NCBI RefSeq assembly: GCF_030695125.1
Contig: NZ_JAUYTP010000068.1
Coordinates: 1-64,000 of the forward strand
Reading direction: 5' to 3'
From: Allobosea sp.
GTDB lineage: Bacteria; Pseudomonadota; Alphaproteobacteria; Rhizobiales; Beijerinckiaceae
Length of the DNA: 64,000 nt
The notes beneath the pieces are model-generated. The model did no database searches and was not told the origin of the DNA. It saw only the letters and a program-made list of their open reading frames with translations. Positions within the stretch are counted from its first letter, which is position 1. Each line of letters begins with the position of its first letter. Below are positions 1-64,000 of this stretch, in pieces. Both the position numbers and the translations under genes were made by a program.

Positions 1-205
1 TACCCCCAGGGCGGTGCCCCGAAGCCTCCCGGGACCGGGGTGCAAACCCGGCCGCAGGCGCCGCGCCCATCCCCACCAACGGCTTGCCTTCCGGATGGCT
101 GCCCCTCAGGGATGAGGTGGGTCGATTATGGGGGTGGTTGGCGGGGCGGGGATAAGTTTGTGGGGAAATACAGCTTGGCAACACAGCGCTGTTCCCTCCA
201 ATGAT
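1..205. other. GC-rich window edge without a recognisable gene
   Basis: This stretch holds no gene that I can support. It contains a long imperfect dyad: CCCCACCAAC at 71-80 pairs with GTTGGCGGGG at 138-147, with GC-rich smaller dyads inside and to the left. It resembles degenerate palindromic intergenic repeats more than a known RNA. I compared it by eye with SRP RNA, RNase P RNA, tmRNA and 6S RNA and found no convincing core. Base composition changes sharply from about position 150, where AT-richer DNA belonging to the next cassette begins. Confidence 0.3.
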
Positions 206-298
206 TCAACGTAGCGCCGGATGAGTTCGCCAAGCGGGTGATGGATTTCTGTTGCATCCCAGAATTGAGGCTCTACCAATTTGATGGCGGGGGGCGTG

Positions 299-1228
299 AT
301 GAAATATCGACGAGCTTGGGACGGTGGGGAGTGGCAAGGCTACGCTCTCCAACTGGTGCAACTTAGGCATGGGCACCAAAACGTCCAGAGCGTTCCAGAT
401 CATGTAGGCGGCGATGCGGGCCTTGAATTTATTCATATAGGCGGCATTAACGATCCTCCCACACTGTATCAATGCTATGCCCCCGGGGAAACCGTTGACA
501 ACAAGAAAGCAGCGATTGCGCAACGCGCGAAAGCGAACAAAGATCTCCAAAAATTGATTTTAAACAAGGATAAACTGTGTAGTTTACTAAAAAATTTATC
601 GATTAAACGTTGGATATTGCTTTGTCCGTTCCTCGACAACAAAGATGTCATCGGATCAACGCGGGCCAAGGCTGTCGAAATTCGTAAGGCAAAATTACCG
701 TTTTTAGCTGAGGATTTTGATGCTCTGGTACACTGCCAGGAGGATTTCGCTGGCGAGATCGAAATCCTGCGGCAACAAACCATGATGCCAATGACGCTTC
801 CGATTCTAAACGCCGACACCGAGTTCGCTGCTACTCGGGATGGCACAATCGGGAGCCGCATTACCGAGAAGCTGAACCGCGGGTTCAAGGCATCGCTTAG
901 CCCCGAGCAAATTGAACAGAGACGCAATGCCTACGTCCGCGCGCATTTATACCGCGAAAACCTTTTAGAAGAACTCAAGCTCAACCACCCGGCCCTCTGG
1001 GATCGTTCAATTCAAACTCTTTCGGCTGAAGAGGAGCGGCTCGCTGCGGTGGGCGCCAGCTCTGACATTCCCGGGATACAGCTAAAGGAGAGCGTCGAGC
1101 GGATCGAATTGGCCCTCCAAAAAGATCTGCCAAATATGGCTCTCTCGTTTGCGACCCAAGTTGCGATTGGAACCGTAGGCGAGTGGTTGATCCGGTGCCC
1201 CCTCGACTTTCCAGGGGATGACGCATGA
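299..1228 (+). CDS. ABC-3C system effector, Mrr-like putative nuclease
   Basis: First gene of a three-gene cassette. The N-terminal 65 residues look like a Mrr-type restriction endonuclease core: GDAGLE at about 38-43 and the strand YQCY at 57-60 occupy the places of the GDxGID and QxK motifs. The rest is mostly helical and ends with a conserved-looking LPFLAEDFDALVHCQEDF-type segment. I infer a DNA- or RNA-targeting effector of an ABC-three-component conflict system. The usual catalytic Lys after QC is Tyr here, so activity is uncertain. I prefer ATG 299 because a G-run lies just upstream; TTG 281, ATG 284 and GTG 296 are alternatives. Its stop overlaps the next start (ATGA). It is visibly AT-richer than the flagellar genes, suggesting transfer. 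Confidence 0.6.
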   Translation: MKYRRAWDGGEWQGYALQLVQLRHGHQNVQSVPDHVGGDAGLEFIHIGGINDPPTLYQCYAPGETVDNKKAAIAQRAKANKDLQKLILNKDKLCSLLKNLSIKRWILLCPFLDNKDVIGSTRAKAVEIRKAKLPFLAEDFDALVHCQEDFAGEIEILRQQTMMPMTLPILNADTEFAATRDGTIGSRITEKLNRGFKASLSPEQIEQRRNAYVRAHLYRENLLEELKLNHPALWDRSIQTLSAEEERLAAVGASSDIPGIQLKESVERIELALQKDLPNMALSFATQVAIGTVGEWLIRCPLDFPGDDA

Positions 1229-1707
1229 GCCTGACAATTGGGCCGCAGCGGTTCTCCTTCAGAAAAAGACCAATTGCAGTTCCAGGCGATCTTCGGATCG
1301 AGTGGCGAGTTTCGATCATCGTCCTGATGCTGGGCTTCTCCCGATCAAAGCAAGCCTCGTTGGCGAAACTTCACCTCCTTAACGATGCTGTCCGCGCGCC
1401 GAAAGCTGCAGCCCTCCTTGATCTCGTGGTCAGCTCAAGCCCCGGCAGGATACCTTGGACATTTCGAATTGAGCCCGCCTTCGGGCGAGCTATAGACTTT
1501 GTTGTGGGAGACGGGTTGGCCGGATGGACAACAACGGCAGACCGCTCAGCGCTTCAACTTTCAATCAAAGGCGTTACACTATTTGAGTCTCTAAAGAAAG
1601 AACACGATTTGCTGACATCCGAAAGAGATTTGCTAAGCAAATATGCAAAATCGATGACAGAGGCAATTGTCTCCGCGGTTATTGGCGCAGCGCGTAGGGC
1701 GACATGA
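1225..1707 (+). CDS. ABC-3C system middle component
   Basis: A 160-residue protein lying between the putative nuclease and the ABC ATPase, joined to both by ATGA overlaps, so the three are almost certainly translated as a unit. Residues about 25-65 look like a small helical, winged-helix-like region, and residues about 120-150 form a charged amphipathic helix (LKKEHDLLTSERDLLSKYAK). No catalytic motif is visible. The position and size match the small middle components of ABC-three-component systems, thought to bridge ATPase and effector. The assignment rests mainly on context because these proteins diverge strongly in sequence. Confidence 0.55.
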   Translation: MSLTIGPQRFSFRKRPIAVPGDLRIEWRVSIIVLMLGFSRSKQASLAKLHLLNDAVRAPKAAALLDLVVSSSPGRIPWTFRIEPAFGRAIDFVVGDGLAGWTTTADRSALQLSIKGVTLFESLKKEHDLLTSERDLLSKYAKSMTEAIVSAVIGAARRAT

Positions 1708-3740
1708 TTCACATTACCCACCTGCGGCTGCGCGCCATCACTGCCGATCACGTTTATGGCACCGATATTCCATTTGAGGCCGGCCTAAACGTCGTTCAAG
1801 CTAACAATACGTCAGGCAAATCGACATCCCTCCAAGCGATTATCTATGCATTGGGATTAGAGCGCGCCCTTGGCCCACAGCTAGACATACCTCTTCCTTA
1901 CGCCATGCGGGAGAAAATCCACGCGCACGAGGATGATGAATACGAACTCGTCATTCAGTCTTACGTAGAGATAGAAATTCGCAATCATACGGGCCGGTCT
2001 GTAGTAATTCGTCGGGATGTCGTAGGCGGCAAGGATCGTCGGCTTATTCAAACTTGGGCGGGGCCAGGCCTTGCTGCAAATCGAGAGCGCTCAAACCCGC
2101 ACGACTACTACGTCCTTGATGGCGGCGCAGCGCAGGCAGAAGACGGTTTTCATCGCTTCCTCACCAATTTTATCGGGTGGGAGCTGCCAATGGTATCACG
2201 TTTTGATGGCAGCGAGTGTCCTCTCTATTTGGAGGCAATCTTCCCGATGCTCTTCGTCGAGCAGAAGCGAGGATGGTCGACGATTCAAGGACCTTTCCCG
2301 ACATTTCTCCGCATTCAGGATGTTGCGCGCCGCGTTATGGAATTCATGCTCGATCTGGATGTCGGACGAATCCGTCGGCGAAGAGCAGAACTACGCAGCG
2401 CGGTCGCTGCAACAGCCCAACGCTGGGCCCACCGTCGCACCGCATTAGAAGATGTAGCTCAACGCATTGGCCGGCTGAGGGGGGTTCCCCAAGTCCCGAC
2501 AGCCGAATTCGCCCATACGCCTGAAATAATACTTGAGGTAATCCGCAATGGCGAATGGATCACGCTTAATGAAGCCGTGAATGGCGCCAAAGCCCGCATC
2601 GCAGAACTAGAAGGTGTTCCCATCGAGAGCACCGAAGACGCGGTCCCCGAGATGACCTCGCGCCTTGAGGTGGTTCGGGGAGATATTGACTCACTAAGTG
2701 CTCAGCTCGAAGCCATCCGTGCGGAGCACAACGGAGAAGAACAAGAGCGCCAGGCTCTGCGAGCGCGTTTGCAGGCCCTGGAAGCGGACTTGAAGCGTAA
2801 TCAAGACGCTCAGAAGCTGAAGCGGCTTGGATCGCAACTGGGACGCGCTGCCGGTGAGCATGTCTGCCCAACCTGCCATCAAGAAGTGACCGGCGAGCTT
2901 CTGCCGGCCATAGAAGCCGTCGGCATGGGCCTCGACGAAAACATTGCGTTCGTTAAGTCGCAGATGCAGCTCTATAGGGTTGCGCTTGATGGCGTGAACC
3001 GCAAAGTCGAAGACTGTCAGGTGCGCTATCGCGCTCAAGATGAAGTATTGCGCGAGCGGCAATCCGAGCTACGACGTTTGCGCCAAGCTATCTTGCAACC
3101 GAGCGCGTCTCCGTCGCGCATTGCGATTGAGGAGATCGTTCGTCTCCAGAGCTTCTTGGAGAGATCGAACTCTTTTGATGAAGCTGCCGAAATTGCCAGC
3201 GAAGAACTAAAGGCGATGGCATTCGAGTGGAGCCGGCTCCAGCAAGAATTAAAAGCGATACCAGCCGACGAATTTTCTTTCGAAGATACGCAGAAAATCA
3301 ATTCCCTCGAAATATCGATACAGAAACGTATTGGATCGTATGGGTTCAGATCGTTTCAACCTTCTGAAATCGTCCTCTCCCGAGAGAACCAGCGCCCTCT
3401 GACAATAACGAGGGACGCGGACGGAGACGTTGTCGAGAAGGAAATCACATTCGAAGTTTCCGCGAGCGACGGCATTCGTCTAAAGTGGGCATATTATCTA
3501 TCTATGCTGCGCCTACCTGGCAAAACGAACCATGCGGGTCTGGTGATCTACGACGAGCCCGGCCAGCAGGAAATCGATGCTCAGAGCCTCTACGCCTTCT
3601 TGCAAGATGGTGCAGCCGAAAAACGGTCCGACCAACAAATCATCATCTCAACGTCGGAACCTCTGCCCGCCGTTCACAAGGCCGTCGGGCTGAACGGCAA
3701 GGTCATTTCGTTTAGCGGCTTTATCCTGCAACCGCTTTGA
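1704..3740 (+). CDS. SMC/RecN-like ABC ATPase of an ABC-3C system
   Basis: A 678-residue ATPase of the SbcC/RecN/SMC type. The Walker A region at about 32-41 reads QANNTSGKST, keeping GKST but with Asn-Asn in place of the usual Gly-rich start. A long coiled coil (about 220-500) carries a CPTC pair at about 391-394, placed like a zinc hook. A degenerate signature (SASDGIRLKWAYYLSML) lies near 590 and a Walker B with acidic pair (LVIYDEP) near 613-619, followed by an IIISTSEP strand. I infer an ATP-driven sensor of nucleic-acid structure controlling the effector at 299-1228. It starts in an ATGA overlap with the middle component. A bidirectional terminator follows at 3822-3856. Confidence 0.7.
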   Translation: MIHITHLRLRAITADHVYGTDIPFEAGLNVVQANNTSGKSTSLQAIIYALGLERALGPQLDIPLPYAMREKIHAHEDDEYELVIQSYVEIEIRNHTGRSVVIRRDVVGGKDRRLIQTWAGPGLAANRERSNPHDYYVLDGGAAQAEDGFHRFLTNFIGWELPMVSRFDGSECPLYLEAIFPMLFVEQKRGWSTIQGPFPTFLRIQDVARRVMEFMLDLDVGRIRRRRAELRSAVAATAQRWAHRRTALEDVAQRIGRLRGVPQVPTAEFAHTPEIILEVIRNGEWITLNEAVNGAKARIAELEGVPIESTEDAVPEMTSRLEVVRGDIDSLSAQLEAIRAEHNGEEQERQALRARLQALEADLKRNQDAQKLKRLGSQLGRAAGEHVCPTCHQEVTGELLPAIEAVGMGLDENIAFVKSQMQLYRVALDGVNRKVEDCQVRYRAQDEVLRERQSELRRLRQAILQPSASPSRIAIEEIVRLQSFLERSNSFDEAAEIASEELKAMAFEWSRLQQELKAIPADEFSFEDTQKINSLEISIQKRIGSYGFRSFQPSEIVLSRENQRPLTITRDADGDVVEKEITFEVSASDGIRLKWAYYLSMLRLPGKTNHAGLVIYDEPGQQEIDAQSLYAFLQDGAAEKRSDQQIIISTSEPLPAVHKAVGLNGKVISFSGFILQPL

Positions 3741-3821
3741 GACGGTGGATGGCAACCAAGGGCGCGAGCGTTCGCTCGAATCGACCATGTTGACGTCTGG
3801 AGACGTTCCATCGTCCGACGC

Positions 3822-3856
3822 AAAAAACCCCGCGTCGGGAGAACGCGGGGCTTCTT
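3822..3856. terminator. Bidirectional Rho-independent terminator
   Basis: CCCCGCG (3828-3834) pairs with CGCGGGG (3844-3850). Six A residues precede the stem and a T-rich CTTCTT follows, so it can end both the rightward ABC-3C operon and the leftward flgFGAH operon. Confidence 0.75.
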
Positions 3857-4100
3857 GTTGGGCCGCCTGCCCTGAAATGCCGGGGAGCGTGGCGGGCGGC
3901 CGGGTGGGTCGGCGGCTCGGGAGAGACCGCCTGCCGGCTGGCGCGGGGAGAGCGGGGAGCGTTCCGCGCCGGCCGGGATGGGGAAGCGTGTCGGTGAGAT
4001 CCTTCGTGAAGGGCTTGGGGAACCCGCCGTCATCCGGGGCGAGCTGCGACAGCGGCGCCGGCCTTGGTCCATCCTCGGGCGGCGTCCCGCCCTTCGCTGG

Positions 4101-4131
4101 ATCCCGGGACGACCTGCGGTCGCCCCGGGAT
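4101..4131. repeat. Short copy of dispersed GGATCCCGGG/CCCGGGATGAC palindrome
   Basis: ATCCCGGG (4101-4108) pairs with CCCGGGAT (4124-4131), with an inner GACC/GGTC pair. The ends match the longer repeats at 25623, 32446 and elsewhere in the window. Confidence 0.6.
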
Positions 4132-4154
4132 GACGCCGTGTTGGCGTGAAACCG

Positions 4155-4937
4155 CTAGAACGGCAGCAGGATGTCCATCACCTGCTGGCCGTAGCGCGGC
4201 TGCTGGACGTCGGTGATCTGGCCGCGGCCGCCATAGGCGATGCGGGCCTGGGCGATCTTGCTGGACTCGATGGTGTTATCACTCTCGATGTCCTCGGGCC
4301 GGATCACGCCGGCCACGATCAGCTCACGGACCTCGAAATTGACCCGGATCTCCTGCTTGCCTTCGATCACCAGATTGCCGTTGGGGAGCGTCTGGGTGAC
4401 CACCGCGGCGACGTTGGTCGCCAGCGTCTCGGAGCGGTTGACCGAGCCCGTGCCCTCGCTCGAGGCGGTGGAATCGAGCTTCAGCAACGAGCCGGCGCTG
4501 GCGCCGTCCGGCAGGAACTTGTCGAGCTTGTTCTCGAAGCCGAAGGCGTTGTCGGCGCCGACATCCTCGCCGTTCTTGCGGCTGCGCTTGGTGGTGTTGC
4601 TGAGCTGCGCCCGGTCGGTGACCTTGACCTTCACCGTGACCAGATCGCCGACGAGCCGGGCGCGCTGGTCCTTGAAGAAGGCGCGCGAGCCGGTGCGCCA
4701 GAGCGAGTTCGGCGCAAAGGAGGCATGCTCCATCGCCGGCATCGGCATCTGCACGGGCTTGTAGCCCTTGCTCGCGGTCGGGTCCTCGATCGGCGACAGC
4801 GCCGGCGCCTGGCCGACATTGGCGAGCCGGTCGACGGCGCTGCAGGCGCCGAGCGAAACGCCCAGCAGCAGCGCGCCGGAGAGCCTCAGGAGGCGGTGGC
4901 GGGTTTCGGCGACAGGGAGCTTTGACAAACGGGTCAT
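4155..4937 (-). CDS. flgH: Flagellar L-ring lipoprotein FlgH
   Basis: FlgH forms the outer-membrane L-ring through which the flagellar rod passes. The N-terminus is a lipoprotein signal with lipobox LGAC, and the C-terminal half has the FlgH pattern (LVTVKVKVTDRAQLSN near the middle, a VIRPEDI segment, and the ending YGQQVMDILLPF). I chose ATG 4937 because GGAAAG lies about 8 bases upstream; a TTG at 4964 overlapping the flgA stop is the alternative. It is the last gene of the leftward flgF-flgG-flgA-flgH operon, and the terminator at 3822-3856 lies about 300 bases beyond its stop. The order matches flgFGAH clusters in other alphaproteobacteria. Confidence 0.95.
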   Translation of the reverse strand: MTRLSKLPVAETRHRLLRLSGALLLGVSLGACSAVDRLANVGQAPALSPIEDPTASKGYKPVQMPMPAMEHASFAPNSLWRTGSRAFFKDQRARLVGDLVTVKVKVTDRAQLSNTTKRSRKNGEDVGADNAFGFENKLDKFLPDGASAGSLLKLDSTASSEGTGSVNRSETLATNVAAVVTQTLPNGNLVIEGKQEIRVNFEVRELIVAGVIRPEDIESDNTIESSKIAQARIAYGGRGQITDVQQPRYGQQVMDILLPF

Positions 4938-4960
4938 GGCAGGGACTTTCCGTGACGGGT

Positions 4961-6046
4961 TCAACGGGCGGCGGCGACACGGCCGGTCGAGGCCGCCTGG
5001 ATCGAGATCCGGCCTGGCCCGCTGACCGTGCCATGCAGCACGCGCTTGGATTGGGGGTTGGTGACGCTGACGACATCGCCCATCGCGCCGGCTTCGCCGG
5101 CCCGGCCGCGCATGGTGATCGTCAGCCCGCGGGATTCGTAGACCAGGGTGACGAGATCGCCCTTGGCGACGATCTCCTCGCGCTGGACGTCGCCGGCGCG
5201 CAAGGGCGCCCCCGCCATCAGCGCCCGGCGGGCCACCTTGTCGATCGCGGCGCGCGGATCGCCGATCAGATCGTTCGCCTGGCCGTCGCGCGGGCGGCGC
5301 TCGACCAGGACATCGGCCTTGCCCAGCGTCTCGCCGCGGGCGATGGCGCGCCGGGGCACCACGACTTCGACCGTCTCGACCAGTTGACCGGCGATGCGGA
5401 TCGGCTTGAGGCGCATCGCCATGCTGCCGGGCACGCTGACGCGGGCCTGCAGCCGGCGGGTGCGGGAATCATAGCCGAGATCGGTGACCGTGACCTCGCC
5501 GTTGAGCTCGGGCTCGACCGCGATCGCCGGCGCGCCACCGTCGATGGTCAGCGCAAAGGCGCGCGCATCGATGCCGTAGCGCTCCTGCAGGCCGATCTTC
5601 ACCGCCTCCTCGATATCGGACGCCATGATGCGCCGCGCCGCCCGGGTGACCACGACCTGCGCCGCCCCGGCCCCCTCGATCTCGCTGCCCGACTCGATCA
5701 GGCCGGCCGCGCGCGCCGCCTCGACGATGCGCGCCACCTGGATCGTCCCGGTTTCGCCGAGCGCCGGCGCGCGGAAGGCCGGGGTCGCGGCCGCATCGGC
5801 GGGCAGCCCCGCGATCAGGTCGCCGAAGGAGACGAGATCGCGCATCAGGGTGAGTTCGGAGCGCAGCTGCAGCTTGCGCGACGACGCGGCCGCGGGAGGC
5901 ATGCCGGCCGCCGCCGCGACGGTGACGACGAGCGGGCCGGACGCCTGCGGCTGCGCGGCCTGCGCCGACGGAGCCACCAGCAGCGCGAGCGCCAGCGAGA
6001 GCGGGGCCAGGGAGCGCGGAGCGAAAAGGATTGTCGAGCCGATCAT
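4961..6046 (-). CDS. flgA: P-ring assembly chaperone FlgA
   Basis: Periplasmic chaperone that helps assemble FlgI into the P-ring. It starts with a Sec signal peptide ending near SAQA-AQ. The C-terminal third is the SAF-type domain: ARRALMAGAPLRAGDVQREE and a following LVTLVYESRGLTITMRGRA segment. At 361 residues it is on the long side for FlgA, with a larger N-terminal part. Start ATG 6046 follows a GGAGAGG ribosome site. It sits between flgG (17-base gap) and flgH in the same operon. Confidence 0.92.
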   Translation of the reverse strand: MIGSTILFAPRSLAPLSLALALLVAPSAQAAQPQASGPLVVTVAAAAGMPPAAASSRKLQLRSELTLMRDLVSFGDLIAGLPADAAATPAFRAPALGETGTIQVARIVEAARAAGLIESGSEIEGAGAAQVVVTRAARRIMASDIEEAVKIGLQERYGIDARAFALTIDGGAPAIAVEPELNGEVTVTDLGYDSRTRRLQARVSVPGSMAMRLKPIRIAGQLVETVEVVVPRRAIARGETLGKADVLVERRPRDGQANDLIGDPRAAIDKVARRALMAGAPLRAGDVQREEIVAKGDLVTLVYESRGLTITMRGRAGEAGAMGDVVSVTNPQSKRVLHGTVSGPGRISIQAASTGRVAAAR

Positions 6047-6063
6047 GATGCTGCCTCTCCGCC

Positions 6064-6855
6064 TTAGCCGCGGAACATCGAGGTCGTCGCCGACATCATC
6101 TGGTCGGCGGCGGTGATGACCTTGGAGTTCATCTCGTAGGCGCGCTGCGCCGCGATCAGCGAGGACAGCTCGGTGACCGCCTGGACGTTGCCCTCTTCGA
6201 GATAGTTCTGCTGCAGCGTGCCAAAGCCCTCGCCGCCGCCGAAGCCGTCGATCGCCTGGCCCGAGGCCGCCGTCTCGATGAAGAGGTTGTCGCCGATCGA
6301 TTCCAGCCCGACCTTGTTGACGAAGCGCACGAGCTGGATCTGGCCGATCTGCTGCGGCGCGGTCTGCCCGGGGATCGAGACCTCGACGGCGCCCTGGGCG
6401 TTGATGTTCACGCTGGTCGCGTTGTTGGGGATCGTGATGCCCGGCTCGACCTGGTAGCCGTCGCGGGTGACGAGCTGGCCTTGGGAGTCGAGGTCGAACG
6501 AACCGTCGCGCGTGTAGGTGGTGCGGCCATCGGGCATGCGGACGCGGAAGAAGCCCTCGCCCCGGATCGCCAGATCGTACTGCTTCTCGGTCGAGGACAG
6601 GTTGCCCTGCGTCATGACGCGGCCGGTCGAGACCGTCTTGACGCCGGAGCCGACAAAGGTGCCGGCGGGCGCCTGCGTGTTCTGGTCGGAGGTGGCCGAG
6701 CCGGCGCGCCGGAAGTTCTCGTAGAGAAGATCCTGGAAATGCACGCGCTGGCGCTTGTAGCCGGTGGTGCGCACGTTGGCGATGTTGTTGGAGATGACCT
6801 GGACGTTGAGTTCCTGGGCCATCATGCCGGTGGCGGCAGTCTGAAGGGCGCGCAT
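6064..6855 (-). CDS. flgG: Flagellar distal rod protein FlgG
   Basis: FlgG builds the distal rod of the flagellar axle. The start MRALQTAATGM is the family N-terminus, followed by the rod motif VISNNIANVRTTGYK, and the C-terminus has the matching helix LSSLIAAQRAYEMNSKVI. At 263 residues it has the usual length. ATG 6855 is supported by AGGAG about 8 bases upstream; reading further upstream adds 13 residues not expected in the family. It lies 19 bases after flgF in the leftward operon. Confidence 0.97.
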   Translation of the reverse strand: MRALQTAATGMMAQELNVQVISNNIANVRTTGYKRQRVHFQDLLYENFRRAGSATSDQNTQAPAGTFVGSGVKTVSTGRVMTQGNLSSTEKQYDLAIRGEGFFRVRMPDGRTTYTRDGSFDLDSQGQLVTRDGYQVEPGITIPNNATSVNINAQGAVEVSIPGQTAPQQIGQIQLVRFVNKVGLESIGDNLFIETAASGQAIDGFGGGEGFGTLQQNYLEEGNVQAVTELSSLIAAQRAYEMNSKVITAADQMMSATTSMFRG

Positions 6856-6874
6856 GGGTTTCTCCTGTCCCGCC

Positions 6875-7618
6875 TCAAGCCTGCTGATCGGCAAGGCGCG
6901 AAATCGCCTTGCTGCGCAGCTCGTCGGTCTTCGACAGCATGTTGGAAACGCTCTGATAGGAGCGCTGGACTTCCATCAGGCGGGTCATCTCGATCACCGC
7001 CTTGACGTTCGACAGCTCGATCGCGCCGGTCTCCAGGCGCGCCTCGGGGCCCGCCGGCAGCGGCGCCGCGGCCGAGCCGAACAGGTTGGAGCCCTCGCTG
7101 GTCAGCGCCCGGGGATCGGCGAAGCGGACCATCCGGATCTTGCCGCGCTGGCCCTGATCGGTGGAGACGGTGCCGTCGACGGCGATCCGCGCATTGCTCT
7201 CGGCGGCGCCGAACGCGATCGGCCCGCCATCGCCGAGCACCGGCTGGCCCGACTGCGTCACGAGCTGGCCCTGTGCATTGATGTCGAGCGCGCCGGCCCT
7301 CGTGTAGCGCTCGCCATTGGGCGTCTGCACGACGAGGTAGTTGTCGCCGCGCAGCGCGATGTCGAGCGGATTGCCGGTGCGCTCGATCGCGCCCTGCGAC
7401 AGATCGATCGGCGTGCCCTTGTCGATGACGTAGGACAGCGGCTTGTCGGCCGGCTTGAAGCTGTCGGCGCTGGCCTTGGGCATGATGAATTCGTTGAAAC
7501 GCGCCGAGCGCGTCTTGAAGCCGTTGGTGCCGACATTCGCCATGTTATTGGCGATGACATCCAGCTCTCGCCTCAGAGCCATCTGACGCGACAGGCCGAC
7601 GAGAAGCGCGTTCTCCAC
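6875..7618 (-). CDS. flgF: Flagellar proximal rod protein FlgF
   Basis: Rod protein of the FlgF type. The N-terminus VENALLVGLSRQMALRR followed by VIANNMANVGTNGFK is typical of Hyphomicrobiales FlgF, and the C-terminal rod helix MTRLMEVQRSYQSVSNML is present. I set the start at GTG 7618 because GGGAG lies about 9 bases upstream and the family begins with M-E-N; a longer frame adds 20 unlikely residues. It is the first gene of flgF-flgG-flgA-flgH, transcribed from a sigma-54-like promoter at 7690-7705. It is divergent from fliL. Confidence 0.95.
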   Translation of the reverse strand: MENALLVGLSRQMALRRELDVIANNMANVGTNGFKTRSARFNEFIMPKASADSFKPADKPLSYVIDKGTPIDLSQGAIERTGNPLDIALRGDNYLVVQTPNGERYTRAGALDINAQGQLVTQSGQPVLGDGGPIAFGAAESNARIAVDGTVSTDQGQRGKIRMVRFADPRALTSEGSNLFGSAAAPLPAGPEARLETGAIELSNVKAVIEMTRLMEVQRSYQSVSNMLSKTDELRSKAISRLADQQA

Positions 7619-7689
7619 GGCATATTCTCCCGATACACGTTCCGCGGCCGCTTCGACGCTCCCCAGCGCAGCAGCCACGACACACAGTC

Positions 7690-7705
7690 CGCAAGCGCCA
7701 TGCCA
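7690..7705 (-). promoter_or_regulatory. Sigma-54 promoter of flgFGAH
   Basis: On the minus strand TGGCATG, four bases, TTGCG match the -24/-12 consensus TGGCACG-N4-TTGC closely. The predicted start lies about 60 bases before flgF. A palindrome pair lies about 80-98 bases upstream. Confidence 0.75.
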
Positions 7706-7784
7706 GGATGGTTAATCCGCGCAACCCTCTGACAAACATCATGAATGCCGAAACTCGGCGTCGTCCGTAACCCTGCAGGACAGG

Positions 7785-7818
7785 CCCGGCAGGCAAGATC
7801 GACCCGGCAGAAATTGCC
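7785..7818. promoter_or_regulatory. Paired FlbD/ftr-like enhancer sites
   Basis: Two sites 18 bases apart, CCCGGCAGGCAAGATC (7785) and CCCGGCAGAAATTGCC (7803). They resemble the perfect palindrome at 49329-49347 and the pair at 37515. Position upstream of a sigma-54 element suggests binding of an activator such as FlbD; that protein is not encoded in the window. Confidence 0.55.
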
Positions 7819-7822
7819 CTCC

Positions 7823-7839
7823 TTAACGACGCGTTAACC
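7823..7839 (+). promoter_or_regulatory. CtrA-type box before fliL
   Basis: TTAAC-GACGCG-TTAACC matches the CtrA consensus TTAA-N7-TTAA exactly and lies 72 bases before the fliL start. It is one of five such boxes in the window, all before flagellar genes. Confidence 0.75.
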
Positions 7840-7910
7840 GTGACTGTTCAGGGTGTTTTCAAGGGTCCGCACAGGCGTGCGGATCACTGCGAATCCGGGG
7901 CAGGCAGGCG

Positions 7911-8426
7911 ATGGCGAAGAAGCCCAAGACCGACGAGGACGGCGCCGCCGGCGAGGCCGCGCCGGCAGCTGGCGGTGGCAAGAAGAAGCTGATCATCATC
8001 GTCGCCGGCGTCGTGCTGCTGGCGGGCGCGGGCGGCGGCGGCTGGTTCTTTTTCCTGAAGAAGCCCTCGGCCGAGCAGATTGCCGCAGCCGAGGCGGCCA
8101 AGAACGTCAAGAAGCCGGTCGCCTTCATCGAGATGAAGGACATGTTGATCGGCATCACCGCCGGCCCGCAGCAGGAGCGCGCCCCGATCATCAAGATCAA
8201 GGTCGTGCTGGAAACCGCAGACGCCAAGGTCTCCGACGACATCAAGCCGCTGCTGCCGCGCGTCGAGGATGCCTTCCAGGTCTTCATGCGCGAGCTGCGC
8301 CCCTCCGATCTCGAAGGGTCAGCGGGCATGTACCGTCTCAAGGAAGAACTGCTGCGCCGCGTCAATGTGACGGTCTTCCCGGCGAAGGTCGACGCGGTGC
8401 TGTTCAAGGAACTGCTGGTCCAGTGA
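7911..8426 (+). CDS. fliL: Flagellar basal body-associated protein FliL
   Basis: FliL is a single-pass inner-membrane protein around the stator and motor. A charged cytoplasmic tail (about 1-24) is followed by one membrane helix (LIIIVAGVVLLAGAG, about 27-47). A periplasmic domain ends in the family-typical VNVTVFPAKVDAVLFKELLVQ pattern. It is 171 residues long, normal for FliL. A purine-rich GGGGCAGG precedes ATG 7911. It is the first gene of the rightward fliL-fliM operon and is preceded by the CtrA-type box. Confidence 0.95.
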   Translation: MAKKPKTDEDGAAGEAAPAAGGGKKKLIIIVAGVVLLAGAGGGGWFFFLKKPSAEQIAAAEAAKNVKKPVAFIEMKDMLIGITAGPQQERAPIIKIKVVLETADAKVSDDIKPLLPRVEDAFQVFMRELRPSDLEGSAGMYRLKEELLRRVNVTVFPAKVDAVLFKELLVQ

Positions 8427-8514
8427 AGCGGCTGGCATCGGCGGCAGATGTGATAACCGGATTTTCGATCATGCCGATGCGCGATCAACCCGTAATGGAA
8501 GCGACGACAGGCCC

Positions 8515-9642
8515 ATGAGCTCGAGCGATCGCGACAATGCCGGCGCGCCCCCCAAGGATGCGCCTCTGAGCCCGGAGAGCATGGCGGCCGAATGGGCCAC
8601 CATGCCCGATCCCGTCGAGGAGGAAGGCGAATCGGAAGGCGGTACAGACCGCCTGATGAGCCAAGAAGAAATCGACACGATGCTCGGTTTTTCGCTCGGC
8701 GACGACAAGAACGACCGCAACGGCATCCAGGCGATCGTCGATTCCGGCTCGGTCTCCTATGAACGCCTTCCGATGCTCGAAATCATTTTCGAGCGTCTGG
8801 TGCGTCTGCTCTCCACCAGCCTGCGCAACTTCTTCACCGACAACGTCGAGGTCACGCTCGAGAGCATCCGCTCCGTGCGCTTCGGCGACTACATGAACTC
8901 GATCTCGCAGCCGGCGATGCTCTCGGTCTTCAAGGCCGAGGAGTGGGACAATTTCGGCCTGGTCACGATCGAATCGGCGCTGACCTACTCGATCATGGAC
9001 ACGATGTTCGGCGGCAAGCGCGGCCAGCCGGCGCCGCGTGTCGACGGGCGGCCCTTCACCTCGATCGAGATCCGGCTGATCCGCCGCGTCATCTCGCTGA
9101 TTCTCGGCGACGCCGAGGCCGCGTTCAGGCCGCTCTCGCCGGTGACCTTCACCATCGACCGCATCGAGTCGAACCCGCGTTTCGTCTCGATCTCGCGTCC
9201 CGCCAACGCCGCCATCCGCGTCGAGCTGAAGTTCGACATGGAAGGCCGCGGCGGCGCCCTCCACATCATCCTGCCCTATGCCACGATCGAGCCGATCCGC
9301 GATCTGCTGCTCGAAAGCTTCATGGGTGAGAAGCTCGGACGCGATCCGATCTGGGAGAACCACCTCGCGACCGAAGTCTGGCAGACCGAAGTGCCCGTGA
9401 CCTGCGTGCTCCACGAAACCCAGATGCCGTTGAAGCGGATGATGAAGCTCGAAATCGGCGACACGCTGATGTTCGATGCCCGTCCCGACGCCTTCGTGTC
9501 GCTGCGCTGCGGCGATTTCATCGTCAGCGACGGCCGCATCGGCCGGGTCGATGACAAGATCGCGGTCCAGGTCGTCTCCCCGCTGCGCCGCTCCAAGACG
9601 ACGATCGCGGCGTTCGACACCAACAATCACGGCCAACCCTGA
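8515..9642 (+). CDS. fliM: Flagellar motor switch protein FliM
   Basis: Part of the C-ring that sets rotation direction. MSQEEIDTMLGF at about 48-59 is the CheY-binding/N-terminal motif, here displaced by an acidic, low-complexity extension of about 47 residues. The middle domain follows (YERLPMLEIIFERL and GDYMNSISQPAMLSVF), and the C-terminus is a SpoA/FliN-like domain. At 375 residues it is slightly longer than usual because of the extension. It lies 88 bases downstream of fliL. FliG and FliN are not in the window. Confidence 0.95.
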   Translation: MSSSDRDNAGAPPKDAPLSPESMAAEWATMPDPVEEEGESEGGTDRLMSQEEIDTMLGFSLGDDKNDRNGIQAIVDSGSVSYERLPMLEIIFERLVRLLSTSLRNFFTDNVEVTLESIRSVRFGDYMNSISQPAMLSVFKAEEWDNFGLVTIESALTYSIMDTMFGGKRGQPAPRVDGRPFTSIEIRLIRRVISLILGDAEAAFRPLSPVTFTIDRIESNPRFVSISRPANAAIRVELKFDMEGRGGALHIILPYATIEPIRDLLLESFMGEKLGRDPIWENHLATEVWQTEVPVTCVLHETQMPLKRMMKLEIGDTLMFDARPDAFVSLRCGDFIVSDGRIGRVDDKIAVQVVSPLRRSKTTIAAFDTNNHGQP

Positions 9643-9658
9643 CGACAAGGCGCGTTGC

Positions 9659-10138
9659 ATGACGATCACCCTCTTCGCCGATGCGCTGGTTGCCAGCCTG
9701 CTCGTCGCCACCATCATCACCTGCTATGTGCTGACTAAGCGCATCGAGCGTCTCAAGGCCGATGAAGCCGGCATGCGCCAGACCGTCGGCGCGCTGATCG
9801 CGGCCACCGACACCGCCGAGCGCGCCATCGCCGGGCTGAAGCTGACGCTGGGCGATTGTGACCGCACGCTGGCCGAGCGCCTGCAGACCGCCGAGCGCTA
9901 CGCCGCCGATCTCGCCGCGCAGATCGAGGCGGGCCAGGATGTGATGGAGCGCATCGGCCAGATCGTCAGCGCCGGTGCCCTGGTCTCGCAGAAGGCCGCG
10001 GGCGACGCGACCACGGGCGCAAGGACACCCGCCGCCCAGGCGGCGCCGACGCCGGTGTCGCGGATGGCCAACGCCGCCCAGTCCGCGGCGGCGATCCGGG
10101 CCCGCGCCGCCCGCCGTCTCGAAGGCCACGCCGCGTGA
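9659..10138 (+). CDS. DUF6468-like membrane-anchored coiled-coil protein
   Basis: A 159-residue protein placed between fliM and motE. It has one N-terminal membrane helix (LFADALVASLLVATIITCYV) followed by a helical, probably coiled-coil region (about 30-100) and a basic Ala-rich tail. I believe it belongs to the uncharacterised DUF6468 group seen at this place in other Hyphomicrobiales flagellar operons; its role is unknown. ATG 9659 lies 17 bases after fliM. Its stop overlaps the GTG start of the next gene (GTGA), indicating coupling. Confidence 0.65.
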   Translation: MTITLFADALVASLLVATIITCYVLTKRIERLKADEAGMRQTVGALIAATDTAERAIAGLKLTLGDCDRTLAERLQTAERYAADLAAQIEAGQDVMERIGQIVSAGALVSQKAAGDATTGARTPAAQAAPTPVSRMANAAQSAAAIRARAARRLEGHAA

Positions 10139-11004
10139 TCGAACGGCCCCGCCTGCTTCCAGCCGTCATCCTCGGCGCCATGGGTCTCCTGGCGCTGAAG
10201 CTGCTGGCATGGACGGCGGAGCCGTACCCCGGCAAGATTCCCTCCAGTGCGCCGGCCTTCGCCTCCGCCCAGCCCGAGAAACCGGCGAAGCCGGACAAGG
10301 AGGTCTGGGCGCTCGCCAAGGTGATCGCGCATGCGCATGCGCCCGACCTGCCCTATCCCGACCCCGAAACCACGGGCTCGGTCGACAAGCCCGACGCCAA
10401 GAAGGAGCAGGAGAAGGCTGAAGCCGCCGCCAAGGAGGATGCCGCCCGGGCCGCCAATCCGGCCAACAAGGCCGGCATCATGAACGGCGTGGCCGCTCCG
10501 GTCTCGCCGGCCGAGCGCGCCCTGCTCGAACGGCTCGGCAGCCGGCGCGAGGAAATCGATGCGCGCATGCGCGAGCTCGAAATGCGCGAGCGTCTGCTCG
10601 ATACGGCGGAAAAGAAGCTCGACAGCCGCGTCGATGACCTCAAGGAGCTCGAGACCAAGGCTGGCGTCGCTCCCGGGGCCAAGCCCGGCGCCGACGACAA
10701 CAAGGCGATCAAGAACCTCGTCATCATGTACGAGGCGATGAAGCCCAAGGATGCCGCCCGCGTCTTCGACAGGCTCGGTCTCGATGTCCTGGTGCCGGTC
10801 GTCCAGCAGATGAACCCGCGCAAGATGTCCGAGGTCCTCGCGGCAATGGCCCCCGACCGCGCCGAAAAGCTCACCGTCGCGCTGGCGAGCACGGGGCGCC
10901 CGCCCGGCGCCGCCCGCGTGTCGCTCGATCCCGCGGCCCTGTCGGGCACCGAACTGCCCGCGATCGCCCCGGCCCCGCGCCGCGCCGGCCCCGCGCGGCC
11001 TTAA
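10135..11004 (+). CDS. motE: MotE-like flagellar protein with MgtE N-like domain
   Basis: A 289-residue exported or membrane-anchored protein: one hydrophobic helix at about 8-26 (LLPAVILGAMGLLALKLL), a charged linker, a coiled coil (RREEIDARMRELEMRERLLDTAEKKL region, about 135-170), and a helical domain (about 185-255: MYEAMKPKDAARVFDRL, VVQQMNPRKMSEVLAAM) of the MgtE intracellular N type. This arrangement is that of MotE, which in Sinorhizobium is a chaperone for the periplasmic motor protein MotC. The start is GTG in a GTGA overlap. The large periplasmic TPR gene follows. Confidence 0.75.
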   Translation: MIERPRLLPAVILGAMGLLALKLLAWTAEPYPGKIPSSAPAFASAQPEKPAKPDKEVWALAKVIAHAHAPDLPYPDPETTGSVDKPDAKKEQEKAEAAAKEDAARAANPANKAGIMNGVAAPVSPAERALLERLGSRREEIDARMRELEMRERLLDTAEKKLDSRVDDLKELETKAGVAPGAKPGADDNKAIKNLVIMYEAMKPKDAARVFDRLGLDVLVPVVQQMNPRKMSEVLAAMAPDRAEKLTVALASTGRPPGAARVSLDPAALSGTELPAIAPAPRRAGPARP

Positions 11005-11017
11005 CCCCGCATTATCC
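11001..11017 (+). promoter_or_regulatory. CtrA-type box before the TPR gene
   Basis: TTAAC-CCCGCA-TTATCC, overlapping the motE stop codon. The following CTTGACG resembles the bases after the box at 42027, which suggests a shared promoter type. Confidence 0.5.
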
Positions 11018-11076
11018 TTGACGCGCTAGCGTTTGCGATCGGAGCCGGCTTTCGTGCCGGGCCCGACCATGTCGCG

Positions 11077-14000
11077 TTGCGTGAGTGTCCGGTTTTGCGT
11101 CTTCCGCGTTCCCTCGCCTTCGGTATCGGCCTTGCGGCCCTCGTCGTCGCCGCCGGGCTCGGCGCGCCGGCGCTCGCGGCCAATGCGACGCTGCGCGGCG
11201 ACGTGGTGCCGCCGGGCTTCGGGCGCATCTCCCTCACATTCGACGAGCCGACGCCGACGCGCATCCGCGTGTCCAACGGCGTGCTGGTTGTCGCCTTCGG
11301 CACGAGCGTCAATGTCGATGTCGCCCGGATCGCGCGCGATTTGCCCGCCTATGTCTCGATCGCCCGCGTCGACCCTGACGGACGCGGCCTGCGACTGGCG
11401 CTGGCCAAGCCCTACCGCGCCAACCTGATCGAGGCCGGCGAGCGCGCCTTCATCGATCTCCTGCCCGAGAACTGGCGCGGCCTGCTGCCGGGCCCTCCGC
11501 CCGAAGTCATCGCCGAGATGTCGGAGCGGCTGCGCGTCGCCGAGGCCCAGGCCCGCGAGGCCGCGCGTGCCGCCCAGCAGGCGCGCCCCCGGCTGGGCCT
11601 GCGCAGCGCCAGCCTGCCGACGCTGGAACGGCTGATCTTCGACGTGCCGCCCGAGACGGTGCTGAAGCCGGAACTCGCCGACGGCGCGCTGTCGCTGACC
11701 TTCAACCAGTCGTTGACCGTCGATGCAGCCGTCATCCGAAACGCGCTGCCCGATGGCGTCAAGCTGCGCTCGCATGCCTCGGGGCCGGCGGAGACCAAGC
11801 TGGCGCTGTCGGTGCCCAAGGACTGGCAGGTCCGCAGCTTCCGCGACGAGGACGGCCTGCTGCTCGACCTGATCAAGCCGGCCCCTCCCCCCGCGGCGAC
11901 GCTGTCCGAGCCGGCCGGCGTCCAGCCGGCATCGGCCGTGACCGCGACACCGCCCGTCCAGCCCGCCACGGCGCCCGCGGCTGCAGCCCCGCCTCAGCCG
12001 GCGGCCGCGCCGGAGTTGCAGCCTGCCTCGGCCGCGGCGCCCGCCGCCCCTGCCGCGGTCGCCCGGCCCGTGGTGGCCCCGCCCGTGGTCGATCCGACGC
12101 CGCAGCCGGTCAAGATCGCGGCGACCGGGACGCGGCTCGATTTCCGCTTCCCGCGGCAGACCGGCGCGGCCGGGTTCGTCGAGCCCGGGCTGGCGACGCT
12201 GGTCTTCGACACCCGCGACACGATCGACCCCGCCGATCTGAAAGGCCTGCTGCCGGAGATCATCGAGGAGGCCACGGTGACGCGGGAGGGCCGGGTCGTG
12301 CTCGTGCGGCTGCGCCTGACAGGCCAGCCGCTGACGCGCCTGTTCGACGACGGCACGACCTGGGCCCTCGGCTTCGGCGAACAGGGCGGCAAACCCGCCG
12401 AACCGCTGGCGCCCGCGCGCACCATGGACGATCAGGGCCAGACCATCGTCGCCGTGCCGCTGCGCAGCATGACCGGCGTCCACTGGCTCGAGGCCGGCCC
12501 CTCGGGGCTGCCGATGGCCGTGGCGACGGCCAAGGGCCCCGTCAGGGTGATCGCCAAGCCCTTCCAGTTCGTCGAATTCACCCTGCAGCCGACGACGCAT
12601 GGTCTCGTCGTGGTGCCGCGCTCGGACGATGTGCTGGTGCGGGCGGGCACCGAGCAGGTCCAGATCGGCCGGACCGGTGGCCTCACCGTCTCGCTCGACG
12701 TCGCAGCCCCCGAGAAGAACGGCGAGGCCAAGACCGCCGAGGCGCGCACGCCCCTGATCGACACCGAACAGTGGAACCAGCTCCTCGTCGGCGCGGTGCG
12801 CGAGCAGGAGCGCGCCTTGCAGCGCGAGATCGCGGGCGCCTCGCGTGCCCGCAAATCCGAGACCCGCCTCGCCCTGGCGCGCTTCTACGCCGCCAACGGC
12901 CTGCTGCCCGAGGCCAAGGGCCCGCTGACGGCGCTGATGGCCGATGACCCGGCGATGCGCAACAACCGCGAGGCGCTTTTCCTGAAGGGCCTGATCGCCA
13001 CCCGGATGCACCGCCACAAGGAGGCCGCCGCCGCCCTCGACGCGCCCGCGATCAAGACCGAACCCGAAGCCGGTTTGTGGCGCGCGCTGGTCGATCAGCG
13101 CAACGGCCGCCACACCCAGGCCATGGCCGGTTTCCGCCAGGCCGACGCGATCCTCGACCGCTACCCCGTCGAGCTGCAATCCGAGCTGCGCACCGCCAAG
13201 GCCCGGTCGGCGCTGGCGACGCAGGACATGGCGGCGGCCGAGCGCGAGATCGGCACCCTCGGATCGTTGCCGGCCGACACCGTCGATCAGGAGGAACTGG
13301 CCCTGCTGCGGGCGATGCTGGACGATGCCGCCGGCAAGCCCGACAGCGCGCTGGCCGGCTACAAGCCGCTGTTCGAGGCGCGCAGCCGACCCGTGGCGGC
13401 GGAGGCGCAGCTGCGCGCGGTCAAGCTGGTCCAGGCCGAGAAACGCGCCGATATCGGGCCCGACGAAGCCCTCGCCCGGCTCGAGACGGTCTCGATCATC
13501 TGGCGCGGCGGCGAACTCGAGATCGAGGCGCTGAACGAACTCGGACGCATCTATGCCGAGGGTCAGCGCTGGCGCGACGCCTTCATGGTCGCCCGCCGTG
13601 CCTCCGAAAGCTTCCCCGACCACCCGCTGACGCGGCGCATGCAGGACGAGACCGCCCAGCGCTTCGCCGATCTCTTCAGCGGCGGCGGGCTGGACCAGCT
13701 GTCCCGCCTCGAGGCGCTGGCGCTGTTCTACGACTTCAAGGAGTTCCTGCCGATCGGCCGCCGCGGCGACGAGATCACCCGCCTGCTCGCCGATCGCCTG
13801 ATCGGGCTCGATCTGCTCGACCAGGCCGCCGAGATCCTGCGCCACCAGATCGAGCGGCGCCTGACCGGGGCGGCGCGGTCGACCGTCGCCGCACGCCTGG
13901 CCATGATCAATCTGATGAACGGCAAGCCGGCCGAGGCCGTCCGCGCCTTGACCACGACGCGGCTCGTGGAACTGCCCACCGACGTCAAGCGGGCCCGCCT

Positions 14001-14586
14001 GCTGCTGGAGACCAAGGCCCTGTCGGACCTGTCGCGCACGGACCAGGCGCTGGAGCTGCTGGAAACCGAACAGGGCCCGGAGATCGACCGCCTGCGGGCC
14101 GACATCTACTGGACCGGACGCCGCTGGCGCGAGGCCGGCGAGGCGCATGAGCGCATCCTCGACGAGGCCTGGCGCGGCGAAGCGGCGCTGAGCGACGGCC
14201 AGCGCGCCGACGTGATGCGCGCCGCGATCTCCTATGTCATGGCCGATGAGGGGCTGTCGCTCGACAGGCTGCGCAGCAAGTTCGCAACGAAAATGGCCCA
14301 GAGCAGCGATGCCCGGACCTTCGCCTTCGTCACCGGCGCGGACCGGACCAAATCCGCCGACATCCGCGAGATGTCGCGCGCCGCCGTCGCGGCGGGCGCC
14401 GACAACCTCTCCGATTTCATGCAGGCCTATCGCGAACGCTACCCGGCCTACTCCGCCGCCGCGCGCCAGAAGAAGCCCGATGCCACCGCTTCGCCTCCGC
14501 CCGCCGAGGCGACGCCGCCGGCCACCCCGGCCGCCGCCGGAACCGACGGCGCGGCCGCGCCGGCCTCCGCGCCGGGGCGCAGCTGA
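11077..14586 (+). CDS. Giant periplasmic AMIN-like/TPR protein of the flagellar operon
   Basis: A 1169-residue protein with a signal peptide (cleavage near ALA-AN). The first 560 residues hold about three beta-rich units resembling AMIN domains (VPPGFGRISLTFDEP, LERLIFDVPPETV, LDFRFPRQTGAAGF), separated by an Ala/Pro-rich linker at about 270-345. From about 565 on it is helical with tetratricopeptide-like repeats (for example ALARFYAANGLLPEAKGPL). The tail is Ala/Pro rich. It follows motE in the operon and has its own CtrA-type box. Function is unknown; I infer an exported flagellar or motor factor and possibly a MotC analogue. The start is uncertain: TTG 11077 or TTG 11095. Confidence 0.7.
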   Translation: MRECPVLRLPRSLAFGIGLAALVVAAGLGAPALAANATLRGDVVPPGFGRISLTFDEPTPTRIRVSNGVLVVAFGTSVNVDVARIARDLPAYVSIARVDPDGRGLRLALAKPYRANLIEAGERAFIDLLPENWRGLLPGPPPEVIAEMSERLRVAEAQAREAARAAQQARPRLGLRSASLPTLERLIFDVPPETVLKPELADGALSLTFNQSLTVDAAVIRNALPDGVKLRSHASGPAETKLALSVPKDWQVRSFRDEDGLLLDLIKPAPPPAATLSEPAGVQPASAVTATPPVQPATAPAAAAPPQPAAAPELQPASAAAPAAPAAVARPVVAPPVVDPTPQPVKIAATGTRLDFRFPRQTGAAGFVEPGLATLVFDTRDTIDPADLKGLLPEIIEEATVTREGRVVLVRLRLTGQPLTRLFDDGTTWALGFGEQGGKPAEPLAPARTMDDQGQTIVAVPLRSMTGVHWLEAGPSGLPMAVATAKGPVRVIAKPFQFVEFTLQPTTHGLVVVPRSDDVLVRAGTEQVQIGRTGGLTVSLDVAAPEKNGEAKTAEARTPLIDTEQWNQLLVGAVREQERALQREIAGASRARKSETRLALARFYAANGLLPEAKGPLTALMADDPAMRNNREALFLKGLIATRMHRHKEAAAALDAPAIKTEPEAGLWRALVDQRNGRHTQAMAGFRQADAILDRYPVELQSELRTAKARSALATQDMAAAEREIGTLGSLPADTVDQEELALLRAMLDDAAGKPDSALAGYKPLFEARSRPVAAEAQLRAVKLVQAEKRADIGPDEALARLETVSIIWRGGELEIEALNELGRIYAEGQRWRDAFMVARRASESFPDHPLTRRMQDETAQRFADLFSGGGLDQLSRLEALALFYDFKEFLPIGRRGDEITRLLADRLIGLDLLDQAAEILRHQIERRLTGAARSTVAARLAMINLMNGKPAEAVRALTTTRLVELPTDVKRARLLLETKALSDLSRTDQALELLETEQGPEIDRLRADIYWTGRRWREAGEAHERILDEAWRGEAALSDGQRADVMRAAISYVMADEGLSLDRLRSKFATKMAQSSDARTFAFVTGADRTKSADIREMSRAAVAAGADNLSDFMQAYRERYPAYSAAARQKKPDATASPPPAEATPPATPAAAGTDGAAAPASAPGRS

Positions 14587-14610
14587 GACTCGCGCATCGA
14601 GCGCGCGTCG

Positions 14611-15393
14611 CTAGACGCCGTAACTCTTCACCAGCGATCCGGCGACCAGGCCCCAGCCGTCGACGAGGACGAAGAAGATCAGTTTGAACGGCAGCGCCAC
14701 CGTCACCGGTGGCAGCATCATCATGCCCACCGACATCAGGATCGACGCGACGACGAGGTCGATGATCAGGAAGGGCACGAACAGCAGAAAGCCGATCTCG
14801 AAGGCGCGCCTCAGCTCCGAGATCATGAAGGCCGGCACCAGCACATGGATCTGGACCTCCTGCGGCGTCGCCGGCGGCGGCTCGCGCGACATCTCCATGA
14901 ACAGGGCCAGGTCCTTCTCGCGCACATGGCGCAGCATGAAGGTCTTGAAGGGAATGACGCCGCGATTATAGGCCTCGGCCGGCTGGATCTGGCCCGCCAC
15001 CAGCGGCGCGACGGCGGTGGTGTAGGCCTCGCGCAGGGTCGGCGCCATGACGAAGCCCGTCAGGAACACGGCCAGCCCGATGATCACGGCGTTGGGCGGC
15101 GCCGTCTGCGTGCCGAGCGCCGAGCGCAGCAGCGACAGCACCACGACGATGCGGGTGAACGACGTCACCATGATCAGGATCGACGGCGCCAGGGACAGGA
15201 CCGTGATGACCGCGATGAGCTGAAGCGCGCGCTCCGTCACGCCGCCGCCCTGCCCCAGATCGAGCGACAAGGTCTGCGCCAGCGCCGGCCCCGTCGGCAC
15301 GCTCAGAAGCGCCGCCCAGAGCGCGAGACCAGCCGATGCTGCGCCCAAACTCCGCGCGCGGCGCCATCTCGCAGGGGTGCAGAACAGGGTCAC
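14611..15393 (-). CDS. fliP: Flagellar export gate protein FliP
   Basis: Core of the FliPQR export gate in the inner membrane. A cleavable signal peptide (about 1-40) is followed by SFTRIVVVLSLLRSALGTQ and the family signature GLAVFLTGFVMAPTLREA. The ending is the hydrophobic block LPFKLIFFVLVDGW. At 260 residues it is normal for FliP. The start is GTG 15393. It is downstream of fliO by 130 bases and convergent with the TPR gene (24 bases between stops). Confidence 0.96.
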   Translation of the reverse strand: MTLFCTPARWRRARSLGAASAGLALWAALLSVPTGPALAQTLSLDLGQGGGVTERALQLIAVITVLSLAPSILIMVTSFTRIVVVLSLLRSALGTQTAPPNAVIIGLAVFLTGFVMAPTLREAYTTAVAPLVAGQIQPAEAYNRGVIPFKTFMLRHVREKDLALFMEMSREPPPATPQEVQIHVLVPAFMISELRRAFEIGFLLFVPFLIIDLVVASILMSVGMMMLPPVTVALPFKLIFFVLVDGWGLVAGSLVKSYGV

Positions 15394-15523
15394 GCGACGG
15401 GCCGGGTTTGCACCCGACTCACGTGATCGGGCCCGCCGACGCTAAGGCGAGGCCTCGCGCGACGGCAACCGGCTTGACGGCGACACAGTGCCGCGATGGC
15501 CCGAAACCTGTTGATCGCGCCGG

Positions 15524-17020
15524 TCAGGCCTTGGCTTTGGGGTCCCGCCCGAGCAGCCGTGCGAACTCGGCCTCGATCGCATCGACCGAGAACGGGTCGA
15601 TCGGCTTCGGCTCGCCATCCGGCTCCGCCTCGGCCGGCTCGGGCGCGTCGGGAGCGGCAGGCGGCACGTCCGCCGGCCTGTCGCCCGTCGTTACGACATC
15701 GACCAGCGCGGGCGCAGCCTCCGCGGCGGAGGGATCTTCGCCCCGGCGCAGCTGGGCTTCCAGGTCGGACAGGAAGGCGGGCGAAAGCTCGGGCACGGCC
15801 GCCGGCGGTTCAAGAGGCTCAGGCTCCAGCGCTGCAACCGGCTCCGGCTCGACGGGCCTGACAGGTTCGGCCGGCTGGGCGGGTTCAGGAGGCTTGGTCG
15901 TCTCGACAGACTTCGGCGGCGAATTGGCCATGGCGCCGAAGCCGGGCTTGGGGACTGTCCGTTCGGGCTTGAGGCCAAGCGCCATCTCGAGTTCGGCCTC
16001 GACATCAAGCGGCAGCGCGCGGGCGACCGGCTCGGGCACGGGCGGGAGCGGCTCCGGCTTGACCGGCTCGGGGGCGGCGACAGGCTCGGGCGGGTTGACC
16101 GCGGGCGCCGGTTCGGCCTGGACCTTGGCCGGGACCGCCACGGGAGCCGAAGCCATCGCCTGCGACGAGCGCACCGCCGAGAACGGGCGCTTCAACGCCT
16201 CGTCGAGCTGGCGCGCCATGTCGTCGAGTTCCACGGCGCTGGCTGTCGGCGCAGGCGCATGGTCGCGCGCGAAATTCGGCGGCTGCACGACCGGTGCCGG
16301 TGGGGTCGGCAGCGACGGCGCCTTCGCCACTGCCACGGCGCCCAGAACGGCCGCGCCGCCGGCTGCGGCGGCCACGGCGGCCTCCGCCTGCGTCTGGACC
16401 GTGCGCGGCGTCGACCGGCTCGGCAGGGGCGGCAGGGGCGGCAGCTCTTCCTCCGCGACGGGGTGTGCCACGGGCGCCGGCGGCGCACGGCGCGTATCCT
16501 CGGCGACATCGAGCCGCCTCGGCTCCTGACGCGGCGGCTCCTGGCGCACCGGCTCCTGGCGCACCGGCTCCTGGCGCATCGGCTCCTGGCGCATCGGCTC
16601 CTGGCGCATCGGCTCCTGGCGGGCCAGTTCCGGCGGCACCAGCGTGTCGAAGGGCAGCGGCCGGTCGGGCAGGCCGAGATCCGGCTGGGCCGGCATCGCG
16701 GAGCGTGCGCCGCTGCGCACGATGTTGGTTTCGACGACGACGTCGGAAGGGCCACCGATCATGACGAGGTGCTCGACATTGTCGCGCCGGATCAGCACCA
16801 GTTGCCGCTGACGGTCGAGATCATGGATGTCGACGACGCCCAGCCGGGGCTGCCGCGTCCGACCGCCGCCCTGCCCCTTGATCCGCAACCGGCCGTCCTT
16901 GATCTGGCGTGCGAACAGCCCCAGCAGCACGAGCAGGACCAGGATGACGCCAAAAGCGATGACCCACTTTTGCGCGGTCGGGAGATCGAAGCCAAACAAG
17001 CTCTGCAAGGTCTGCCTCAT
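15524..17020 (-). CDS. fliO: FliO-family export protein with long repetitive cytoplasmic tail
   Basis: The N-terminus carries one membrane helix (WVIAFGVILVLLVLLGLF, about 19-36) and the FliO domain (RLGVVDIHDLDRQRQLVLIRR and VEHLVMIGGPSDVVVE, to about 95). FliO helps assemble the FliP gate. Most FliO proteins are 100-200 residues; this one is 498, with about 400 residues of low-complexity Pro/Glu/Ala-rich sequence including tandem five-residue units (MRQEP). That tail has no recognisable fold. It is first in the leftward fliO-fliP unit, divergent from flgB across a CtrA-type box. Confidence 0.85.
   Translation of the reverse strand: MRQTLQSLFGFDLPTAQKWVIAFGVILVLLVLLGLFARQIKDGRLRIKGQGGGRTRQPRLGVVDIHDLDRQRQLVLIRRDNVEHLVMIGGPSDVVVETNIVRSGARSAMPAQPDLGLPDRPLPFDTLVPPELARQEPMRQEPMRQEPMRQEPVRQEPVRQEPPRQEPRRLDVAEDTRRAPPAPVAHPVAEEELPPLPPLPSRSTPRTVQTQAEAAVAAAAGGAAVLGAVAVAKAPSLPTPPAPVVQPPNFARDHAPAPTASAVELDDMARQLDEALKRPFSAVRSSQAMASAPVAVPAKVQAEPAPAVNPPEPVAAPEPVKPEPLPPVPEPVARALPLDVEAELEMALGLKPERTVPKPGFGAMANSPPKSVETTKPPEPAQPAEPVRPVEPEPVAALEPEPLEPPAAVPELSPAFLSDLEAQLRRGEDPSAAEAAPALVDVVTTGDRPADVPPAAPDAPEPAEAEPDGEPKPIDPFSVDAIEAEFARLLGRDPKAKA
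16521..16625. repeat. Seven tandem 15-bp units inside fliO
   Basis: The unit GGCTCCTGGCGCATC or a close variant occurs seven times without gaps. It encodes MRQEP/VRQEP-type pentapeptides on the minus strand. Unit length is a multiple of three, so copy-number changes keep the frame. Confidence 0.9.
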
Positions 17021-17153
17021 AAGCGACGGCGGGCCGGACCCCGGCTACCGGTAGATACACCTGACGTTGAACACGCTGGCTATAGCATAGCGCCCGCGCT
17101 TTCGGGAAACATGGTGAACGCGTGGTTAACCGGTTCCTCGAAACCGCCGCACT

Positions 17154-17170
17154 TTAACCGATCGTTAACC
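17154..17170. promoter_or_regulatory. CtrA-type box between fliO and flgB
   Basis: TTAAC-CGATCG-TTAACC matches TTAA-N7-TTAA exactly. It lies 65 bases before flgB and 134 bases before fliO in a divergent region and could serve either. Confidence 0.75.
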
Positions 17171-17234
17171 AAGAGGCCGGCAATATTTACCCAGTGCCCG
17201 GCATGAACCCGCCGGCACAGGGAGGGCGGCGATC

Positions 17235-17636
17235 ATGGCGAACACAGCCCTGGGCACAGGCGGCAACCTGATGCAGGCGCTCAAGACGCGCATGCACTGG
17301 CACCAGACGCGCCAGAAGGTCCTGGCCGAGAACGTCGCCAACGCCGACAGCCCCGGCTTCCGCCCGATGGAGGTCAAGGCGCCCGCCATCGGCGCCGGTC
17401 CGTCCGGCATCGGGCTCGCCCGCACCAGCGCCGGCCATCTCGATCTGAGCGGCCGCCCCGGCGGCTTCGACAATTCCCGCGCCCAACGCTTCGAGACCAC
17501 GCCCAGCGGCAACGCGGTCAATCTCGAGGACGAGATGATGAAGGTCGCCCAGAACCAGTCGGACTATCAGCTCGCGGCCTCGCTCTACAGCAAGGGCCTC
17601 GGCCTGATGAAGATCGCGATCGGCAAGGGCCGCTGA
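17235..17636 (+). CDS. flgB: Flagellar proximal rod protein FlgB
   Basis: First rod protein, 133 residues, about the family length. The motif QKVLAENVANADSPGFRPME near residues 30-50 is the rod N-terminal signature. The C-terminal half ends with the packing helix DYQLAASLYSKGLGLMKIAIG. ATG 17235 is preceded by GGGAGGGCGG. It leads the rightward operon flgB-flgC-fliE-fliQ-fliR-flhB. Confidence 0.96.
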   Translation: MANTALGTGGNLMQALKTRMHWHQTRQKVLAENVANADSPGFRPMEVKAPAIGAGPSGIGLARTSAGHLDLSGRPGGFDNSRAQRFETTPSGNAVNLEDEMMKVAQNQSDYQLAASLYSKGLGLMKIAIGKGR

Positions 17637-17698
17637 CCGCGCAGACGACGCCCCGGGCATCGCGTCGCTGACGGATCGCACCAGAAGGAACAGGCACA

Positions 17699-18109
17699 AT
17701 GGATCTTCTCAAGAGCATCGCGGTGGCGACGTCGGGGCTGCGCAGCCAGTCCGGCCGCATGCGCGTCATCTCCGAGAACGTGGCCAACGCCGATTCGGGC
17801 CCCGAGCGCCCCGGCGCCGACCCCTATCGCCGCAAGATTCCGACCTTCCAGCGTCGCTTCGACCGCGAGCTCGACGCGCAGGTCGTCGACATGGGCCGCG
17901 TCCAGCGCGACCAGAGCGCCTTCCGCGTCAAATACGAACCCGGCAACCCCACCGCCGACGCGGCCGGCAATGTCCGCATGCCCAACGTCAACTCGCTGAT
18001 CGAGACGATGGACATGCGCGAGGCCCAGCGCAGCTATGAAGCCAACCTCAACCTGATCTCGTCGACGCGCCGGATGATCCAGCGCACCATCGACATCCTG
18101 CGCGCTTAA
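17699..18109 (+). CDS. flgC: Flagellar proximal rod protein FlgC
   Basis: Rod protein of 136 residues. The N-terminal motif is RVISENVANADSGPERPGAD, and the family signature YEPGNPTADAAGNVRMPNVN lies at about residues 79-98. The C-terminal helix MREAQRSYEANLNLISSTRRM completes the rod fold. It lies 62 bases after flgB, with AGAAGGAA before the start. Confidence 0.97.
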   Translation: MDLLKSIAVATSGLRSQSGRMRVISENVANADSGPERPGADPYRRKIPTFQRRFDRELDAQVVDMGRVQRDQSAFRVKYEPGNPTADAAGNVRMPNVNSLIETMDMREAQRSYEANLNLISSTRRMIQRTIDILRA

Positions 18110-18123
18110 GGGAGCTGCTCGCC

Positions 18124-18447
18124 ATGGCCACGCCAAGCTTCGCCGCCGGCGCCTATGCCTCGATCCAGGGAATGGGCGCGGGCAATCTGCTCCGCAAGCC
18201 GCTCGCCTCGACCGGCGCCGAATCCGGCAATACGGACTTCTCCGCCCTCGTCGGCAAGGCGCTCGAAGCCACCGCCGATGCCGGCCGCAAATCCGATGCG
18301 CAGGCGGCCTCGGTGGCGATGGGGCGCGCCGACGTGGTCGACGTCGTCACCGCCGTCGCGGAGAGCGAGGCCGCCATCGAGACGCTGGTGGCGGTGCGCG
18401 ACCGGGTGATCGCGGCTTACGAAGAAATCATGCGGATGCCGGTGTGA
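18124..18447 (+). CDS. fliE: Hook-basal body protein FliE
   Basis: A 107-residue adaptor joining the MS-ring and export gate to the proximal rod. The second half has the FliE pattern (DVVDVVTAVAESEAAIETLVAVRDRVIAAY) ending EEIMRMPV. ATG 18124 follows AAGGGAGC. The spacing of 14 bases from flgC indicates co-transcription. Confidence 0.95.
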   Translation: MATPSFAAGAYASIQGMGAGNLLRKPLASTGAESGNTDFSALVGKALEATADAGRKSDAQAASVAMGRADVVDVVTAVAESEAAIETLVAVRDRVIAAYEEIMRMPV

Positions 18448-18469
18448 CGCGGCAGTTGAGGATAAGACC

Positions 18470-18736
18470 ATGACATCCGGAGCCATCCTCGACGTCGCGC
18501 GCGACGGCATCATGGTGTTTCTCAAGGCCGGCGGGCCGCTGATGATGATCGCGCTCGTCGTCGGCCTGGCCGTCTCGCTGATTCAGGCGCTGACCCAGAT
18601 CCAGGAACAGACGCTGGTCTATGTCCCGAAGATTCTGGCGGTCTTCGCCGGGCTGATGCTGTTTCTGCCATTCATGGGAGACGCGCTGGCGGGTTATATG
18701 GGACGGGTCGCCGTCCGAATCGCCACGGGCGAATGA
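18470..18736 (+). CDS. fliQ: Flagellar export gate protein FliQ
   Basis: Small inner-membrane protein of 88 residues with two membrane helices (GPLMMIALVVGLAVSLIQAL and VPKILAVFAGLMLFLPFMG). The motif LIQALTQIQEQTLVYVPK between them is diagnostic of FliQ. It lies 22 bases after fliE. The stop overlaps a possible upstream fliR start at 18733. Confidence 0.96.
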   Translation: MTSGAILDVARDGIMVFLKAGGPLMMIALVVGLAVSLIQALTQIQEQTLVYVPKILAVFAGLMLFLPFMGDALAGYMGRVAVRIATGE

Positions 18737-18816
18737 GCCTGCCGCTGCAAAGCCTCGTCCTCTGCGCGGGACCGGCCCAGTGGCGCCCCGATCGGCGACG
18801 AGGTTCCGGCAGCCCG

Positions 18817-19575
18817 ATGCAGATCGCGATCCTGCCCGAAATCAGCGCCGTCTTCGTGCTCGTCTTCGCGCGGGTCGGCACGCTCGTCATGCTGATGCCG
18901 GGCATCGGCGAGCGCTTCATCTTCTCGCGGGCGCGGCTGTCGCTGGCCTTCTTCATCGCGCTGCTGATGGTGCCGATGGCGCGCCCGCTCCTGCAATTGC
19001 CGCCGGGCCTGTCGGGGCTGGTCGGCCTGCTTCTCGGCGAGGTGCTGATCGGGCTCGTCATCGGCGTCTGCGCCCGCTTCGTCATGGCCTGCCTGCAGAC
19101 CGCCGGCACGCTCGTCGCCCAGACCATGGGGCTGGGCTTCGCGATGACGGTCGATCCGACCGGCGGCACCCAGAACCCCTCCATCGGCAACCTGCTCACC
19201 ATGCTCGGCATCACCCTGATCCTGGCCAGCGACCTGCACCATGTCGCCATCGTCGCGATCCATGAGAGCTATCGCGTGCTGCCGCCCGGCGGCATGCCGG
19301 AGATCGGCGACGTCATGATGCTGGCGGTGCGCGCCGCCGCGCAGGGTTTTGCCCTTGCGGTGCAGATCTCGGCGCCCTTCATCGTCTTCGGCCTGCTCTT
19401 CAATCTCGGGCTCGGCGTGCTCGCCCGCATGATGCCGCAGCTCCAGGTCTTCTTCCTCGCGGTCCCGGCCTCGATCCTGGGCGGCATGCTGGTGCTGTTT
19501 GCCGTCGTCGGCGTGATGATGAGCGTCTTCCTCGCCGATCTCGGCGCCTTCCTGCGCCAGTTCGCCGGCAACTGA
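18817..19575 (+). CDS. fliR: Flagellar export gate protein FliR
   Basis: Polytopic export-gate protein with about six hydrophobic segments. It starts MQIAILPEISAVFVLVFARVG as the family does and includes QTMGLGFAMTVDPTGG and ILGGMLVLFAVVGVMMSVFL. From ATG 18817 it has 252 residues, the usual size. An ATG at 18733 overlapping the fliQ stop would add 28 polar residues; coupling makes that possible, but the family N-terminus favours 18817. flhB begins 7 bases after its stop. Confidence 0.93.
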   Translation: MQIAILPEISAVFVLVFARVGTLVMLMPGIGERFIFSRARLSLAFFIALLMVPMARPLLQLPPGLSGLVGLLLGEVLIGLVIGVCARFVMACLQTAGTLVAQTMGLGFAMTVDPTGGTQNPSIGNLLTMLGITLILASDLHHVAIVAIHESYRVLPPGGMPEIGDVMMLAVRAAAQGFALAVQISAPFIVFGLLFNLGLGVLARMMPQLQVFFLAVPASILGGMLVLFAVVGVMMSVFLADLGAFLRQFAGN

Positions 19576-19582
19576 GGGCGCC

Positions 19583-20650
19583 ATGTCGGAGGAAGCCGAG
19601 AACGACGACAGAACAGAAGACCCGACCCAGCGAAAGCTCGATCAGGCGACCGAGAAGGGCGACATTCCCCGATCGCAGGAGATCGGAACCTTCTTCGTGC
19701 TCTGCGGCTTCACCCTGGCGCTGCTCGTCGGCGCCGGCTGGTCGGCCCGCGACGCCGCCCTGTCCCTGCGCAGCTTCCTGATGAACGCCCATCAGGTGCC
19801 CTCCGACGGATCCGCCTTCGCCAATGTCGCCAGCAAGGGCATGATGACCGGCTTTGCCGCGCTCGGCCTGCCCTTCGCCTTCATCCTCGTCGCGGCGCTG
19901 GTGGGCGCGCTGATCCAGCACAAGCCGCTCTGGACCCTCGACCCGCTGAGCCCGAAATTCAGCCGCATCTCGCCCATGGCCGGCGCCAAGCGGATGTTCG
20001 GCAAGGAAGCCTGGGTCAATTTCGCCAAGGGCCTCGCCAAGACCGGGCTCGTCGGCGCCGTGCTGTGGTTCACGCTCTGGGCCGAACACGACCGGCTCGA
20101 GGGCTTCGCGCAGATGAACGTCTCGGCCCTGCTGCCGGCGACGCTGGTTCTCGCGATCAAGCTCATGGCTGCCGCACTCGCGCTGTTCGCGGTGATCGCG
20201 CTCGGCGATTTCGGCTGGCAGCGCTTCTCCTGGTACCAGCGCCAGAAGATGACCAAGCAGGAGCTCAAGGACGAGTACAAGAACTCGGAAGGCAATCCCG
20301 AGATCAAGGCCAAGCTCCGCCAGATCCGGATGCAGCGCGCCCGCAAGCGCATGATGGCGGCCGTGCCCAAGGCGACGGTCATCATCACCAACCCGACCCA
20401 CTATGCCGTGGCGCTCAAATACGAGCCCGGCATGGCCGCTCCGCTCTGCCTCGCCAAGGGCGTCGATGCTCTCGCCCTGAAGATCCGCGAGGTCGCCGGC
20501 GAGCACAGCGTCCCGATCGTCGAGAACGTGCCCCTGGCGCGCGCGCTGTATGCCAGCGTCGAGATCGACGCAGAAATTCCTGTCGAACACTACCAGGCCG
20601 TGGCCGAAGTCATCGGATACGTCTTGCGCCTGAAGCGCCGGCGCGCCTAA
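19583..20650 (+). CDS. flhB: Flagellar export switch protein FlhB
   Basis: Export-gate protein that switches substrate from rod/hook to filament type. The acidic start (EDPTQRKLDQATEKGDIPRSQEI) is typical. Four membrane helices are followed by the cytoplasmic domain with autocleavage motif NPTH at about residues 270-273 (VIITNPTHYAVALKY). At 355 residues it is normal. It is the last gene of the flgB operon. The C-terminus ends in basic residues (RLKRRRA). Confidence 0.97.
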   Translation: MSEEAENDDRTEDPTQRKLDQATEKGDIPRSQEIGTFFVLCGFTLALLVGAGWSARDAALSLRSFLMNAHQVPSDGSAFANVASKGMMTGFAALGLPFAFILVAALVGALIQHKPLWTLDPLSPKFSRISPMAGAKRMFGKEAWVNFAKGLAKTGLVGAVLWFTLWAEHDRLEGFAQMNVSALLPATLVLAIKLMAAALALFAVIALGDFGWQRFSWYQRQKMTKQELKDEYKNSEGNPEIKAKLRQIRMQRARKRMMAAVPKATVIITNPTHYAVALKYEPGMAAPLCLAKGVDALALKIREVAGEHSVPIVENVPLARALYASVEIDAEIPVEHYQAVAEVIGYVLRLKRRRA

Positions 20651-20671
20651 CTCGCTGCAGCGTGATGCCGG

Positions 20672-20706
20672 GACGGCGCGAACCGGTTTTCGGCTCTCAT
20701 CATGCG
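20672..20706. repeat. Fragment of a GAACCGGTTTTCGG-type dispersed element
   Basis: GCGAACCGGTTTTCGGCT followed by a stretch with CATCATGCGTCAGATTCTAG. A related segment (ATGCGGTTTTCGGCT) lies at 33964-33978. Elements of this style are common between genes in Hyphomicrobiales. Confidence 0.4.
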
Positions 20707-20772
20707 TCAGATTCTAGCGCGCATCGCTCCCCTTAGGAGCGGCGCGGCGGCAACGGGACGGATCACACCGCA

Positions 20773-23271
20773 ATGGGCGGCACCACGACTGCGATCGATC
20801 GCTCCGACAAGCCGGGCCATATCGGCGTCATCCTGCTCGTCGCGGGGTTGCTCGTCGGCGCCGCGGTCGCGCTCGGCTTCATCGCCAATGAATGGGCCCA
20901 GCCGCTGATTCTCGGCCTGCTGGCGCTGCTGTCGGTCGTCGGCGTCTTCGGCCTCTTCGCCTTCGCCATCGGCCTGATCCAGTTCTCCGGCCGCGCCGCC
21001 CGCAACGACCTGACCAAGGCGATCGTCGACCGCGCCGACGAGGGCGTCGTCGTCACCGAGGGCGAGACCGCGATCGTCTACGCCAACGAGGCCTATCTGG
21101 CTCTGGCCGGCGCGAAGGGCGCCAGCGACCTGCGCCCGGTCGGCAGCCTGTTCACCGGCCGCGCCGAGGTCTCCGAGGCGATCTACCGCCTCGCCACCGC
21201 CGCCCGCGAGAACCGCAAGCTCGCCGAGGAAATCCGGCTCGAGCCCGCGCTGAACGGCCGCGGCGCCGTCGGCTGGTACCGCATCAAGGTCTCGCCCGTG
21301 CGTCGCGACGGCAAGTCCGCGACGCTCTGGTCGGTCTCCGACGTCACGCCCGAGCGCGAGCGCCAGGAGAACGCCTTCCAGGAGCTCCAGCACGCGATCG
21401 ACTATCTCGACCATGCGCCGGCCGGCTTCGTCTCGATCGATGCCGATGGCGAGGTCTCCTATCTCAACGCCACGCTCTCGGGCTGGCTCGATTTCGACCT
21501 CGCCCGCTTCGGCTCAGGGGGCTTGCATCTCGACGACATCGCCACGCCCGGCGCCGCGGCCCTCGTCCAGGCCATTCGCGGCCATCCCGGCGATGTCCGC
21601 ATCGAGGTGCTCGACGTCGATCTCAAGCGCCGCAACGGCGCGCCTTTGCCCGTGCGCCTGCATCACCAGGTCGCCTTCGGCAGCGACGGCCGCGCCGGCT
21701 CCTCGCGCACGCTGGTTCTGAACCGCGCGCCGGGCGAGGTCGGCACGGATGGCGGCAGCGAGGCCGAGATCCGCTTCGCCCGCTTCTTCCACTCGACGCC
21801 GATGGCGATCGCCACCGTCGACCGCAACGGCGCGATCCTGCGCGCCAACGCCGCCTTCGCCCGGCTGACACAGGCCGGCCCGCAGCCCACCACGATCCAC
21901 GATCTCGTCGCCGTCGGCGGCGGGCTCGACCGGGCGCTGACCGAGGCGATGGAGGGCCGCTCCGAGATCACCCCGCTCGACCTGACGCTGGCGACCGACG
22001 AGGCCCGCTCGGCCCGGCTCTATCTCTCCCCCGTGGCTGCGACCGAGGATGGCGACGGCGAACGCGCCATCATCTACGCGCTGGAGACCACCGCCGAGCG
22101 CAAGCTCAAGGACAACATCGACCAGGCCCAGAAGATGCAGGCCGTCGGCCAGCTCGCCGGCGGCATCGCGCACGACTTCAACAACGTGCTGCAGGTGATC
22201 ATCAACGCCTCGGAGTTCCTGCTGGCGAGCCACCGCCCGACGGACCCCTCCTTCCCCGACATCATGCAGATCAAGCAGAACGCCTACCGCGCCGCGGCGC
22301 TGGTGCGGCAGCTACTCGCCTTCTCGCGCCGCCAGACGCTGCGCCCGCAGGTGCTGGAGCTCGGCGACGTGCTGTCGGATCTTTCGCTGATGCTGAAGCG
22401 CGTCGTCGCCGACAAGGTCACGCTCGACGTCCGCCAGGGCCGCGACCTCTGGCCGGTCAAGGCCGATCTCGGCCAGCTCGAGCAGGTCATCGTCAACCTC
22501 GCGGTCAACGCCCGCGACGCCATGGCCGATGGCGGCAAGCTCACTGTGCGCACCCGCAATGTCGAGCGCGCCGACTGCGCGGGCTTCGCCCATGCCGCCC
22601 TGCCGGCCGACGACTATGTCCTGCTCGAGGTCGAGGATTCCGGCACTGGCATCGCGCCCGAGCATCTCGACAAGATCTTCGAGCCGTTCTTCACCACCAA
22701 GGAGGTCGGCAAGGGCACGGGGCTGGGCCTCTCCATGGTCTATGGCATCGTCAAGCAGACCGGCGGCTTCGTCTTCTGCGACTCCGTCGTCGGCCGCGGC
22801 ACGATCTTCCGCATCTTCCTGCCCCGCCATGTCCCCAGCGAGGAGGAGATCGCTGCCGAGGCCGCGATCAAGGAGGCGCCCAAGAAGGTCGCCGCCGACC
22901 ACACCGGCGCCGGAATCATCCTGCTGGTCGAGGACGAGGACGCGGTCCGCGCGCTCAACGCCCGCATGCTGGTCTCGCGCGGCTACACCGTCCACGAGGC
23001 GGCCTCGGGCGTCGAGGCGCTCGACATCTTCCTCGCCCATGACGGCCAGATCGACCTCGTCGTCTCCGACGTGGTCATGCCGGAGATGGACGGCCCGACG
23101 CTGCTCGGCGAGCTGCGCCAGCGCAACCCCGCCACCAAGGTCGTCTTCGTCTCCGGCTATGCCGAGGAAGCCTTCCGCAAGAACCTGCCCGAGGGCGAGG
23201 ATTTCCAGTTCCTGCCCAAGCCCTTCACGATGAAGCAGCTCGTCGAGACGGTGAAGGCGGCGATGGGGTGA
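20773..23271 (+). CDS. cckA: Hybrid histidine kinase CckA
   Basis: An 832-residue membrane hybrid kinase. Two membrane helices (about 17-70) are followed by PAS-like regions (about 80-440). The HisKA box [14 protein letters not shown] has its His near residue 467. The ATPase domain has N-, G1- and G2-type boxes ([50 protein letters not shown]). The C-terminal receiver carries [12 protein letters not shown], phosphoacceptor Asp near 766. CckA feeds phosphate through ChpT to CtrA, and CtrA-type boxes lie before several flagellar operons here. The gene lies downstream of flhB and upstream of recA/alaS. Confidence 0.9.
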
Positions 23272-23277
23272 AGTTCC

Positions 23278-24306
23278 TCAGCCGAGCGCGTCGGCCAGCG
23301 ACAGGCGCACATGCCCGTCCCGCCCGGTAATCGCGGGCGCCGCCAGCATCGCGTTGAGCACCGCCTCCTGCGTCGCTTCAGTGGCGGCCCGGAACGGGAG
23401 GTCGATCCGGCTCTCGTTGAGCATGGTCAGCGGCAGGAGATCGGCAGCCTCGTGATGGGCGATGCGCCCCGCCGTGCTGAACGCCACGGCGATGTCGCCG
23501 CTGCCATGGCCCCAGAAGGCCCCCAGCCGCGCCAGACCCGCGCCGCAGCGTCGTGCCACCCGGGTCAGCTGGCGTGACTCCAGCGGCAGATCCGTCGCCA
23601 GAACGATGATGACCGAGCCGCGCTCCGGCGTTGCAGACCCAGCAGCCGGCGGCACGGGCCGGCGCCCATCCGGCAGGACCAGATCGCCGGCATTGCCGAA
23701 ATTGGCGAGCACGAGCACGCCGAGCGTAAAGTCGCGCCCGCCCAGCCGCATCAGCCGCGAGGCCGTGCCGATGCCGCCCTTGAAGCCGAAGGCGCTCATC
23801 CCAGAGCCGGCGCCGACCGAGCCCTCGGCGACCGGCCCGCCCGTCGCGGCATCCAGCGCGGCATGGGCGTCGGCCTCGGTCAGGGCCCGCGCGCGGATGT
23901 CGGAGAGAAACCCGTCATTGCATTCCAGTACCAGCGGATTGACCGTGCCCGTTTCGCGCCCGATGTCGGCGTTGTCCGCCAGGGCCCGGCTGACCAGCGC
24001 GTCGAACCCGACGCCGACAGAAAAGGTGTTGCCCAGCAGGATCGGCGTCTCGATCTGGCCGAGTTCCGCAAGCTGCACCAGCCCCACGCTCTTGCCGAAG
24101 CCGTTGATGATGTCGCAGCCCGCCCGCAGCTTGTCGCGAAACAGGTCGCCCTCATGCGGCAACACCGCCGTGAAGCCGGTCAGGACATCGCCCTGGCGCA
24201 GGCTGCGATGCCCGACGTGCACCCCCGCGACATCGGTGATCGCGTTGAGCGGCCCCGGCGGCAGCGTCCCGCAGACCAGACCATAACCGCGTGCGCGCTT
24301 GCTCAA
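23278..24306 (-). CDS. P1-family (DmpA-like) aminopeptidase
   Basis: A member of the DmpA/BapA N-terminal-nucleophile peptidases, about 342 residues. Family motifs are GPLNAITDVAGVHVGH near the start, GAGSGMSAFGFKGGIGTASR in the middle, and ERGSVIIVLATDLPL. In this family the chain cuts itself before a Ser, and the Gly-Ser just before VIIVLATD is the expected site, leaving Ser as nucleophile. DmpA-type enzymes release N-terminal D- or L-amino acids or beta-peptides; the substrate here is unknown. I prefer TTG 24306 because AAAGGGG lies about 9 bases upstream; GTG 24315 is the alternative. It is convergent with cckA (6 bases) and divergent from recA. Confidence 0.85.
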   Translation of the reverse strand: MSKRARGYGLVCGTLPPGPLNAITDVAGVHVGHRSLRQGDVLTGFTAVLPHEGDLFRDKLRAGCDIINGFGKSVGLVQLAELGQIETPILLGNTFSVGVGFDALVSRALADNADIGRETGTVNPLVLECNDGFLSDIRARALTEADAHAALDAATGGPVAEGSVGAGSGMSAFGFKGGIGTASRLMRLGGRDFTLGVLVLANFGNAGDLVLPDGRRPVPPAAGSATPERGSVIIVLATDLPLESRQLTRVARRCGAGLARLGAFWGHGSGDIAVAFSTAGRIAHHEAADLLPLTMLNESRIDLPFRAATEATQEAVLNAMLAAPAITGRDGHVRLSLADALG

Positions 24307-24372
24307 TACCGTCACCCCTTTGAAGCCAGCCTGGCCGCCAGCGCCCCCGCGAGACCGGGCCGTCAACAACTC

Positions 24373-24389
24373 CTGACATCTCCTGTCAG
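24373..24389. promoter_or_regulatory. Inverted repeat CTGACA-N5-TGTCAG
   Basis: A perfect six-base inverted repeat in the divergent region between the P1 peptidase and recA, 15 bases from the LexA box. It may be an operator or a leader hairpin for the peptidase. Confidence 0.35.
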
Positions 24390-24403
24390 CAAGCATTGCG
24401 CGA

Positions 24404-24418
24404 GAACAAAAAAAGAAC
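24404..24418. promoter_or_regulatory. LexA (SOS) box of recA
   Basis: GAAC, seven A residues, GAAC. The alphaproteobacterial LexA site is the direct repeat GTTC-N7-GTTC, of which this is the exact reverse complement. It lies 86 bases before the recA start. A further GAAC at 24429 is out of spacing. Confidence 0.85.
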
Positions 24419-24504
24419 TTGCCCGCGAGAACAAACCATGACCAATCTTGGCCATCGGCGCGGATTGAGATGTCCCCGCGCCCCTGCCATAAGGAGCGCG
24501 AATC

Positions 24505-25590
24505 GTGAGTCAGGCGAATCTGAAACTGGTGGAAGGGTCCTCGATGGACAAGGCCAAGGCGCTGGATGCGGCGCTCTCGCAGATCGAGCGCGCCTTCGGC
24601 AAGGGCTCGATCATGCGCCTGGGCAAGAACCAGCAGGCGATCGAGATCGAGACGATTTCGACCGGCTCGCTCGGCCTCGACATCGCGCTCGGCGTCGGCG
24701 GCCTGCCGCGCGGCCGCGTCATCGAGATCTACGGTCCTGAATCCTCCGGCAAGACCACGCTGGCGCTCCACACCATCGCCGAGGCCCAGAAGAAGGGCGG
24801 CGTCTGCGCCTTCGTCGATGCCGAGCACGCGCTCGATCCGGTCTATGCCCGCAAGCTCGGCGTCAATCTCGACGACCTGCTGATCTCCCAGCCCGACACC
24901 GGCGAGCAGGCGCTCGAGATCACCGACACCCTCGTCCGCTCCGGCGCGATCGACGTGCTGGTCGTCGACTCGGTCGCAGCCCTCACCCCGCGCGCCGAGA
25001 TCGAGGGCGAGATGGGCGACGTCCAGCCCGGCCTCCAGGCCCGCCTGATGAGCCAGGCCCTGCGCAAGCTGACCGCGTCGATCTCGCGCTCGAACTGCAT
25101 GGTCATCTTCATCAACCAGATCCGCATGAAGATCGGCGTGATGTACGGCTCGCCGGAGACCACGACCGGCGGCAACGCGCTGAAGTTCTACGCCTCCGTG
25201 CGCCTCGACATCCGCCGCGTCGCGACGCTGAAGGACCGCGAGGAGGCCACCGGCAACCAGGTCCGCGTCAAGGTCGTCAAGAACAAGGTCGCGCCGCCCT
25301 TCAAGCAGGTCGAGTTCGACATCATGTTCGGCGAGGGCATCTCCAAGGTCGGCGAGCTCGTCGATCTCGGCGTCAAGGCCGGCATCGTCGAGAAATCCGG
25401 CGCCTGGTTCTCCTTCGACAGCCAGCGCCTCGGCCAGGGCCGCGAGAATGCCAAGACGTTCCTCAAGGCCAATCCCGAAATGGCCGCCAAGATCGAAGCG
25501 ATGATCCGGCAGAATTCCGGTGTGCTGGCCGATCGCATCCTCGACCAGGCGACGCCCAGCGCCGACGATCTCGACGAGGGCGAGGCCTGA
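24505..25590 (+). CDS. recA: Recombinase RecA
   Basis: DNA strand-exchange protein and SOS co-protease, 361 residues. The core begins [24 protein letters not shown]; Walker A GPESSGKT is at about 77-84, and the L2 region [20 protein letters not shown] is intact. The acidic C-terminus ([10 protein letters not shown]) is typical. GTG 24505 follows TAAGGAG; ATG 24544 is an internal alternative that would still give a full core. Expression is expected to be LexA-controlled through the box at 24404-24418. Confidence 0.98.
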
Positions 25591-25622
25591 GCGCAGGCTC
25601 CGGCTGGCGGCGACATCCTCGC

Positions 25623-25730
25623 CGTCATCCCGGACGCAGCGAAGCGAAGATCCGGGATCCATTCCCGAGCATTGATCGGAAAGGTTCCGGAATGGACCCC
25701 GGGTCTCCCTCCGATCGCCCGGGATGACGG
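25623..25730. repeat. Dispersed palindromic intergenic repeat
   Basis: It begins CGTCATCCCGGACGCAGCGAAGCG and ends CGATCGCCCGGGATGACGG, with an inner GGTTCCGGAATGGA block. The copy at 32446-32560 shares the outer arms and the inner ATCGGAAAGG(T/C)TCCGGAATGGA segment. Confidence 0.85.
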
Positions 25731-25761
25731 CAGGTTTGGCTGGAATGATGTGGACGGCGAC

Positions 25762-25792
25762 ACGGGCGGCTCTCGGGCCGTCCGTTTGCGTT
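25762..25792 (+). terminator. Probable terminator after recA
   Basis: ACGGGCGGC (25762-25770) pairs with GCCGTCCGT (25776-25784) with one G-T wobble, followed by TTGCGTTT. The T-run is interrupted, so strength is uncertain. Confidence 0.45.
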
Positions 25793-25913
25793 TGCGCACA
25801 AGGTGTTGAGCCACGCGCCTCTCTCGACAGCGGCATGTCGCCTGACTAGAACGCTTGGAAACCGCCGGTCTTGGGCCCGGACGGCAGCCCAATAGCCAAG
25901 AGTTCGAACAGCG

Positions 25914-28556
25914 ATGAGCGGCGTCAACGAAATCCGGTCCACCTTCCTCGACTATTTCAAGGGCCAGGGCCATGAGGTGGTGGCGTCGAGCCCGCTCGTG
26001 CCGCGCAACGACCCGACGCTGATGTTCGCCAATTCGGGCATGGTGCAGTTCAAGAACGTCTTCACCGGCCAGGAGAAGCGTCCTTACGTGCGTGCCACCA
26101 CCGCGCAGAAATGCGTCCGCGCCGGCGGCAAGCACAACGACCTCGACAATGTCGGCTACACCGCGCGCCACCACACCTTCTTCGAGATGCTGGGGAACTT
26201 CTCCTTCGGCGATTATTTCAAGGAACAGGCGATCGAGCACGCCTGGACCCTGGTCACCCGCGAATACGGCCTGCCCAAGGAGAAGCTGACCGTCACGGTC
26301 TATTCCGAGGACGACGAGGCCCATGGCCTCTGGAAGAAGATCGCCGGCCTCACCGACTCAAAGATCATCCGCATCCCGACCTCGGATAATTTCTGGCGCA
26401 TGGGCGATACCGGCCCCTGCGGCCCCTGCTCCGAGATCTTCTACGACCATGGCGACCACATCCCCGGCGGCCCCCCGGGCTCGCCCGACGAGGATGGCGA
26501 CCGCTTCATCGAGATCTGGAACCTCGTCTTCATGCAATACGAGGAAGCGGCGGGCGGCATTCGCACCAACCTGCCCCGCCCCTCGATCGACACCGGCATG
26601 GGCCTCGAGCGCATCGCCGCCGTGCTCCAGGGCACGCATGACAATTATGCGATCGACCTGTTCGCGGCCCTGATCTCCGCCATCGCCGACCTCACCAACG
26701 TGCCCTCGGACGGGCCGATGAAGGCGAGCCACCGCGTCATCGCCGACCATCTGCGCTGCGCGGCCTTCCTGATCGCCGACGGCGTGCTGCCCTCGAACGA
26801 GGGCCGCGGCTATGTGCTGCGCCGGATCATGCGCCGCGGCATGCGCCATGCGCAGCTGCTCGGCGCCCGGGACCCGCTGCTGCACAAGCTCGTGCCCGTG
26901 CTGACCCGCGAGATGGGCCGCGCCTATCCCGAGCTGCTGCGCGCCGAGGCCCTGATCTCCGAGACGCTGCAGCTCGAGGAAACCCGCTTCCGCACCACCC
27001 TCGCCCGCGGCCTGACCCTGCTCGACGACGCGGCGAAGGACCTGACCTCCGGCCAGAGCCTGAAGGGCGACGTCGCCTTCACCCTCTACGACACCTACGG
27101 CTTCCCGCTCGATCTGACGCAGGATGCGCTGCGCGCGCGCGGCGTCACCGTCGACACGGATGGCTTCGATGCCGCCATGCAGCAGCAGAAGGCCAAGGCA
27201 CGCGCCGCCTGGGCCGGCACCGGCGAGGCCGCGACCGAGAAGCTCTGGTTCCCCTTGCGCGACAAGCTCGGCGCCACCGAATTCCTCGGCTACGACACCG
27301 AGACCGCCGAGGGCGTCGTCACCGCGCTGATCCGGGACAATGCCGAGGTCGAGAGCCTCGCAGCCGGCGAAACCGGCCTGATGATCGTCAACCAGACCCC
27401 GTTCTACGGCGAGTCCGGCGGCCAGGTCGGCGATGCCGGCACGGTCCGCGGCGCCGGCCTCGTGGCAGCGGTCAGCGATGTCCAGAAGAAGCTCGGCGAT
27501 GTCTTCGCCCATGCCGTCACCGTCAAGGATGGGGTGCTCAAGCGCGGCGCCGCCGTCGAGCTCACCGTCGATCATGCCCGCCGCACCGCGATCCGCGCCA
27601 ACCACTCCGCCACCCATCTGCTGCACGAGGCGCTGCGTCTCGTCCTCGGCGACCATGTCGCGCAGAAGGGCTCGCTGGTCTCGCCCGATCGGCTGCGCTT
27701 CGATTTCTCGCATCCCAAGCCGATTTCGGATGAGGAACTGCGCGAGGTCGAGGAGATCGCCAACGCCATCGTGCTGAAGAACGAGCCGGTCTCGACCCGG
27801 CTGATGAGCGTCGACGAGGCGATCGCCTCGGGCGCCCGCGCGCTGTTCGGCGAGAAATATGGCGATGAGGTCCGCGTCGTCGCGATGGGCACGAACACCA
27901 CCGGCCGCGCCTATTCGGTCGAGCTCTGCGGCGGCACCCACGCCAGCCGCACCGGCGATATCGGCCTCGTCAGCGTCGTCGGCGAAAGCGCGGTCGCCGC
28001 CGGCGTGCGCCGCCTCGAGGCGATGACCGGTAACGGCGCCCGTCTGCGCCTCAACACCGAATCGCGCCTGCTCGACGGGCTCGCCAGCCTGCTCAAGGTC
28101 CCCGCCCATGAGGCCGGCAACCGGCTCACCGCCCTGATCGAGGAGCGCCGCAAGCTCGATCGCGAACTGTCGGATGCCCGCAAGAAGCTCGCCATGGGCG
28201 GCGGCGGCGAGGCTGAAGCCCCGGTCCAGGAGATCGCCGGCACGAAGCTCCTGGCGCGCGCCATCAGCGGCGTCGAGATGAAGGATCTGAAGAGCCTCGC
28301 CGACGAGGCCAAGACCCGCATCGGCTCGGGCGTCGTCGCCATTGTCGGCGTCGCCGAGGACGGCAAGGCCGGCGTCGTCGTCGGCGTGACGCCGGACCTG
28401 ACCGAGCGCTTCGACGCGGTCGCGCTGGTGCGCGCAGCGTCGGAGGCGCTCGGCGGCAAGGGTGGCGGCGGACGCCGCGACATGGCCCAGGCCGGCGGGC
28501 CCGACGGCGACAAGGCGCAAGCCGCGCTCGACGCCGTCGCCGCCGCGATGGGCTGA
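25914..28556 (+). CDS. alaS: Alanyl-tRNA synthetase
   Basis: Class II synthetase charging tRNA-Ala, 880 residues. The N-terminal catalytic core includes [19 protein letters not shown] and [15 protein letters not shown]; the editing domain has [12 protein letters not shown] and the zinc-type [13 protein letters not shown]; the C-terminal domain ends [15 protein letters not shown]. All expected parts are present. The recA-alaS order is conserved in many bacteria. A potassium channel gene begins 7 bases after the stop. Confidence 0.98.
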
Positions 28557-28563
28557 AGACATC

Positions 28564-29730
28564 ATGGACGCCGCCGCCTCTGCGATGGGATGGCGGCGCC
28601 GGGTGCATCTCTGGTTCGACCATGGCGCGGGCGACGACCCGGTCGCCACCGCGATCCATCGCGGGCTCGTCCTACTGATCTGCGCCAACGTCGCGGCGAT
28701 CGTCCTGGAATCGGTTCCCGACCTGGCGCAGCGTTTCGGCCCGGCCTTCCACGCGCTCGAAAGCGTCTCGCTGGCGATCTTCGCGCTGGAATACGCCGCG
28801 CGCCTCTGGGTCGCTCCCGAGCATATGCGCTACCGGACCCTGCCCGCCGCGAAGGCCAGGCTGGCCTATGCCCTGTCGCCCCCCGCGATCATCGATCTGC
28901 TGGCGACCTTGCCCCTGCTGTTCTCGGTCTTCGGCTACAGCCATCTGCGGGTGCTGCTGCTGCTGCGGCTGCTGCGCTTCTTCAAGCTCGGGCGCTATTC
29001 GCCGGGCATGGCCTCGCTCGCCGCCGCACTCCACGCCGAGCGCAAGGCGCTCTTCGCCTGCTTCGTCGTGCTGATGGGCGTAATGTTGATGACGGCCAGC
29101 CTGATGCATCTCGTCGAGCACGAGGCCCAGCCCGACAAGCTCGGCACGATTCCCGACGCGATGTGGTGGGCGATCATCACACTGACCACGGTCGGCTATG
29201 GCGACGTCTCGCCGATCACCGCGGCGGGCAAGGCGGTGGCCGCCGTCACCGCCGTGCTCGGTCTGGTCATGCTGGCGCTGCCGGTCGGCATCGTCGCCAC
29301 CGCCTTCGCACAGGAAATCCACCGCCGCGAATTCGTCGTGACCTGGAGCATGATCGCGCGCGTGCCATTGTTTGGCCAACTCGATGCGGTGGAGATCGCG
29401 GAGGTGATGCAGTTCCTGCGCGCCCGCACGGTGCGCAACGGCGTTGTCGTCACGCATGAGGGCGAGCCACTGCAGGCGCTCTATTTCGTCGCCAGCGGCG
29501 AGGTCGAGCTCGCCTTGCCGGAGGGAAAGGCGACGTTGGACGAAGGCCATTTTTTCGGCGCACTGACGCTGGACGACGTCGCGATCACGAGCCACGCGTC
29601 AGGCGTCAACGCCGCGGTCGCGACCGCGCCGACCAAGCTGCTCGTGCTCGACCAGATCGACTTCCGCGCCCTGACCGCGCGCAGCCCGAAACTCGCCGCC
29701 CATATCCGCAAGCTGGCGCGCGACGCATGA
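28564..29730 (+). CDS. Potassium channel with cyclic-nucleotide-binding domain
   Basis: A 388-residue channel with six membrane segments. The S4 region is RVLLLLRLLRFFKLGRYSPG; the pore helix and selectivity filter read ITLTTVGYGDVSP (filter about 207-212). A cNMP-binding domain occupies about 295-385 (VVVTHEGEPLQALYFVASGEVELALPEG), although the phosphate-binding cassette looks weak: EGHFFGALTLDDV lacks an obvious Arg. The architecture is like MloK1 of Mesorhizobium. ATG 28564 lies 7 bases after alaS; the next gene overlaps its stop (ATGA). Confidence 0.88.
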   Translation: MDAAASAMGWRRRVHLWFDHGAGDDPVATAIHRGLVLLICANVAAIVLESVPDLAQRFGPAFHALESVSLAIFALEYAARLWVAPEHMRYRTLPAAKARLAYALSPPAIIDLLATLPLLFSVFGYSHLRVLLLLRLLRFFKLGRYSPGMASLAAALHAERKALFACFVVLMGVMLMTASLMHLVEHEAQPDKLGTIPDAMWWAIITLTTVGYGDVSPITAAGKAVAAVTAVLGLVMLALPVGIVATAFAQEIHRREFVVTWSMIARVPLFGQLDAVEIAEVMQFLRARTVRNGVVVTHEGEPLQALYFVASGEVELALPEGKATLDEGHFFGALTLDDVAITSHASGVNAAVATAPTKLLVLDQIDFRALTARSPKLAAHIRKLARDA

Positions 29731-30389
29731 GGCGTCGCCACCTCGTCCTGCTGGCGGCAGCCGCCCTGCCGCTGGCCGCGCTGTCGCTCGCCGGCGCCCC
29801 GTCGCAGACACAGGCCCAGCAGCAGGCCTCCCGCAAGCCGCCGCAGCCCGCAGGCCCGGCGCTCTCCGCCTCGCAGCGGGTGATGGCGGGCTCGCCCCTG
29901 AGTGTGCTTGCCAGCCGTGCGCCGGAGGGGGCGCGGCTCGCCATCGCCCGCCCGGCCGATCCGGCGGGAAGCGCCATCGTCGTGGTGCCGCTGCGTGCTC
30001 GCCCCTCGGCCAGCCTGCCCACGCCGGGCGAGGCCGGCGCCTATGAGTTGCGCCTGACGCGCGACCAGGACGGCGCCCCCGTCATCCTGCTGCGCCAGCC
30101 GCTCGTAACCACGCCGCCGCAGGCGACCCTGGCCGCGCCCGCCCGCATCGGCCGCGGCCAGGCCCTGCCGGTGCGCGGCATCGGCCCCAATGGCGAGCGC
30201 GACCGCGTCGTGCTGGTCCCCGCCGGCGCCGCCCCCAACACCGATGGCCCGTCCTTCTTCCCGCAGGAGAACGTCGAGGCGACGCTGGACGGCCCCGACC
30301 AGCCCGGCGTCTATGAGCTGCGCTATGTAATGGACGCCCCCGTCAGCGGGCTACGCGTGCTGGCGATGAGGGCGGTGAGCGTGGAGTGA
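29727..30389 (+). CDS. Secreted protein of unknown function
   Basis: A 220-residue protein with a clear signal peptide (basic start, LVLLAAAALPLAALSLAGA). The mature part has two similar blocks: GEAGAYELRLTRDQDG followed by LLRQPLVTT, and DQPGVYELRYVMDAPVSG followed by LAMRAVSVE. Such YELRY blocks occur in rhizobial von Willebrand-type secreted proteins, but no VWA domain is present. Function is unknown. It starts in an ATGA overlap with the potassium channel, so the two are probably co-expressed. Confidence 0.65.
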   Translation: MRRRHLVLLAAAALPLAALSLAGAPSQTQAQQQASRKPPQPAGPALSASQRVMAGSPLSVLASRAPEGARLAIARPADPAGSAIVVVPLRARPSASLPTPGEAGAYELRLTRDQDGAPVILLRQPLVTTPPQATLAAPARIGRGQALPVRGIGPNGERDRVVLVPAGAAPNTDGPSFFPQENVEATLDGPDQPGVYELRYVMDAPVSGLRVLAMRAVSVE

Positions 30390-30434
30390 GGGCGAGCGCA
30401 AGCTCCCGTCCTGGTCACCACACGAACCACGGCT

Positions 30435-30580
30435 TGTCATTCCGGGGCTTCGCGCCAGCGAAGAGCCCGGAATCCATGACCACCGCAGACGACGATAGGC
30501 CGCGCGATGTCGGCGCCTGCCCCAGCAACAGTCGTGGTCATGGGTTCCGGACTCGGGCCTTCGGCCCGCCCCGGAATGGC
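30435..30580. repeat. Dispersed palindromic intergenic repeat
   Basis: It begins TTGTCATTCCGGGGCTTCGC and ends CGGCCCGCCCCGGAATGGC; outer arms pair as CCATTCCGGGG/CCCCGGAATGG-type sequence. The inner GGAATCCATGACC / GGTCATGGGTTCCGG arms also pair. It lies 41 bases before the HTH gene. Confidence 0.75.
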
Positions 30581-30621
30581 GCTATGATGCGGCGTCTCAT
30601 CTACTCCGGGGAGATCGAGCG

Positions 30622-30915
30622 ATGACCGGCGAGAGGTTCGACAACGCTTTTGCGGCGCTCTGCGACACACCGGCCGAGGTGCGCCATCTCGCCATGCGCT
30701 CCAACCTCATGGATGCGATCGAAGTTGTCGTCTCGTCATGGAACCTGTCCCAGGCGGAAGCCACACGCCGCCTCGGCCCGACCCAGCCGCGCCTCAACGA
30801 TCTCCTGCGCGGCAAGATCAGCATATTCAGCCTCGACGCCCTGACCGGCATCGCGACAGCGGCGGGCTTGAGCGTGTCGCTGGAGATCGCGGCGGCGGAG
30901 ACGGTGGCGGGGTGA
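30622..30915 (+). CDS. Orphan XRE/HigA-type antitoxin-like HTH protein
   Basis: A 97-residue DNA-binding protein. The helix-turn-helix spans about 45-80: WNLSQAEATRRLGPTQPRLNDLLRG. The layout (short N-terminal helix, then MDAIEVVV, then HTH) is that of antitoxins paired with HigB/RelE-type toxins. No toxin gene flanks it: upstream is a repeat and downstream an unrelated gene. It may be a solitary regulator or the remainder of a toxin-antitoxin pair. ATG 30622 has CGGGGAG upstream. Confidence 0.7.
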   Translation: MTGERFDNAFAALCDTPAEVRHLAMRSNLMDAIEVVVSSWNLSQAEATRRLGPTQPRLNDLLRGKISIFSLDALTGIATAAGLSVSLEIAAAETVAG

Positions 30916-31026
30916 TACTGTTGTGAGGCGGAGGGCGAAACGGCCTGATCCCGTGGTCCTTGAATGCGATGACGGAGTCAGCTTGCGACCATGTCAGGCA
31001 TCCCGAGTGAGGCGTAGGCTCTGGCT

Positions 31027-31845
31027 ATGAGCGTAACGGGGAAGCTGAACGAAGGCATGGTCGCTTTGGACGAGCAGCAGATCGTCTCCATCGAGCAGGG
31101 CGACCGCCTCGTCGTGCTGGCGCGAACATTGGACACGAGATCGACACAGGCCCGTGAGGCGCTTGAACAGGCGGCGAGTGAATGGGCTGGCTTTGGCAAA
31201 ACATACCTTGGTCGCGCCCTCTACCGCCATCACTCGGTTTTCAAGAGCCAATCTGATGCGCCCGTCTGGAGCCATGTCGAGTTCGTTTATTTTCGAGATA
31301 TTGTTCCGAGCGAGGCCGTGGATCAGCTCGTCCATGCCCCGCAGCCAACCGGCGTGGATTTGCTGAGAGCTGAAATTCTTCTGACGACACCCGCCTCTTT
31401 TGTCTTTCCACGAGATTGGTCCGGGTCCTCAGATCGCGCGGGTCGAAAACCATCGGTCGAGTATCTCGACGTCGATCCATCCTATCTCCGTGACTACCGA
31501 GAGATAATGCGACGTTACATCGGACCGGCCGCTTCAAAGCTTGTTGCTATGGGGAAACTCGGAACATTCAGAACGATGGAGACGGCCGCCATTCTATTCC
31601 AAGCTCCTTCTTTCGTCGCGAAGTGGAACCAGATTCACTTGAGCGAGGTCGATGCCGAAGGCTTCCAAGGGTTCGGACAGGAACTGGACGCGGCTCTCCG
31701 CGAGATTTCGCCGGATGGAGGCTTTACCCGCGTTTTCGCGGAACTGGACCGGATGCGGAGCATCCCACGCTGGACCCTGAACGAAGCTGTGTTGGAGGCC
31801 GACGCTACGGTCGGCGAATGGAGCACTGCCGGGGTGGCCAAGTAA
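31027..31845 (+). CDS. Hypothetical protein, 272 residues, AT-richer
   Basis: I do not recognise this protein. It is soluble with no signal peptide or membrane segment. Two long amphipathic helices are predicted (DTRSTQAREALEQAASEWAGF, and a YLRDYREIMRRYIGPAASKL region), with a strand such as VWSHVEFVYFRDI between them. The C-terminal third (TMETAAILFQAP, VAKWNQIHLSEV) has the look of an alpha-beta dimeric barrel, which is only a guess. Its base composition is AT-richer than its neighbours, suggesting transfer. It sits alone among repeats. Confidence 0.55.
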   Translation: MSVTGKLNEGMVALDEQQIVSIEQGDRLVVLARTLDTRSTQAREALEQAASEWAGFGKTYLGRALYRHHSVFKSQSDAPVWSHVEFVYFRDIVPSEAVDQLVHAPQPTGVDLLRAEILLTTPASFVFPRDWSGSSDRAGRKPSVEYLDVDPSYLRDYREIMRRYIGPAASKLVAMGKLGTFRTMETAAILFQAPSFVAKWNQIHLSEVDAEGFQGFGQELDAALREISPDGGFTRVFAELDRMRSIPRWTLNEAVLEADATVGEWSTAGVAK

Positions 31846-32301
31846 CCTCGGCGATGAGGCGCGAGACGTCAGTTTCCTGCCCACAGCCGACACGGGCATA
31901 ACCTCCACCCCTTATCCCCGCAGCCCCGCCCGCCCCTATCCTCCCCCCGCTGCACCCGACCAAGGGGGCTGTCGCGAGGCGTCGTGCGGCCGGGTGGAGT
32001 GGCGGGTTTCGGGAGGCGTCGCCGTCGCGGGCGGGGGCTCCCGGAGGCTGAATGGCCGTAAGTCCCCTCGTCAGGGACGACCAGCCGCGACGCCCAAAAT
32101 CCCCGCGCGCGGAGCCGGGCGGCGCGAGATCGGCGCTGCATCGACATCTCGACATCGACACTCGACATCGGCACTCGGCTCTGGTCCGCGCGCCACCCGG
32201 CTCCGCGCATCCCCTCGGGGGAATTGGTGCGAAACCCCGCGGCTCTCGGCCGGTCGGGGCTTTCGGTGTGCTGCCTTATGATTTTCCCCCCGAACCACCC
32301 C

Positions 32302-32410
32302 CGTCATCCTGGGCGGCCGCAGGCCGACCGGGATCCATCAGAGGGCGCTGTCCAGCCCTGGGATGGATCCCGGCCTGCGCCGCGTGCCGCGGCTTGTCCA
32401 GGATGACGCG
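32302..32410. repeat. Dispersed palindromic intergenic repeat
   Basis: CGTCATCCTGGGCGGCCGCA at the left and CCGCGGCTTGTCCAGGATGACGC at the right form the outer arms; GGGATCCATC and GGGATGGATCCCGG lie inside. It is the same family as 32446-32560 but diverged. Confidence 0.8.
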
Positions 32411-32445
32411 TAGAGGAAACCGATCCCATCTGCCCCAAGCGCGAC

Positions 32446-32560
32446 GTCGTCCCGGGCGCAGCGCAGCGGAGACCCGGGACCCATTCCGGAACCTCGATCG
32501 GAAAGGCTCCGGAATGGATCCCGGATCGGCGCGGCTATGCCGCTTGTCCGGGATGACCCG
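32446..32560. repeat. Dispersed palindromic intergenic repeat
   Basis: It runs from CGTCGTCCCGGGCGCAGCGC to GCTTGTCCGGGATGACCCG and contains GAACCTCGATCGGAAAGGCT then CCGGAATGGATCCCGG. It is very close to the copy at 25623-25730. Confidence 0.85.
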
Positions 32561-32587
32561 CGCGTTCCGAGACAAACACGCCTCAAC

Positions 32588-32617
32588 GAAAAAGCCCGGC
32601 CGTCGCCGGCCGGGCTC
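32588..32617 (-). terminator. Rho-independent terminator of icd
   Basis: On the minus strand AGCCCGGCC pairs with GGCCGGGCT across a six-base loop and is followed by TTTTTC. It lies about 30 bases after the icd stop. Confidence 0.85.
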
Positions 32618-32644
32618 GTGTCGTCACGAGAGGCTGAGGCCCGC

Positions 32645-33859
32645 TCAGGCGGCCATGGCCTTCTTCATGTTCTCGCTGACCTTCTCAAGGAAGCCGGTGG
32701 TCGAGAGCCACTTCTGCTCGGCGCCGACCAGCAGGGCCAGATCCTTGGTCATGTCGCCGGCCTCGACGGTGTCGACCGTGACCTTCTCGAGGAGGGTCGC
32801 GAACCTGGCGAGCTCGGCATTGCCGTCGAGCTTGGCGCGGTGGGCGAGACCACGGGTCCAGGCGAAGATCGAGGCGATCGAGTTCGTCGAGGTCTCCTTG
32901 CCCTTCTGGTGCTCGCGATAGTGGCGCGTCACCGTGCCATGCGCGGCTTCGGCCTCCACCGTCTTGCCGTCCGGCGTCATCAGCACCGAGGTCATCAGAC
33001 CCAGCGAGCCGAAGCCTTGAGCCACCGTGTCGGACTGCACGTCGCCGTCATAGTTCTTGCAGGCCCAGACATAGCCGCCCGACCACTTCATCGCCGAGGC
33101 CACCATGTCGTCGATCAGGCGGTGCTCATAGGTGATGCCGGCGGCGTCGAACTGCGCCTTGAACTCGGCCTGGTAGATCTCCTCGAAGATGTCCTTGAAG
33201 CGCCCGTCATAGGTCTTGAGGATGGTGTTCTTGGTCGAGAGATAGACCGGGTACTTGCGGATGAGGCCGTAGTTCAGCGACGCCCGTGCGAAATCGCGGA
33301 TCGACTCGTCGAGATTGTACATCGCCATGGCGACGCCGGCTTCGGGGGCCTTGAAGACCTCCTTCTCGATCACCGCACCGTCCTCACCGACGAACTTGAT
33401 CGACAGCGTGCCCTTGCCGGGGAATTTGAAATCAGTGGCGCGGTACTGGTCGCCATAGGCATGGCGGCCGATCACGATCGGCTGGGTCCAGCCCGGCACG
33501 AGGCGCGGCACGTTCTTGCAGATGATCGGCTCGCGGAAAATGACGCCGCCGAGGATGTTGCGGATCGTGCCGTTGGGGCTCTTCCACATCGACTTGAGGT
33601 TGAATTCCTTCACGCGGCCTTCATCGGGCGTGATCGTCGCGCATTTCACGGCGACGCCATGCTTCTTGGTCGCATTGGCGGCGTCGATCGTCACCTGGTC
33701 GTCGGTGGCGTCGCGGTTCTCGACCGAGAGGTCGTAATAGTCGAGTTCGAGGTCGAGATAGGGGAAGATCAGCGTGTCCTTGATCTTCTGCCAGATGATG
33801 CGGGTCATCTCGTCGCCGTCCATGTCGACGACCGGGTTGGCGACCTTGATCTTGCTCAT
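32645..33859 (-). CDS. icd: NADP-dependent isocitrate dehydrogenase
   Basis: Citric-acid-cycle enzyme of 404 residues, the homodimeric type shared by alphaproteobacteria and eukaryotes. The start [20 protein letters not shown], the substrate loop [41 protein letters not shown] (metal-binding Asp residues) and the NADP region [14 protein letters not shown] are all intact. It is transcribed alone, with a strong terminator behind and a perfect hairpin (33901-33924) in the leader region. Confidence 0.97.
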
Positions 33860-33900
33860 GTGAAACGACCCCTGCTTCTGGCCAGATTGAAACGCGTCCA

Positions 33901-33924
33901 GCCTGCGGCAGAGACGCCGCAGGC
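33901..33924 (-). promoter_or_regulatory. Perfect hairpin upstream of icd
   Basis: GCCTGCGGC pairs perfectly with GCCGCAGGC across AGAGAC. It lies 42 bases before the icd start, where it could be a leader hairpin or an operator. No T-run follows. Confidence 0.4.
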
Positions 33925-33938
33925 GGTTGGGCGTGTCC

Positions 33939-33992
33939 TAAAGCATCGACCCGGAAAGGGAAATGCGGTTTTCGGCTAAGGCGCTGCGAAAG
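33939..33992. repeat. Dispersed ACCCGGAAAGGG...GGTTTTCGG element
   Basis: Contains TAAAGCATCGACCCGGAAAG then ATGCGGTTTTCGGC. It is related to the fragment at 20672-20706 and to short intergenic elements common in Hyphomicrobiales. Confidence 0.4.
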
Positions 33993-34143
33993 CGCGCCAC
34001 GCCACAGGCAAGCCCCGGCGACCGGGCGCGGCTTTCACGCAACGCCGAGGGGCGGACTGCGGACCGCCCCATACCCGCCGCAAAATCGTCGGCATCGCCC
34101 CCGAGTTTCGCCGGCTCGCCGCCCCCGGATCGGGAAGATCGCC

Positions 34144-34998
34144 TTGCCCATGCCTTCGTTGTCGCACCCGTCGTTGCCCCTATCGCTGCCCTGGCCTTCG
34201 CCCGCCCGGGCCCATCGCCCCCTCGCCCTCGCCGCGCTCCTGCTGCTGGCCGCCCTGCCCGCCGCCCGGGCGCAGGCGCCCGAGACCGCGCCGGCCCCGA
34301 TTCAGGATGCGGCCTTCGGCGAGGAGGCCGAAGCCATCCTGTTCGCGCCGATCCCGCGCTGGGAGGCGACCGCGACGGAGCCCGCGCCGGAGGTTCCGGG
34401 CTATCTGGCGCCGGGCTCGCCCCGCCGCGGCGCGGGCCGCAACCCGCTCGCGCGGCCGGAGATCGCCGCGACGCCGATCCGCCGCGGGCTGGCGCAGGGC
34501 GCAGGCCCGCTGCCGGCCGCGACCGAACGTGCCGTCGGCATGAGGCTCGGCGCCGACCAGCTTTCGCTGTCGACCGAACTCGTCACGGGCCAGGGCGGCT
34601 GGCAGCGCACCGACACCCGGCTCGGCTGGAGCCTGACGCGCGGCACCGATGCGGACGGCGAGGTCGTCTGGAGCGCGGCCGCGGGCGGCAATCTCCCCGC
34701 GGCCGGCGCCGCCGAGCAGAACGGCGAGGCCATCCTGGGCTACCGTTTGCGCCCGCACGACATCGTCACATTGACGACCGAGATCGCGCTCGCCGGCCGC
34801 TACACCTTCGCCACGCAGAACGGCCTCGTCGGCAGCCTGACGCCGCGGGTGAAGGTCGTCGCCGACCTGACGCAGCCGTTGGCGACGCCCTGGCGCACCA
34901 CGCTCGACCTCAGCCTCGGCCGGCAGGTGCCCATGGTCGGCCGCGACCTGCAGACCAACGGCACCGCCCTGCTCAGGCTGGAACTGCCGACGCCCTGA
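34144..34998 (+). CDS. Secreted, possibly outer-membrane protein of unknown function
   Basis: A 284-residue protein with a signal peptide (RPLALAALLLLAALPAARAQ). The mature part is Pro/Ala-rich to about 130. The C-terminal 150 residues consist of alternating strands (RLGWSLTRGTDADGEVVWSA, DIVTLTTEIALAGRYTFAT, TTLDLSLGRQVPMVGRDLQ), as in a small beta-barrel. I cannot name a family. TTG 34144 has GGGAAG at good distance; ATG 34150 is the alternative. Neighbours give no functional clue. Confidence 0.6.
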   Translation: MPMPSLSHPSLPLSLPWPSPARAHRPLALAALLLLAALPAARAQAPETAPAPIQDAAFGEEAEAILFAPIPRWEATATEPAPEVPGYLAPGSPRRGAGRNPLARPEIAATPIRRGLAQGAGPLPAATERAVGMRLGADQLSLSTELVTGQGGWQRTDTRLGWSLTRGTDADGEVVWSAAAGGNLPAAGAAEQNGEAILGYRLRPHDIVTLTTEIALAGRYTFATQNGLVGSLTPRVKVVADLTQPLATPWRTTLDLSLGRQVPMVGRDLQTNGTALLRLELPTP

Positions 34999-35052
34999 AA
35001 TGCAGGGCGGGCGCCCTTCCCGTCCAGCCGGCGCCCCGGTAGTCTCCTGCCC

Positions 35053-35784
35053 ATGACAACCGACGCGCCTTCTTCCACACCCCGCTTCGCCCTCGTCACC
35101 GGCGGCACCCGCGGCATCGGCCAGGGCGCCGCGCTGGCGCTGGCAGCAGCCGGCTACGAGGTGCTCGCCACCGGCCTGACCGAGGAGGAGGTGGCGGCCA
35201 CCCCGCCCCACCCCGCGATCCGCCATGCCCGGCTCGACGTCACCAGGGACGCCGAGGTCGCGGCAACCGTCGCCGCCTGCCCGCGGCTCGACGCGCTGGT
35301 CAACTGCGCCGGCATGATCCAGCGCGGCGGCAAGGAATTCGAGATCGACGCCTTCCGCCTGACCATCGAGGTCAATCTCAGCGGCACGATGCGGATGTGC
35401 CTGGCGGCGAAGGACAAGCTCGCCGCCGGCAAGGGCGCGATCGTCAACATCGCCTCGATGCTGACCTTCCACGGCTCGGCCTATGCGCCGGGCTATGCGG
35501 CCTCCAAGGGCGCGATCGGCCAGCTCACCAAGTCGCTGGCCGCCGCCTGGGCGAGCGACGGCATCCGCGTCAACGCCGTCGCCCCGGGCTGGATCGAGAC
35601 CGAGCTGACGCGGCCGCTGGTCGAGGATGCCGCCCGCTCGGCGCCGATCCTGGCGCGCACGCCGATGAACCGCTGGGGGCAGCCAGCCGATGTCGGCGGC
35701 GCCATCGCCTTCCTGCTCTCGGATGCGGCGGGCTTCATCACCGGCACCATCCTGCCGGTCGACGGCGGCTATCTGGCGGTTTGA
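35053..35784 (+). CDS. Short-chain dehydrogenase/reductase
   Basis: A classical SDR of 243 residues. The cofactor motif TGGTRGIG is at about 17-24, NCAG near 93, catalytic Ser in IASML, and YAASKG supplies Tyr and Lys. The end has GFITGTILPVDGGYLAV. Probable substrate is a small hydroxy or keto compound. It lies 97 bases upstream of a cupin dioxygenase-like gene in the same direction, which suggests a joint catabolic role, but the substrate cannot be read from sequence. Confidence 0.88.
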   Translation: MTTDAPSSTPRFALVTGGTRGIGQGAALALAAAGYEVLATGLTEEEVAATPPHPAIRHARLDVTRDAEVAATVAACPRLDALVNCAGMIQRGGKEFEIDAFRLTIEVNLSGTMRMCLAAKDKLAAGKGAIVNIASMLTFHGSAYAPGYAASKGAIGQLTKSLAAAWASDGIRVNAVAPGWIETELTRPLVEDAARSAPILARTPMNRWGQPADVGGAIAFLLSDAAGFITGTILPVDGGYLAV

Positions 35785-35881
35785 CCGCCAGCAAGAAACG
35801 CAACCGGCACAAGACGATGCCGGGCACATCTGAATCAGTTCGGCAACGACGGTTCAGCCAACATCAAACGGGAGAAACGCG

Positions 35882-36427
35882 ATGAACAAGGTCAGCCCCA
35901 TTCCGGTCGCCGCCAGCGAGGCCGAGCGCTGGACGCCCTACCGCCATCCCCAGCCGAAGGATTCCCCGCCCGAGCTGATCGTGCCCAACGTCATTCCGAC
36001 CGATGAGCGCATCTGGGTGCCGGTCGACGACAATGTCTGGTTCCGGCCGCTCTGCCTGAGCGTAACGCGCGGCTACTGGATGAACCTGCTGCGGGTCCGC
36101 CGTTCCGGCGTGCTCTCGCGCCATCGCCACCCCCAGCCGGTCCATGGCTATGTGCTGAAGGGGAAGTGGCGCTACCTCGAGCATGACTGGGTCGCGACGG
36201 AAGGGGCTTACGTCTACGAGGCCCCGGGCGAGACCCACACGCTGGTGGTCGATCCCGACACCGAGGAGATGATCACCATGTTCCAGGTCAACGGCGCGAT
36301 GATCTATGTCGACCCGGACGGCAAGTGCTTGGGCTATGACGACGTCTTCACGCGGCTCGACAAATGCCGCGCGCATTATGCCAGCAACGGGCTGGGCGCG
36401 GAGTATGCCGACCAGTTCATCCGGTAG
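35882..36427 (+). CDS. Cupin, 2,4'-dihydroxyacetophenone dioxygenase-like
   Basis: A 181-residue single-domain cupin. Metal-ligand candidates are the His residues in SRHRHPQPVHGYVLKGKW and GETHTLVV. The N-terminal part (LIVPNVIPTDERIWVPVDDNVWFRPL) resembles the 2,4'-dihydroxyacetophenone dioxygenase family, which cleaves a C-C bond next to a carbonyl. A strong GGGAGAAACGCG ribosome site precedes ATG 35882. It probably pairs with the SDR at 35053. Confidence 0.75.
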   Translation: MNKVSPIPVAASEAERWTPYRHPQPKDSPPELIVPNVIPTDERIWVPVDDNVWFRPLCLSVTRGYWMNLLRVRRSGVLSRHRHPQPVHGYVLKGKWRYLEHDWVATEGAYVYEAPGETHTLVVDPDTEEMITMFQVNGAMIYVDPDGKCLGYDDVFTRLDKCRAHYASNGLGAEYADQFIR

Positions 36428-36440
36428 GGCGGACGGTGCG

Positions 36441-36647
36441 TCAGGCTCCGCGCCGGTTCTTCAGTAAAACCGTTTGTCCCTGCGTGGTTTCCTGCTCCGA
36501 TGCGGATGGATGCGCAACGTCCTCGGGGGGCTCGGCGAAATGCTCCGCAATGAGTTCTCGCGCGCGTTGTGCGATGCGCTTCCGGCGCTCCTCCGGAAGC
36601 GTGGCGAGGATGTCCTCCATCGGAACCGGGTGGCCGGGCGCTGTCAT
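36441..36647 (-). pseudogene. Truncated antitoxin of a RelE/HigB-type TA pair
   Basis: A 68-residue frame. The first 37 residues (MEDILATLPEERRKRIAQR and ARELIAEHF) match the N-terminal helix of HTH antitoxins that pair with the toxin upstream. In those proteins a helix-turn-helix of about 60 residues follows; here the sequence turns into an unrelated polar tail and stops 13 bases from the cupin stop. I infer loss of the DNA-binding half. Its start overlaps the toxin stop (ATGA), the usual TA arrangement. Confidence 0.65.
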
Positions 36648-37002
36648 GCTGACGTCTCCCTGTTCAACCTCGCGAGATGGGCTGCGAAGCGGCGATCAGC
36701 CTTGGCGATGAGCGCCTTGTAAAAACGACGCTGCGAGACGCCGGACTTGTCCGCACCGCATAATAGCACGGCGTTCCTCAGCGGGTCGAATGCATAAGCG
36801 ACGCGCCAGACGCCGTCCTGAGCGTCGAAACGCAGCTCCTTCATATTTGCGAAGCGCGACCCGTTCAGAGTGTCGGAATGCGGGCGCCGGGCCCAACCTC
36901 GGCCAAGAACAAGGCGAGAGCGGAAATCTCATCGCGCACAGCTTCGGGAAGCTGCGCCAGTTCCACGGCAAATTCGGCGTCGACGAGAACGTGCCAACCC
37001 AT
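36644..37002 (-). pseudogene. Frameshifted RelE/HigB-type toxin
   Basis: From ATG 37002 one frame reads MGWHVLVDAEFAVELAQLPE and continues to LFLAEVGP, then stops at 36865. The family continues with GRPxxDTLxGSxxxNMKELRF, and exactly that continuation (RRPHSDTLNGS, then RFANMKELRFDAQDG) is present in another frame, running to 36644 and ending FAAHLARLNRETSA. The join is consistent with a small deletion (about 7 bases, or 1 modulo 3) near 36885. The toxin is therefore inactive unless frameshifting occurs. Only the last 66 codons remain as an open frame with its own ATG. Confidence 0.75.
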
Positions 37003-37043
37003 CGGGAGTAACTCGGCAGGGGGTCAGTTGCCCCCATGCTATC

Positions 37044-37451
37044 TCACCGTCCGAGCTTGGCCAGCTCCACCGCCGCGCGCAGTTCGATATGCGCCAGCAC
37101 GTCGTCCAGGCGCGGATCGTCGGTCGCCTCGCGCCGCTGGGTCAGGTTGGCCCTGATCTGTTCGAGCTCGGAGATGTTGACGCGGCCTGAGAGCAGCGCC
37201 GCCTTGAGCCGGTCGAGCCCGTCGAGCAGGTCGTGGCCGCGCTTGGCCTGGCGCTTCTTGCGCTCCTGCGGCTCCTCATAGGCCTGGACCGCGAGCAGCG
37301 TGTCGAGCGGGCCCGACGCGGAGACGCCAGCGCTGCGGGCGCTGGCGGCGCCCTCCTTGGTCGGCAATGTAAAGGCGGCGCCCCCCGCGCGCCTCGCAGG
37401 CCCAGCCGGCCCGGCGTTGGAGATGGGTGCGCGCTGGTCGATCCGGATCAT
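37044..37451 (-). CDS. fliX: Flagellar assembly regulator FliX
   Basis: A 135-residue protein of the FliX family, which in Caulobacter couples basal-body assembly to activity of the sigma-54 activator FlbD. Family features are the start MIRIDQRAPISNAG, the DTLLAVQAYE(E)P segment, and the C-terminal helical part GHDLLDGLDRLKAALLSGR then DPRLDDVLAHIELRAAVELAKL. ATG 37451 has GAGG upstream; a longer frame adds 9 residues. It is divergent from flgI across a shared regulatory region. Confidence 0.88.
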   Translation of the reverse strand: MIRIDQRAPISNAGPAGPARRAGGAAFTLPTKEGAASARSAGVSASGPLDTLLAVQAYEEPQERKKRQAKRGHDLLDGLDRLKAALLSGRVNISELEQIRANLTQRREATDDPRLDDVLAHIELRAAVELAKLGR

Positions 37452-37496
37452 GGTCGCCTCGCGATATCGGTCATGCAAACCCTCGCGCCGGCACGG

Positions 37497-37513
37497 TTAA
37501 CAGACGGTAAACC
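37497..37513. promoter_or_regulatory. CtrA-type box between fliX and flgI
   Basis: TTAAC-AGACGG-TAAACC, one base off the TTAA-N7-TTAA consensus. It lies 46 bases before fliX on the minus strand, consistent with early-class control of fliX. Confidence 0.55.
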
Positions 37514-37514
37514 A

Positions 37515-37548
37515 CCCGGCAGAAACTGCCGCCCCGGCAGGATCGGCC
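37515..37548. promoter_or_regulatory. Paired FlbD/ftr-like enhancer sites
   Basis: CCCGGCAGAAACTGCCG (37515-37531) and CCCGGCAGGATCGGCC (37533-37548), 18 bases apart. They lie about 78-95 bases upstream of the sigma-54 element of flgI. Confidence 0.6.
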
Positions 37549-37625
37549 GCCGGGTTTGCGCCGGGCTCACCCTGCCGCTGATTTCCAAACAACTGATAAA
37601 TCAGCACTTTCAATTTGTCGGCGTG

Positions 37626-37641
37626 TGGCACGCGGATCGCA
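37626..37641 (+). promoter_or_regulatory. Sigma-54 promoter of flgI
   Basis: TGGCACG-CGGA-TCGCA differs from the -24/-12 consensus only at one base of the -12 element. The predicted start leaves a leader of about 26 bases containing GGAG. Confidence 0.75.
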
Positions 37642-37678
37642 GGAGAGTGTCCGGACGTTTCCTCCTGCCGGTGAGACC

Positions 37679-38812
37679 ATGCTGCGCACAGTCGCCCTGA
37701 AATCCCTGCTGAAGCCGCTGGCCGCGCTGCTCGCGCTCGGCCTGGCGCTGGCGTCGGGCCCGGCTCAGGCGCTGTCGCGGATCAAGGACCTGGCCTCCGT
37801 CGAGGGCGTCCGCTCCAACCAGATCCTCGGCTACGGCATCGTCGTCGGCCTCAACGGCACCGGCGACACGCTCAACAACGCCCCCTTCACCAAGCAGTCG
37901 CTGACGGCGATGCTGGAGCGCCTCGGCGTCAACACGCGCGGCGCCAACATGCGCACCGCCAACGTCGCCGCCGTGATGGTGACCGCCAACCTGCCCCCAT
38001 TCGCCACCCAGGGCACGCGCATCGACGTCACCGTCTCGGCGCTGGGCGACGCCAAATCGCTGCAGGGCGGCACGCTGCTGGTGACGCCGCTGCTGGGCGC
38101 CGATGGCGAGGTCTATGCGGTCTCGCAGGGGCCGGTCGCGATCGCCGGCTTCTCGGCCGAGGGCGACGCCAGCAAGATCACCCGCGGCGTGCCCACCGTC
38201 GGCCGCATCGCCAATGGCGGCGTGGTCGAGCGCGAGATCGACTTCGCGCTGAACAAGCTCAAGACGCTTCGGCTGTCGCTGCGCAACCCGGATCTGACCA
38301 CCGCGCGCCGCATGGCCGCCGCGATCAACGATTTCCTCGGCGGCGAAGCGGCCGAGCCGACCGATCCGTCGACCGTCGTGCTGCAGATCCCGCCGCGCTT
38401 CCAGGGCAACATGATCCGGATGCTCACCGATATCGAGCAGCTCCGGATCGAGCCCGACCAGCTCGCCCGCATCGTCATCGACGAGCGCTCCGGCATCATC
38501 GTCATGGGCAAGGATGTCCGCGTCTCGACGGTGGCCGTCGCGCAGGGCAACCTCACGGTGACGATCACCGAGCAGCCGCAGGTCAGCCAGCCCGAGCCGC
38601 TGTCGAATGGTGAGACCGTGGTCACGCCGCGCACCAATGTGAAGGTCGACACCGGCGCCGCCAACAAGCTGGCCCTGGTCCGCGAGAGCGTCACCCTGGC
38701 CGAACTCGTCGACGGGTTGAACGCGCTCGGCATCGGCCCGCGCGACCTGATCTCCATTCTCCAGGCCATCAAGGCGTCCGGCGCCCTGCAGGCCGAAATC
38801 GAGGTGATGTAA
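37679..38812 (+). CDS. flgI: Flagellar P-ring protein FlgI
   Basis: Periplasmic P-ring subunit, 377 residues, with a signal peptide (LLKPLAALLALGLALASGPAQA). Family motifs are IKDLASVEGVRSNQILGYG, VVGLNGTGDTLNNAPFTKQS and the C-terminal VTLAELVDGLNALGIGPRDL. The start ATG 37679 gives the normal leader. It heads the flgI-flgJ-flgN-like operon; the next gene starts within its stop (TAATG). Confidence 0.96.
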   Translation: MLRTVALKSLLKPLAALLALGLALASGPAQALSRIKDLASVEGVRSNQILGYGIVVGLNGTGDTLNNAPFTKQSLTAMLERLGVNTRGANMRTANVAAVMVTANLPPFATQGTRIDVTVSALGDAKSLQGGTLLVTPLLGADGEVYAVSQGPVAIAGFSAEGDASKITRGVPTVGRIANGGVVEREIDFALNKLKTLRLSLRNPDLTTARRMAAAINDFLGGEAAEPTDPSTVVLQIPPRFQGNMIRMLTDIEQLRIEPDQLARIVIDERSGIIVMGKDVRVSTVAVAQGNLTVTITEQPQVSQPEPLSNGETVVTPRTNVKVDTGAANKLALVRESVTLAELVDGLNALGIGPRDLISILQAIKASGALQAEIEVM

Positions 38813-39177
38813 TGAGTGCGACCCTTGCGCTGCCGGCCGCCAAGCTCGGCCTCAACGTCGCCGGCAACCTGATCGGCGGTCTGGCCAACGCGCTGGACCC
38901 GGCCAAGGCGAAGGCCAAGAAGCAGGCCGATGATTTCGAGACCATGTTCCTGGAGCAGGTGACGCAGCAGATCATGGCCGCGCCGGAAGGCAGCGAGGGC
39001 CCGCTCGGCGAGAACGGCATCGGCGGCGACATCTACAAGTCGCAGCTCACCCAGGAATACGCCAAGCAGATCCAGAAGGCCGGCGGCCTCGGTCTGTCCG
39101 ACAGCATCCTGCGCGATCTGCTGCGGGTGCAGGAGCAGTCGGGCGCCGCCGCCCCGGCGCAGGCCGCCGGAGCCTGA
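38812..39177 (+). CDS. flgJ: Rod-binding protein, FlgJ N-terminal domain only
   Basis: A 121-residue protein equivalent to the N-terminal half of FlgJ, which caps the growing rod. DDFETMFLEQVTQQIMAAPEG and GIGGDIYKSQLTQEYAKQIQ are the diagnostic motifs. The C-terminal muramidase domain of enterobacterial FlgJ is absent, as usual in alphaproteobacteria, so peptidoglycan opening must rely on a separate enzyme. Start and stop overlap both neighbours (TAATG and TGATG). Confidence 0.9.
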   Translation: MSATLALPAAKLGLNVAGNLIGGLANALDPAKAKAKKQADDFETMFLEQVTQQIMAAPEGSEGPLGENGIGGDIYKSQLTQEYAKQIQKAGGLGLSDSILRDLLRVQEQSGAAAPAQAAGA

Positions 39178-39668
39178 TGATGTCGGTTGCCAGACGCGTT
39201 CTCGACGAGCGGCCGCGCATTTCCAGCCCGCTCGAGGCCCGGGCGCTGATCGAGAGCGTGCTGGAGGCGCTGTCGGCGCTCTCGCATCTCGTCGGCGAGG
39301 AGACCGAGCTCGTCCGGGGCGGGCGTCTGCCCGAGGCGATGACGCGCGAGGCCCGCAAGACCGAACTCGCCGGCATCTATATGCGCGGCGTCGAGCAGGT
39401 GAAGCTCAACGCGGTGGCGCTCGCCCGCTTCGTGCCCGATCAGGTCCAGCGCCTGAAGGCGGCCCATCTCTCCTTCCAGACGCTGATCGAGACCAACCAG
39501 ATCGTGCTCGCCACGGCCCGCGCGGTTTCGGAATCGATCATTCGCGACCTCGCCGCCGACGCCAACCGGCCATCGCGCGCAGGCGGCTACGGGCCGACGG
39601 CCACCGTCGGCGCGGGCGCCTTCGCGCGGCCGAATTCGGGGCCCCTGATGGTGTCGCGGCGGCTCTGA
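39177..39668 (+). CDS. FlgN-like flagellar export chaperone
   Basis: A 163-residue, mostly helical protein in the operon flgI-flgJ. Helices at about 20-50, 55-100 and 105-128 (LIESVLEALSALSHLVGEE, RKTELAGIYMRGVEQVKLN, FQTLIETNQIVLATARAVSE) with a polar tail match the FlgN chaperone fold that holds hook-associated proteins. Identification is by pattern and position; sequence conservation of FlgN is low. ATG 39177 or ATG 39180 is the start. Confidence 0.7.
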   Translation: MMSVARRVLDERPRISSPLEARALIESVLEALSALSHLVGEETELVRGGRLPEAMTREARKTELAGIYMRGVEQVKLNAVALARFVPDQVQRLKAAHLSFQTLIETNQIVLATARAVSESIIRDLAADANRPSRAGGYGPTATVGAGAFARPNSGPLMVSRRL

Positions 39669-39851
39669 CGCCAGAGCTGCAAGCCCATTCGGGCGGCTGC
39701 ACCGGAAACCCTCAATATTTACCTAACTTCTTGACGGGGGATTCAATCTTTCCTGCCACATTGGGCAGGTTCGGAGGGGTCCATCCCGTCCGAAGTCGAG
39801 GGCAAGCAGCGGCGCCGCGTCGCTGGGCCCGACTCCAGAAGGAGTGAAACC

Positions 39852-40322
39852 ATGGATTTCGGCAGCCCATCCAGGACCGCCCCGGTCACAGGTCTTCCCC
39901 CCGTCGCCCGCGCCGACATCGTCGCGACGCAAGGCAGCGTCGGCGTCGAACTCGCGCCCGAGAAGACGGTGCAGTCCGCCCAGGCGGGCGAGGCGGTCAG
40001 GCTCGACGTGCGCGCCCAGGATCAGGACGCACGGGCCCGCGACCAGCAGACCCGCGCCGCCTTCGAGCGCCGCACGGCCGAAAGCCAGAACCAGGAACGC
40101 CAGTCGCGGCAGGATCTCGACACCGCGGTCGAGCGGCGGATCGTCATCGAGCCCCGCACGCGCGCCGTGGTGATGCAGCAGAAGGACCGCGAGACGGGCG
40201 AGACCATCTCGCAGCTCCCCGACGAGGCCATGCTGAAGCTGCGCATCTATTCCCGCGAACTGACCGACCGAGCCCGCGAGATCGAGGATGCGAACCGGCC
40301 GCAGGTCGAACGCATCGCCTGA
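39852..40322 (+). CDS. FlaG-like flagellar protein
   Basis: A 156-residue protein just upstream of the flagellins. The segment RAVVMQQKDRETGETISQLP followed by DEAMLKLRIYSREL resembles the FlaG core (V-x-D-x-x-T-G-E-x-I-x-Q-I-P). A charged Gln/Arg-rich helix (about 48-95) precedes it. FlaG proteins influence filament length in other bacteria; the role here is inferred. ATG 39852 has AAGGAG at good distance. A weak terminator follows at 40367. Confidence 0.65.
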   Translation: MDFGSPSRTAPVTGLPPVARADIVATQGSVGVELAPEKTVQSAQAGEAVRLDVRAQDQDARARDQQTRAAFERRTAESQNQERQSRQDLDTAVERRIVIEPRTRAVVMQQKDRETGETISQLPDEAMLKLRIYSRELTDRAREIEDANRPQVERIA

Positions 40323-40366
40323 GCGCGCCCGCCGCGTCCCTCGCCTCCCCTCCGACCCTTCTCAAG

Positions 40367-40390
40367 ACGCCCGCCTCGCGCGGGCGTTCT
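40367..40390 (+). terminator. Probable weak terminator after the FlaG-like gene
   Basis: ACGCCCGC pairs with GCGGGCGT across a five-base loop, followed by TCTG rather than a full T-run. Confidence 0.4.
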
Positions 40391-40574
40391 GCTGTCTGCC
40401 CCTCAACCGCCGCCGTTTGCACGGCGTTAACCCTGTTTTCGGGCGCGGCCTCGAAGCCCGGCATTCGACCGCCGAAATTTACCTCCTGTTACGAGCTGCC
40501 CCCCGATGGTCCACCCGTCGCGGCCAGAATGATCGCGACTGCCAGAAGGCACCAAACCAGAAGGGTTTATCATC

Positions 40575-41912
40575 ATGGCTACCGCTATTTCGAACGGCGT
40601 CCGTTCTTCGCTCGCTTCGCTGCAGACCATCACCAGCCAGGCCGCCGCCGTTCAGAACCGTCTTGCCACCGGCAAGAAGGTCAACACGGCCGTCGACAAT
40701 CCGGTCAACTTCTTCACCGCCCAGTCGCTGAACGATCGCTCGAGCCAGCTCAAGGGCCTGCTCGACGGCATCTCGAACGGCATCCAGACCGTCCAGGCCG
40801 CTTCCAAGGGCATCGACGGCATCACCAAGCTGGTCGGTTCGCTCCAGTCCACCGTCAAGCAGGCGCAGGCCGACGCGGCTCAGAACCGCCCGACCGTCGT
40901 TGGCACCGGCACGACCCTCGCCACCGCTGGCGAAGCCGCGCTGACCAGCAAGAGCCTGAAGGACATCGCCCTCGACAAGCGCGTGGGCAGCGCCGGCGAC
41001 ACCACGGTTGCGACCGCGACCGCCGGTGCGGCAGGTGACCTCGGCGTCGACACCACCGCGACCCCGGCCCTGAACATCCAGATCGTCACCAACCCGGCCG
41101 CGGCGACCTCCACGACCAACATCTCGGTCGCGCTGACCGCCAACACGACCGTCCGCGACGTCGTCAACGCGATCAACAGCTCGGGTGTCGCCACCGCCTT
41201 CGTCGACGAGAAGGGCCTGCTCAACGTCAAGGGCACCGGCTCGGAGACACTCGGCGTCGGTATCGGTGTCGGCGCGGACGCCGCTGCCGCCACCACGGCC
41301 TCGGCGACCGGCACGTCGAACGCCGCCTTCGGCCTCAACGCGACCGACCGCACGACGGGTATCGTCTCTTCGGGCGTGACCTCGGCGACGCGTTCGAACC
41401 TGATCGAGCAGTACAACACGCTGCGCACGCAGATCGACTCGCTGGCCAAGGATGCGGGCTTCAACGGCGTCAACCTGCTCGCCGGTGACAAGGTGACGAT
41501 CGCCTTCAACGAAAAGGGCGGCAAGAACCAGACCAAGCTCGACATTCAGGGCACCAGCCTGACCTCCGAGAACATCGGCATCCAGCAGGCCGGCAACGCT
41601 CAGGTGACGGGGACGATCAACTTCCAGAACGACTCCGATCTGGAAAAGGCCACGACGGCCCTGACCAGCGCCCTGACCTCGCTCAAGTCGCTGTCCTCGA
41701 CCTTCGGTGCCAACCTGTCGGTCGCCCAGACCCGCCAGGACTTCACCAAGGATCTGGCCGACGTCCTGTCGACCGGCGCCGCCAACCTGGTGAACGCCGA
41801 CGCCAACGAGGAAGCCGCCAACCTGCTCTCGCTGCAGACCCGCCAGCAGCTGTCGCAGACGGCCCTGTCGCTCTCCTCGCAGTCCGACCAGGCCGTGTTG
41901 CGTCTGTTCTGA
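40575..41912 (+). CDS. Flagellin 1
   Basis: Filament subunit of 445 residues. The D0/D1 N-terminus (MATAISNGVRSSLASLQ, VQNRLATGKKVNTAVDNPVNFF) and C-terminus (SLSSQSDQAVLRLF) are typical. The variable centre (about 155-260) carries a hook-IN-like unit: TNISVALTANTTVRDVVNAI then VDEKGLLNVKGTGSETLGVG. A very similar gene follows at 42105. Ribosome site AGAAGGG precedes ATG 40575. A strong terminator closes the unit at 41970-41999. Confidence 0.95.
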   Translation: MATAISNGVRSSLASLQTITSQAAAVQNRLATGKKVNTAVDNPVNFFTAQSLNDRSSQLKGLLDGISNGIQTVQAASKGIDGITKLVGSLQSTVKQAQADAAQNRPTVVGTGTTLATAGEAALTSKSLKDIALDKRVGSAGDTTVATATAGAAGDLGVDTTATPALNIQIVTNPAAATSTTNISVALTANTTVRDVVNAINSSGVATAFVDEKGLLNVKGTGSETLGVGIGVGADAAAATTASATGTSNAAFGLNATDRTTGIVSSGVTSATRSNLIEQYNTLRTQIDSLAKDAGFNGVNLLAGDKVTIAFNEKGGKNQTKLDIQGTSLTSENIGIQQAGNAQVTGTINFQNDSDLEKATTALTSALTSLKSLSSTFGANLSVAQTRQDFTKDLADVLSTGAANLVNADANEEAANLLSLQTRQQLSQTALSLSSQSDQAVLRLF

Positions 41913-41969
41913 TCCGACTTCGTCCGCAGAAGCGGGCCAGCCCACAGAAGGTGGGCCGAAGACGACAAG

Positions 41970-41999
41970 GCGGCGGAGCGCAAGCTCCGCCGCTTTTTT
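41970..41999 (+). terminator. Strong Rho-independent terminator after flagellin 1
   Basis: GCGGCGGAGC pairs perfectly with GCTCCGCCGC across GCAA, followed by TTTTTT. It separates flagellin 1 from flagellin 2. Confidence 0.95.
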
Positions 42000-42026
42000 G
42001 CGTTCATGAACGGGCCCTGCCGCGCA

Positions 42027-42043
42027 TTAACGGTTTGTTATCC
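42027..42043 (+). promoter_or_regulatory. CtrA-type box before flagellin 2
   Basis: TTAAC-GGTTTG-TTATCC followed by TTAACGAGG. It lies 62 bases before the start of flagellin 2 and matches the layout of the box at 11001. Confidence 0.5.
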
Positions 42044-42104
42044 TTAACGAGGAATGATCAGCCATCACCGCACGAGCGCAGAATCGCGCTTCAGGGGACC
42101 GAAG

Positions 42105-43448
42105 ATGGCGAATACGATCCTTACCAGCGGCGTGCGCAACAACCTGCTCACGCTCCAGAAGACGACAAGCGAGCAGGCTGTCCTGCAAAATCGCCTGGCG
42201 ACGGGCCGAAAGGTCAATTCGGCCATCGACAACCCGGTGAACTACTTCACCGCCCTGTCGCTGAACGACCGCGGCAGCCAGCTGGGCGGTCTGCTCGACG
42301 GCATCTCCAACGGCATCCAGACGATCCAGACCGCCTCCAAGGGCATCGACGGCATCACCAAGCTGGTCCAGTCGCTGCAGTCCACGGTCAAGCAGGCCCA
42401 GGCCGACGCGGCCCAGAACCGCCCCACCGTGCTCGGCACCGGCGCGACGCTGGCCAGCGCGGCCGAAACCCAGGCGACCAACAAGAGCCTCAAGGACATC
42501 GCGCTCGACAAGCGCATCGGCAGCGCCGACACCACGGTGGCCCCCGCGACCGCCGGTGCGCCGGGCGACCTCGGCATCGATGTCACCGCCACCCCTGCCC
42601 TCAACATCCAGATCACCACCGGCCCGGTCGGCGCCCCAACCACGACGACGAACATCGGCATCACGCTCACCGTCAACACCACGGTCCGCGACGTCGTCAA
42701 CGCGATCAACGCCTCGGGCGTCGCGACCGCCTTCGTCGACGAGAAGGGCCTGCTCAACGTCAAGGGCATCGGCTCCGAGACGCTCGGCGTCGGCATCGGC
42801 GCCGGCGCGGCGGGCCCTGCCGCCATCACGGCTTCGTCGACGGGCGCCAACAGTGCCGCCTTCGGCCTCAACGCCACCGACCGCACCACCGGCATCGCCT
42901 CGTCGGGCGTCACCTCGGCGGTGCGCTCCAACCTGATCCAGCAGTTCAACGACCTGCGCACGCAGATCGACCAGCTCGCCAAGGATTCGAGCTTCAACGG
43001 CATCAATCTCCTGGCCGGCGACCGGCTCTCGATCGCCTTCAACGAGAAGACCGGCACCAACCAGACCAAGCTCGACATTCAGGGCTCGACCCTGTCGGCC
43101 GAGAACCTCGGCATCCCGCAGGCGGTCAACACGCAACTCGCCGGCTTCTTCAACTTCCAGAACGACCTCGACCTCGACAAGGCGACGGGCTCGCTCTCGA
43201 ACGCGCTGACCTCGCTGCGCTCGCTGGCCTCGACGCTGGGCTCCAACCTCTCGGTCGCCCAGACCCGGCAGGACTTCACCAAGGAGATGGTCAACACCCT
43301 GACCACCGGCGCCGACAACCTCGTCCTGGCCGACTCCAACGAGGAAGGCGCCAAGCTGCTCGCCCTCAACACCCGCCAGCAGCTCTCGCAGACCGCACTC
43401 TCGCTCGCCTCGCAGGCGGACCAGAGCGTCCTGCGGCTGTTCAGCTAA
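42105..43448 (+). CDS. Flagellin 2
   Basis: A 447-residue flagellin, paralogue of the preceding gene. N-terminus MANTILTSGVRNNLLTLQ and NRLATGRKVNSAIDNPVNYF; the centre contains the same hook-IN-like unit (TTVRDVVNAINASGVATAFV), and the C-terminus is SLASQADQSVLRLFS. Start ATG 42105 is chosen from AGGGG 8 bases upstream and the family N-terminus; a frame open from 42054 adds 17 residues. flbT follows after 53 bases without a terminator, so the two are likely co-transcribed. Confidence 0.95.
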   Translation: MANTILTSGVRNNLLTLQKTTSEQAVLQNRLATGRKVNSAIDNPVNYFTALSLNDRGSQLGGLLDGISNGIQTIQTASKGIDGITKLVQSLQSTVKQAQADAAQNRPTVLGTGATLASAAETQATNKSLKDIALDKRIGSADTTVAPATAGAPGDLGIDVTATPALNIQITTGPVGAPTTTTNIGITLTVNTTVRDVVNAINASGVATAFVDEKGLLNVKGIGSETLGVGIGAGAAGPAAITASSTGANSAAFGLNATDRTTGIASSGVTSAVRSNLIQQFNDLRTQIDQLAKDSSFNGINLLAGDRLSIAFNEKTGTNQTKLDIQGSTLSAENLGIPQAVNTQLAGFFNFQNDLDLDKATGSLSNALTSLRSLASTLGSNLSVAQTRQDFTKEMVNTLTTGADNLVLADSNEEGAKLLALNTRQQLSQTALSLASQADQSVLRLFS

Positions 43449-43501
43449 CCGTTTCCGGGGGGCGAGAGCCCCCTCTTCTCCAGCCAGAAGGCAGGATCGT
43501 C

Positions 43502-43894
43502 ATGGCCCTCAAGGTCGAACTCAAGCCCCGCGAGCGCATCATCATCGGCCAGGTGGTGATCCGCAACGACGAGCAGCGCACGCGCTTCTTCATCGAAGGC
43601 GATGCGCCGATCCTGCGCGAGAAGGACATTCTCACGCCCACCACCGCCGACAGCCCGGCCAAGAAGATCTATCTCGCCATCCAGCTGATGTATCTCGCCC
43701 AGGACCCGATGCATCAGCACGAGGTCTATTTCGAGCTGGTGCGCGAATTCGTCCAGGCGGCGCCGAGTTCCCTGCCGCATATTCATGAGATTAATAACCG
43801 CATCTTAAGCAGCGATCTCTACAAAGCTCTCAAGGCAGCCAAGAAGCTGATCGCTTACGAAGCGGAACTCATCGAGAATGCAACACGGGTTTAA
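43502..43894 (+). CDS. flbT: Flagellin translation regulator FlbT
   Basis: A 130-residue post-transcriptional regulator that in Caulobacter binds flagellin mRNA leaders. Family start MALKVELKPRERIIIGQVVI and the core KIYLAIQLMYLAQDP are intact. AGAAGGCAGG precedes ATG 43502. It overlaps flaF by 17 bases, in keeping with the antagonistic FlbT/FlaF pair. Confidence 0.95.
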   Translation: MALKVELKPRERIIIGQVVIRNDEQRTRFFIEGDAPILREKDILTPTTADSPAKKIYLAIQLMYLAQDPMHQHEVYFELVREFVQAAPSSLPHIHEINNRILSSDLYKALKAAKKLIAYEAELIENATRV

Positions 43895-44249
43895 CGCTTA
43901 CGCCTCCGCCGCCCGCACCTCTCAGGCGGTCGTTTCTCCCCGCGAACTCGAAGCCTCGCTCCTGCTCAAGGCAGCCGTCCGCCTCCAGTCGATCGCCGAC
44001 GACTGGACGCTGGCAGAGCGCGATCTTGAGGATGCGCTCGGCTACAACCGCAAGCTCTGGACGCTGCTGGTCTCTGCCGTGGTCGCCGAGGACAATCCTC
44101 TGCCGGTCGGCATCAAGACCAACATTCTCGGCCTGGCGAATTTCATCTTCAACCAGACCTTCAAGATCGCTGCCGCGCCGCGCCCCGACTCGCTCGGCGT
44201 TCTCGTCAGCATCAACCGCGACATCGCAGCCGGCTTGCGCGGCCGCTGA
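43878..44249 (+). CDS. flaF: Flagellin regulator FlaF
   Basis: A 123-residue partner of FlbT, needed for flagellin synthesis and secretion. Motifs: NAYASAARTSQAVVSPRELE, LGYNRKLWTLLVSAVVAEDN and LANFIFNQTFKI. It begins inside flbT and is followed by a bidirectional terminator shared with the convergent flgL. Confidence 0.94.
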   Translation: MQHGFNAYASAARTSQAVVSPRELEASLLLKAAVRLQSIADDWTLAERDLEDALGYNRKLWTLLVSAVVAEDNPLPVGIKTNILGLANFIFNQTFKIAAAPRPDSLGVLVSINRDIAAGLRGR

Positions 44250-44272
44250 GGCGGACACGCCGTCGGCGAATG

Positions 44273-44310
44273 GAAAAAAGGCCGTCACCCTCGCCGGGTG
44301 ACGGCCTTTC
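44273..44310. terminator. Bidirectional terminator between flaF and flgL
   Basis: GGCCGTCACCC (44280-44290) pairs perfectly with GGGTGACGGCC (44296-44306). A TTT follows on the plus strand and TTTTTT on the minus strand. Confidence 0.9.
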
Positions 44311-44338
44311 GCGTTGAAACGGCTGAAGCCTGCCGGCG

Positions 44339-45856
44339 TCAGAGATAGTTCGTCAGCGACAGCTTGGAGAGGATCGCCGTCGTCTGGTAGCTCGCCTGGA
44401 GCTGCGTCTGGAGCGCCAGGATCTGCACCGCGACCTCTTCGGTCGTGATGTTCTCGATCCCCGCCAGCGTCGTCGTGAGATAGTTCTTCGTGCCCTCGTG
44501 GCGCTCCTTGGCCCGCGCCAGCGAGGTCTGCGCCGAGCCGAATTCGGTGATGATCTCGGCCGGCTTCTGCACGGCGCCGCCGAAGCCGAGCTTCTCGCTG
44601 ACCCGCGACGTCATCGATTCATAGCGCGCCTGGGAATTGGCGTCGTTGGCGTCGAACGTCTCGATCGCCATCACCGCGAACTGCGCCAGGCCGACCTGGA
44701 AAGCCTCCTCATTGGCCCGCGCGCCGGTGCCCACGAGCTGGCCCTTGTCGACCTGCACGGTCGCGGTGCTGCGGGCGGGGTCGCTGCCATCGTCGCCGCG
44801 ATACCAGATCACCGTGTTCGCCAGCGTGCCGGCGGCAGGGGGGGCGGTGGCCGTGTCATAGGGCGGGCCGGGCACCCGCAGCGGCGGGTTGCTGAGGCTG
44901 CCGGCGAAGAAATTCTTCGCCGCGATCTGGGAGGAGGCTGCCGACAAAGACGTCGACGCCTCCTTGGTCAGGGCGGCCGTGATCGTGCCGCGCAGATTGG
45001 CGGCGGTCGCGTTGACGTCCGCCCCGATTTCATAGGTCGTGGCGGCTGCGCCGTCGGACCCCGGCGCGCGCGCCGTCAGCACGATCTCTTCCTGCGTGCC
45101 GTCGGGCAGATCGAGCGTGATGCGCAGCGTGTCGCCCGGTGTCGGCTGGCTCGCCACCGTCACCGACAGGTCGGCCGGTGGGCCGGCCGTGAAGGTCGGC
45201 GTCAACGCCGTCGAACTGCTCGAGGCGCCGGAGAGCTTGAAGCCATAGGAGTGGACCGGCGCCTGATCGGCAATGGTGGCGACGGCCCCTGCCCCACCCG
45301 TGGTCAGCCGGCCGAGGCCGGTGGTGCCGAGATCGGCAAGGCGGCGCTCGTCGATCATCTGCCGCAGGCCGGCGCGCCCGGAGCCGTCGCCCTCGATGAT
45401 CTCGTTGTAGTTCAGCGTCGGCTGGGTGTCGGAGGTCTTGCCGGAGAACAGGTAGCGCCCGTTCACCGCGGTGTTCAGCATGTCGATCGTCTGCTTGAAC
45501 TTCTCCTCCGCCAGCACCTGCGGCGAGGAGCGCCCCGTCGAGCTCGGCACATAGCTGTTGGAGCGGGTGTCGTTGATGGTTTCGCTGGTCAGCTTGGCGA
45601 AATTCTCCACCGTCGTCGTCGACAGCTTGATGTTGACGTCGGCGAGCGCGATGCCGCCGAGCCAGGAATCCAGCGTCGCGACCTTGGCGTTCAGGTCCAG
45701 GCTGGTGCGCCGGTCCATGCCGAGATCGCCGTAGCTTTCGGACTTCTGCTTCGTCGCGAGCTGGCGCTCGAGATCGGTGAGCTCGGCCCGGTTGGTGACG
45801 AAGCCGTTGGGTGTGGCGGAGCGATAGGCGCCGGTTCCGTAGGAGCTGATGGTCAT
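44339..45856 (-). CDS. flgL: Hook-filament junction protein FlgL
   Basis: HAP3-type junction protein of 505 residues. The N-terminal D1 helix (NRAELTDLERQLATKQKSES then YGDLGMDRRTSLDLNAKV) and NGRYLFSGKTSDTQP are diagnostic. The C-terminus (ENITTEEVAVQILALQTQLQ, TTAILSKLSLTNYL) completes the flagellin-like coiled coil. It is longer than most FlgL proteins because of a central beta-rich insert (about 210-330). Last gene of flgE-flgK-flgL, 7 bases after flgK. Confidence 0.9.
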   Translation of the reverse strand: MTISSYGTGAYRSATPNGFVTNRAELTDLERQLATKQKSESYGDLGMDRRTSLDLNAKVATLDSWLGGIALADVNIKLSTTTVENFAKLTSETINDTRSNSYVPSSTGRSSPQVLAEEKFKQTIDMLNTAVNGRYLFSGKTSDTQPTLNYNEIIEGDGSGRAGLRQMIDERRLADLGTTGLGRLTTGGAGAVATIADQAPVHSYGFKLSGASSSSTALTPTFTAGPPADLSVTVASQPTPGDTLRITLDLPDGTQEEIVLTARAPGSDGAAATTYEIGADVNATAANLRGTITAALTKEASTSLSAASSQIAAKNFFAGSLSNPPLRVPGPPYDTATAPPAAGTLANTVIWYRGDDGSDPARSTATVQVDKGQLVGTGARANEEAFQVGLAQFAVMAIETFDANDANSQARYESMTSRVSEKLGFGGAVQKPAEIITEFGSAQTSLARAKERHEGTKNYLTTTLAGIENITTEEVAVQILALQTQLQASYQTTAILSKLSLTNYL

Positions 45857-45863
45857 GGCGCGC

Positions 45864-47732
45864 TCACACTCTCATCAGGACGTCCATCATCTCTTTGACC
45901 GTCGAGATGATGCGGGCGTTGGCGGCATAGGCGGTCTGCAACTCGATCAGCATCGACATCTCCTGGTCGACGCTGACCTGCGCGGTTTGCTGAAAGCGGC
46001 TCTGGATCGCCGCGAGCGCCACCTGCTGGCCCTCGTCGAGGCGCTTGGCGGTTTCCACCGCCTGGCCCTGCGAGGAGACGACGCGCTGCACCAGCCCCGA
46101 CACCGTCGACGTCGTCGTCGCCGAGGCGCCGTCGAGGCCGAGCCGGTTGGTGATGCTCCTGGGAGTCTGCGTCAGCCGCTCCAGCATCAGCTGCGGACGG
46201 GTCGTGTCGCCCTGCGCGGTGTTGGTATCGAAGGCGACGAGCTTCGAACGGTCGGCGATCAGCGCCGGATTGACGACGATGCGCCCGGCAAAGCCGGCCG
46301 CCTGCGAGCCGTTCTCATAGGAACCGGTATAGACGGCGTTGCCCGCCGCGCCATCGACGAAGAAGGGCAGTTCGGCGCTGCCGCCGGCCGAAGACAGCGA
46401 CGTCGCCGTCGGACGCGAGGTCAAAGCCCTGACGTCGCGCGTGCCGGCGGCGCCGTCATCGACGATGCGCAGAACCGAGCCGGCGTTGGAAACGGTGAAG
46501 CCGGTCCCGATCGCCGCCTGCATCTGTGCCGCGACGGAGGCCGGGCCGCCGGAAAAATCGATGCCGACGACGCGGTTGTTGGCGTCGCCGCTGACGGCGG
46601 TCGGCAGCGGCAGGGAGGCGCCCGATTCGACCCGCACGAAGGTGAAGCGCTGCAGCGCGCCGCCCGGCGTCACCGCGTAATCCAGCGTGACCTTGTTGCC
46701 CGACTGCAGCCCCGCAAGGTCGACATCGAAGCCGGTGGCGGCGCCGGCGGTGACGGGCGTGCCCGCGATCTGGCGGTCCGACAGCGCGCTGGCCATCTGC
46801 GCGGCGATCTCGTCGAGCTGGCCCTGCGCCTGGACCAGCGTCGTGTCGCGCAGCTCCAGAAGAGCGGCGATCTCGCCGGAGCGGAAGATCTTGTTGGCGA
46901 TCGCATCCGTCGCGCCGCCGGAGGTGGCGGTCATCGTGATGGTGCCGACGCCGCGCTGCGCCGGGTCGCTGCTCCACTGGTCGTCGGCGCCGAGGCCGGG
47001 ATGCGCGTCGAAGCTGAAGGTGACGGCGGGCCGGCCGTCGAAGATCTGCGCGCCCGAGCCGGTGGTGATGCTGATCGAGCCGCGCGCGTCCTCGCTCGTC
47101 CTGATGTCGAGATATTGCGAGAGATCCGACAGGATCAGGTCGCGCTGATCCTTGAGATTGGCGGTCGCCGGATCGTTGGGCGTGCCGACGATCCGGGCGT
47201 TCACATTGGTCAGCGCGCCGAGCAGGTTATTGACCTGCGTGACGCCGCTGGCGAGCTTGCTCTCGGCTTCCGCGCGCAAGGCCTGCACGCCGTCCGACAG
47301 ACTGTTCAGCCGGTTCGCGAGCAGCCCCGCCGAATCCAGCACCGCCGTGCGCAGGCTGTAGGAGGACGGGTCGTTCTGGAGCGCCTGAAGCGCGCCGGTG
47401 AAGCCGTTATAGATGGTGTCGAGCGCCGTCGTGCTGCCCGGCGCGCCATACAGGCTGTCGACCCGCGACATCGTGTCGGCGCGCGTCGAGGTGTAGGCGG
47501 CGCCGGCCGAATCCTGCCAGAGCTGGTGCTGGACGATCTTGTCGAGCAGGCGCTGGACCTGCGTGCTCTGCGTGCCGACGACGGTTCCGGCCAGGCTGTC
47601 GGAGGTCGTGACGGTACGGCGGACATAGCCCGCCGTCCCCGCATTGGCGACGTTCTGCGCGACGACGCCCATGCCGATCTGCGTGGCGTTCAGCCCCGTA
47701 ATGGCGGTGTTGAGGGACGTGCTGAGACCCAT
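45864..47732 (-). CDS. flgK: Hook-filament junction protein FlgK
   Basis: HAP1-type junction protein, 622 residues. It begins MGLSTSLNTAITGLNATQIG with rod/hook motif VVAQNVANAGTAGYVRR. The C-terminal helix SVDQEMSMLIELQTAYAANA and ending ISTVKEMMDVLMRV are the FlgK signature. The middle is variable. Transcribed 61 bases after flgE and directly followed by flgL. Confidence 0.95.
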   Translation of the reverse strand: MGLSTSLNTAITGLNATQIGMGVVAQNVANAGTAGYVRRTVTTSDSLAGTVVGTQSTQVQRLLDKIVQHQLWQDSAGAAYTSTRADTMSRVDSLYGAPGSTTALDTIYNGFTGALQALQNDPSSYSLRTAVLDSAGLLANRLNSLSDGVQALRAEAESKLASGVTQVNNLLGALTNVNARIVGTPNDPATANLKDQRDLILSDLSQYLDIRTSEDARGSISITTGSGAQIFDGRPAVTFSFDAHPGLGADDQWSSDPAQRGVGTITMTATSGGATDAIANKIFRSGEIAALLELRDTTLVQAQGQLDEIAAQMASALSDRQIAGTPVTAGAATGFDVDLAGLQSGNKVTLDYAVTPGGALQRFTFVRVESGASLPLPTAVSGDANNRVVGIDFSGGPASVAAQMQAAIGTGFTVSNAGSVLRIVDDGAAGTRDVRALTSRPTATSLSSAGGSAELPFFVDGAAGNAVYTGSYENGSQAAGFAGRIVVNPALIADRSKLVAFDTNTAQGDTTRPQLMLERLTQTPRSITNRLGLDGASATTTSTVSGLVQRVVSSQGQAVETAKRLDEGQQVALAAIQSRFQQTAQVSVDQEMSMLIELQTAYAANARIISTVKEMMDVLMRV

Positions 47733-47793
47733 GGCCAGCTCCTGTCATGCCCGGCGGCCCTTCTGGACCGCGCCTTAACCCGTCTCGAAGACC

Positions 47794-49170
47794 TCAGCGG
47801 ATGATGCTGAAGACGTCGCGCAGCATTTCCTGCGCCGTGGTGATGACCTTGGTGTTGGCCGAGTAGGCCTGCTGGGTCACGATCATCTTCGAGAACTCGT
47901 CGGCGATGTCGGTGTTCGACTGCTCGATATTGCCGCCGATGAGCTGGGAGGTGCCCAGCCCGATGATCGGCGGGCCGGACTCGATCGTCTCCTCGAAGGC
48001 GCCGCCATCGAGCCGCTTGAGCGCGTTGTCGGCGTTGAAGCGGGCGACCGAGAGCTGCGCCAGCGCCACGACCTGGCCGTTGCTGAAGGTGCCGATGACC
48101 TGTCCGTCCGCGGAGACCGAGGTGCGGTCCAGCGTGCCGGCGGTGTAGCCGTCCTGCCGGATCGAACGGGCGTCGATCTGGCCGCTGACGTCGCCGTTCT
48201 GGGTGACGCCGTTGCCGCCCGTGGTCACGTTGATGCCGGTGATCGTGGTGCCCGAGATCGTCATCGTCGGCAGCGTGATGTTGCCGCCTGCGGGCGAGAC
48301 CAGCTGCCCGGTCGTGCCGAAGGTGACCGGCGAGGCGGCCTTCACATAGGCCGTCGCCGTGCCGGTGGCGCCGGTATCCTGGGCCACGAACAGGTTCCAG
48401 GTGCCCGAGGTCGGCGGAACCGCCGCCGGATTGCCGTCGTCGACCTTGCCCCAGCGCAGCTCGACGCTGGTGGCCCGGCCGAGCTCGTCATAGACGGTCA
48501 CGGAGCCGCCCGGGATGGTGCTGGACAGGAAGTTCGTGATGTTGGCGCCCTGCACCACGTCATTGGGCGCAGCGACGGTGACACTCGTGGCGTCGAGAAA
48601 ATAGCTGCCACCGTTCGAGGCCGTCGTCGTGCCGGGAACGGCGGGGATGTTGGCGCGGTATTCGATCGACGTCGTCGCCTTGGCCGGGAACTGCTCCTTG
48701 GTGATCCGCAGCACCTCGGGTTGGGTCCCGATGAGCTGACCCGTCACATTGTCGATCTTCAGGCCCTTGAGGTAGTAGCCGGCGCCATTGACGAGATAGC
48801 CGTTGGCGTCGAAGTCGAAATCGCCGCGGCGCGTGTAGAGATTGCTGTTGGAGAACTGTGTGTTGGTGCCGAGCCCGCTCTGGCGCTGATCGACGACGAA
48901 GAAGCCGTCGCCGTTGATCGCCGCGTTGGTGTCGATGCGCGTCGCTGTCAGGTCGCCCTGGATCGAATTCGTCGCCTGGCTGTAAGCCGCAACCGAGCCC
49001 GAGAGCTGGCGGTTCAGCGCCGAGTCCGGGACGAGGTCGGAGAAGGTCGTATCGACACGCTTGAACCCCGCGGTCCGGGAGTTGGCGATGTTGCCGGAGA
49101 TGTTTTCCAGCGCATAGGACTGCGCCTGCATCCCCGAAACCGCTGTCGTCAACGCGCTGAAGACACCCAT
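47794..49170 (-). CDS. flgE: Flagellar hook protein FlgE
   Basis: Hook subunit of 458 residues. The N-terminus is MGVFSALTTAVSGMQAQSYA with NISGNIANSRTAGFKR; INGDGFFVVDQRQ and SNLYTRRGDFDFDANGYLVN follow; the C-terminal helix is IADEFSKMIVTQQAYSANTK with VITTAQEMLRDVFSI. Central domains are variable. It is expressed from a sigma-54-like element at 49231-49246 with paired palindromes further upstream. It heads flgE-flgK-flgL. Confidence 0.95.
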   Translation of the reverse strand: MGVFSALTTAVSGMQAQSYALENISGNIANSRTAGFKRVDTTFSDLVPDSALNRQLSGSVAAYSQATNSIQGDLTATRIDTNAAINGDGFFVVDQRQSGLGTNTQFSNSNLYTRRGDFDFDANGYLVNGAGYYLKGLKIDNVTGQLIGTQPEVLRITKEQFPAKATTSIEYRANIPAVPGTTTASNGGSYFLDATSVTVAAPNDVVQGANITNFLSSTIPGGSVTVYDELGRATSVELRWGKVDDGNPAAVPPTSGTWNLFVAQDTGATGTATAYVKAASPVTFGTTGQLVSPAGGNITLPTMTISGTTITGINVTTGGNGVTQNGDVSGQIDARSIRQDGYTAGTLDRTSVSADGQVIGTFSNGQVVALAQLSVARFNADNALKRLDGGAFEETIESGPPIIGLGTSQLIGGNIEQSNTDIADEFSKMIVTQQAYSANTKVITTAQEMLRDVFSIIR

Positions 49171-49225
49171 GAAACCCTCACCTCAACTGGCGCCCTCCGA
49201 GGGGGCGACCTTTACTGTCGAGGCC

Positions 49226-49260
49226 AACACTGCACGCCACATGCCAGGGCATGCAGTGTT
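49226..49260. promoter_or_regulatory. Perfect inverted repeat around the flgE promoter
   Basis: AACACTGCA (49226-49234) and TGCAGTGTT (49252-49260) are exact reverse complements, 17 bases apart. They bracket the sigma-54-like element. Confidence 0.65.
49231..49246 (-). promoter_or_regulatory. Sigma-54-like promoter of flgE
   Basis: On the minus strand TGGCATG-TGGC-GTGCA, close to TGGCACG-N4-TTGCA. The start site would lie about 50 bases before the gene. Confidence 0.6.
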
Positions 49261-49309
49261 AGATTTCAGGGAGTTGCATGGTTTGCGAACCGTTTCTGTC
49301 CGTTTCCAG

Positions 49310-49347
49310 CCGGGCAGAATCGGCCCTGCCCGGCAGAAACTGCCGGG
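49310..49347. promoter_or_regulatory. Paired FlbD/ftr-like enhancer sites
   Basis: CCGGGCAGAATCGGCCC (49310) and the perfect palindrome CCCGGCAGAAACTGCCGGG (49329-49347). They lie about 64-83 bases upstream of the sigma-54-like element of flgE. Confidence 0.65.
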
Positions 49348-49359
49348 AGCGGGCGTCGT

Positions 49360-50376
49360 TCAGGCCGAGCCGCCCGGCTCCGGAGCGCCACGCCACGAGG
49401 TCAGGTCGCCCGCGACGTCGCCGAGGCTCGGCGGCGCCGCTTCCACGAAGGGCAGCGGCCGGCACACCGCCAGCGCCGACAGCCCGATGCGTGCCGTCAG
49501 GAGCCCGTTCAGCACGCCCTCGCCGAGCTTGGCCGAAAGCCGCGCGGCCAGCCCCTGCCCCACCACCTGCTGGATCACCGCGTCCCCGGCCGCGATGCCG
49601 CCGGTGACGACGAGGTGGCCGAGCACCTGCCGCGCCAGCCGGATCAGCCCCAGCGTGCCGGGGCGCCCGGCATAGATGCCGGCGATGGTCCGCAGCAGCC
49701 GGGCGCAGGCCACCAGCACGAAGACGATGTCGATCAGCGCGCGCGGGCTCACCGCCGTGACGAGCGAGACGCGCCGCGCCGCCTGCGCGATCTGCGCCTG
49801 CGCCAGCGCGTCGAGCGGCGCCATCAGGCTGCGCTCGGCCACGGTCAGAACGTCGCGCGCTGCAAAGAGCTGCGGCAGGCTGTCGGCGAGTTCGGCGCGC
49901 CCCCTGGCCGTCTCCGCCCGCGACGCGTAGAGCGCGGCGAGTTCGGCGGCGACGGCCTGCGCCTCGCTCAGGCTCGCCTCGGACAGCGCCGCCGTCGCGC
50001 GCAGGCGCAAGCCCTCGACCTTGCGCTCGCGCAGGATGTCGCGGATCACGCGCCCGAGCATGACGGCGAGCGCGAGCGCTGCCAGCGCCGCACAGGCCAA
50101 CGCCGCATAGCCCAGCACCGGGCTCTGATTCATCAACGAGGCGATGGTGCGCTGCGCCCAGACGCCGGCCGCCAGCGTCAGGAAGCCCGACAGCCCGGCC
50201 ACGAACAGCCCGCCCCAGGACCAGCGCCGCTTCGCCACCGGCACGGCGGCGGGCTCGGCGACGTCGATCGGTTCGCTCTCGGGAAGGATCGCGACGTCGC
50301 CCCTGCGGGCGGCCGCATCGATCGCCAGGTCTGGGCTCGCCGGATCGAGCCGCACCGCGCGCGGAGCCTTGCTCAT
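49360..50376 (-). CDS. YcjF-like membrane protein (TIGR01620/DUF697)
   Basis: A 338-residue inner-membrane protein. A charged N-terminal part (about 1-50) is followed by two hydrophobic helices (GGLFVAGLSGFLTLAAGVWA and LGYAALACAALAALALAVML), then a helical domain and a further hydrophobic region (ALIDIVFVLVACARLLRTIA). The C-terminal part matches the DUF697 pattern (LVVTGGIAAGDAVIQQ). It starts in an ATGA overlap with the YcjX-like gene. The YcjX-YcjF pair is conserved in proteobacteria, often stress-induced, with unknown function. Confidence 0.8.
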   Translation of the reverse strand: MSKAPRAVRLDPASPDLAIDAAARRGDVAILPESEPIDVAEPAAVPVAKRRWSWGGLFVAGLSGFLTLAAGVWAQRTIASLMNQSPVLGYAALACAALAALALAVMLGRVIRDILRERKVEGLRLRATAALSEASLSEAQAVAAELAALYASRAETARGRAELADSLPQLFAARDVLTVAERSLMAPLDALAQAQIAQAARRVSLVTAVSPRALIDIVFVLVACARLLRTIAGIYAGRPGTLGLIRLARQVLGHLVVTGGIAAGDAVIQQVVGQGLAARLSAKLGEGVLNGLLTARIGLSALAVCRPLPFVEAAPPSLGDVAGDLTSWRGAPEPGGSA

Positions 50377-51818
50377 GCCAGCCTGTCTCCGATCAGGAAT
50401 TCGAGCGCGCGGTCGAGCCGGATCTGCGGCGGCGGACGCAGGCGCCCTCCGGCATCGGCGGCGACGAGCGGCGGCCGGAAGCGCGGCGCCCGGATCTGCC
50501 ATTTTGCTGCCGGATCGAACACCGCCTCGGGGCGCTCGGGCAGCTCGCCCGGGAAGATCGCAGCCTCACTCAGGCCGTCGAAGACCTCGTCGTCGATCGT
50601 CTCTCCCGCCTCCGGCACGCCGGCGATCGCCGGGAGCTCGTCGCGGCCCTGCTTGATGCGGACCTCGCGCGTCGCCCGCACCGCCGACAGCGCCATCGAC
50701 TCGACCCGTGCGCCCGCGCCTTGCGCCCGCGAAGCGGCCCGGGCGACGAGATGGCCCATCACCGCCGCCAGCCGGTCATGGCTGGTGTGGTGGACATGGT
50801 CGGCCTTGGTCGCGGCGAAGAGCACGCGCTCGATCCGCGGCGCGAACAGGCTCGACAGCCAGGAGTTGCGCCCGACCTGGAAGGCCGCCAGCGCCTGGCC
50901 GAGCGCCGTCTCCAGATCCGCGAGCGCGGGCGCGCCGGCATCGAGCGCGGCGAGCACGTCGACCAGCACGATCTGCCGGTCGAGCCGGGCGAAATGGTCG
51001 CGAAAGAACGGCGCCACGACCACGCGCTTGTAGGCCTCGAAGCGCTCCGCCATCAGCCCGGCGAGCGTGCCGGCTTGAGGCTCCGTGTCGGCACCGAGAT
51101 CGAGCGGCGCGAACGTCAGGGCCGGCGAGCCCTCGAGATCGCCCGGCATCAGGAATCGCCCCGGCGGCGTCACCGCCACGGCCTCGGGATCGGCCCGCAG
51201 CCGCGCCAGATAGGCCTTGAACAGGTCGCTCGCAGCCTCCGCCGCCATCTCGTCGGGCGCGCCGGACGGATCGCGCGCCGGGAGGTCGGCGAGCCAGGCC
51301 GCCGCCGCCGCGCGGCGATGCGCCTTGCGCGCATCGCCCACCGCCTGGCGCGACCAGCTCTTGTAGTCCTGACCGATCAGGGCGAGGTCGAGCAGCCACT
51401 CGCCGGGATAATCGACGATGTCGAGCGTCAGCGTGGCGGGCCCCTTGAACCAGCCGGAGGCGCGCTCGTAATCGATCTCGACGCGCAGTTCCGAGATGCG
51501 TCGCGTCGATTCCGGCCAGCGCCGTTCCGGCCCGTTGAGCGAGGCGCGGTGCGCCTCATAGGGAAAGCGCGGAATCTCCGGGTCGGGCTGGGGCACGAGG
51601 CGCACGCGGGTGATGCGCCCCTCGGAGGCCGCCTTCAGCACGGGCAGCTTGGCGCCTTCGATCAGGTTCTGGATCAGCGCCGTGGTGAAGACGGTCTTGC
51701 CCGAGCGCGACAGGCCGGTGACGCCGAGCCGCAGCCGCTGCCGCCCCATACCGAGCAGGCTGTCGCCAAAGGCGAGCGCGGCATTGCGCGCGCCGTCGAG
51801 ATAGGAGCCCTCGCTCAC
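50373..51818 (-). CDS. YcjX-family nucleotide-binding protein (DUF463)
   Basis: A P-loop protein of 481 residues. Walker A GLSRSGKT is at about 35-42, the segment LDIVDYPGEWLLDL resembles a G3-type motif, and IVLVDVLAALDAG and FAATKADHVHH (NKxD-like position) follow. YcjX proteins are GTPase-like with unknown partners; here the partner is the overlapping YcjF-like gene. I set the start at GTG 51818, 13 bases after the phosphatase stop; upstream in-frame codons overlap that gene and look non-native. Confidence 0.82.
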   Translation of the reverse strand: MSEGSYLDGARNAALAFGDSLLGMGRQRLRLGVTGLSRSGKTVFTTALIQNLIEGAKLPVLKAASEGRITRVRLVPQPDPEIPRFPYEAHRASLNGPERRWPESTRRISELRVEIDYERASGWFKGPATLTLDIVDYPGEWLLDLALIGQDYKSWSRQAVGDARKAHRRAAAAAWLADLPARDPSGAPDEMAAEAASDLFKAYLARLRADPEAVAVTPPGRFLMPGDLEGSPALTFAPLDLGADTEPQAGTLAGLMAERFEAYKRVVVAPFFRDHFARLDRQIVLVDVLAALDAGAPALADLETALGQALAAFQVGRNSWLSSLFAPRIERVLFAATKADHVHHTSHDRLAAVMGHLVARAASRAQGAGARVESMALSAVRATREVRIKQGRDELPAIAGVPEAGETIDDEVFDGLSEAAIFPGELPERPEAVFDPAAKWQIRAPRFRPPLVAADAGGRLRPPPQIRLDRALEFLIGDRLA

Positions 51819-51831
51819 GATGCGGACGGGC

Positions 51832-52359
51832 TCACTCGTCGGGCCCTTCGCCGAGCGAAGCGGGCGTGACGAAGCGGTCGAGCCGGCCGCCGCGTGCGGC
51901 GACATCGCGCCAGTCCTCGACCGCGAAATCGAGCACCGCAAGCCCGCAGGTCGGGTATTTCTGGCTCAGGCGCGCCGCGGCATAGCGATCGCCATGGCCC
52001 GTCAGCAGCGCCGCCAGCTCCTCGAAACCGGGATTGTGGCCGATCATCAGCAGCGTCTTCACCTCCGGCGCGGTCTCCTGCACAACGGAGAGCAGGCGCT
52101 TCATCTGCGCCTCGTAGATTCGCGGCTCGGTCTGGACCGAGGGCTTTTCAGGCAGCATCGGGGCCACCAGCTGCCAGGTCTCCTGCGTCCGCCGGGCCGG
52201 CGAGACGAGCACGAGGTCGGGCAGCAGCAATTCGTCGGCGAGATAGCGCCCCATCACCGGCGCGGCTTCGCGGCCCCGTATGGCGAGCGGCCGCTCGGGG
52301 TCGGCAACCCCTTCGGGCCAGTTCGATTTCGCGTGGCGCAGCAGGATCAATCGTCGCAT
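51832..52359 (-). CDS. SixA-like histidine phosphatase
   Basis: A 175-residue phosphoglycerate-mutase-fold phosphatase of the SixA type. The catalytic RHAKSNWPEG follows the start MRRLILL; a second conserved pair is SPARRTQETW, and the proton-donor region is IGHNPGFEELAALL. SixA removes phosphate from histidine phosphotransfer domains, but the target here is unknown. It lies between TetR and YcjX genes, all leftward with short gaps. ATG 52359 is preferred to ATG 52368. Confidence 0.85.
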   Translation of the reverse strand: MRRLILLRHAKSNWPEGVADPERPLAIRGREAAPVMGRYLADELLLPDLVLVSPARRTQETWQLVAPMLPEKPSVQTEPRIYEAQMKRLLSVVQETAPEVKTLLMIGHNPGFEELAALLTGHGDRYAAARLSQKYPTCGLAVLDFAVEDWRDVAARGGRLDRFVTPASLGEGPDE

Positions 52360-52368
52360 GGTCCCCAT

Positions 52369-53064
52369 CTAACCATCGTGTTCCGGATTTGCGAGCCGCG
52401 TCGTCGGCGGCAGCGCGGCGACCAGAAGCGTCATCAAGCGGTCCGCAAACAGCGAGACCATGGACGCGCGCTCGCTGTCATCGACGAGAAAGTCGAACTG
52501 GCCGTCGATGAACAGCGTCGTGAAGCCATGCGTCACCGACCAGACGAACAGAATCTCGGCGAAATCGGGCGAACGCGCCGTCTCGGACGACACCACGCCC
52601 GGCGGCGGCGCGGCCAGCCCGGCGCGATGGGCGCGCGTCTCCGCGACGAGGATGCCGAAGGCCCGCCCGCCGGCGCGTTGCATCTCGGGATCCTCCTTGT
52701 CGAGCTCCCGGCGCCCGAACACGACGCGGAAACGACCCGGCCGGGCAAGCGCGGTCTCCAAATAGGCCCGGCAGATCGCCGCGAGCCTGCAGCCGCCCGC
52801 AGCGCTCGCCCGCGCCGCGGCTGCGTCCATCGCATCGGAGAGATCGTCGAAGCCGAGCGTCGCGACAGCCGTCAGGAGCCCGGCGAGATTGCCGAAATGA
52901 TGCGCCGGCGCCGCGGCCGACACCCCGGCCCGCCGCGCGCATTCGCGCAGCGTGAAGCCGCCGACGCCCCGCTCGGCGAGCACGGCCTCGGCCGCGTCGA
53001 TCATCGCCTGGCGCAGATCGCCATGGTGATAGCCATCGCGCCCCGCCCCCCGCTTCTCCGCCAT
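52369..53064 (-). CDS. TetR-family transcriptional regulator
   Basis: A 231-residue repressor. The N-terminal HTH domain reads HHGDLRQAMIDAAEAVLAER, then FTLRECARRAGVSAAAPAHHFGN. The ligand domain fits the TetR_C_33/WHG-type class by pattern (FVWSVTHGFTTLFIDGQFDF). It is divergent from the ABA4-like membrane gene, and a perfect palindrome at 53095-53113 lies 30 bases before its own start. I infer autoregulation and control of the divergent gene. Confidence 0.85.
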   Translation of the reverse strand: MAEKRGAGRDGYHHGDLRQAMIDAAEAVLAERGVGGFTLRECARRAGVSAAAPAHHFGNLAGLLTAVATLGFDDLSDAMDAAAARASAAGGCRLAAICRAYLETALARPGRFRVVFGRRELDKEDPEMQRAGGRAFGILVAETRAHRAGLAAPPPGVVSSETARSPDFAEILFVWSVTHGFTTLFIDGQFDFLVDDSERASMVSLFADRLMTLLVAALPPTTRLANPEHDG

Positions 53065-53094
53065 GCCGTCGGTCTCCCTCGGCCGCAGCCGCTC

Positions 53095-53113
53095 ATCTTG
53101 ACAACATCAAGAT
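53095..53113. promoter_or_regulatory. Probable TetR operator
   Basis: ATCTTGA and TCAAGAT are perfect inverted arms separated by CAACA, in the TetR/membrane-protein intergenic region. It contains TTGACA and could block transcription in either direction. Confidence 0.65.
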
Positions 53114-53164
53114 AGCGCCTTACGCCCGAGGAACAACTTGACACTGTATAGATGGGGGATGGTG

Positions 53165-54430
53165 ATGGGCCCGCTCGACCTCGACGCAGCCTTCTCCGCA
53201 GCCGGCGCGCTGGCGATGGGGGGCTGGGCGAGCCTGATCCTGCTGCCGCGCTGGCGCGGGGTTTCCGTCCGGCTGGCGGGTCTCGTCATCCCCGCCATCC
53301 TGTCGCTCGGCTATGTCGTCCTCATCATCATGCATTGGCACGGCGCCAGCGGCGGCTTCGGCTCGCTCGATCAGGTCGCCGCGCTCTTCGGCTCGCGTCC
53401 CCTGCTGCTGGCCGGCTGGGTCCACTACCTCGCCTTCGACCTCCTCGTCGGGGCCTGGGTGCTGCGGCGCTCGCAGGAGCAGGCCATCGCGCATGGCCTG
53501 ATCGTGCCGGTCCTGCTGCTGACCTTCCTGTTCGGCCCGCTCGGCTACCTCGCCTATCTCTGGCTGGAGGCGAGCATCCGCAGCGCCCGCGAGGACCGGA
53601 TCGCGCGGCTCCAGGCGCGCCTGCCGGCCTGGCTGCGGGCGCTCGAAATCGAGCCGCGCCTGGCCGCCGCGGCCTTCGCCATGCTCCTCCTGGCGCTGCC
53701 GCTGGCCCTGACCTGGGCGCTCGACCCGCGCCTGTTCCAGGGCGTCAGCACCTGGATCAAGCCACTCAAATTCGCGCTCTCGGCGGCGCTGTTCCTGCTG
53801 ACGCTGGCGCTGTTCGTGCCGCTCGCGGGCGAGCGCTTTCGCGCCAGCCTGGCCGGGCGCTACCTGATCTGGCCGGTGATCGTCCCGCTGATCGGCGAGG
53901 TGCTCTACATCGCCTGGCGCGCCTCGCGGGTGGAGGCCTCGCATTACAACACCGACAGCGCGCTCGGGGCCGCGCTCTACAGCCTGATGGCGGTCGGCGC
54001 GGTGATGTTCACGGCGGCGCCCGCCGTGCTGGCCTATGGGCTGGCCCGCCGCGACGCGGTGGCGATGCCAGCGGTGCTGCGCTGGTCGCTGGTCGGCGGA
54101 CAGGCCCTGACGGCGGTGCTCGGCATCGTCAGCGGCTTCGCCATGGGCGGCAGCCCAAGCGGGCACTATGTCGGGGCCGTGCCGCCGGACCACGCCACGG
54201 TTCCCTTCCTCGGCTGGTCGCTCGAAATCGGCGATCTGCGCCTGCCGCATTTCCTCGGCCTGCACGCATTGCAGTTCGTGCCGCTCTTCGGGCTTTTGGT
54301 CTGGCGGCTGACGTCAGCGACGCGACCCGGCGTGCTCGCCGTCGCGGCCTTCACGACGGTCTATGCGGCAGTCACGCTGGCGGCGCTGGTCGCCGCGCTG
54401 GGCGGACGCCCCCTTCTGGGCTGGGCCTGA
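53165..54430 (+). CDS. Polytopic membrane protein with ABA4-like domain
   Basis: A protein of about 421 residues with around eleven hydrophobic segments. Residues about 10-145 match the ABA4-like (DUF4281) pattern: GWVHYLAFDLLVGAWVLRRS then LLLTFLFGPLGYLAYLWL. The remaining 270 residues form another helical membrane domain (WIKPLKFALSAALFLLTLAL, AVGAVMFTAAPAVLAYGLA). I do not know a function. ATG 53165 has GGGGG six bases upstream; TTG 53138, ATG 53159 and GTG 53162 are alternatives. Divergent from the TetR gene. Confidence 0.7.
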   Translation: MGPLDLDAAFSAAGALAMGGWASLILLPRWRGVSVRLAGLVIPAILSLGYVVLIIMHWHGASGGFGSLDQVAALFGSRPLLLAGWVHYLAFDLLVGAWVLRRSQEQAIAHGLIVPVLLLTFLFGPLGYLAYLWLEASIRSAREDRIARLQARLPAWLRALEIEPRLAAAAFAMLLLALPLALTWALDPRLFQGVSTWIKPLKFALSAALFLLTLALFVPLAGERFRASLAGRYLIWPVIVPLIGEVLYIAWRASRVEASHYNTDSALGAALYSLMAVGAVMFTAAPAVLAYGLARRDAVAMPAVLRWSLVGGQALTAVLGIVSGFAMGGSPSGHYVGAVPPDHATVPFLGWSLEIGDLRLPHFLGLHALQFVPLFGLLVWRLTSATRPGVLAVAAFTTVYAAVTLAALVAALGGRPLLGWA

Positions 54431-54469
54431 CCCCAGCTGTTGAGCCTGCGACGGCCCCAGGCCCGAGGG

Positions 54470-55363
54470 TCAGTCCTGCTTGAGGCTGCCGCGCAGGCCG
54501 CGGCTCTCCGGCATGAGCGAGGCGAAGCGCAGATCGCGGGCCTCTGGGCCAGCGGACGCCGTCTTCCGGGTCAGGCCGAGATCCATCGGCCGACCCGGCG
54601 GCAGCGGCGCGGTGACGAGCAGGGTCGCGGCCGGCGCGGCGGCGGCAAGCGACGGCGCCGGCGCGAAGGCCAGCGGCGCGGCGGCAAACGAGGTCGGCAC
54701 GGACGACGCACTCGTCGCCAGCGGCGTGGACACCGAGGCGAGCTGGTAGGTCGGCTCCTCGCTGCGGCGACGCTCGGGGCGCTCGCCCTTCACATAGAAG
54801 GCGTTGCCGCCGGCCACCGTCACGTAATGCATGTTGGCGTAGGAGAAGCGCAGGCCGGCCATGTGGAAATGCTTGGCGTTCCCCACCGCCTCGTTGCGCT
54901 TGCCGGCGAGGATCGCCTCGGCGGCGGCCTCGACCCGCGGCAGGTCGCGCGGCGCCATCGACCGCGTCAGCACGCCCGGCGCGAATTGCCGTGGGGCACC
55001 GACGACGCTGCAGATGGTGTCCGGATAGCGCGGCGACTCGACCCGGTTCAGCACGACGGTGCCGACGCCGAGCAAACCGCTGTCGCTCGAGCGGTTCGAT
55101 TCGAAATACATCGCGCGGACGAGGCAGTCCTTCTCGCGCGGATCGGCCTTGGCCAGTTCGATCGCCTGTTTGCGCTTCTCGTGGGGCGCCTTCGCAACGG
55201 GGGTCGGCTTCGTCGCGGCGGTCTCGACCGGCGAGAGACTGCAGGCGCCGAGCGCCGGGGCGGCCAGAACCATCAGCAGCGGGATCGCCTTGCGGCGGTG
55301 GAGAGAGCCCGCGGAACGGACGGCTTGGGCAGCGATCATGTCGGCAGCAGTTTTGGCGCGCAT
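54470..55363 (-). CDS. SleB-type cell wall hydrolase lipoprotein
   Basis: A 297-residue lipoprotein with signal and lipobox LGAC near residue 40. The hydrolase_2 domain (about 70-185) has DCLVRAMYFESNRSSDSG, the catalytic Glu in YFES, GVGTVVLNRVESPRYPDTIC and VVGAPRQFAPGV. The C-terminal 90 residues are Ala/Pro-rich. Such enzymes cut peptidoglycan and may support cell-wall remodelling. ATG 55363 has GGAGG upstream, and a longer open frame is unlikely. Confidence 0.88.
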   Translation of the reverse strand: MRAKTAADMIAAQAVRSAGSLHRRKAIPLLMVLAAPALGACSLSPVETAATKPTPVAKAPHEKRKQAIELAKADPREKDCLVRAMYFESNRSSDSGLLGVGTVVLNRVESPRYPDTICSVVGAPRQFAPGVLTRSMAPRDLPRVEAAAEAILAGKRNEAVGNAKHFHMAGLRFSYANMHYVTVAGGNAFYVKGERPERRRSEEPTYQLASVSTPLATSASSVPTSFAAAPLAFAPAPSLAAAAPAATLLVTAPLPPGRPMDLGLTRKTASAGPEARDLRFASLMPESRGLRGSLKQD

Positions 55364-55529
55364 CGAGCGGCGGCCTCCTGATTTCGGGCGGCGGGCCACC
55401 GCAGCCGGCGGCCCCTCGTCACCGGCAAGGAACGCCGGACGTCTTAACAGAAAGTGAAGGACGGGCGGAAGAGGCAAAGACGGGGGTCGTCTGACGCCGC
55501 CATTTCAGGGGCGGGGCAACGCGGCCCCC

Positions 55530-56375
55530 TCACCGCCCCTCGCGCCTGACCATGAAGGCCAGCTTCTCGAACAGCGAGACGTCCTGCTCGTTCTTCAGCA
55601 GCGCGCCGTGCAGCGGCGGGATCAGCTTGCGGGGATCGCGCTCGCGCAGCATCTCCGGCGTCATCTCGTCGGCGACGAGCAGCTTGAGCCAGTCGAGCAG
55701 CTCCGAGGTTGAGGGCTTCTTCTTCAGGCCGGGCACCTCGCGGACCTCGAAGAACAGCTTCAGCGCCTCCTCCATCAGCCGCTTCTTGATGCCGGGGAAA
55801 TGCACCTCGACGATGGCCTGCATCGTCTCCGTGTCGGGAAAGCGAATGTAGTGGAAGAAGCAGCGGCGCAGGAAGGCGTCGGGCAGCTCCTTCTCGTTGT
55901 TGGATGTGATGATGATCACCGGCCGCTGCACCGCCCGGATGGTCTCGCCGGTCTCGTAGACATGGAACTCCATGCGGTCGAGCTCGAGCAACAGATCATT
56001 GGGGAATTCGATATCGGCCTTGTCGATCTCGTCGATCAGCAGCACCGGCCGCACGGGGGCGACGAAGGCCTCCCAGAGCTTGCCGCGCCGGATGTAGTGG
56101 GAGATGTCCGAGACGCGGGGGTCGCCGAGCTGGCTGTCACGCAGACGGCTGACCGCGTCGTACTCGTAGAGGCCCTGCTGCGCCTTGGTCGTCGACTTGA
56201 CGTGCCAGGTGATCAGCGGCGCGCCGAGCGCGGCGGCGATCTCCTCGGCCAGCACGGTCTTGCCGGTGCCGGGCTCGCCCTTGACCAGCAGCGGGCGCTC
56301 CAGCCGGATCGCGGCGTTGACCGCCACCGTCAGGTCCTCGGTGGCGACATAGTTCTCGGTGCCGGTGAAACGCAT
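55530..56375 (-). CDS. MoxR-family AAA+ ATPase
   Basis: A 281-residue chaperone-like ATPase. Walker A GEPGTGKT is near 33-40, Walker B VLLIDEIDKADIEFPNDLL near 110, the sensor region IITSNNEKELPDAFLRRC near 155, and a C-terminal lid. MoxR proteins usually work with a von Willebrand-domain protein encoded next to them; none lies adjacent here, as the neighbour is the cell-wall hydrolase. The start is ATG 56375. Confidence 0.9.
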   Translation of the reverse strand: MRFTGTENYVATEDLTVAVNAAIRLERPLLVKGEPGTGKTVLAEEIAAALGAPLITWHVKSTTKAQQGLYEYDAVSRLRDSQLGDPRVSDISHYIRRGKLWEAFVAPVRPVLLIDEIDKADIEFPNDLLLELDRMEFHVYETGETIRAVQRPVIIITSNNEKELPDAFLRRCFFHYIRFPDTETMQAIVEVHFPGIKKRLMEEALKLFFEVREVPGLKKKPSTSELLDWLKLLVADEMTPEMLRERDPRKLIPPLHGALLKNEQDVSLFEKLAFMVRREGR

Positions 56376-56589
56376 GCGCAGACCTTTTGAAAAACAGCGC
56401 CGAAGGCTAGCCCAGGATGCCTCCGGCTGGAAACCGCCGACGGGCGAGCCCCAGGCAAGCCATAGCCGCTAACGCCTCAGGCTTAAAAGCGAATTTCACC
56501 CGGTGGGACCCGGCCGAAGGTTGTGTTGCGGCGCACGAAACCGCACAGTCAGCCGGCATTTCCCATCCCGAATCGTAAGGCGTACCCCC

Positions 56590-58380
56590 TTGGCCGGCAC
56601 CATCGATCCGTCCATCTACAAGGACGCCGTCGTCGTGCTCGCGACGGCGGGCGTGATCGTGCCCTTCGCCAAGAGCTTCAAGATCAACTCGGTCGTCGCC
56701 TTCATGGCCTGCGGCGCCCTGCTCGGCCCCTTCGGCCTCGGCGGCCTTGTTTCATCGATCCCGCTGCTGAGCACGATCACCGTCTCGAGCCCCGAGGCGC
56801 TGGCCGGCCCGGCCGAACTGGGCGTCGCGTTCCTGCTCTTCGTGATCGGTCTGGAGCTGTCCTTCGAGCGGTTGAAGACCATGCGCCGCCTCGTCTTCGG
56901 TCTCGGACTGAGCCAGATCGTGCTCTCAGCCGCGGCCATCGGCGGCGTCGCCTTCGCGCTCGGCCAGCCGGCGACGGCCGCGCTGATCATCGGCTTTGGC
57001 CTCGCATTGTCCTCGACGGCGATGGTGGTCGAACTGCTCTCGGCCCGCAAACGCATGACCTCCTCGGCCGGCCGCGCCAGCTTCGCCGTGCTGATCTGCC
57101 AGGACATCGCGGTCATTCCCCTGCTCTTCCTCGTCAGCGTGCTCGGCGCGCAGGACAGCAGCGGTTCGCTGCTGGCTGGTCTCGCCCAGGCGCTGCTGCA
57201 GGCTTTCGGCGCCATCGCCGCGATCGTGCTGGTCGGCGGACGGGCCCTGCGGCCGCTGTTTCGCCTGGTCGCCTCGACCGATTCCTCGGAAAGCTTCATG
57301 GCGGCGACGCTGCTGATCGCGCTCGGCACCGGCATGATCGCAGCAGCGGCCGGCCTCTCGATGGGGCTGGGCGCCTTCATCGCCGGCCTGCTGCTCGCCG
57401 AGACGGAGTATCGCCGCGCCATCGAGGTCACGATCGAGCCGTTCAAGTCGCTGCTGATCGGCGTGTTCTTCCTCACCGTCGGCATGGGCGTGAACCCGGC
57501 CGAGCTCGCCGCCCACCCCCTCGCGATCCTCGGCATCGCGGTCGGCCTCTTCGCCGCGAAGTCGCTGCTGGTCTTCGGCATCGCCCGGTGGCTGCGGCTG
57601 TCCAAGGCGACCGCGCTGGAAACCGCGATCATGATCGGGCCCGGCGGCGAATTCGCCTTCGTTCTGCTGAACGGCGCGGTGGCGGCGAAACTGCTGGATC
57701 AGGCGCCCGCCACCCTCGTCCTGGCCGGCGTTTCGCTGACGATGATCGCGCTTCCGCTGCTCGCCCGCCTCGCCCGCAGCCTGGCGATGAAGCTCGCCGT
57801 CACGGTGCCGCTCCCCGACGAGGCCCTGATCCTGCCGCCCGACGATCATTCGGCCCGCGCCATCGTCGTCGGCGGCGGCCGCGTCGGCCAGCTCGTCGCC
57901 AGCATGCTGGAGGAGCACGGCAAGCCGTATCTCGTGATCGATTCGGACGCGTCCCTGATCGCCGCGCAGCGCCGCGCCGGGCGGCCGGCCTTCTACGGCG
58001 ACGCCACCCGTCCGGAGTTCCTGCGGCTCTGCGGCATCGACGAGGCCACCGCGCTGATCGTGACGATCGACAACCAGCGCGCCGTCGACGCCACCGTGCT
58101 GGCCGCGCGGCACCTGCGGCCCGACCTCGTCATCGTCGCCCGGGCGCGCGATGCCGACCATGCCCGCCATCTCTACAAGATCGGCGTCAACGATGCCGTG
58201 CCCGAGACGATCGAGGCCAGCCTGCAGCTCTCGGAGGCGGCGCTGGTCGGGCTCGGCGTGCCGATGGGCTTCGTCATCGCCTCGGTTCACGAGCGGCGGG
58301 ACGGCTTCCGCGCCCAGCTCAAGCCGTCAGACGCCGCGGCCCCCGCCGTTCCCCGGCACAAACACTCGCGAAGGCTGTAA
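56590..58380 (+). CDS. Kef/RosB-type monovalent cation:proton antiporter
   Basis: A 596-residue antiporter. About twelve membrane segments (residues 10-390) include CQDIAVIPLLFLVSVLG and IGPGGEFAFVLLNGAV, the CPA2 signature region. A TrkA-N/RCK domain (about 415-530) starts AIVVGGGRVGQLVAS and has YLVIDSD. It should exchange K+ or Na+ for protons. I chose TTG 56590 because AAGG lies 9 bases upstream and the protein then starts at the first membrane region. The end overlaps the convergent glycosyltransferase by 62 bases. Confidence 0.87.
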   Translation: MAGTIDPSIYKDAVVVLATAGVIVPFAKSFKINSVVAFMACGALLGPFGLGGLVSSIPLLSTITVSSPEALAGPAELGVAFLLFVIGLELSFERLKTMRRLVFGLGLSQIVLSAAAIGGVAFALGQPATAALIIGFGLALSSTAMVVELLSARKRMTSSAGRASFAVLICQDIAVIPLLFLVSVLGAQDSSGSLLAGLAQALLQAFGAIAAIVLVGGRALRPLFRLVASTDSSESFMAATLLIALGTGMIAAAAGLSMGLGAFIAGLLLAETEYRRAIEVTIEPFKSLLIGVFFLTVGMGVNPAELAAHPLAILGIAVGLFAAKSLLVFGIARWLRLSKATALETAIMIGPGGEFAFVLLNGAVAAKLLDQAPATLVLAGVSLTMIALPLLARLARSLAMKLAVTVPLPDEALILPPDDHSARAIVVGGGRVGQLVASMLEEHGKPYLVIDSDASLIAAQRRAGRPAFYGDATRPEFLRLCGIDEATALIVTIDNQRAVDATVLAARHLRPDLVIVARARDADHARHLYKIGVNDAVPETIEASLQLSEAALVGLGVPMGFVIASVHERRDGFRAQLKPSDAAAPAVPRHKHSRRL

Positions 58381-59434
58381 CCCCCGCTGTCGGCGGACGG
58401 CTCGAGCCATTGCTCGGCCTTTCGCCGGTGTGAGCGCGCGCCACCTGCGTGATATGGCCGTAGAACTGCGCCGCGCTGCGCTGCCAGCTATGGCCGGCGG
58501 CGAACTCCAGGCAGGTCTCGCGCGGGATGCGCAGCGCCTGCAGCGCAGCCGCCCGCAGATCCTCGTTCAGCACCGCAGCTCCGCTGCCGGCGAAGACGTC
58601 GCTGGGCCCCTGGACCGGGAAGGCGGCCACCGGCAGGCCGCTCGCGGCCGCCTCCAGCAGCACGATGCCGAAGGTGTCGGTCAGGCTCGGGAAGACGAAG
58701 ACGTCGGATGAGGCGTAGATCGCCGCCAGATCCTCGCCCTCTCGGGTGCCCAGGAAGGTGACGTCCGGATAAGCCCGCGCCAGATCGGCCCGCGCCGGCC
58801 CGTCGCCGACCACGACCTTGCTGCCGGGCAGCCGCAGCGACAGGAAGGCGTCGAGATTCTTCTCGACCGCGACCCGGCCGACGCTGAGGAAGATCGGCCG
58901 CGGCAGATCGAGCACGCTCTGCGGCCGGGGGTGGAACAGCGAAAGATCGACGCCGCGCCCCCAGCGCACGAGGTTCTCGAACCCATGCTGGCGCAGTTCG
59001 GCCTCGACCGTCGCCGTGGAGACCATGACCGCCGCGGCCGGGCCGTGGAACCGGCGCAGGAAGCCGTAGCTCCAGCTCTCCGGGATCGGCCAGCGCGCCG
59101 CGACATATTGCGGGAATCGCGTGTGGTAGCTCGTGGTGAAGGGCCGCCTCTGCGCCAGGCAGACCCCTCGCGTCAGCCAGCCGATCGGCCCTTCCGTCGC
59201 GATATGGATATGGTCGGGCCCGAAATCGGCGATCCGCTCGGCCACGGCCCGCTGCGTCGCCAGCGCGATGCGGATATCGGGGTAGCTCGGCAGGCCGATC
59301 TGGCGAAACCCCTCGGGGGTCAGCATCTGCGGGGTCACGCCGAAATCGGGCCCGGCCTCCGCCATGCGTTCGAGCGAGCGAACGACGCCGTTGATCTGCG
59401 GACGCCAGGCATCCGTCGCGATCATCAGGCGCAT
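58319..59434 (-). CDS. GT4-type glycosyltransferase
   Basis: A 371-residue glycosyltransferase. The N-terminal half begins MRLMIATDAWRPQINGVVRS and includes HIHIATEGPIGW and SYHTRFPQYV. The donor domain has VGRVAVEKNLDAFL and the DVFVFPSLTDTFGIVLLEAA signature with Glu. The acceptor is probably a lipid. It starts one base inside the stop of the metallophosphoesterase gene, indicating a two-gene unit for glycolipid or envelope metabolism. Its 3' end overlaps the antiporter gene. Confidence 0.87.
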   Translation of the reverse strand: MRLMIATDAWRPQINGVVRSLERMAEAGPDFGVTPQMLTPEGFRQIGLPSYPDIRIALATQRAVAERIADFGPDHIHIATEGPIGWLTRGVCLAQRRPFTTSYHTRFPQYVAARWPIPESWSYGFLRRFHGPAAAVMVSTATVEAELRQHGFENLVRWGRGVDLSLFHPRPQSVLDLPRPIFLSVGRVAVEKNLDAFLSLRLPGSKVVVGDGPARADLARAYPDVTFLGTREGEDLAAIYASSDVFVFPSLTDTFGIVLLEAAASGLPVAAFPVQGPSDVFAGSGAAVLNEDLRAAALQALRIPRETCLEFAAGHSWQRSAAQFYGHITQVARAHTGERPSNGSSRPPTAGVTAFASVCAGERRGPRRLTA

Positions 59435-60300
59435 CAGGCCGCCTCGACCAGCGCCGGCACGGGCAGCGGCCGCGCCGGAACCACGACCGGCACCGCGGCC
59501 TCGCCCTTGAGGCGCCCCTGCGGCCAGCGGATCATCTCGAAGCGCCCGTCATGGTGCTCGACGACCGCCGTGCAGCTTTCGACCCAGTCGCCCGTGTTGA
59601 TATAGGTCAGCCCGTCGATCTCGCGGAAGGCGGCGTGGTGGATATGGCCGCAGATCACGCCATCGGCCTCGTGCCGGCGCGCCTCGGCGGCCAGGCAGGT
59701 CTCGAACTCGCCGATATAGTTGACCGCGTTCTTGACCTTGTTCTTGGCCCAGGCGGAGAGCGACCAGTGCGGCAGGTTGAGCACCCGGCGCACCCGGTTG
59801 ACCACCGCGTTCGAGGCCAGCGCCAGCGTGTAGGCCCAGTCGCCCAGCAGGGCGAGCCATTTGGCGTTGCGCACCACGAGGTCGAACAGGTCGCCATGGA
59901 TGACGAGCAGCCGCTTGCCGTCGGCCGTCTCATGGACGACCTCGTCGACCAGCGTGATGCCGCCGAACTGCAGCCCGGTGAAATCCCGCAGGAAGTCGTC
60001 GTGGTTGCCGGTGACGTAGATCAGCCTGGAGCCCTTGCGCACCTTTCGCAGCAGCTTCTGGATGACGTCGTTGTGCGACTGCGGGAAGTACCAGCCGCTC
60101 TTCAGCCGCCAGCCGTCGATGATGTCGCCGACGAGGTAGATCTGCGGCGCGTCGTAATCCCGCAGGAATTCGAGGACCAGATCGGCCTGCGCGCCCCGGG
60201 TCCCCAGATGCAGATCCGAGATGAAGATGCTGCGAACCTGCTTCGCGTCGTCCTCGTCGCCCATGCCACCCGGCCCATCCTGTTGCGATGCGTCCGGCAT
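59434..60300 (-). CDS. LpxH-like metallophosphoesterase
   Basis: A 288-residue calcineurin-type phosphoesterase resembling UDP-2,3-diacylglucosamine diphosphatase. Metal motifs: SDLHLG, GDIID, GNHDD, VIHGDLFD and GHIHH, all intact. It could act in lipid A or a related phosphoglycolipid pathway together with the glycosyltransferase. ATG 60300 lacks a ribosome site; ATG 60264 (276 residues) has GGATGGG upstream and may be the true start. Divergent from the SDR at 60389. Confidence 0.82.
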   Translation of the reverse strand: MPDASQQDGPGGMGDEDDAKQVRSIFISDLHLGTRGAQADLVLEFLRDYDAPQIYLVGDIIDGWRLKSGWYFPQSHNDVIQKLLRKVRKGSRLIYVTGNHDDFLRDFTGLQFGGITLVDEVVHETADGKRLLVIHGDLFDLVVRNAKWLALLGDWAYTLALASNAVVNRVRRVLNLPHWSLSAWAKNKVKNAVNYIGEFETCLAAEARRHEADGVICGHIHHAAFREIDGLTYINTGDWVESCTAVVEHHDGRFEMIRWPQGRLKGEAAVPVVVPARPLPVPALVEAA

Positions 60301-60388
60301 GTGTCTGATTTGCGTTGCGCTTTGATGACGGAGCCGGCGATCCGTGGTCTGTCTGCCGCTCGATAAGAAAAGCCTCCGGAGGATTGCG

Positions 60389-61168
60389 ATGGATCTGGGA
60401 ATTTCAGGCCGTACGGCCATTGTCTGTGCCTCCAGCAAAGGGCTCGGCCGCGGCTGCGCTCAGGCGCTCGCCGAGGCCGGCTGCACCGTCGTCATCAATG
60501 GACGCGACGGCTCGACTCTCGAGGTGACGGCAAGCCAGATCCGCGCCAGCACCGGCGCGACGGTCATCCCCGTCGTCGCCGACGTCTCGACCCGTGCCGG
60601 GCAGGACGCCCTGCTCGCCGCCGCCCCCGAGCCCGACATCCTGGTCAACAACAATGGCGGCCCTCCGCCGAAACCGTTTCGCGATGTGTCGCGCGAGGCG
60701 CTTCTCGAGGGCGTCGTCCAGAACATGGCGACGCCGCTGGAACTGGTGCAGCGGGTGGTGGACGGCATGATCGCCCGTCGCTTCGGGCGCATCGTCAACA
60801 TCACCTCTGCGAGCGTGCTGACCCCGCTGACGGGCCTCGACGTCTCCTCGGCCGCCCGCGCCGGGCTCACCGCCTTCCTCTCGGGCGTCGCCCGCGAGGT
60901 CGCCCATGCCAATGTCACGATCAACAACATCCTGCCGGGCATGTTCGACACCGACCGGCTCAAGGGCGGGCTGACCAAGATGGCGGCGATGAAGGGGCTC
61001 AGCATCGAGGAGATGACGCAGGCGCGCCGCGCCGACGTCCCGGCCGGGCGCTTTGGCGAGGCCGACGAATTCGGCAAGCTCTGCGCCTTCCTCGCCAGCG
61101 CCCATGCCGGCTACATCACCGGCCAGAACCTGCTGATCGACGGCGGGGCGTTCCGGGGGAGCTTCTGA
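60389..61168 (+). CDS. Atypical SDR (BKR-like) oxidoreductase homologue
   Basis: A 259-residue Rossmann protein. The cofactor loop reads CASSKGLGRG, lacking the first Gly of TGxxxGxG, and NNNGGPPPKP replaces NNAG. The active-site Tyr-x3-Lys is missing: the aligned segment GLDVSSAARAGLTAF has Ser and Arg there. The rest (ITSASVLTP, YITGQNLLIDGGAF) is SDR-like. Such proteins form a known divergent subgroup, but whether they catalyse reduction is doubtful. ATG 60389 is supported by GGAGG nine bases upstream. Confidence 0.8.
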   Translation: MDLGISGRTAIVCASSKGLGRGCAQALAEAGCTVVINGRDGSTLEVTASQIRASTGATVIPVVADVSTRAGQDALLAAAPEPDILVNNNGGPPPKPFRDVSREALLEGVVQNMATPLELVQRVVDGMIARRFGRIVNITSASVLTPLTGLDVSSAARAGLTAFLSGVAREVAHANVTINNILPGMFDTDRLKGGLTKMAAMKGLSIEEMTQARRADVPAGRFGEADEFGKLCAFLASAHAGYITGQNLLIDGGAFRGSF

Positions 61169-61220
61169 GGGCTCACGAACTCACCCCTCCCAGTAGGCGG
61201 GTTTGTCATTCAAGCAGGCC

Positions 61221-61329
61221 GTCATTCCGGACAAGCCGCGAAGCGGCGCCGCTCAGGAATCCATCGTAGAGTGCCATCGGCGCCCGATGATGGATTCCGG
61301 GTCTGCGCTTCGCTTGCTCGGAATGACGG
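61221..61329. repeat. Dispersed palindromic intergenic repeat
   Basis: Outer arms GTCATTCCGGACAAGCCGCG and GCTTGCTCGGAATGACGG pair imperfectly; inner GGAATCCATC and GATGGATTCCGG pair perfectly. It fills most of the 295-base gap between the SDR and the exporter gene. Confidence 0.85.
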
Positions 61330-61463
61330 AGGGGGATGAGGGGCTCCCGCCCGTTGCGTGGCGGGGTTGCAGGCTTCACGCTTTGAGGCCCAGACGGGAC
61401 GTGGTCTAAACGACCTGTCTTGCGGCACCGCCGCCGCCCAGTTCCTCCGATCGCGCCGGTCCC

Positions 61464-62393
61464 TTGTCCCCTCTCCTCGGCATCAGCCTCAAACTGCTCT
61501 CGGCGCTGGCCTTCACGCTGATGTCGGCCGCGATCAAGCATATGTCGTCGCGCTACCCGACCGGGGAACTGGTCTTTTTCCGCTCCTTCTTCGCGCTGAT
61601 TCCGCTGCTGATCTGGCTCGCCTGGCGCTCCGAACTGCCGGGTGCGCTGAAGACCCGCAATCTGCGCGGCCATCTCAAGCGCGGCGTCATCGGCTCGACC
61701 GGCATGTTCTGCGGCTTCGCGGCACTGCAGTTCCTGCCGCTCTCGGATGCGGTGGCGCTCGGCTATGCCGCGCCGCTCGGCGTCGTGGTGCTGGCGGCGC
61801 TGGTGTTGAAGGAGCGCGTGCGGATCTATCGCTGGAGCGCGGTCACGGTCGGCTTCGTCGGCGTGCTGATCATGCTCTCGCCGCACCTCTCGGGCGGCGC
61901 GCTGTCGCAGGGGCTGCAAGGGGGCCCGGCGCTGGGCGCCGCGCTCGGCCTGGCCGGCGCCTTCTGCTCGGCCTTCGCCTCGATCGAGGTGCGGCTTTTG
62001 ACCAAGACCGAACCGACCGGCGCGATCGTGTTCTACTTCATGCTGCTGACCAGCGCGCTCGGCCTGATCACGCTCGCCTTCGGCTGGCGCATGCCGGACC
62101 TGACCGAGGCCGCCATGCTCGTCGCCATCGGCATCCTCGGCGGCTTCGGCCAGATCCTGCTCGTGCAGGCCTATCGTTTCGGCGACGCCTCGCTGATCGC
62201 GCCCTTCGAATACTCGACGATGATCTGGGCCGTTCTGATCGGCTGGTTCATTTTCGGGGAATGGCCGGTCTCGACCATCCTGATCGGGGCCGCGATCGTC
62301 ATCGCATCCGGAATCTACGTCATCCTGCGCGAGCAGCGGCTGGGCCTGCTGAAGCGCGAACAGCGCGAGATCAGCTCGACCCGCTCGACCTGA
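61464..62393 (+). CDS. EamA/DMT-superfamily transporter
   Basis: A 309-residue exporter with ten hydrophobic segments arranged as two EamA repeats: GISLKLLSALAFTLMSAAIK to about 135, then GAALGLAGAFCSAFASIEVR to about 290. The Pro-containing ends LGYAAPLGVVVLAAL and LIAPFEYSTMIWAVLIGWF are typical. Substrate is unknown, perhaps an amino acid or metabolite. The start is TTG 61464. Confidence 0.87.
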   Translation: MSPLLGISLKLLSALAFTLMSAAIKHMSSRYPTGELVFFRSFFALIPLLIWLAWRSELPGALKTRNLRGHLKRGVIGSTGMFCGFAALQFLPLSDAVALGYAAPLGVVVLAALVLKERVRIYRWSAVTVGFVGVLIMLSPHLSGGALSQGLQGGPALGAALGLAGAFCSAFASIEVRLLTKTEPTGAIVFYFMLLTSALGLITLAFGWRMPDLTEAAMLVAIGILGGFGQILLVQAYRFGDASLIAPFEYSTMIWAVLIGWFIFGEWPVSTILIGAAIVIASGIYVILREQRLGLLKREQREISSTRST

Positions 62394-62481
62394 GCGTCGC
62401 GAACGCCGCTGCTGCCCCCCTCTGCGTCCGTCGCGGCTTGCCCCTCGCGGCCGTAGCGGGCATTGTCCGCCAAGACAAACA

Positions 62482-62503
62482 ATCGTTCGCTTGTGCAAAC
62501 GAT
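62482..62503. promoter_or_regulatory. Inverted repeat ATCGTT-N10-AACGAT before XRE-cupin gene
   Basis: Six-base inverted arms 27 bases before the regulator start, overlapping a duplicated CAAACAATCG/CAAACGATC. A candidate autoregulatory operator. Confidence 0.4.
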
Positions 62504-62529
62504 CCAGCAGGTGAGGCAGGCCAAACAGC

Positions 62530-63150
62530 ATGGGTATCGAGACGAAAGAGCGTGGCGGACGCGAGTTCGAATCCGGAGCTCACGTCATCTCGGGGCAGCT
62601 CGGCAAGACGATCCAGCGCCTGCGCAAGGCCTACAACTTCTCACTGTCGGAGCTCGCCGAGCAATCCGGCGTCGCCAAGTCGATCATCAGCCAGATCGAG
62701 CGCAACGAGACCAACCCGACGCTGGCGACGATCTGGCGGCTGTCGCAGGCGCTCGACATCTCGATCGAGCGCGTGCTCTCCAGCGGCGAGGAAGAGCCCT
62801 TCATCGAGAAGACGGCCCGCGCCGATACGCCGATCCTGGTCTCCGAGGACGGCAAGCTGAAGCTCGCCATCGTCGGCTGGATCAAGACCGTCGAATGGCT
62901 GCAATGGTACGATGTCCAGTCGGAACCCGGCGGCGAACTCGATTCCGAAGGCCACCAGCGCGGCTCGATCGAATCGCTCTCGGTGACCTCCGGCGAGTTC
63001 GAGGTCGAGGTCGGCGACATCATCCAGCGCGCCAAGGCCGGCGAGACCCTGCGCTACCGCTGCGACCGCCGCCATGTCGTGCGCTGCGTCGGCGATCAGC
63101 CGGGCACCGCGATGATGGTCTGCATCCTCAAGGCGGCGGTGATGGAGTAG
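62530..63150 (+). CDS. XRE-cupin transcriptional regulator
   Basis: A 206-residue regulator. The HTH is at about 24-78 (LGKTIQRLRKAYNFSLSELA, then GVAKSIISQIERNETNPTL). A cupin sensor domain (about 120-200) ends in RYRCDRRHVVRCVGDQPGT. This class typically responds to small metabolites and often controls an adjacent exporter or catabolic gene; the DMT exporter lies just upstream. ATG 62530 is used; upstream GTGAGGCAGG provides a ribosome site. Confidence 0.87.
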   Translation: MGIETKERGGREFESGAHVISGQLGKTIQRLRKAYNFSLSELAEQSGVAKSIISQIERNETNPTLATIWRLSQALDISIERVLSSGEEEPFIEKTARADTPILVSEDGKLKLAIVGWIKTVEWLQWYDVQSEPGGELDSEGHQRGSIESLSVTSGEFEVEVGDIIQRAKAGETLRYRCDRRHVVRCVGDQPGTAMMVCILKAAVME

Positions 63151-63192
63151 GCGGATAGGGCCAGAGCAGCCCTAAAGCGCCGCTTCTCCTCC

Positions 63193-64000
63193 TCACCCGC
63201 CCGTCTTCACCGGACGCGGCGGGCCCTGCACCGCCGGCAGCGACTTCAGATACTCCGCCATTGCCTGCCGGTCGGCCTCGGGCAATTGCGCCGTGTTGCG
63301 CACCACCGCCGCCATCGTGCCGCCGACACTGTCGAAATTCGGCGTGAAGCCGCTCTTCAGCAGTTCGGCGATTTCGCCCTTCGACCATTTGCCGAGTGCC
63401 TCGGGCGTCTGGGTGATGTTGGGCACGAAGCCCTTCCCTTCCGGATCCGGCCCGCCGGCGAACCGGGTCGCCTGGACGATGGCGCCGAGCGCGTTGCGGT
63501 TGGAGTGGCACTCGGCGCAGTGGCCGGGACCGTTCACCAGATAGGCGCCGCGGTTCCACTCATCGCTCTTCGTGGGATCGGGCACGAAGGACGCCCCTTC
63601 GAAGAACAGGAGCTTCCAGCCGCCGACGACGCGGCGGATGTTGAACGGGAACGGCAGCTCATGCGCCGGCGCCCGGCCCTCGACCGGGTTGAGCGTGCGG
63701 ATATAGGCGAAGAGATCGGCCAGGGCCCTGGGCGGCATCAGCCGGTAGGAGGTGTAGGGGAACGCCGGATAGTAATGCTGCCCCTGCGGCGACACGCCGG
63801 CCGCCATCGCATCGACGAAATCCTGCACGCCCCAATTGCCGATGCCGTCGCGCGTATGGGGCGAGATGTTGGGCGCATGGAAGGTGCCGAAGGGCGAGCC
63901 GAGCGCGAGCCCGCCGCCGAGCTTCAGCTTGTCGTCCTGGTTGGGCGTGGCGTGGCAGGAGGCGCAGCCGCCTGCAGCGAAGAGCACACGGCCATTCTCC
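63193..64000 (-). CDS. Dihaem cytochrome c, partial at window edge
   Basis: The frame runs off the right edge, so the signal peptide and first residues are missing. Two haem-binding motifs are present, CASCH near the visible start and CAECH about 140 residues later, with Met-ligand candidates such as YRLMPP. The protein resembles the cytochrome subunits that accept electrons from membrane dehydrogenases or form a soluble periplasmic dihaem carrier. The visible part has about 268 residues and ends PPRPVKTGG. Confidence 0.85.
   Translation of the reverse strand, partial: ENGRVLFAAGGCASCHATPNQDDKLKLGGGLALGSPFGTFHAPNISPHTRDGIGNWGVQDFVDAMAAGVSPQGQHYYPAFPYTSYRLMPPRALADLFAYIRTLNPVEGRAPAHELPFPFNIRRVVGGWKLLFFEGASFVPDPTKSDEWNRGAYLVNGPGHCAECHSNRNALGAIVQATRFAGGPDPEGKGFVPNITQTPEALGKWSKGEIAELLKSGFTPNFDSVGGTMAAVVRNTAQLPEADRQAMAEYLKSLPAVQGPPRPVKTGG

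Follow-up and report, generated by a model that had tools for sequence, protein, structure and literature searches.

A three-gene cassette at positions 299–3740 of the window (the whole analysed stretch of 64,000 nucleotides from Allobosea sp., contig NZ_JAUYTP010000068.1) is probably a horizontally acquired Lamassu type II (ABC-3C) anti-phage/anti-plasmid system, with LmuA as a putative PD-(D/E)XK-like DNase, carried as cargo at an insertion hotspot. This assignment is based on the homology of LmuB and LmuC, the family membership of LmuA, the operon order and the co-occurrence of the genes, together with the sporadic distribution of the trio, the different cargos found at one site and the asymmetry between the two sides of an adjoining element. 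The earlier note had matched the cassette to ABC-3C systems; its third and second proteins indeed match LmuB and LmuC, and a review (PMC10586767) joins Lamassu with ABC-3C in one superfamily. That note's view of the mechanism as largely untested is outdated, since plasmid and phage phenotypes of Lamassu/DdmABC have been published (PMC10586767, PMC12904381, PMC12409362) and Lamassu structures are already solved (PDB LmuA 9nxx, 9hr5).

For the trio, we infer that the proteins form a complex, that this complex senses DNA, and that nuclease activity and killing of the cell follow. In the mechanism proposed by analogy with Lamassu systems already studied, the SMC/Rad50-like LmuB, together with LmuC, may sense DNA in an abnormal state, for example ends, hairpins or stalled forks. 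Sensing could release LmuA, which would then oligomerize, and oligomerized LmuA may act as a PD-(D/E)XK-like DNase by which the infected cell is killed or arrested. The cassette itself would represent cargo lying between the right end of an element of approximately 430 bp and the terminator of flgH.

Genes of the cassette

1–158, + strand: right end (158 bp) of a structured element with dispersed copies (~430 bp; nine matches in the same genome, full length in other copies)
299–1228, + strand: lmuA, predicted effector (LmuA family membership, AF2 model, conserved residues)
1225–1707, + strand: lmuC, the small protein in the middle, with a predicted winged-helix fold (PADLOC PDLC03871, structure model)
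1704–3740, + strand: lmuB, SMC/Rad50-like ATPase (PADLOC PDLC03863, Pfam AAA_23, invariant motifs)
2865–2876, + strand: CPTC zinc-hook motif of LmuB, residues 388–391 (sequence, 27-protein alignment)
3552–3560, + strand: Walker B D617-E618-P619 of LmuB (invariant in 27/27)
3822–3850, − strand: hairpin resembling a terminator, 3' of flgH, at which the inserted DNA ends on the right ("terminator" as read from the sequence)
4155–4964, − strand: flgH-like gene flanking the hotspot on the host side (matched in 31/31 genus genomes searched)

The open reading frames, all on the + strand, encode 309 (299–1228), 160 (1225–1707) and 678 (1704–3740) amino acids, and stop and start codons overlap as ATGA at both joints (1225–1228 and 1704–1707), as had been noted before. 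The GC content of the cassette is approximately 54%; each kilobase of positions 1–4000 lies at 0.53–0.57 and every other kilobase of the window at 0.60–0.75, which bears out the AT-richer composition first remarked upon. From 4155 onward the window holds putative genes of the flagellar type.

LmuB matched the PADLOC model PDLC03863 over residues 3–671 (E 6.7e-103) and Pfam AAA_23 at 28.2 bits (cut-off 27). Its GKS, SxSD..R-type and DEP motifs and its hook residues were invariant in 27 aligned LmuB proteins; in the hook, C388, P389 and C391 were present in 27/27 and T390 in at least 90%, in agreement with the SMC-like ATPase with a CPTC hook of the initial reading. LmuC matched PDLC03871 (E 1.8e-15), and its structure model (mean pLDDT 85) gave a Foldseek list headed by winged-helix proteins, none of them at E ≤ 0.001. 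Neither LmuA nor LmuC (proteins 1 and 2) matched Pfam at E ≤ 1, and the profile check placed neither protein in a housekeeping family. Domains of ABC-3C effectors and middle components do have models in Pfam.

The predicted effector LmuA

No PADLOC, Pfam or NCBIfam model matched the LmuA of the window at E ≤ 1, and the LmuA proteins of the near relatives L003 and L007 were without any PADLOC model at E ≤ 10. PDLC03852 (LmuA) nevertheless matched 19 of the 22 members of the family (best 1.5e-44), and the LmuA of locus L006, 44–45% identical to that of the window, matched PADLOC at 3.4e-19. At E ≤ 0.1 the 22 members together hit five Pfam families, none of them a nuclease model or the Mrr model, and neither Cap4 nor another effector domain was detected in LmuA by profile.

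The AF2 model of LmuA (mean pLDDT 80, pTM 0.55) has the element order helix-strand-strand-strand-helix-strand, which fits the alpha-beta-beta-beta-alpha-beta core of PD-(D/E)XK enzymes. Its first PDB neighbours in Foldseek were LmuA 9nxx_B, FokI and, third and fourth, LmuA 9hr5, although this similarity is weak, at E 2.8e-3 and TM 0.23, with no entry reaching E ≤ 0.001. Unrelated proteins are listed as well, including a Mre11-Rad50-Nbs1 chain in fifth place and, from rank 7 onward, rhamnose isomerases. The fold is predicted to be PD-(D/E)XK-like. The "Mrr-like putative nuclease" proposed at the outset amounts to a guess about the fold: the predicted fold resembles PD-(D/E)XK nucleases, but the Mrr identity was rejected for want of profile support.

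The motif residues are G38-D39-x-G41, E43, Q58-C-Y60, K78, D82 and K85, followed by C-terminal W296..C300-P-L; D39 and K78 are conserved in 21 of the 22 members, and E/D43, Q58, D82 and K85 in all of them. LmuA lacks the lysine that PD-(D/E)XK enzymes carry two residues after the second acidic/Gln residue: the canonical ExK/QxK position is Tyr60 in 22/22 members and in 11/11 of a second alignment (two members are common to both). Because this substitution is found in all 22, the classical mechanism of cleavage cannot be taken for granted; K78 or K85 on the next helix (residues 68–88) could substitute for the missing lysine.

Co-occurrence, distribution and alternative functions

The order of the three genes was conserved in 37/37 loci, comprising 21/21 bacterial and plasmid loci and 16/16 viral-contig loci (17 of the 23 plasmid matches were fetched for this purpose), and the partial LmuC of L007 occupies the same position as in the other loci. 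Absence of the trio elsewhere, which would have spoken against the earlier note, was thus not found. The LmuA and LmuB searches picked the identical 4 of 200 relatives, and both found only the source genome in a class sample of 385 genomes; for each genome, the searches at genus, family and class level scored a limited number of first-look candidates. Scanning viral sequences with LmuB on its own gave no match. Relatives of the trio are carried on plasmids and viral contigs, and BREX, type I RM, AbiE and SIR2 genes adjoin some of them.

LmuA could instead be catalytically dead or a non-nuclease relative of PD-(D/E)XK enzymes, serving as a DNA-binding or structural partner while another activity kills. 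The invariant tyrosine and the lack of a nuclease profile match favor this reading, which is considered unlikely: D39, E/D43, Q58, K78, D82 and K85 are kept, as expected if the lysine lies on the following helix, and the review (PMC10586767) reports that the enzymatic activity of LmuA was required in other Lamassu systems wherever tested. A Rad50/SbcC-like DNA repair module in place of an immune system, as the similarity of LmuB to Rad50 and SMC proteins might suggest, is very improbable, because the best Rad50 or SMC model reaches 6.2e-14, far weaker than the LmuB model, and the patchy distribution, the carriage on plasmids and viral contigs and the neighboring BREX, type I RM, AbiE and SIR2 genes argue against it.

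The flgH site and the structured element

The site of the Lamassu cassette is an insertion hotspot, at which the cargo differs between genomes of the genus. The contig (C71) starts at position 1 of the window and breaks inside the element, so that the window does not show where the insertion begins on the left. On both counts the "isolated position" described earlier needs correcting. Similarity to relatives starts at approximately 3819–3828 in most of 20 flgH regions. Four element-bearing genomes carry four unrelated cargos here, with a GC content between element and terminator of 0.50–0.54 in three and 0.62 in the fourth (G025), and seven inserts without the element have 0.61–0.68. No tRNA or known RNA that could serve as an integration site was found in the window or beside flgH in five relatives. 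At one site (site A), the starting base of the right-hand host sequence hardly shifts between most genomes, and this sequence opens with a promoter-like hexamer, so that the constant start may reflect selection and not a junction. The left host flank of site A was found in 3 of 10 further genomes, an eleventh stretch (G015, 739 bases) being dropped as too short, and G001 and G008 have low-GC inserts there without a detectable element.

In the samples searched, the element is nearly confined to one genus. It has no match on plasmids or phages, one 22-base exact pattern of it was not found in viral contigs, and on these grounds it was rejected as a phage or plasmid end. A role as promoter of the cargo was also rejected because the orientation differs: the cargo genes of the window and of G009 point away from the element, those of G015 towards it. 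Rfam gave no gathering match in the window or in L048–L052, and L101 (1–700) yielded a single match up to an E of 1, to ybhL, with E 0.17 and 23.4 bits versus 50. The folding energy of the whole element (z −2.09 as RNA, −1.55 as DNA) is modest evidence only; its two hairpins, counted in the 39 of 48 copies with both loops (nine were dropped), are better supported.

A total of 75 regions were fetched (20 beside flgH, 15 from three genomes and 40 mostly in score order), giving 61 element matches including the window; the comparison used the 51 that have a near-complete right end and sequence on either side. Right-side GC was below 0.60 in 30 copies and left-side GC in none, which often gives the right flank a foreign look; the Wilcoxon p of 3e-9 for the two flanks is overstated because copies share sites. 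Grouping by left flank gave 11 shared and 12 single sites (among the latter, left sequence is short or missing in the window, L062, L102 and L135), and grouping by right flank chained 31 loci into one group, which leaves the number of independent element sites uncertain. On the right, 71 low-GC ORFs gave matches to 160 PADLOC models, with Hachiman, DRT9, AbiU and others among the matches listed, versus 3 for 71 length-matched left-side ORFs; since PADLOC models are redundant, these are counts of models and not of systems, and the ORFs were mechanical (≥110 aa), filtered to GC <0.62 on the right and unfiltered on the left. No recombinase appeared among 25 listed of the 46 Pfam families of the cargo. 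An all-against-all comparison of 38 regions revealed no common right-end motif, its recurrent matches being, by our reading, orthologous host flanks.

Relationship between the element and its cargo

The link between element and cargo may be indirect, the element being no more than a common intergenic RNA or repeat in many copies, with a few element-bearing intergenic sites tolerating insertions and homologous recombination in flanking genes swapping the cargo; we place this reading a little short of even. It accords with the collapse of the 51 copies into far fewer sites, the low-GC inserts of G001 and G008, the lack of a recombinase in the listed families and the absence of the element from plasmids and phages and of its 22-base piece from viral contigs, but one-sided asymmetry occurs at several different sites, and at flgH the GC content is lower in three of the four cargos beside an element than in the inserts without one. 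More tentatively, and with real doubt, the element could serve a chromosomal system for capturing defence genes as its fixed port, at which machinery acting in trans inserts single foreign operons, often anti-phage ones, on one side, at several chromosomal sites of one genus and with repeated replacement. If so, the Lamassu of the window would be one cassette captured in this way, and the function would be integron-like, a large folded element and scattered single sites taking the place of attI/attC. Should the element mark the entry of defence genes, its right flank would be a hunting ground for unknown anti-phage systems in the genus and would help in studying how single defence systems move without a visible adjacent recombinase; the surroundings may matter more than the cassette.

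Comparison with known systems

The cassette resembles Lamassu type II/DdmABC (ABC-3C) in its effector–small protein–SMC order, LmuB/LmuC homology, overlapping genes and horizontal spread, but its LmuA has no profile-detected effector domain, lacks the canonical lysine and escapes the PADLOC model. Likewise, LmuB and LmuC of the window match PDLC03863 and PDLC03871, and most LmuA relatives match PDLC03852, whereas the LmuA of the window and two near relatives fall below detection. The cassette thereby adds a divergent LmuA overlooked by a standard defence annotation library, and its unusual Q-x-Y active-site motif makes a specific catalytic hypothesis testable.

In sedentary chromosomal integrons, single defence systems lie beside a recurring non-coding hairpin sequence. 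Single defence systems here also adjoin a recurring non-coding, hairpin-bearing sequence, but as dispersed single sites with no array, with an element of ~430 bp and with no integrase in the listed cargo families. Such integrons are named as defence biobanks in PMC12409362. The core defence hotspots of P. aeruginosa (PMC10250203) and the defence islands of E. coli (PMC10121019) are likewise chromosomal places with fast-changing defence cargo; unlike them, the hotspot described here is bordered on one side by a structured repeat that occurs at many sites in the same genome.

The cassette

The three-gene finding is real and its earlier reading as a conflict system is in the main correct: the cassette is an ordinary Lamassu type II system whose LmuA is divergent. 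Contig C71, one of 87 contigs in a 5.13-Mb assembly, starts at the first base of the window, and the features concerned are as follows.

1-158: right-hand end of a dispersed structured repeat of about 430 bp (the element)
299-1228, +: lmuA (protein 1)
1225-1707, +: lmuC (protein 2)
1704-3740, +: lmuB (protein 3)
4155-4964, -: flgH-like gene

The three open reading frames, both ATGA overlaps and the CPTC motif described in the earlier note were all borne out from the sequence, as was its claim of AT-richer composition (GC 0.53-0.57 in the first four kb versus 0.60-0.75 in every other kb of the window). The profile check that it had proposed identified proteins 3 and 2 as LmuB (PADLOC model PDLC03863, E 6.7e-103 over almost the entire length) and LmuC (PDLC03871, E 1.8e-15), respectively. 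No model of PADLOC, Pfam or NCBIfam matched protein 1 at E<=1, and a PHROG of unknown function matched it at E 6.1e-22. The PADLOC LmuA model PDLC03852 matches 19 of 22 aligned LmuA proteins (best E 1.5e-44) and misses those of the window and of loci L003 and L007, so this LmuA branch lies just beyond the reach of the library. The Lamassu superfamily takes in ABC-3C and DdmABC according to PMC10586767.

Searches with protein 1 turned up relatives in 23 plasmid records, one genome contig and 16 viral contigs, and none among the 50,697 phage records searched. Co-occurrence of the trio elsewhere, on which the earlier note had staked its reading, holds throughout: an LmuA relative is followed on the same strand by LmuC and LmuB at all 21 bacterial or plasmid loci (gene order was examined at 17 of the 23 plasmid loci) and at all 16 viral-contig loci, several of which are near-identical copies and one of which (L041) contains only the end of LmuA. 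A search with the LmuA sequence (E<=1e-3) and one with the LmuB profile (E<=1e-20) pick the same 4 of 200 related genomes, own genome included, and in a class sample of 385 genomes the LmuA (1e-10) and LmuB (1e-30) profiles match the own genome only; this patchy, linked presence is compatible with horizontal transfer. The viral contigs with this Lamassu subtype (L027-L042) are from IMG/VR, an occurrence that suggests carriage by prophages or their relatives. LmuB matches are spread over at least two frames in four relatives (L014, L019, L021 and L032), which may reflect decay, and in L007 an IS5-type transposase separates lmuA from the remaining part of lmuC.

Predicted components and possible mechanism

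The AlphaFold2 model of LmuA, built from 11 sequences (mean pLDDT 80, pTM 0.55), shows helix-three strands-helix-strand, the order of PD-(D/E)XK enzymes; Q58 lies on strand three, and K78, D82 and K85 on the next helix. W12, G38, G41, Q58, Y60, D82, K85, W296 and C300 are invariant in the 22 sequences, D39 and K78 are each kept in 21, and position 43 is always E or D; five additional residues ahead of Q58 in the window LmuA are absent from the other 21. Tyrosine (Y60) thus stands in place of the canonical lysine across the whole family. Catalytic residues migrate within the PD-(D/E)XK superfamily, and a lysine from the following helix is the likeliest substitute. Foldseek against the PDB gave no match at E 0.001 for LmuA; LmuA chain 9nxx_B ranked first (E 2.8e-3, probability 0.87, TM 0.23), with FokI 2nd, LmuA 9hr5 3rd and 4th, Shedu 6th, HindIII 8th and EcoO109I 17th, interspersed with unrelated proteins such as a Mre11-Rad50-Nbs1 chain and rhamnose isomerases.

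In LmuB, G38-K39-S40, C388-P389, C391, S588-D589, R592 and D617-E618-P619 are invariant in 27 sequences, and at least 90% of them have N35. By profile, Rad50 chains make up most of its PDB neighbours; LmuB 9ux7 is a weak one (E 0.0075). The LmuC model has a mean pLDDT of 85, and its Foldseek list is headed by winged-helix regulators, none at E<=0.001.

Every Lamassu component was required wherever tested (PMC10586767), and cloned type II Lamassu in E. coli lowered plaquing for at least one phage (PMC8565338). DNA hairpins or ends have been proposed as what the system senses (PMC12904381), and preprints cited in a review addendum describe LmuA being liberated and assembling into a tetramer, whereby its Cap4 nuclease domain becomes active (PMC12409362). 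By homology, the window cassette would sense DNA hairpins or ends and release LmuA, which would form a tetramer with activated nuclease.

The flgH site

The setting of the cassette, rather than the cassette, is the surprising part and merits its own study. The stretch 3' of flgH (window 1-4150) is a hotspot: the interval from the flgH terminator to the next conserved gene, which is dksA-like, ranges from 8 bp to 12 kb in 18 of 20 flgH regions (L061-L080), the other two stopping at a contig edge. The element lies beside flgH in four genomes of the genus, with four different cargos on its right.

Cargo at the flgH site beside the element
Genome; locus; content; GC
G000 (window); 299-3740; Lamassu; 0.54
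G015; L062:913-4211; Hachiman HamA-HamB (1e-136 and 3e-222); 0.50
G009; L064:10523-13795; DndB/DpdB-like protein and D12 adenine methyltransferase, possibly a modification-based system; 0.54
G025; flgH site; SAM methyltransferase and a protein of no known family; 0.62

Seven further inserts at this site are without the element and have GC 0.61-0.68; four of their genes, from three genomes, were scanned: G028 has a peroxidase and a LysR regulator, G012 a sulfate permease, and the G024 gene gave no match.

The element and its one-sided cargo

The element measures about 430 bp between well-kept ends (full example L104:7534-7967), and its left side perhaps extends some 40 bp further. Matches, some short, occur in 26 of 31 genus genomes, and the own genome has nine matches to the last 120 bp. 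In a family sample of 199 genomes, at least nine have a match at 1e-20, eight of them in the same genus, a lower bound because three candidates were scored per genome. It contains a pair of hairpins whose loops read TTGAGCCA. Both loops are present in 39 of 48 copies, and in these 287 of 312 positions of the first stem are paired (shuffled mean 268.4) and 305 of 312 of the second (258.7), with 0 of 1000 shuffles as good for either, the shuffle ignoring relatedness. The stems covary, several positions changing on both sides; an alignment fold of 41 copies has 79 pairs, 15 of them with changes on both sides, and 1.8% non-canonical cells. The folding energy of the whole element as RNA is moderately low (z -2.09).

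The element may act as a port where foreign, often defence, operons enter on one side. In 51 copies with both flanks, which by left flank fall into 11 sites common to at least two genomes and 12 single ones, mean GC over 1.5 kb is 0.681 on the left and 0.568 on the right; the right is lower in 46 copies, and GC falls below 0.60 on the right in 30 and on the left in none. Among 74 low-GC ORFs on the right, just one pair is similar at 1e-5. The 71 from outside the window have hits to 160 PADLOC models, of which the 25 listed include HamA, HamB, Drt9, AbiU, dCTPase, LmuA (two ORFs), PD-Lambda-2, type II and orphan methyltransferases and candidate PDC systems; 71 length-matched left-side ORFs match three (mad3, mad8 and AriA). 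The same right-side ORFs match 46 Pfam families, of which the 25 listed include SIR2, AIPR, HD, RelA/SpoT, RES, Schlafen and reverse transcriptase, together with sulfatase and others without a known defence link. Against the port reading, no recombinase is among those 25 of 46 families, 5 of the 51 copies lack the lower right-side GC, there are fewer sites than copies, and in two genomes the commonest site has low-GC cargo with no detectable element. That site, seen in 15 genomes, holds 21 cargo ORFs in 21 unrelated clusters, which are screening candidates for new defence genes. The open-licence literature, searched narrowly by title and abstract start, gave no description of such a cargo-bordering element, which is weak evidence of novelty given that scope and the few terms used.

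Two cargo-less sites appear to contain a cut-down element. In G010, the counterpart of window 4-115 (112 bp) adjoins flgH, with about 98 bp to the flgH terminator versus the 3.7-kb cassette in the window; at site A, another element site, G020 shows a similar case, judged by eye. Contigs C65, C67 and C71 of the assembly share one terminal 141-base stretch of the element, and synteny with G010, G009 and G025 points to C65 (reversed), not C67, as the left neighbour of the window.
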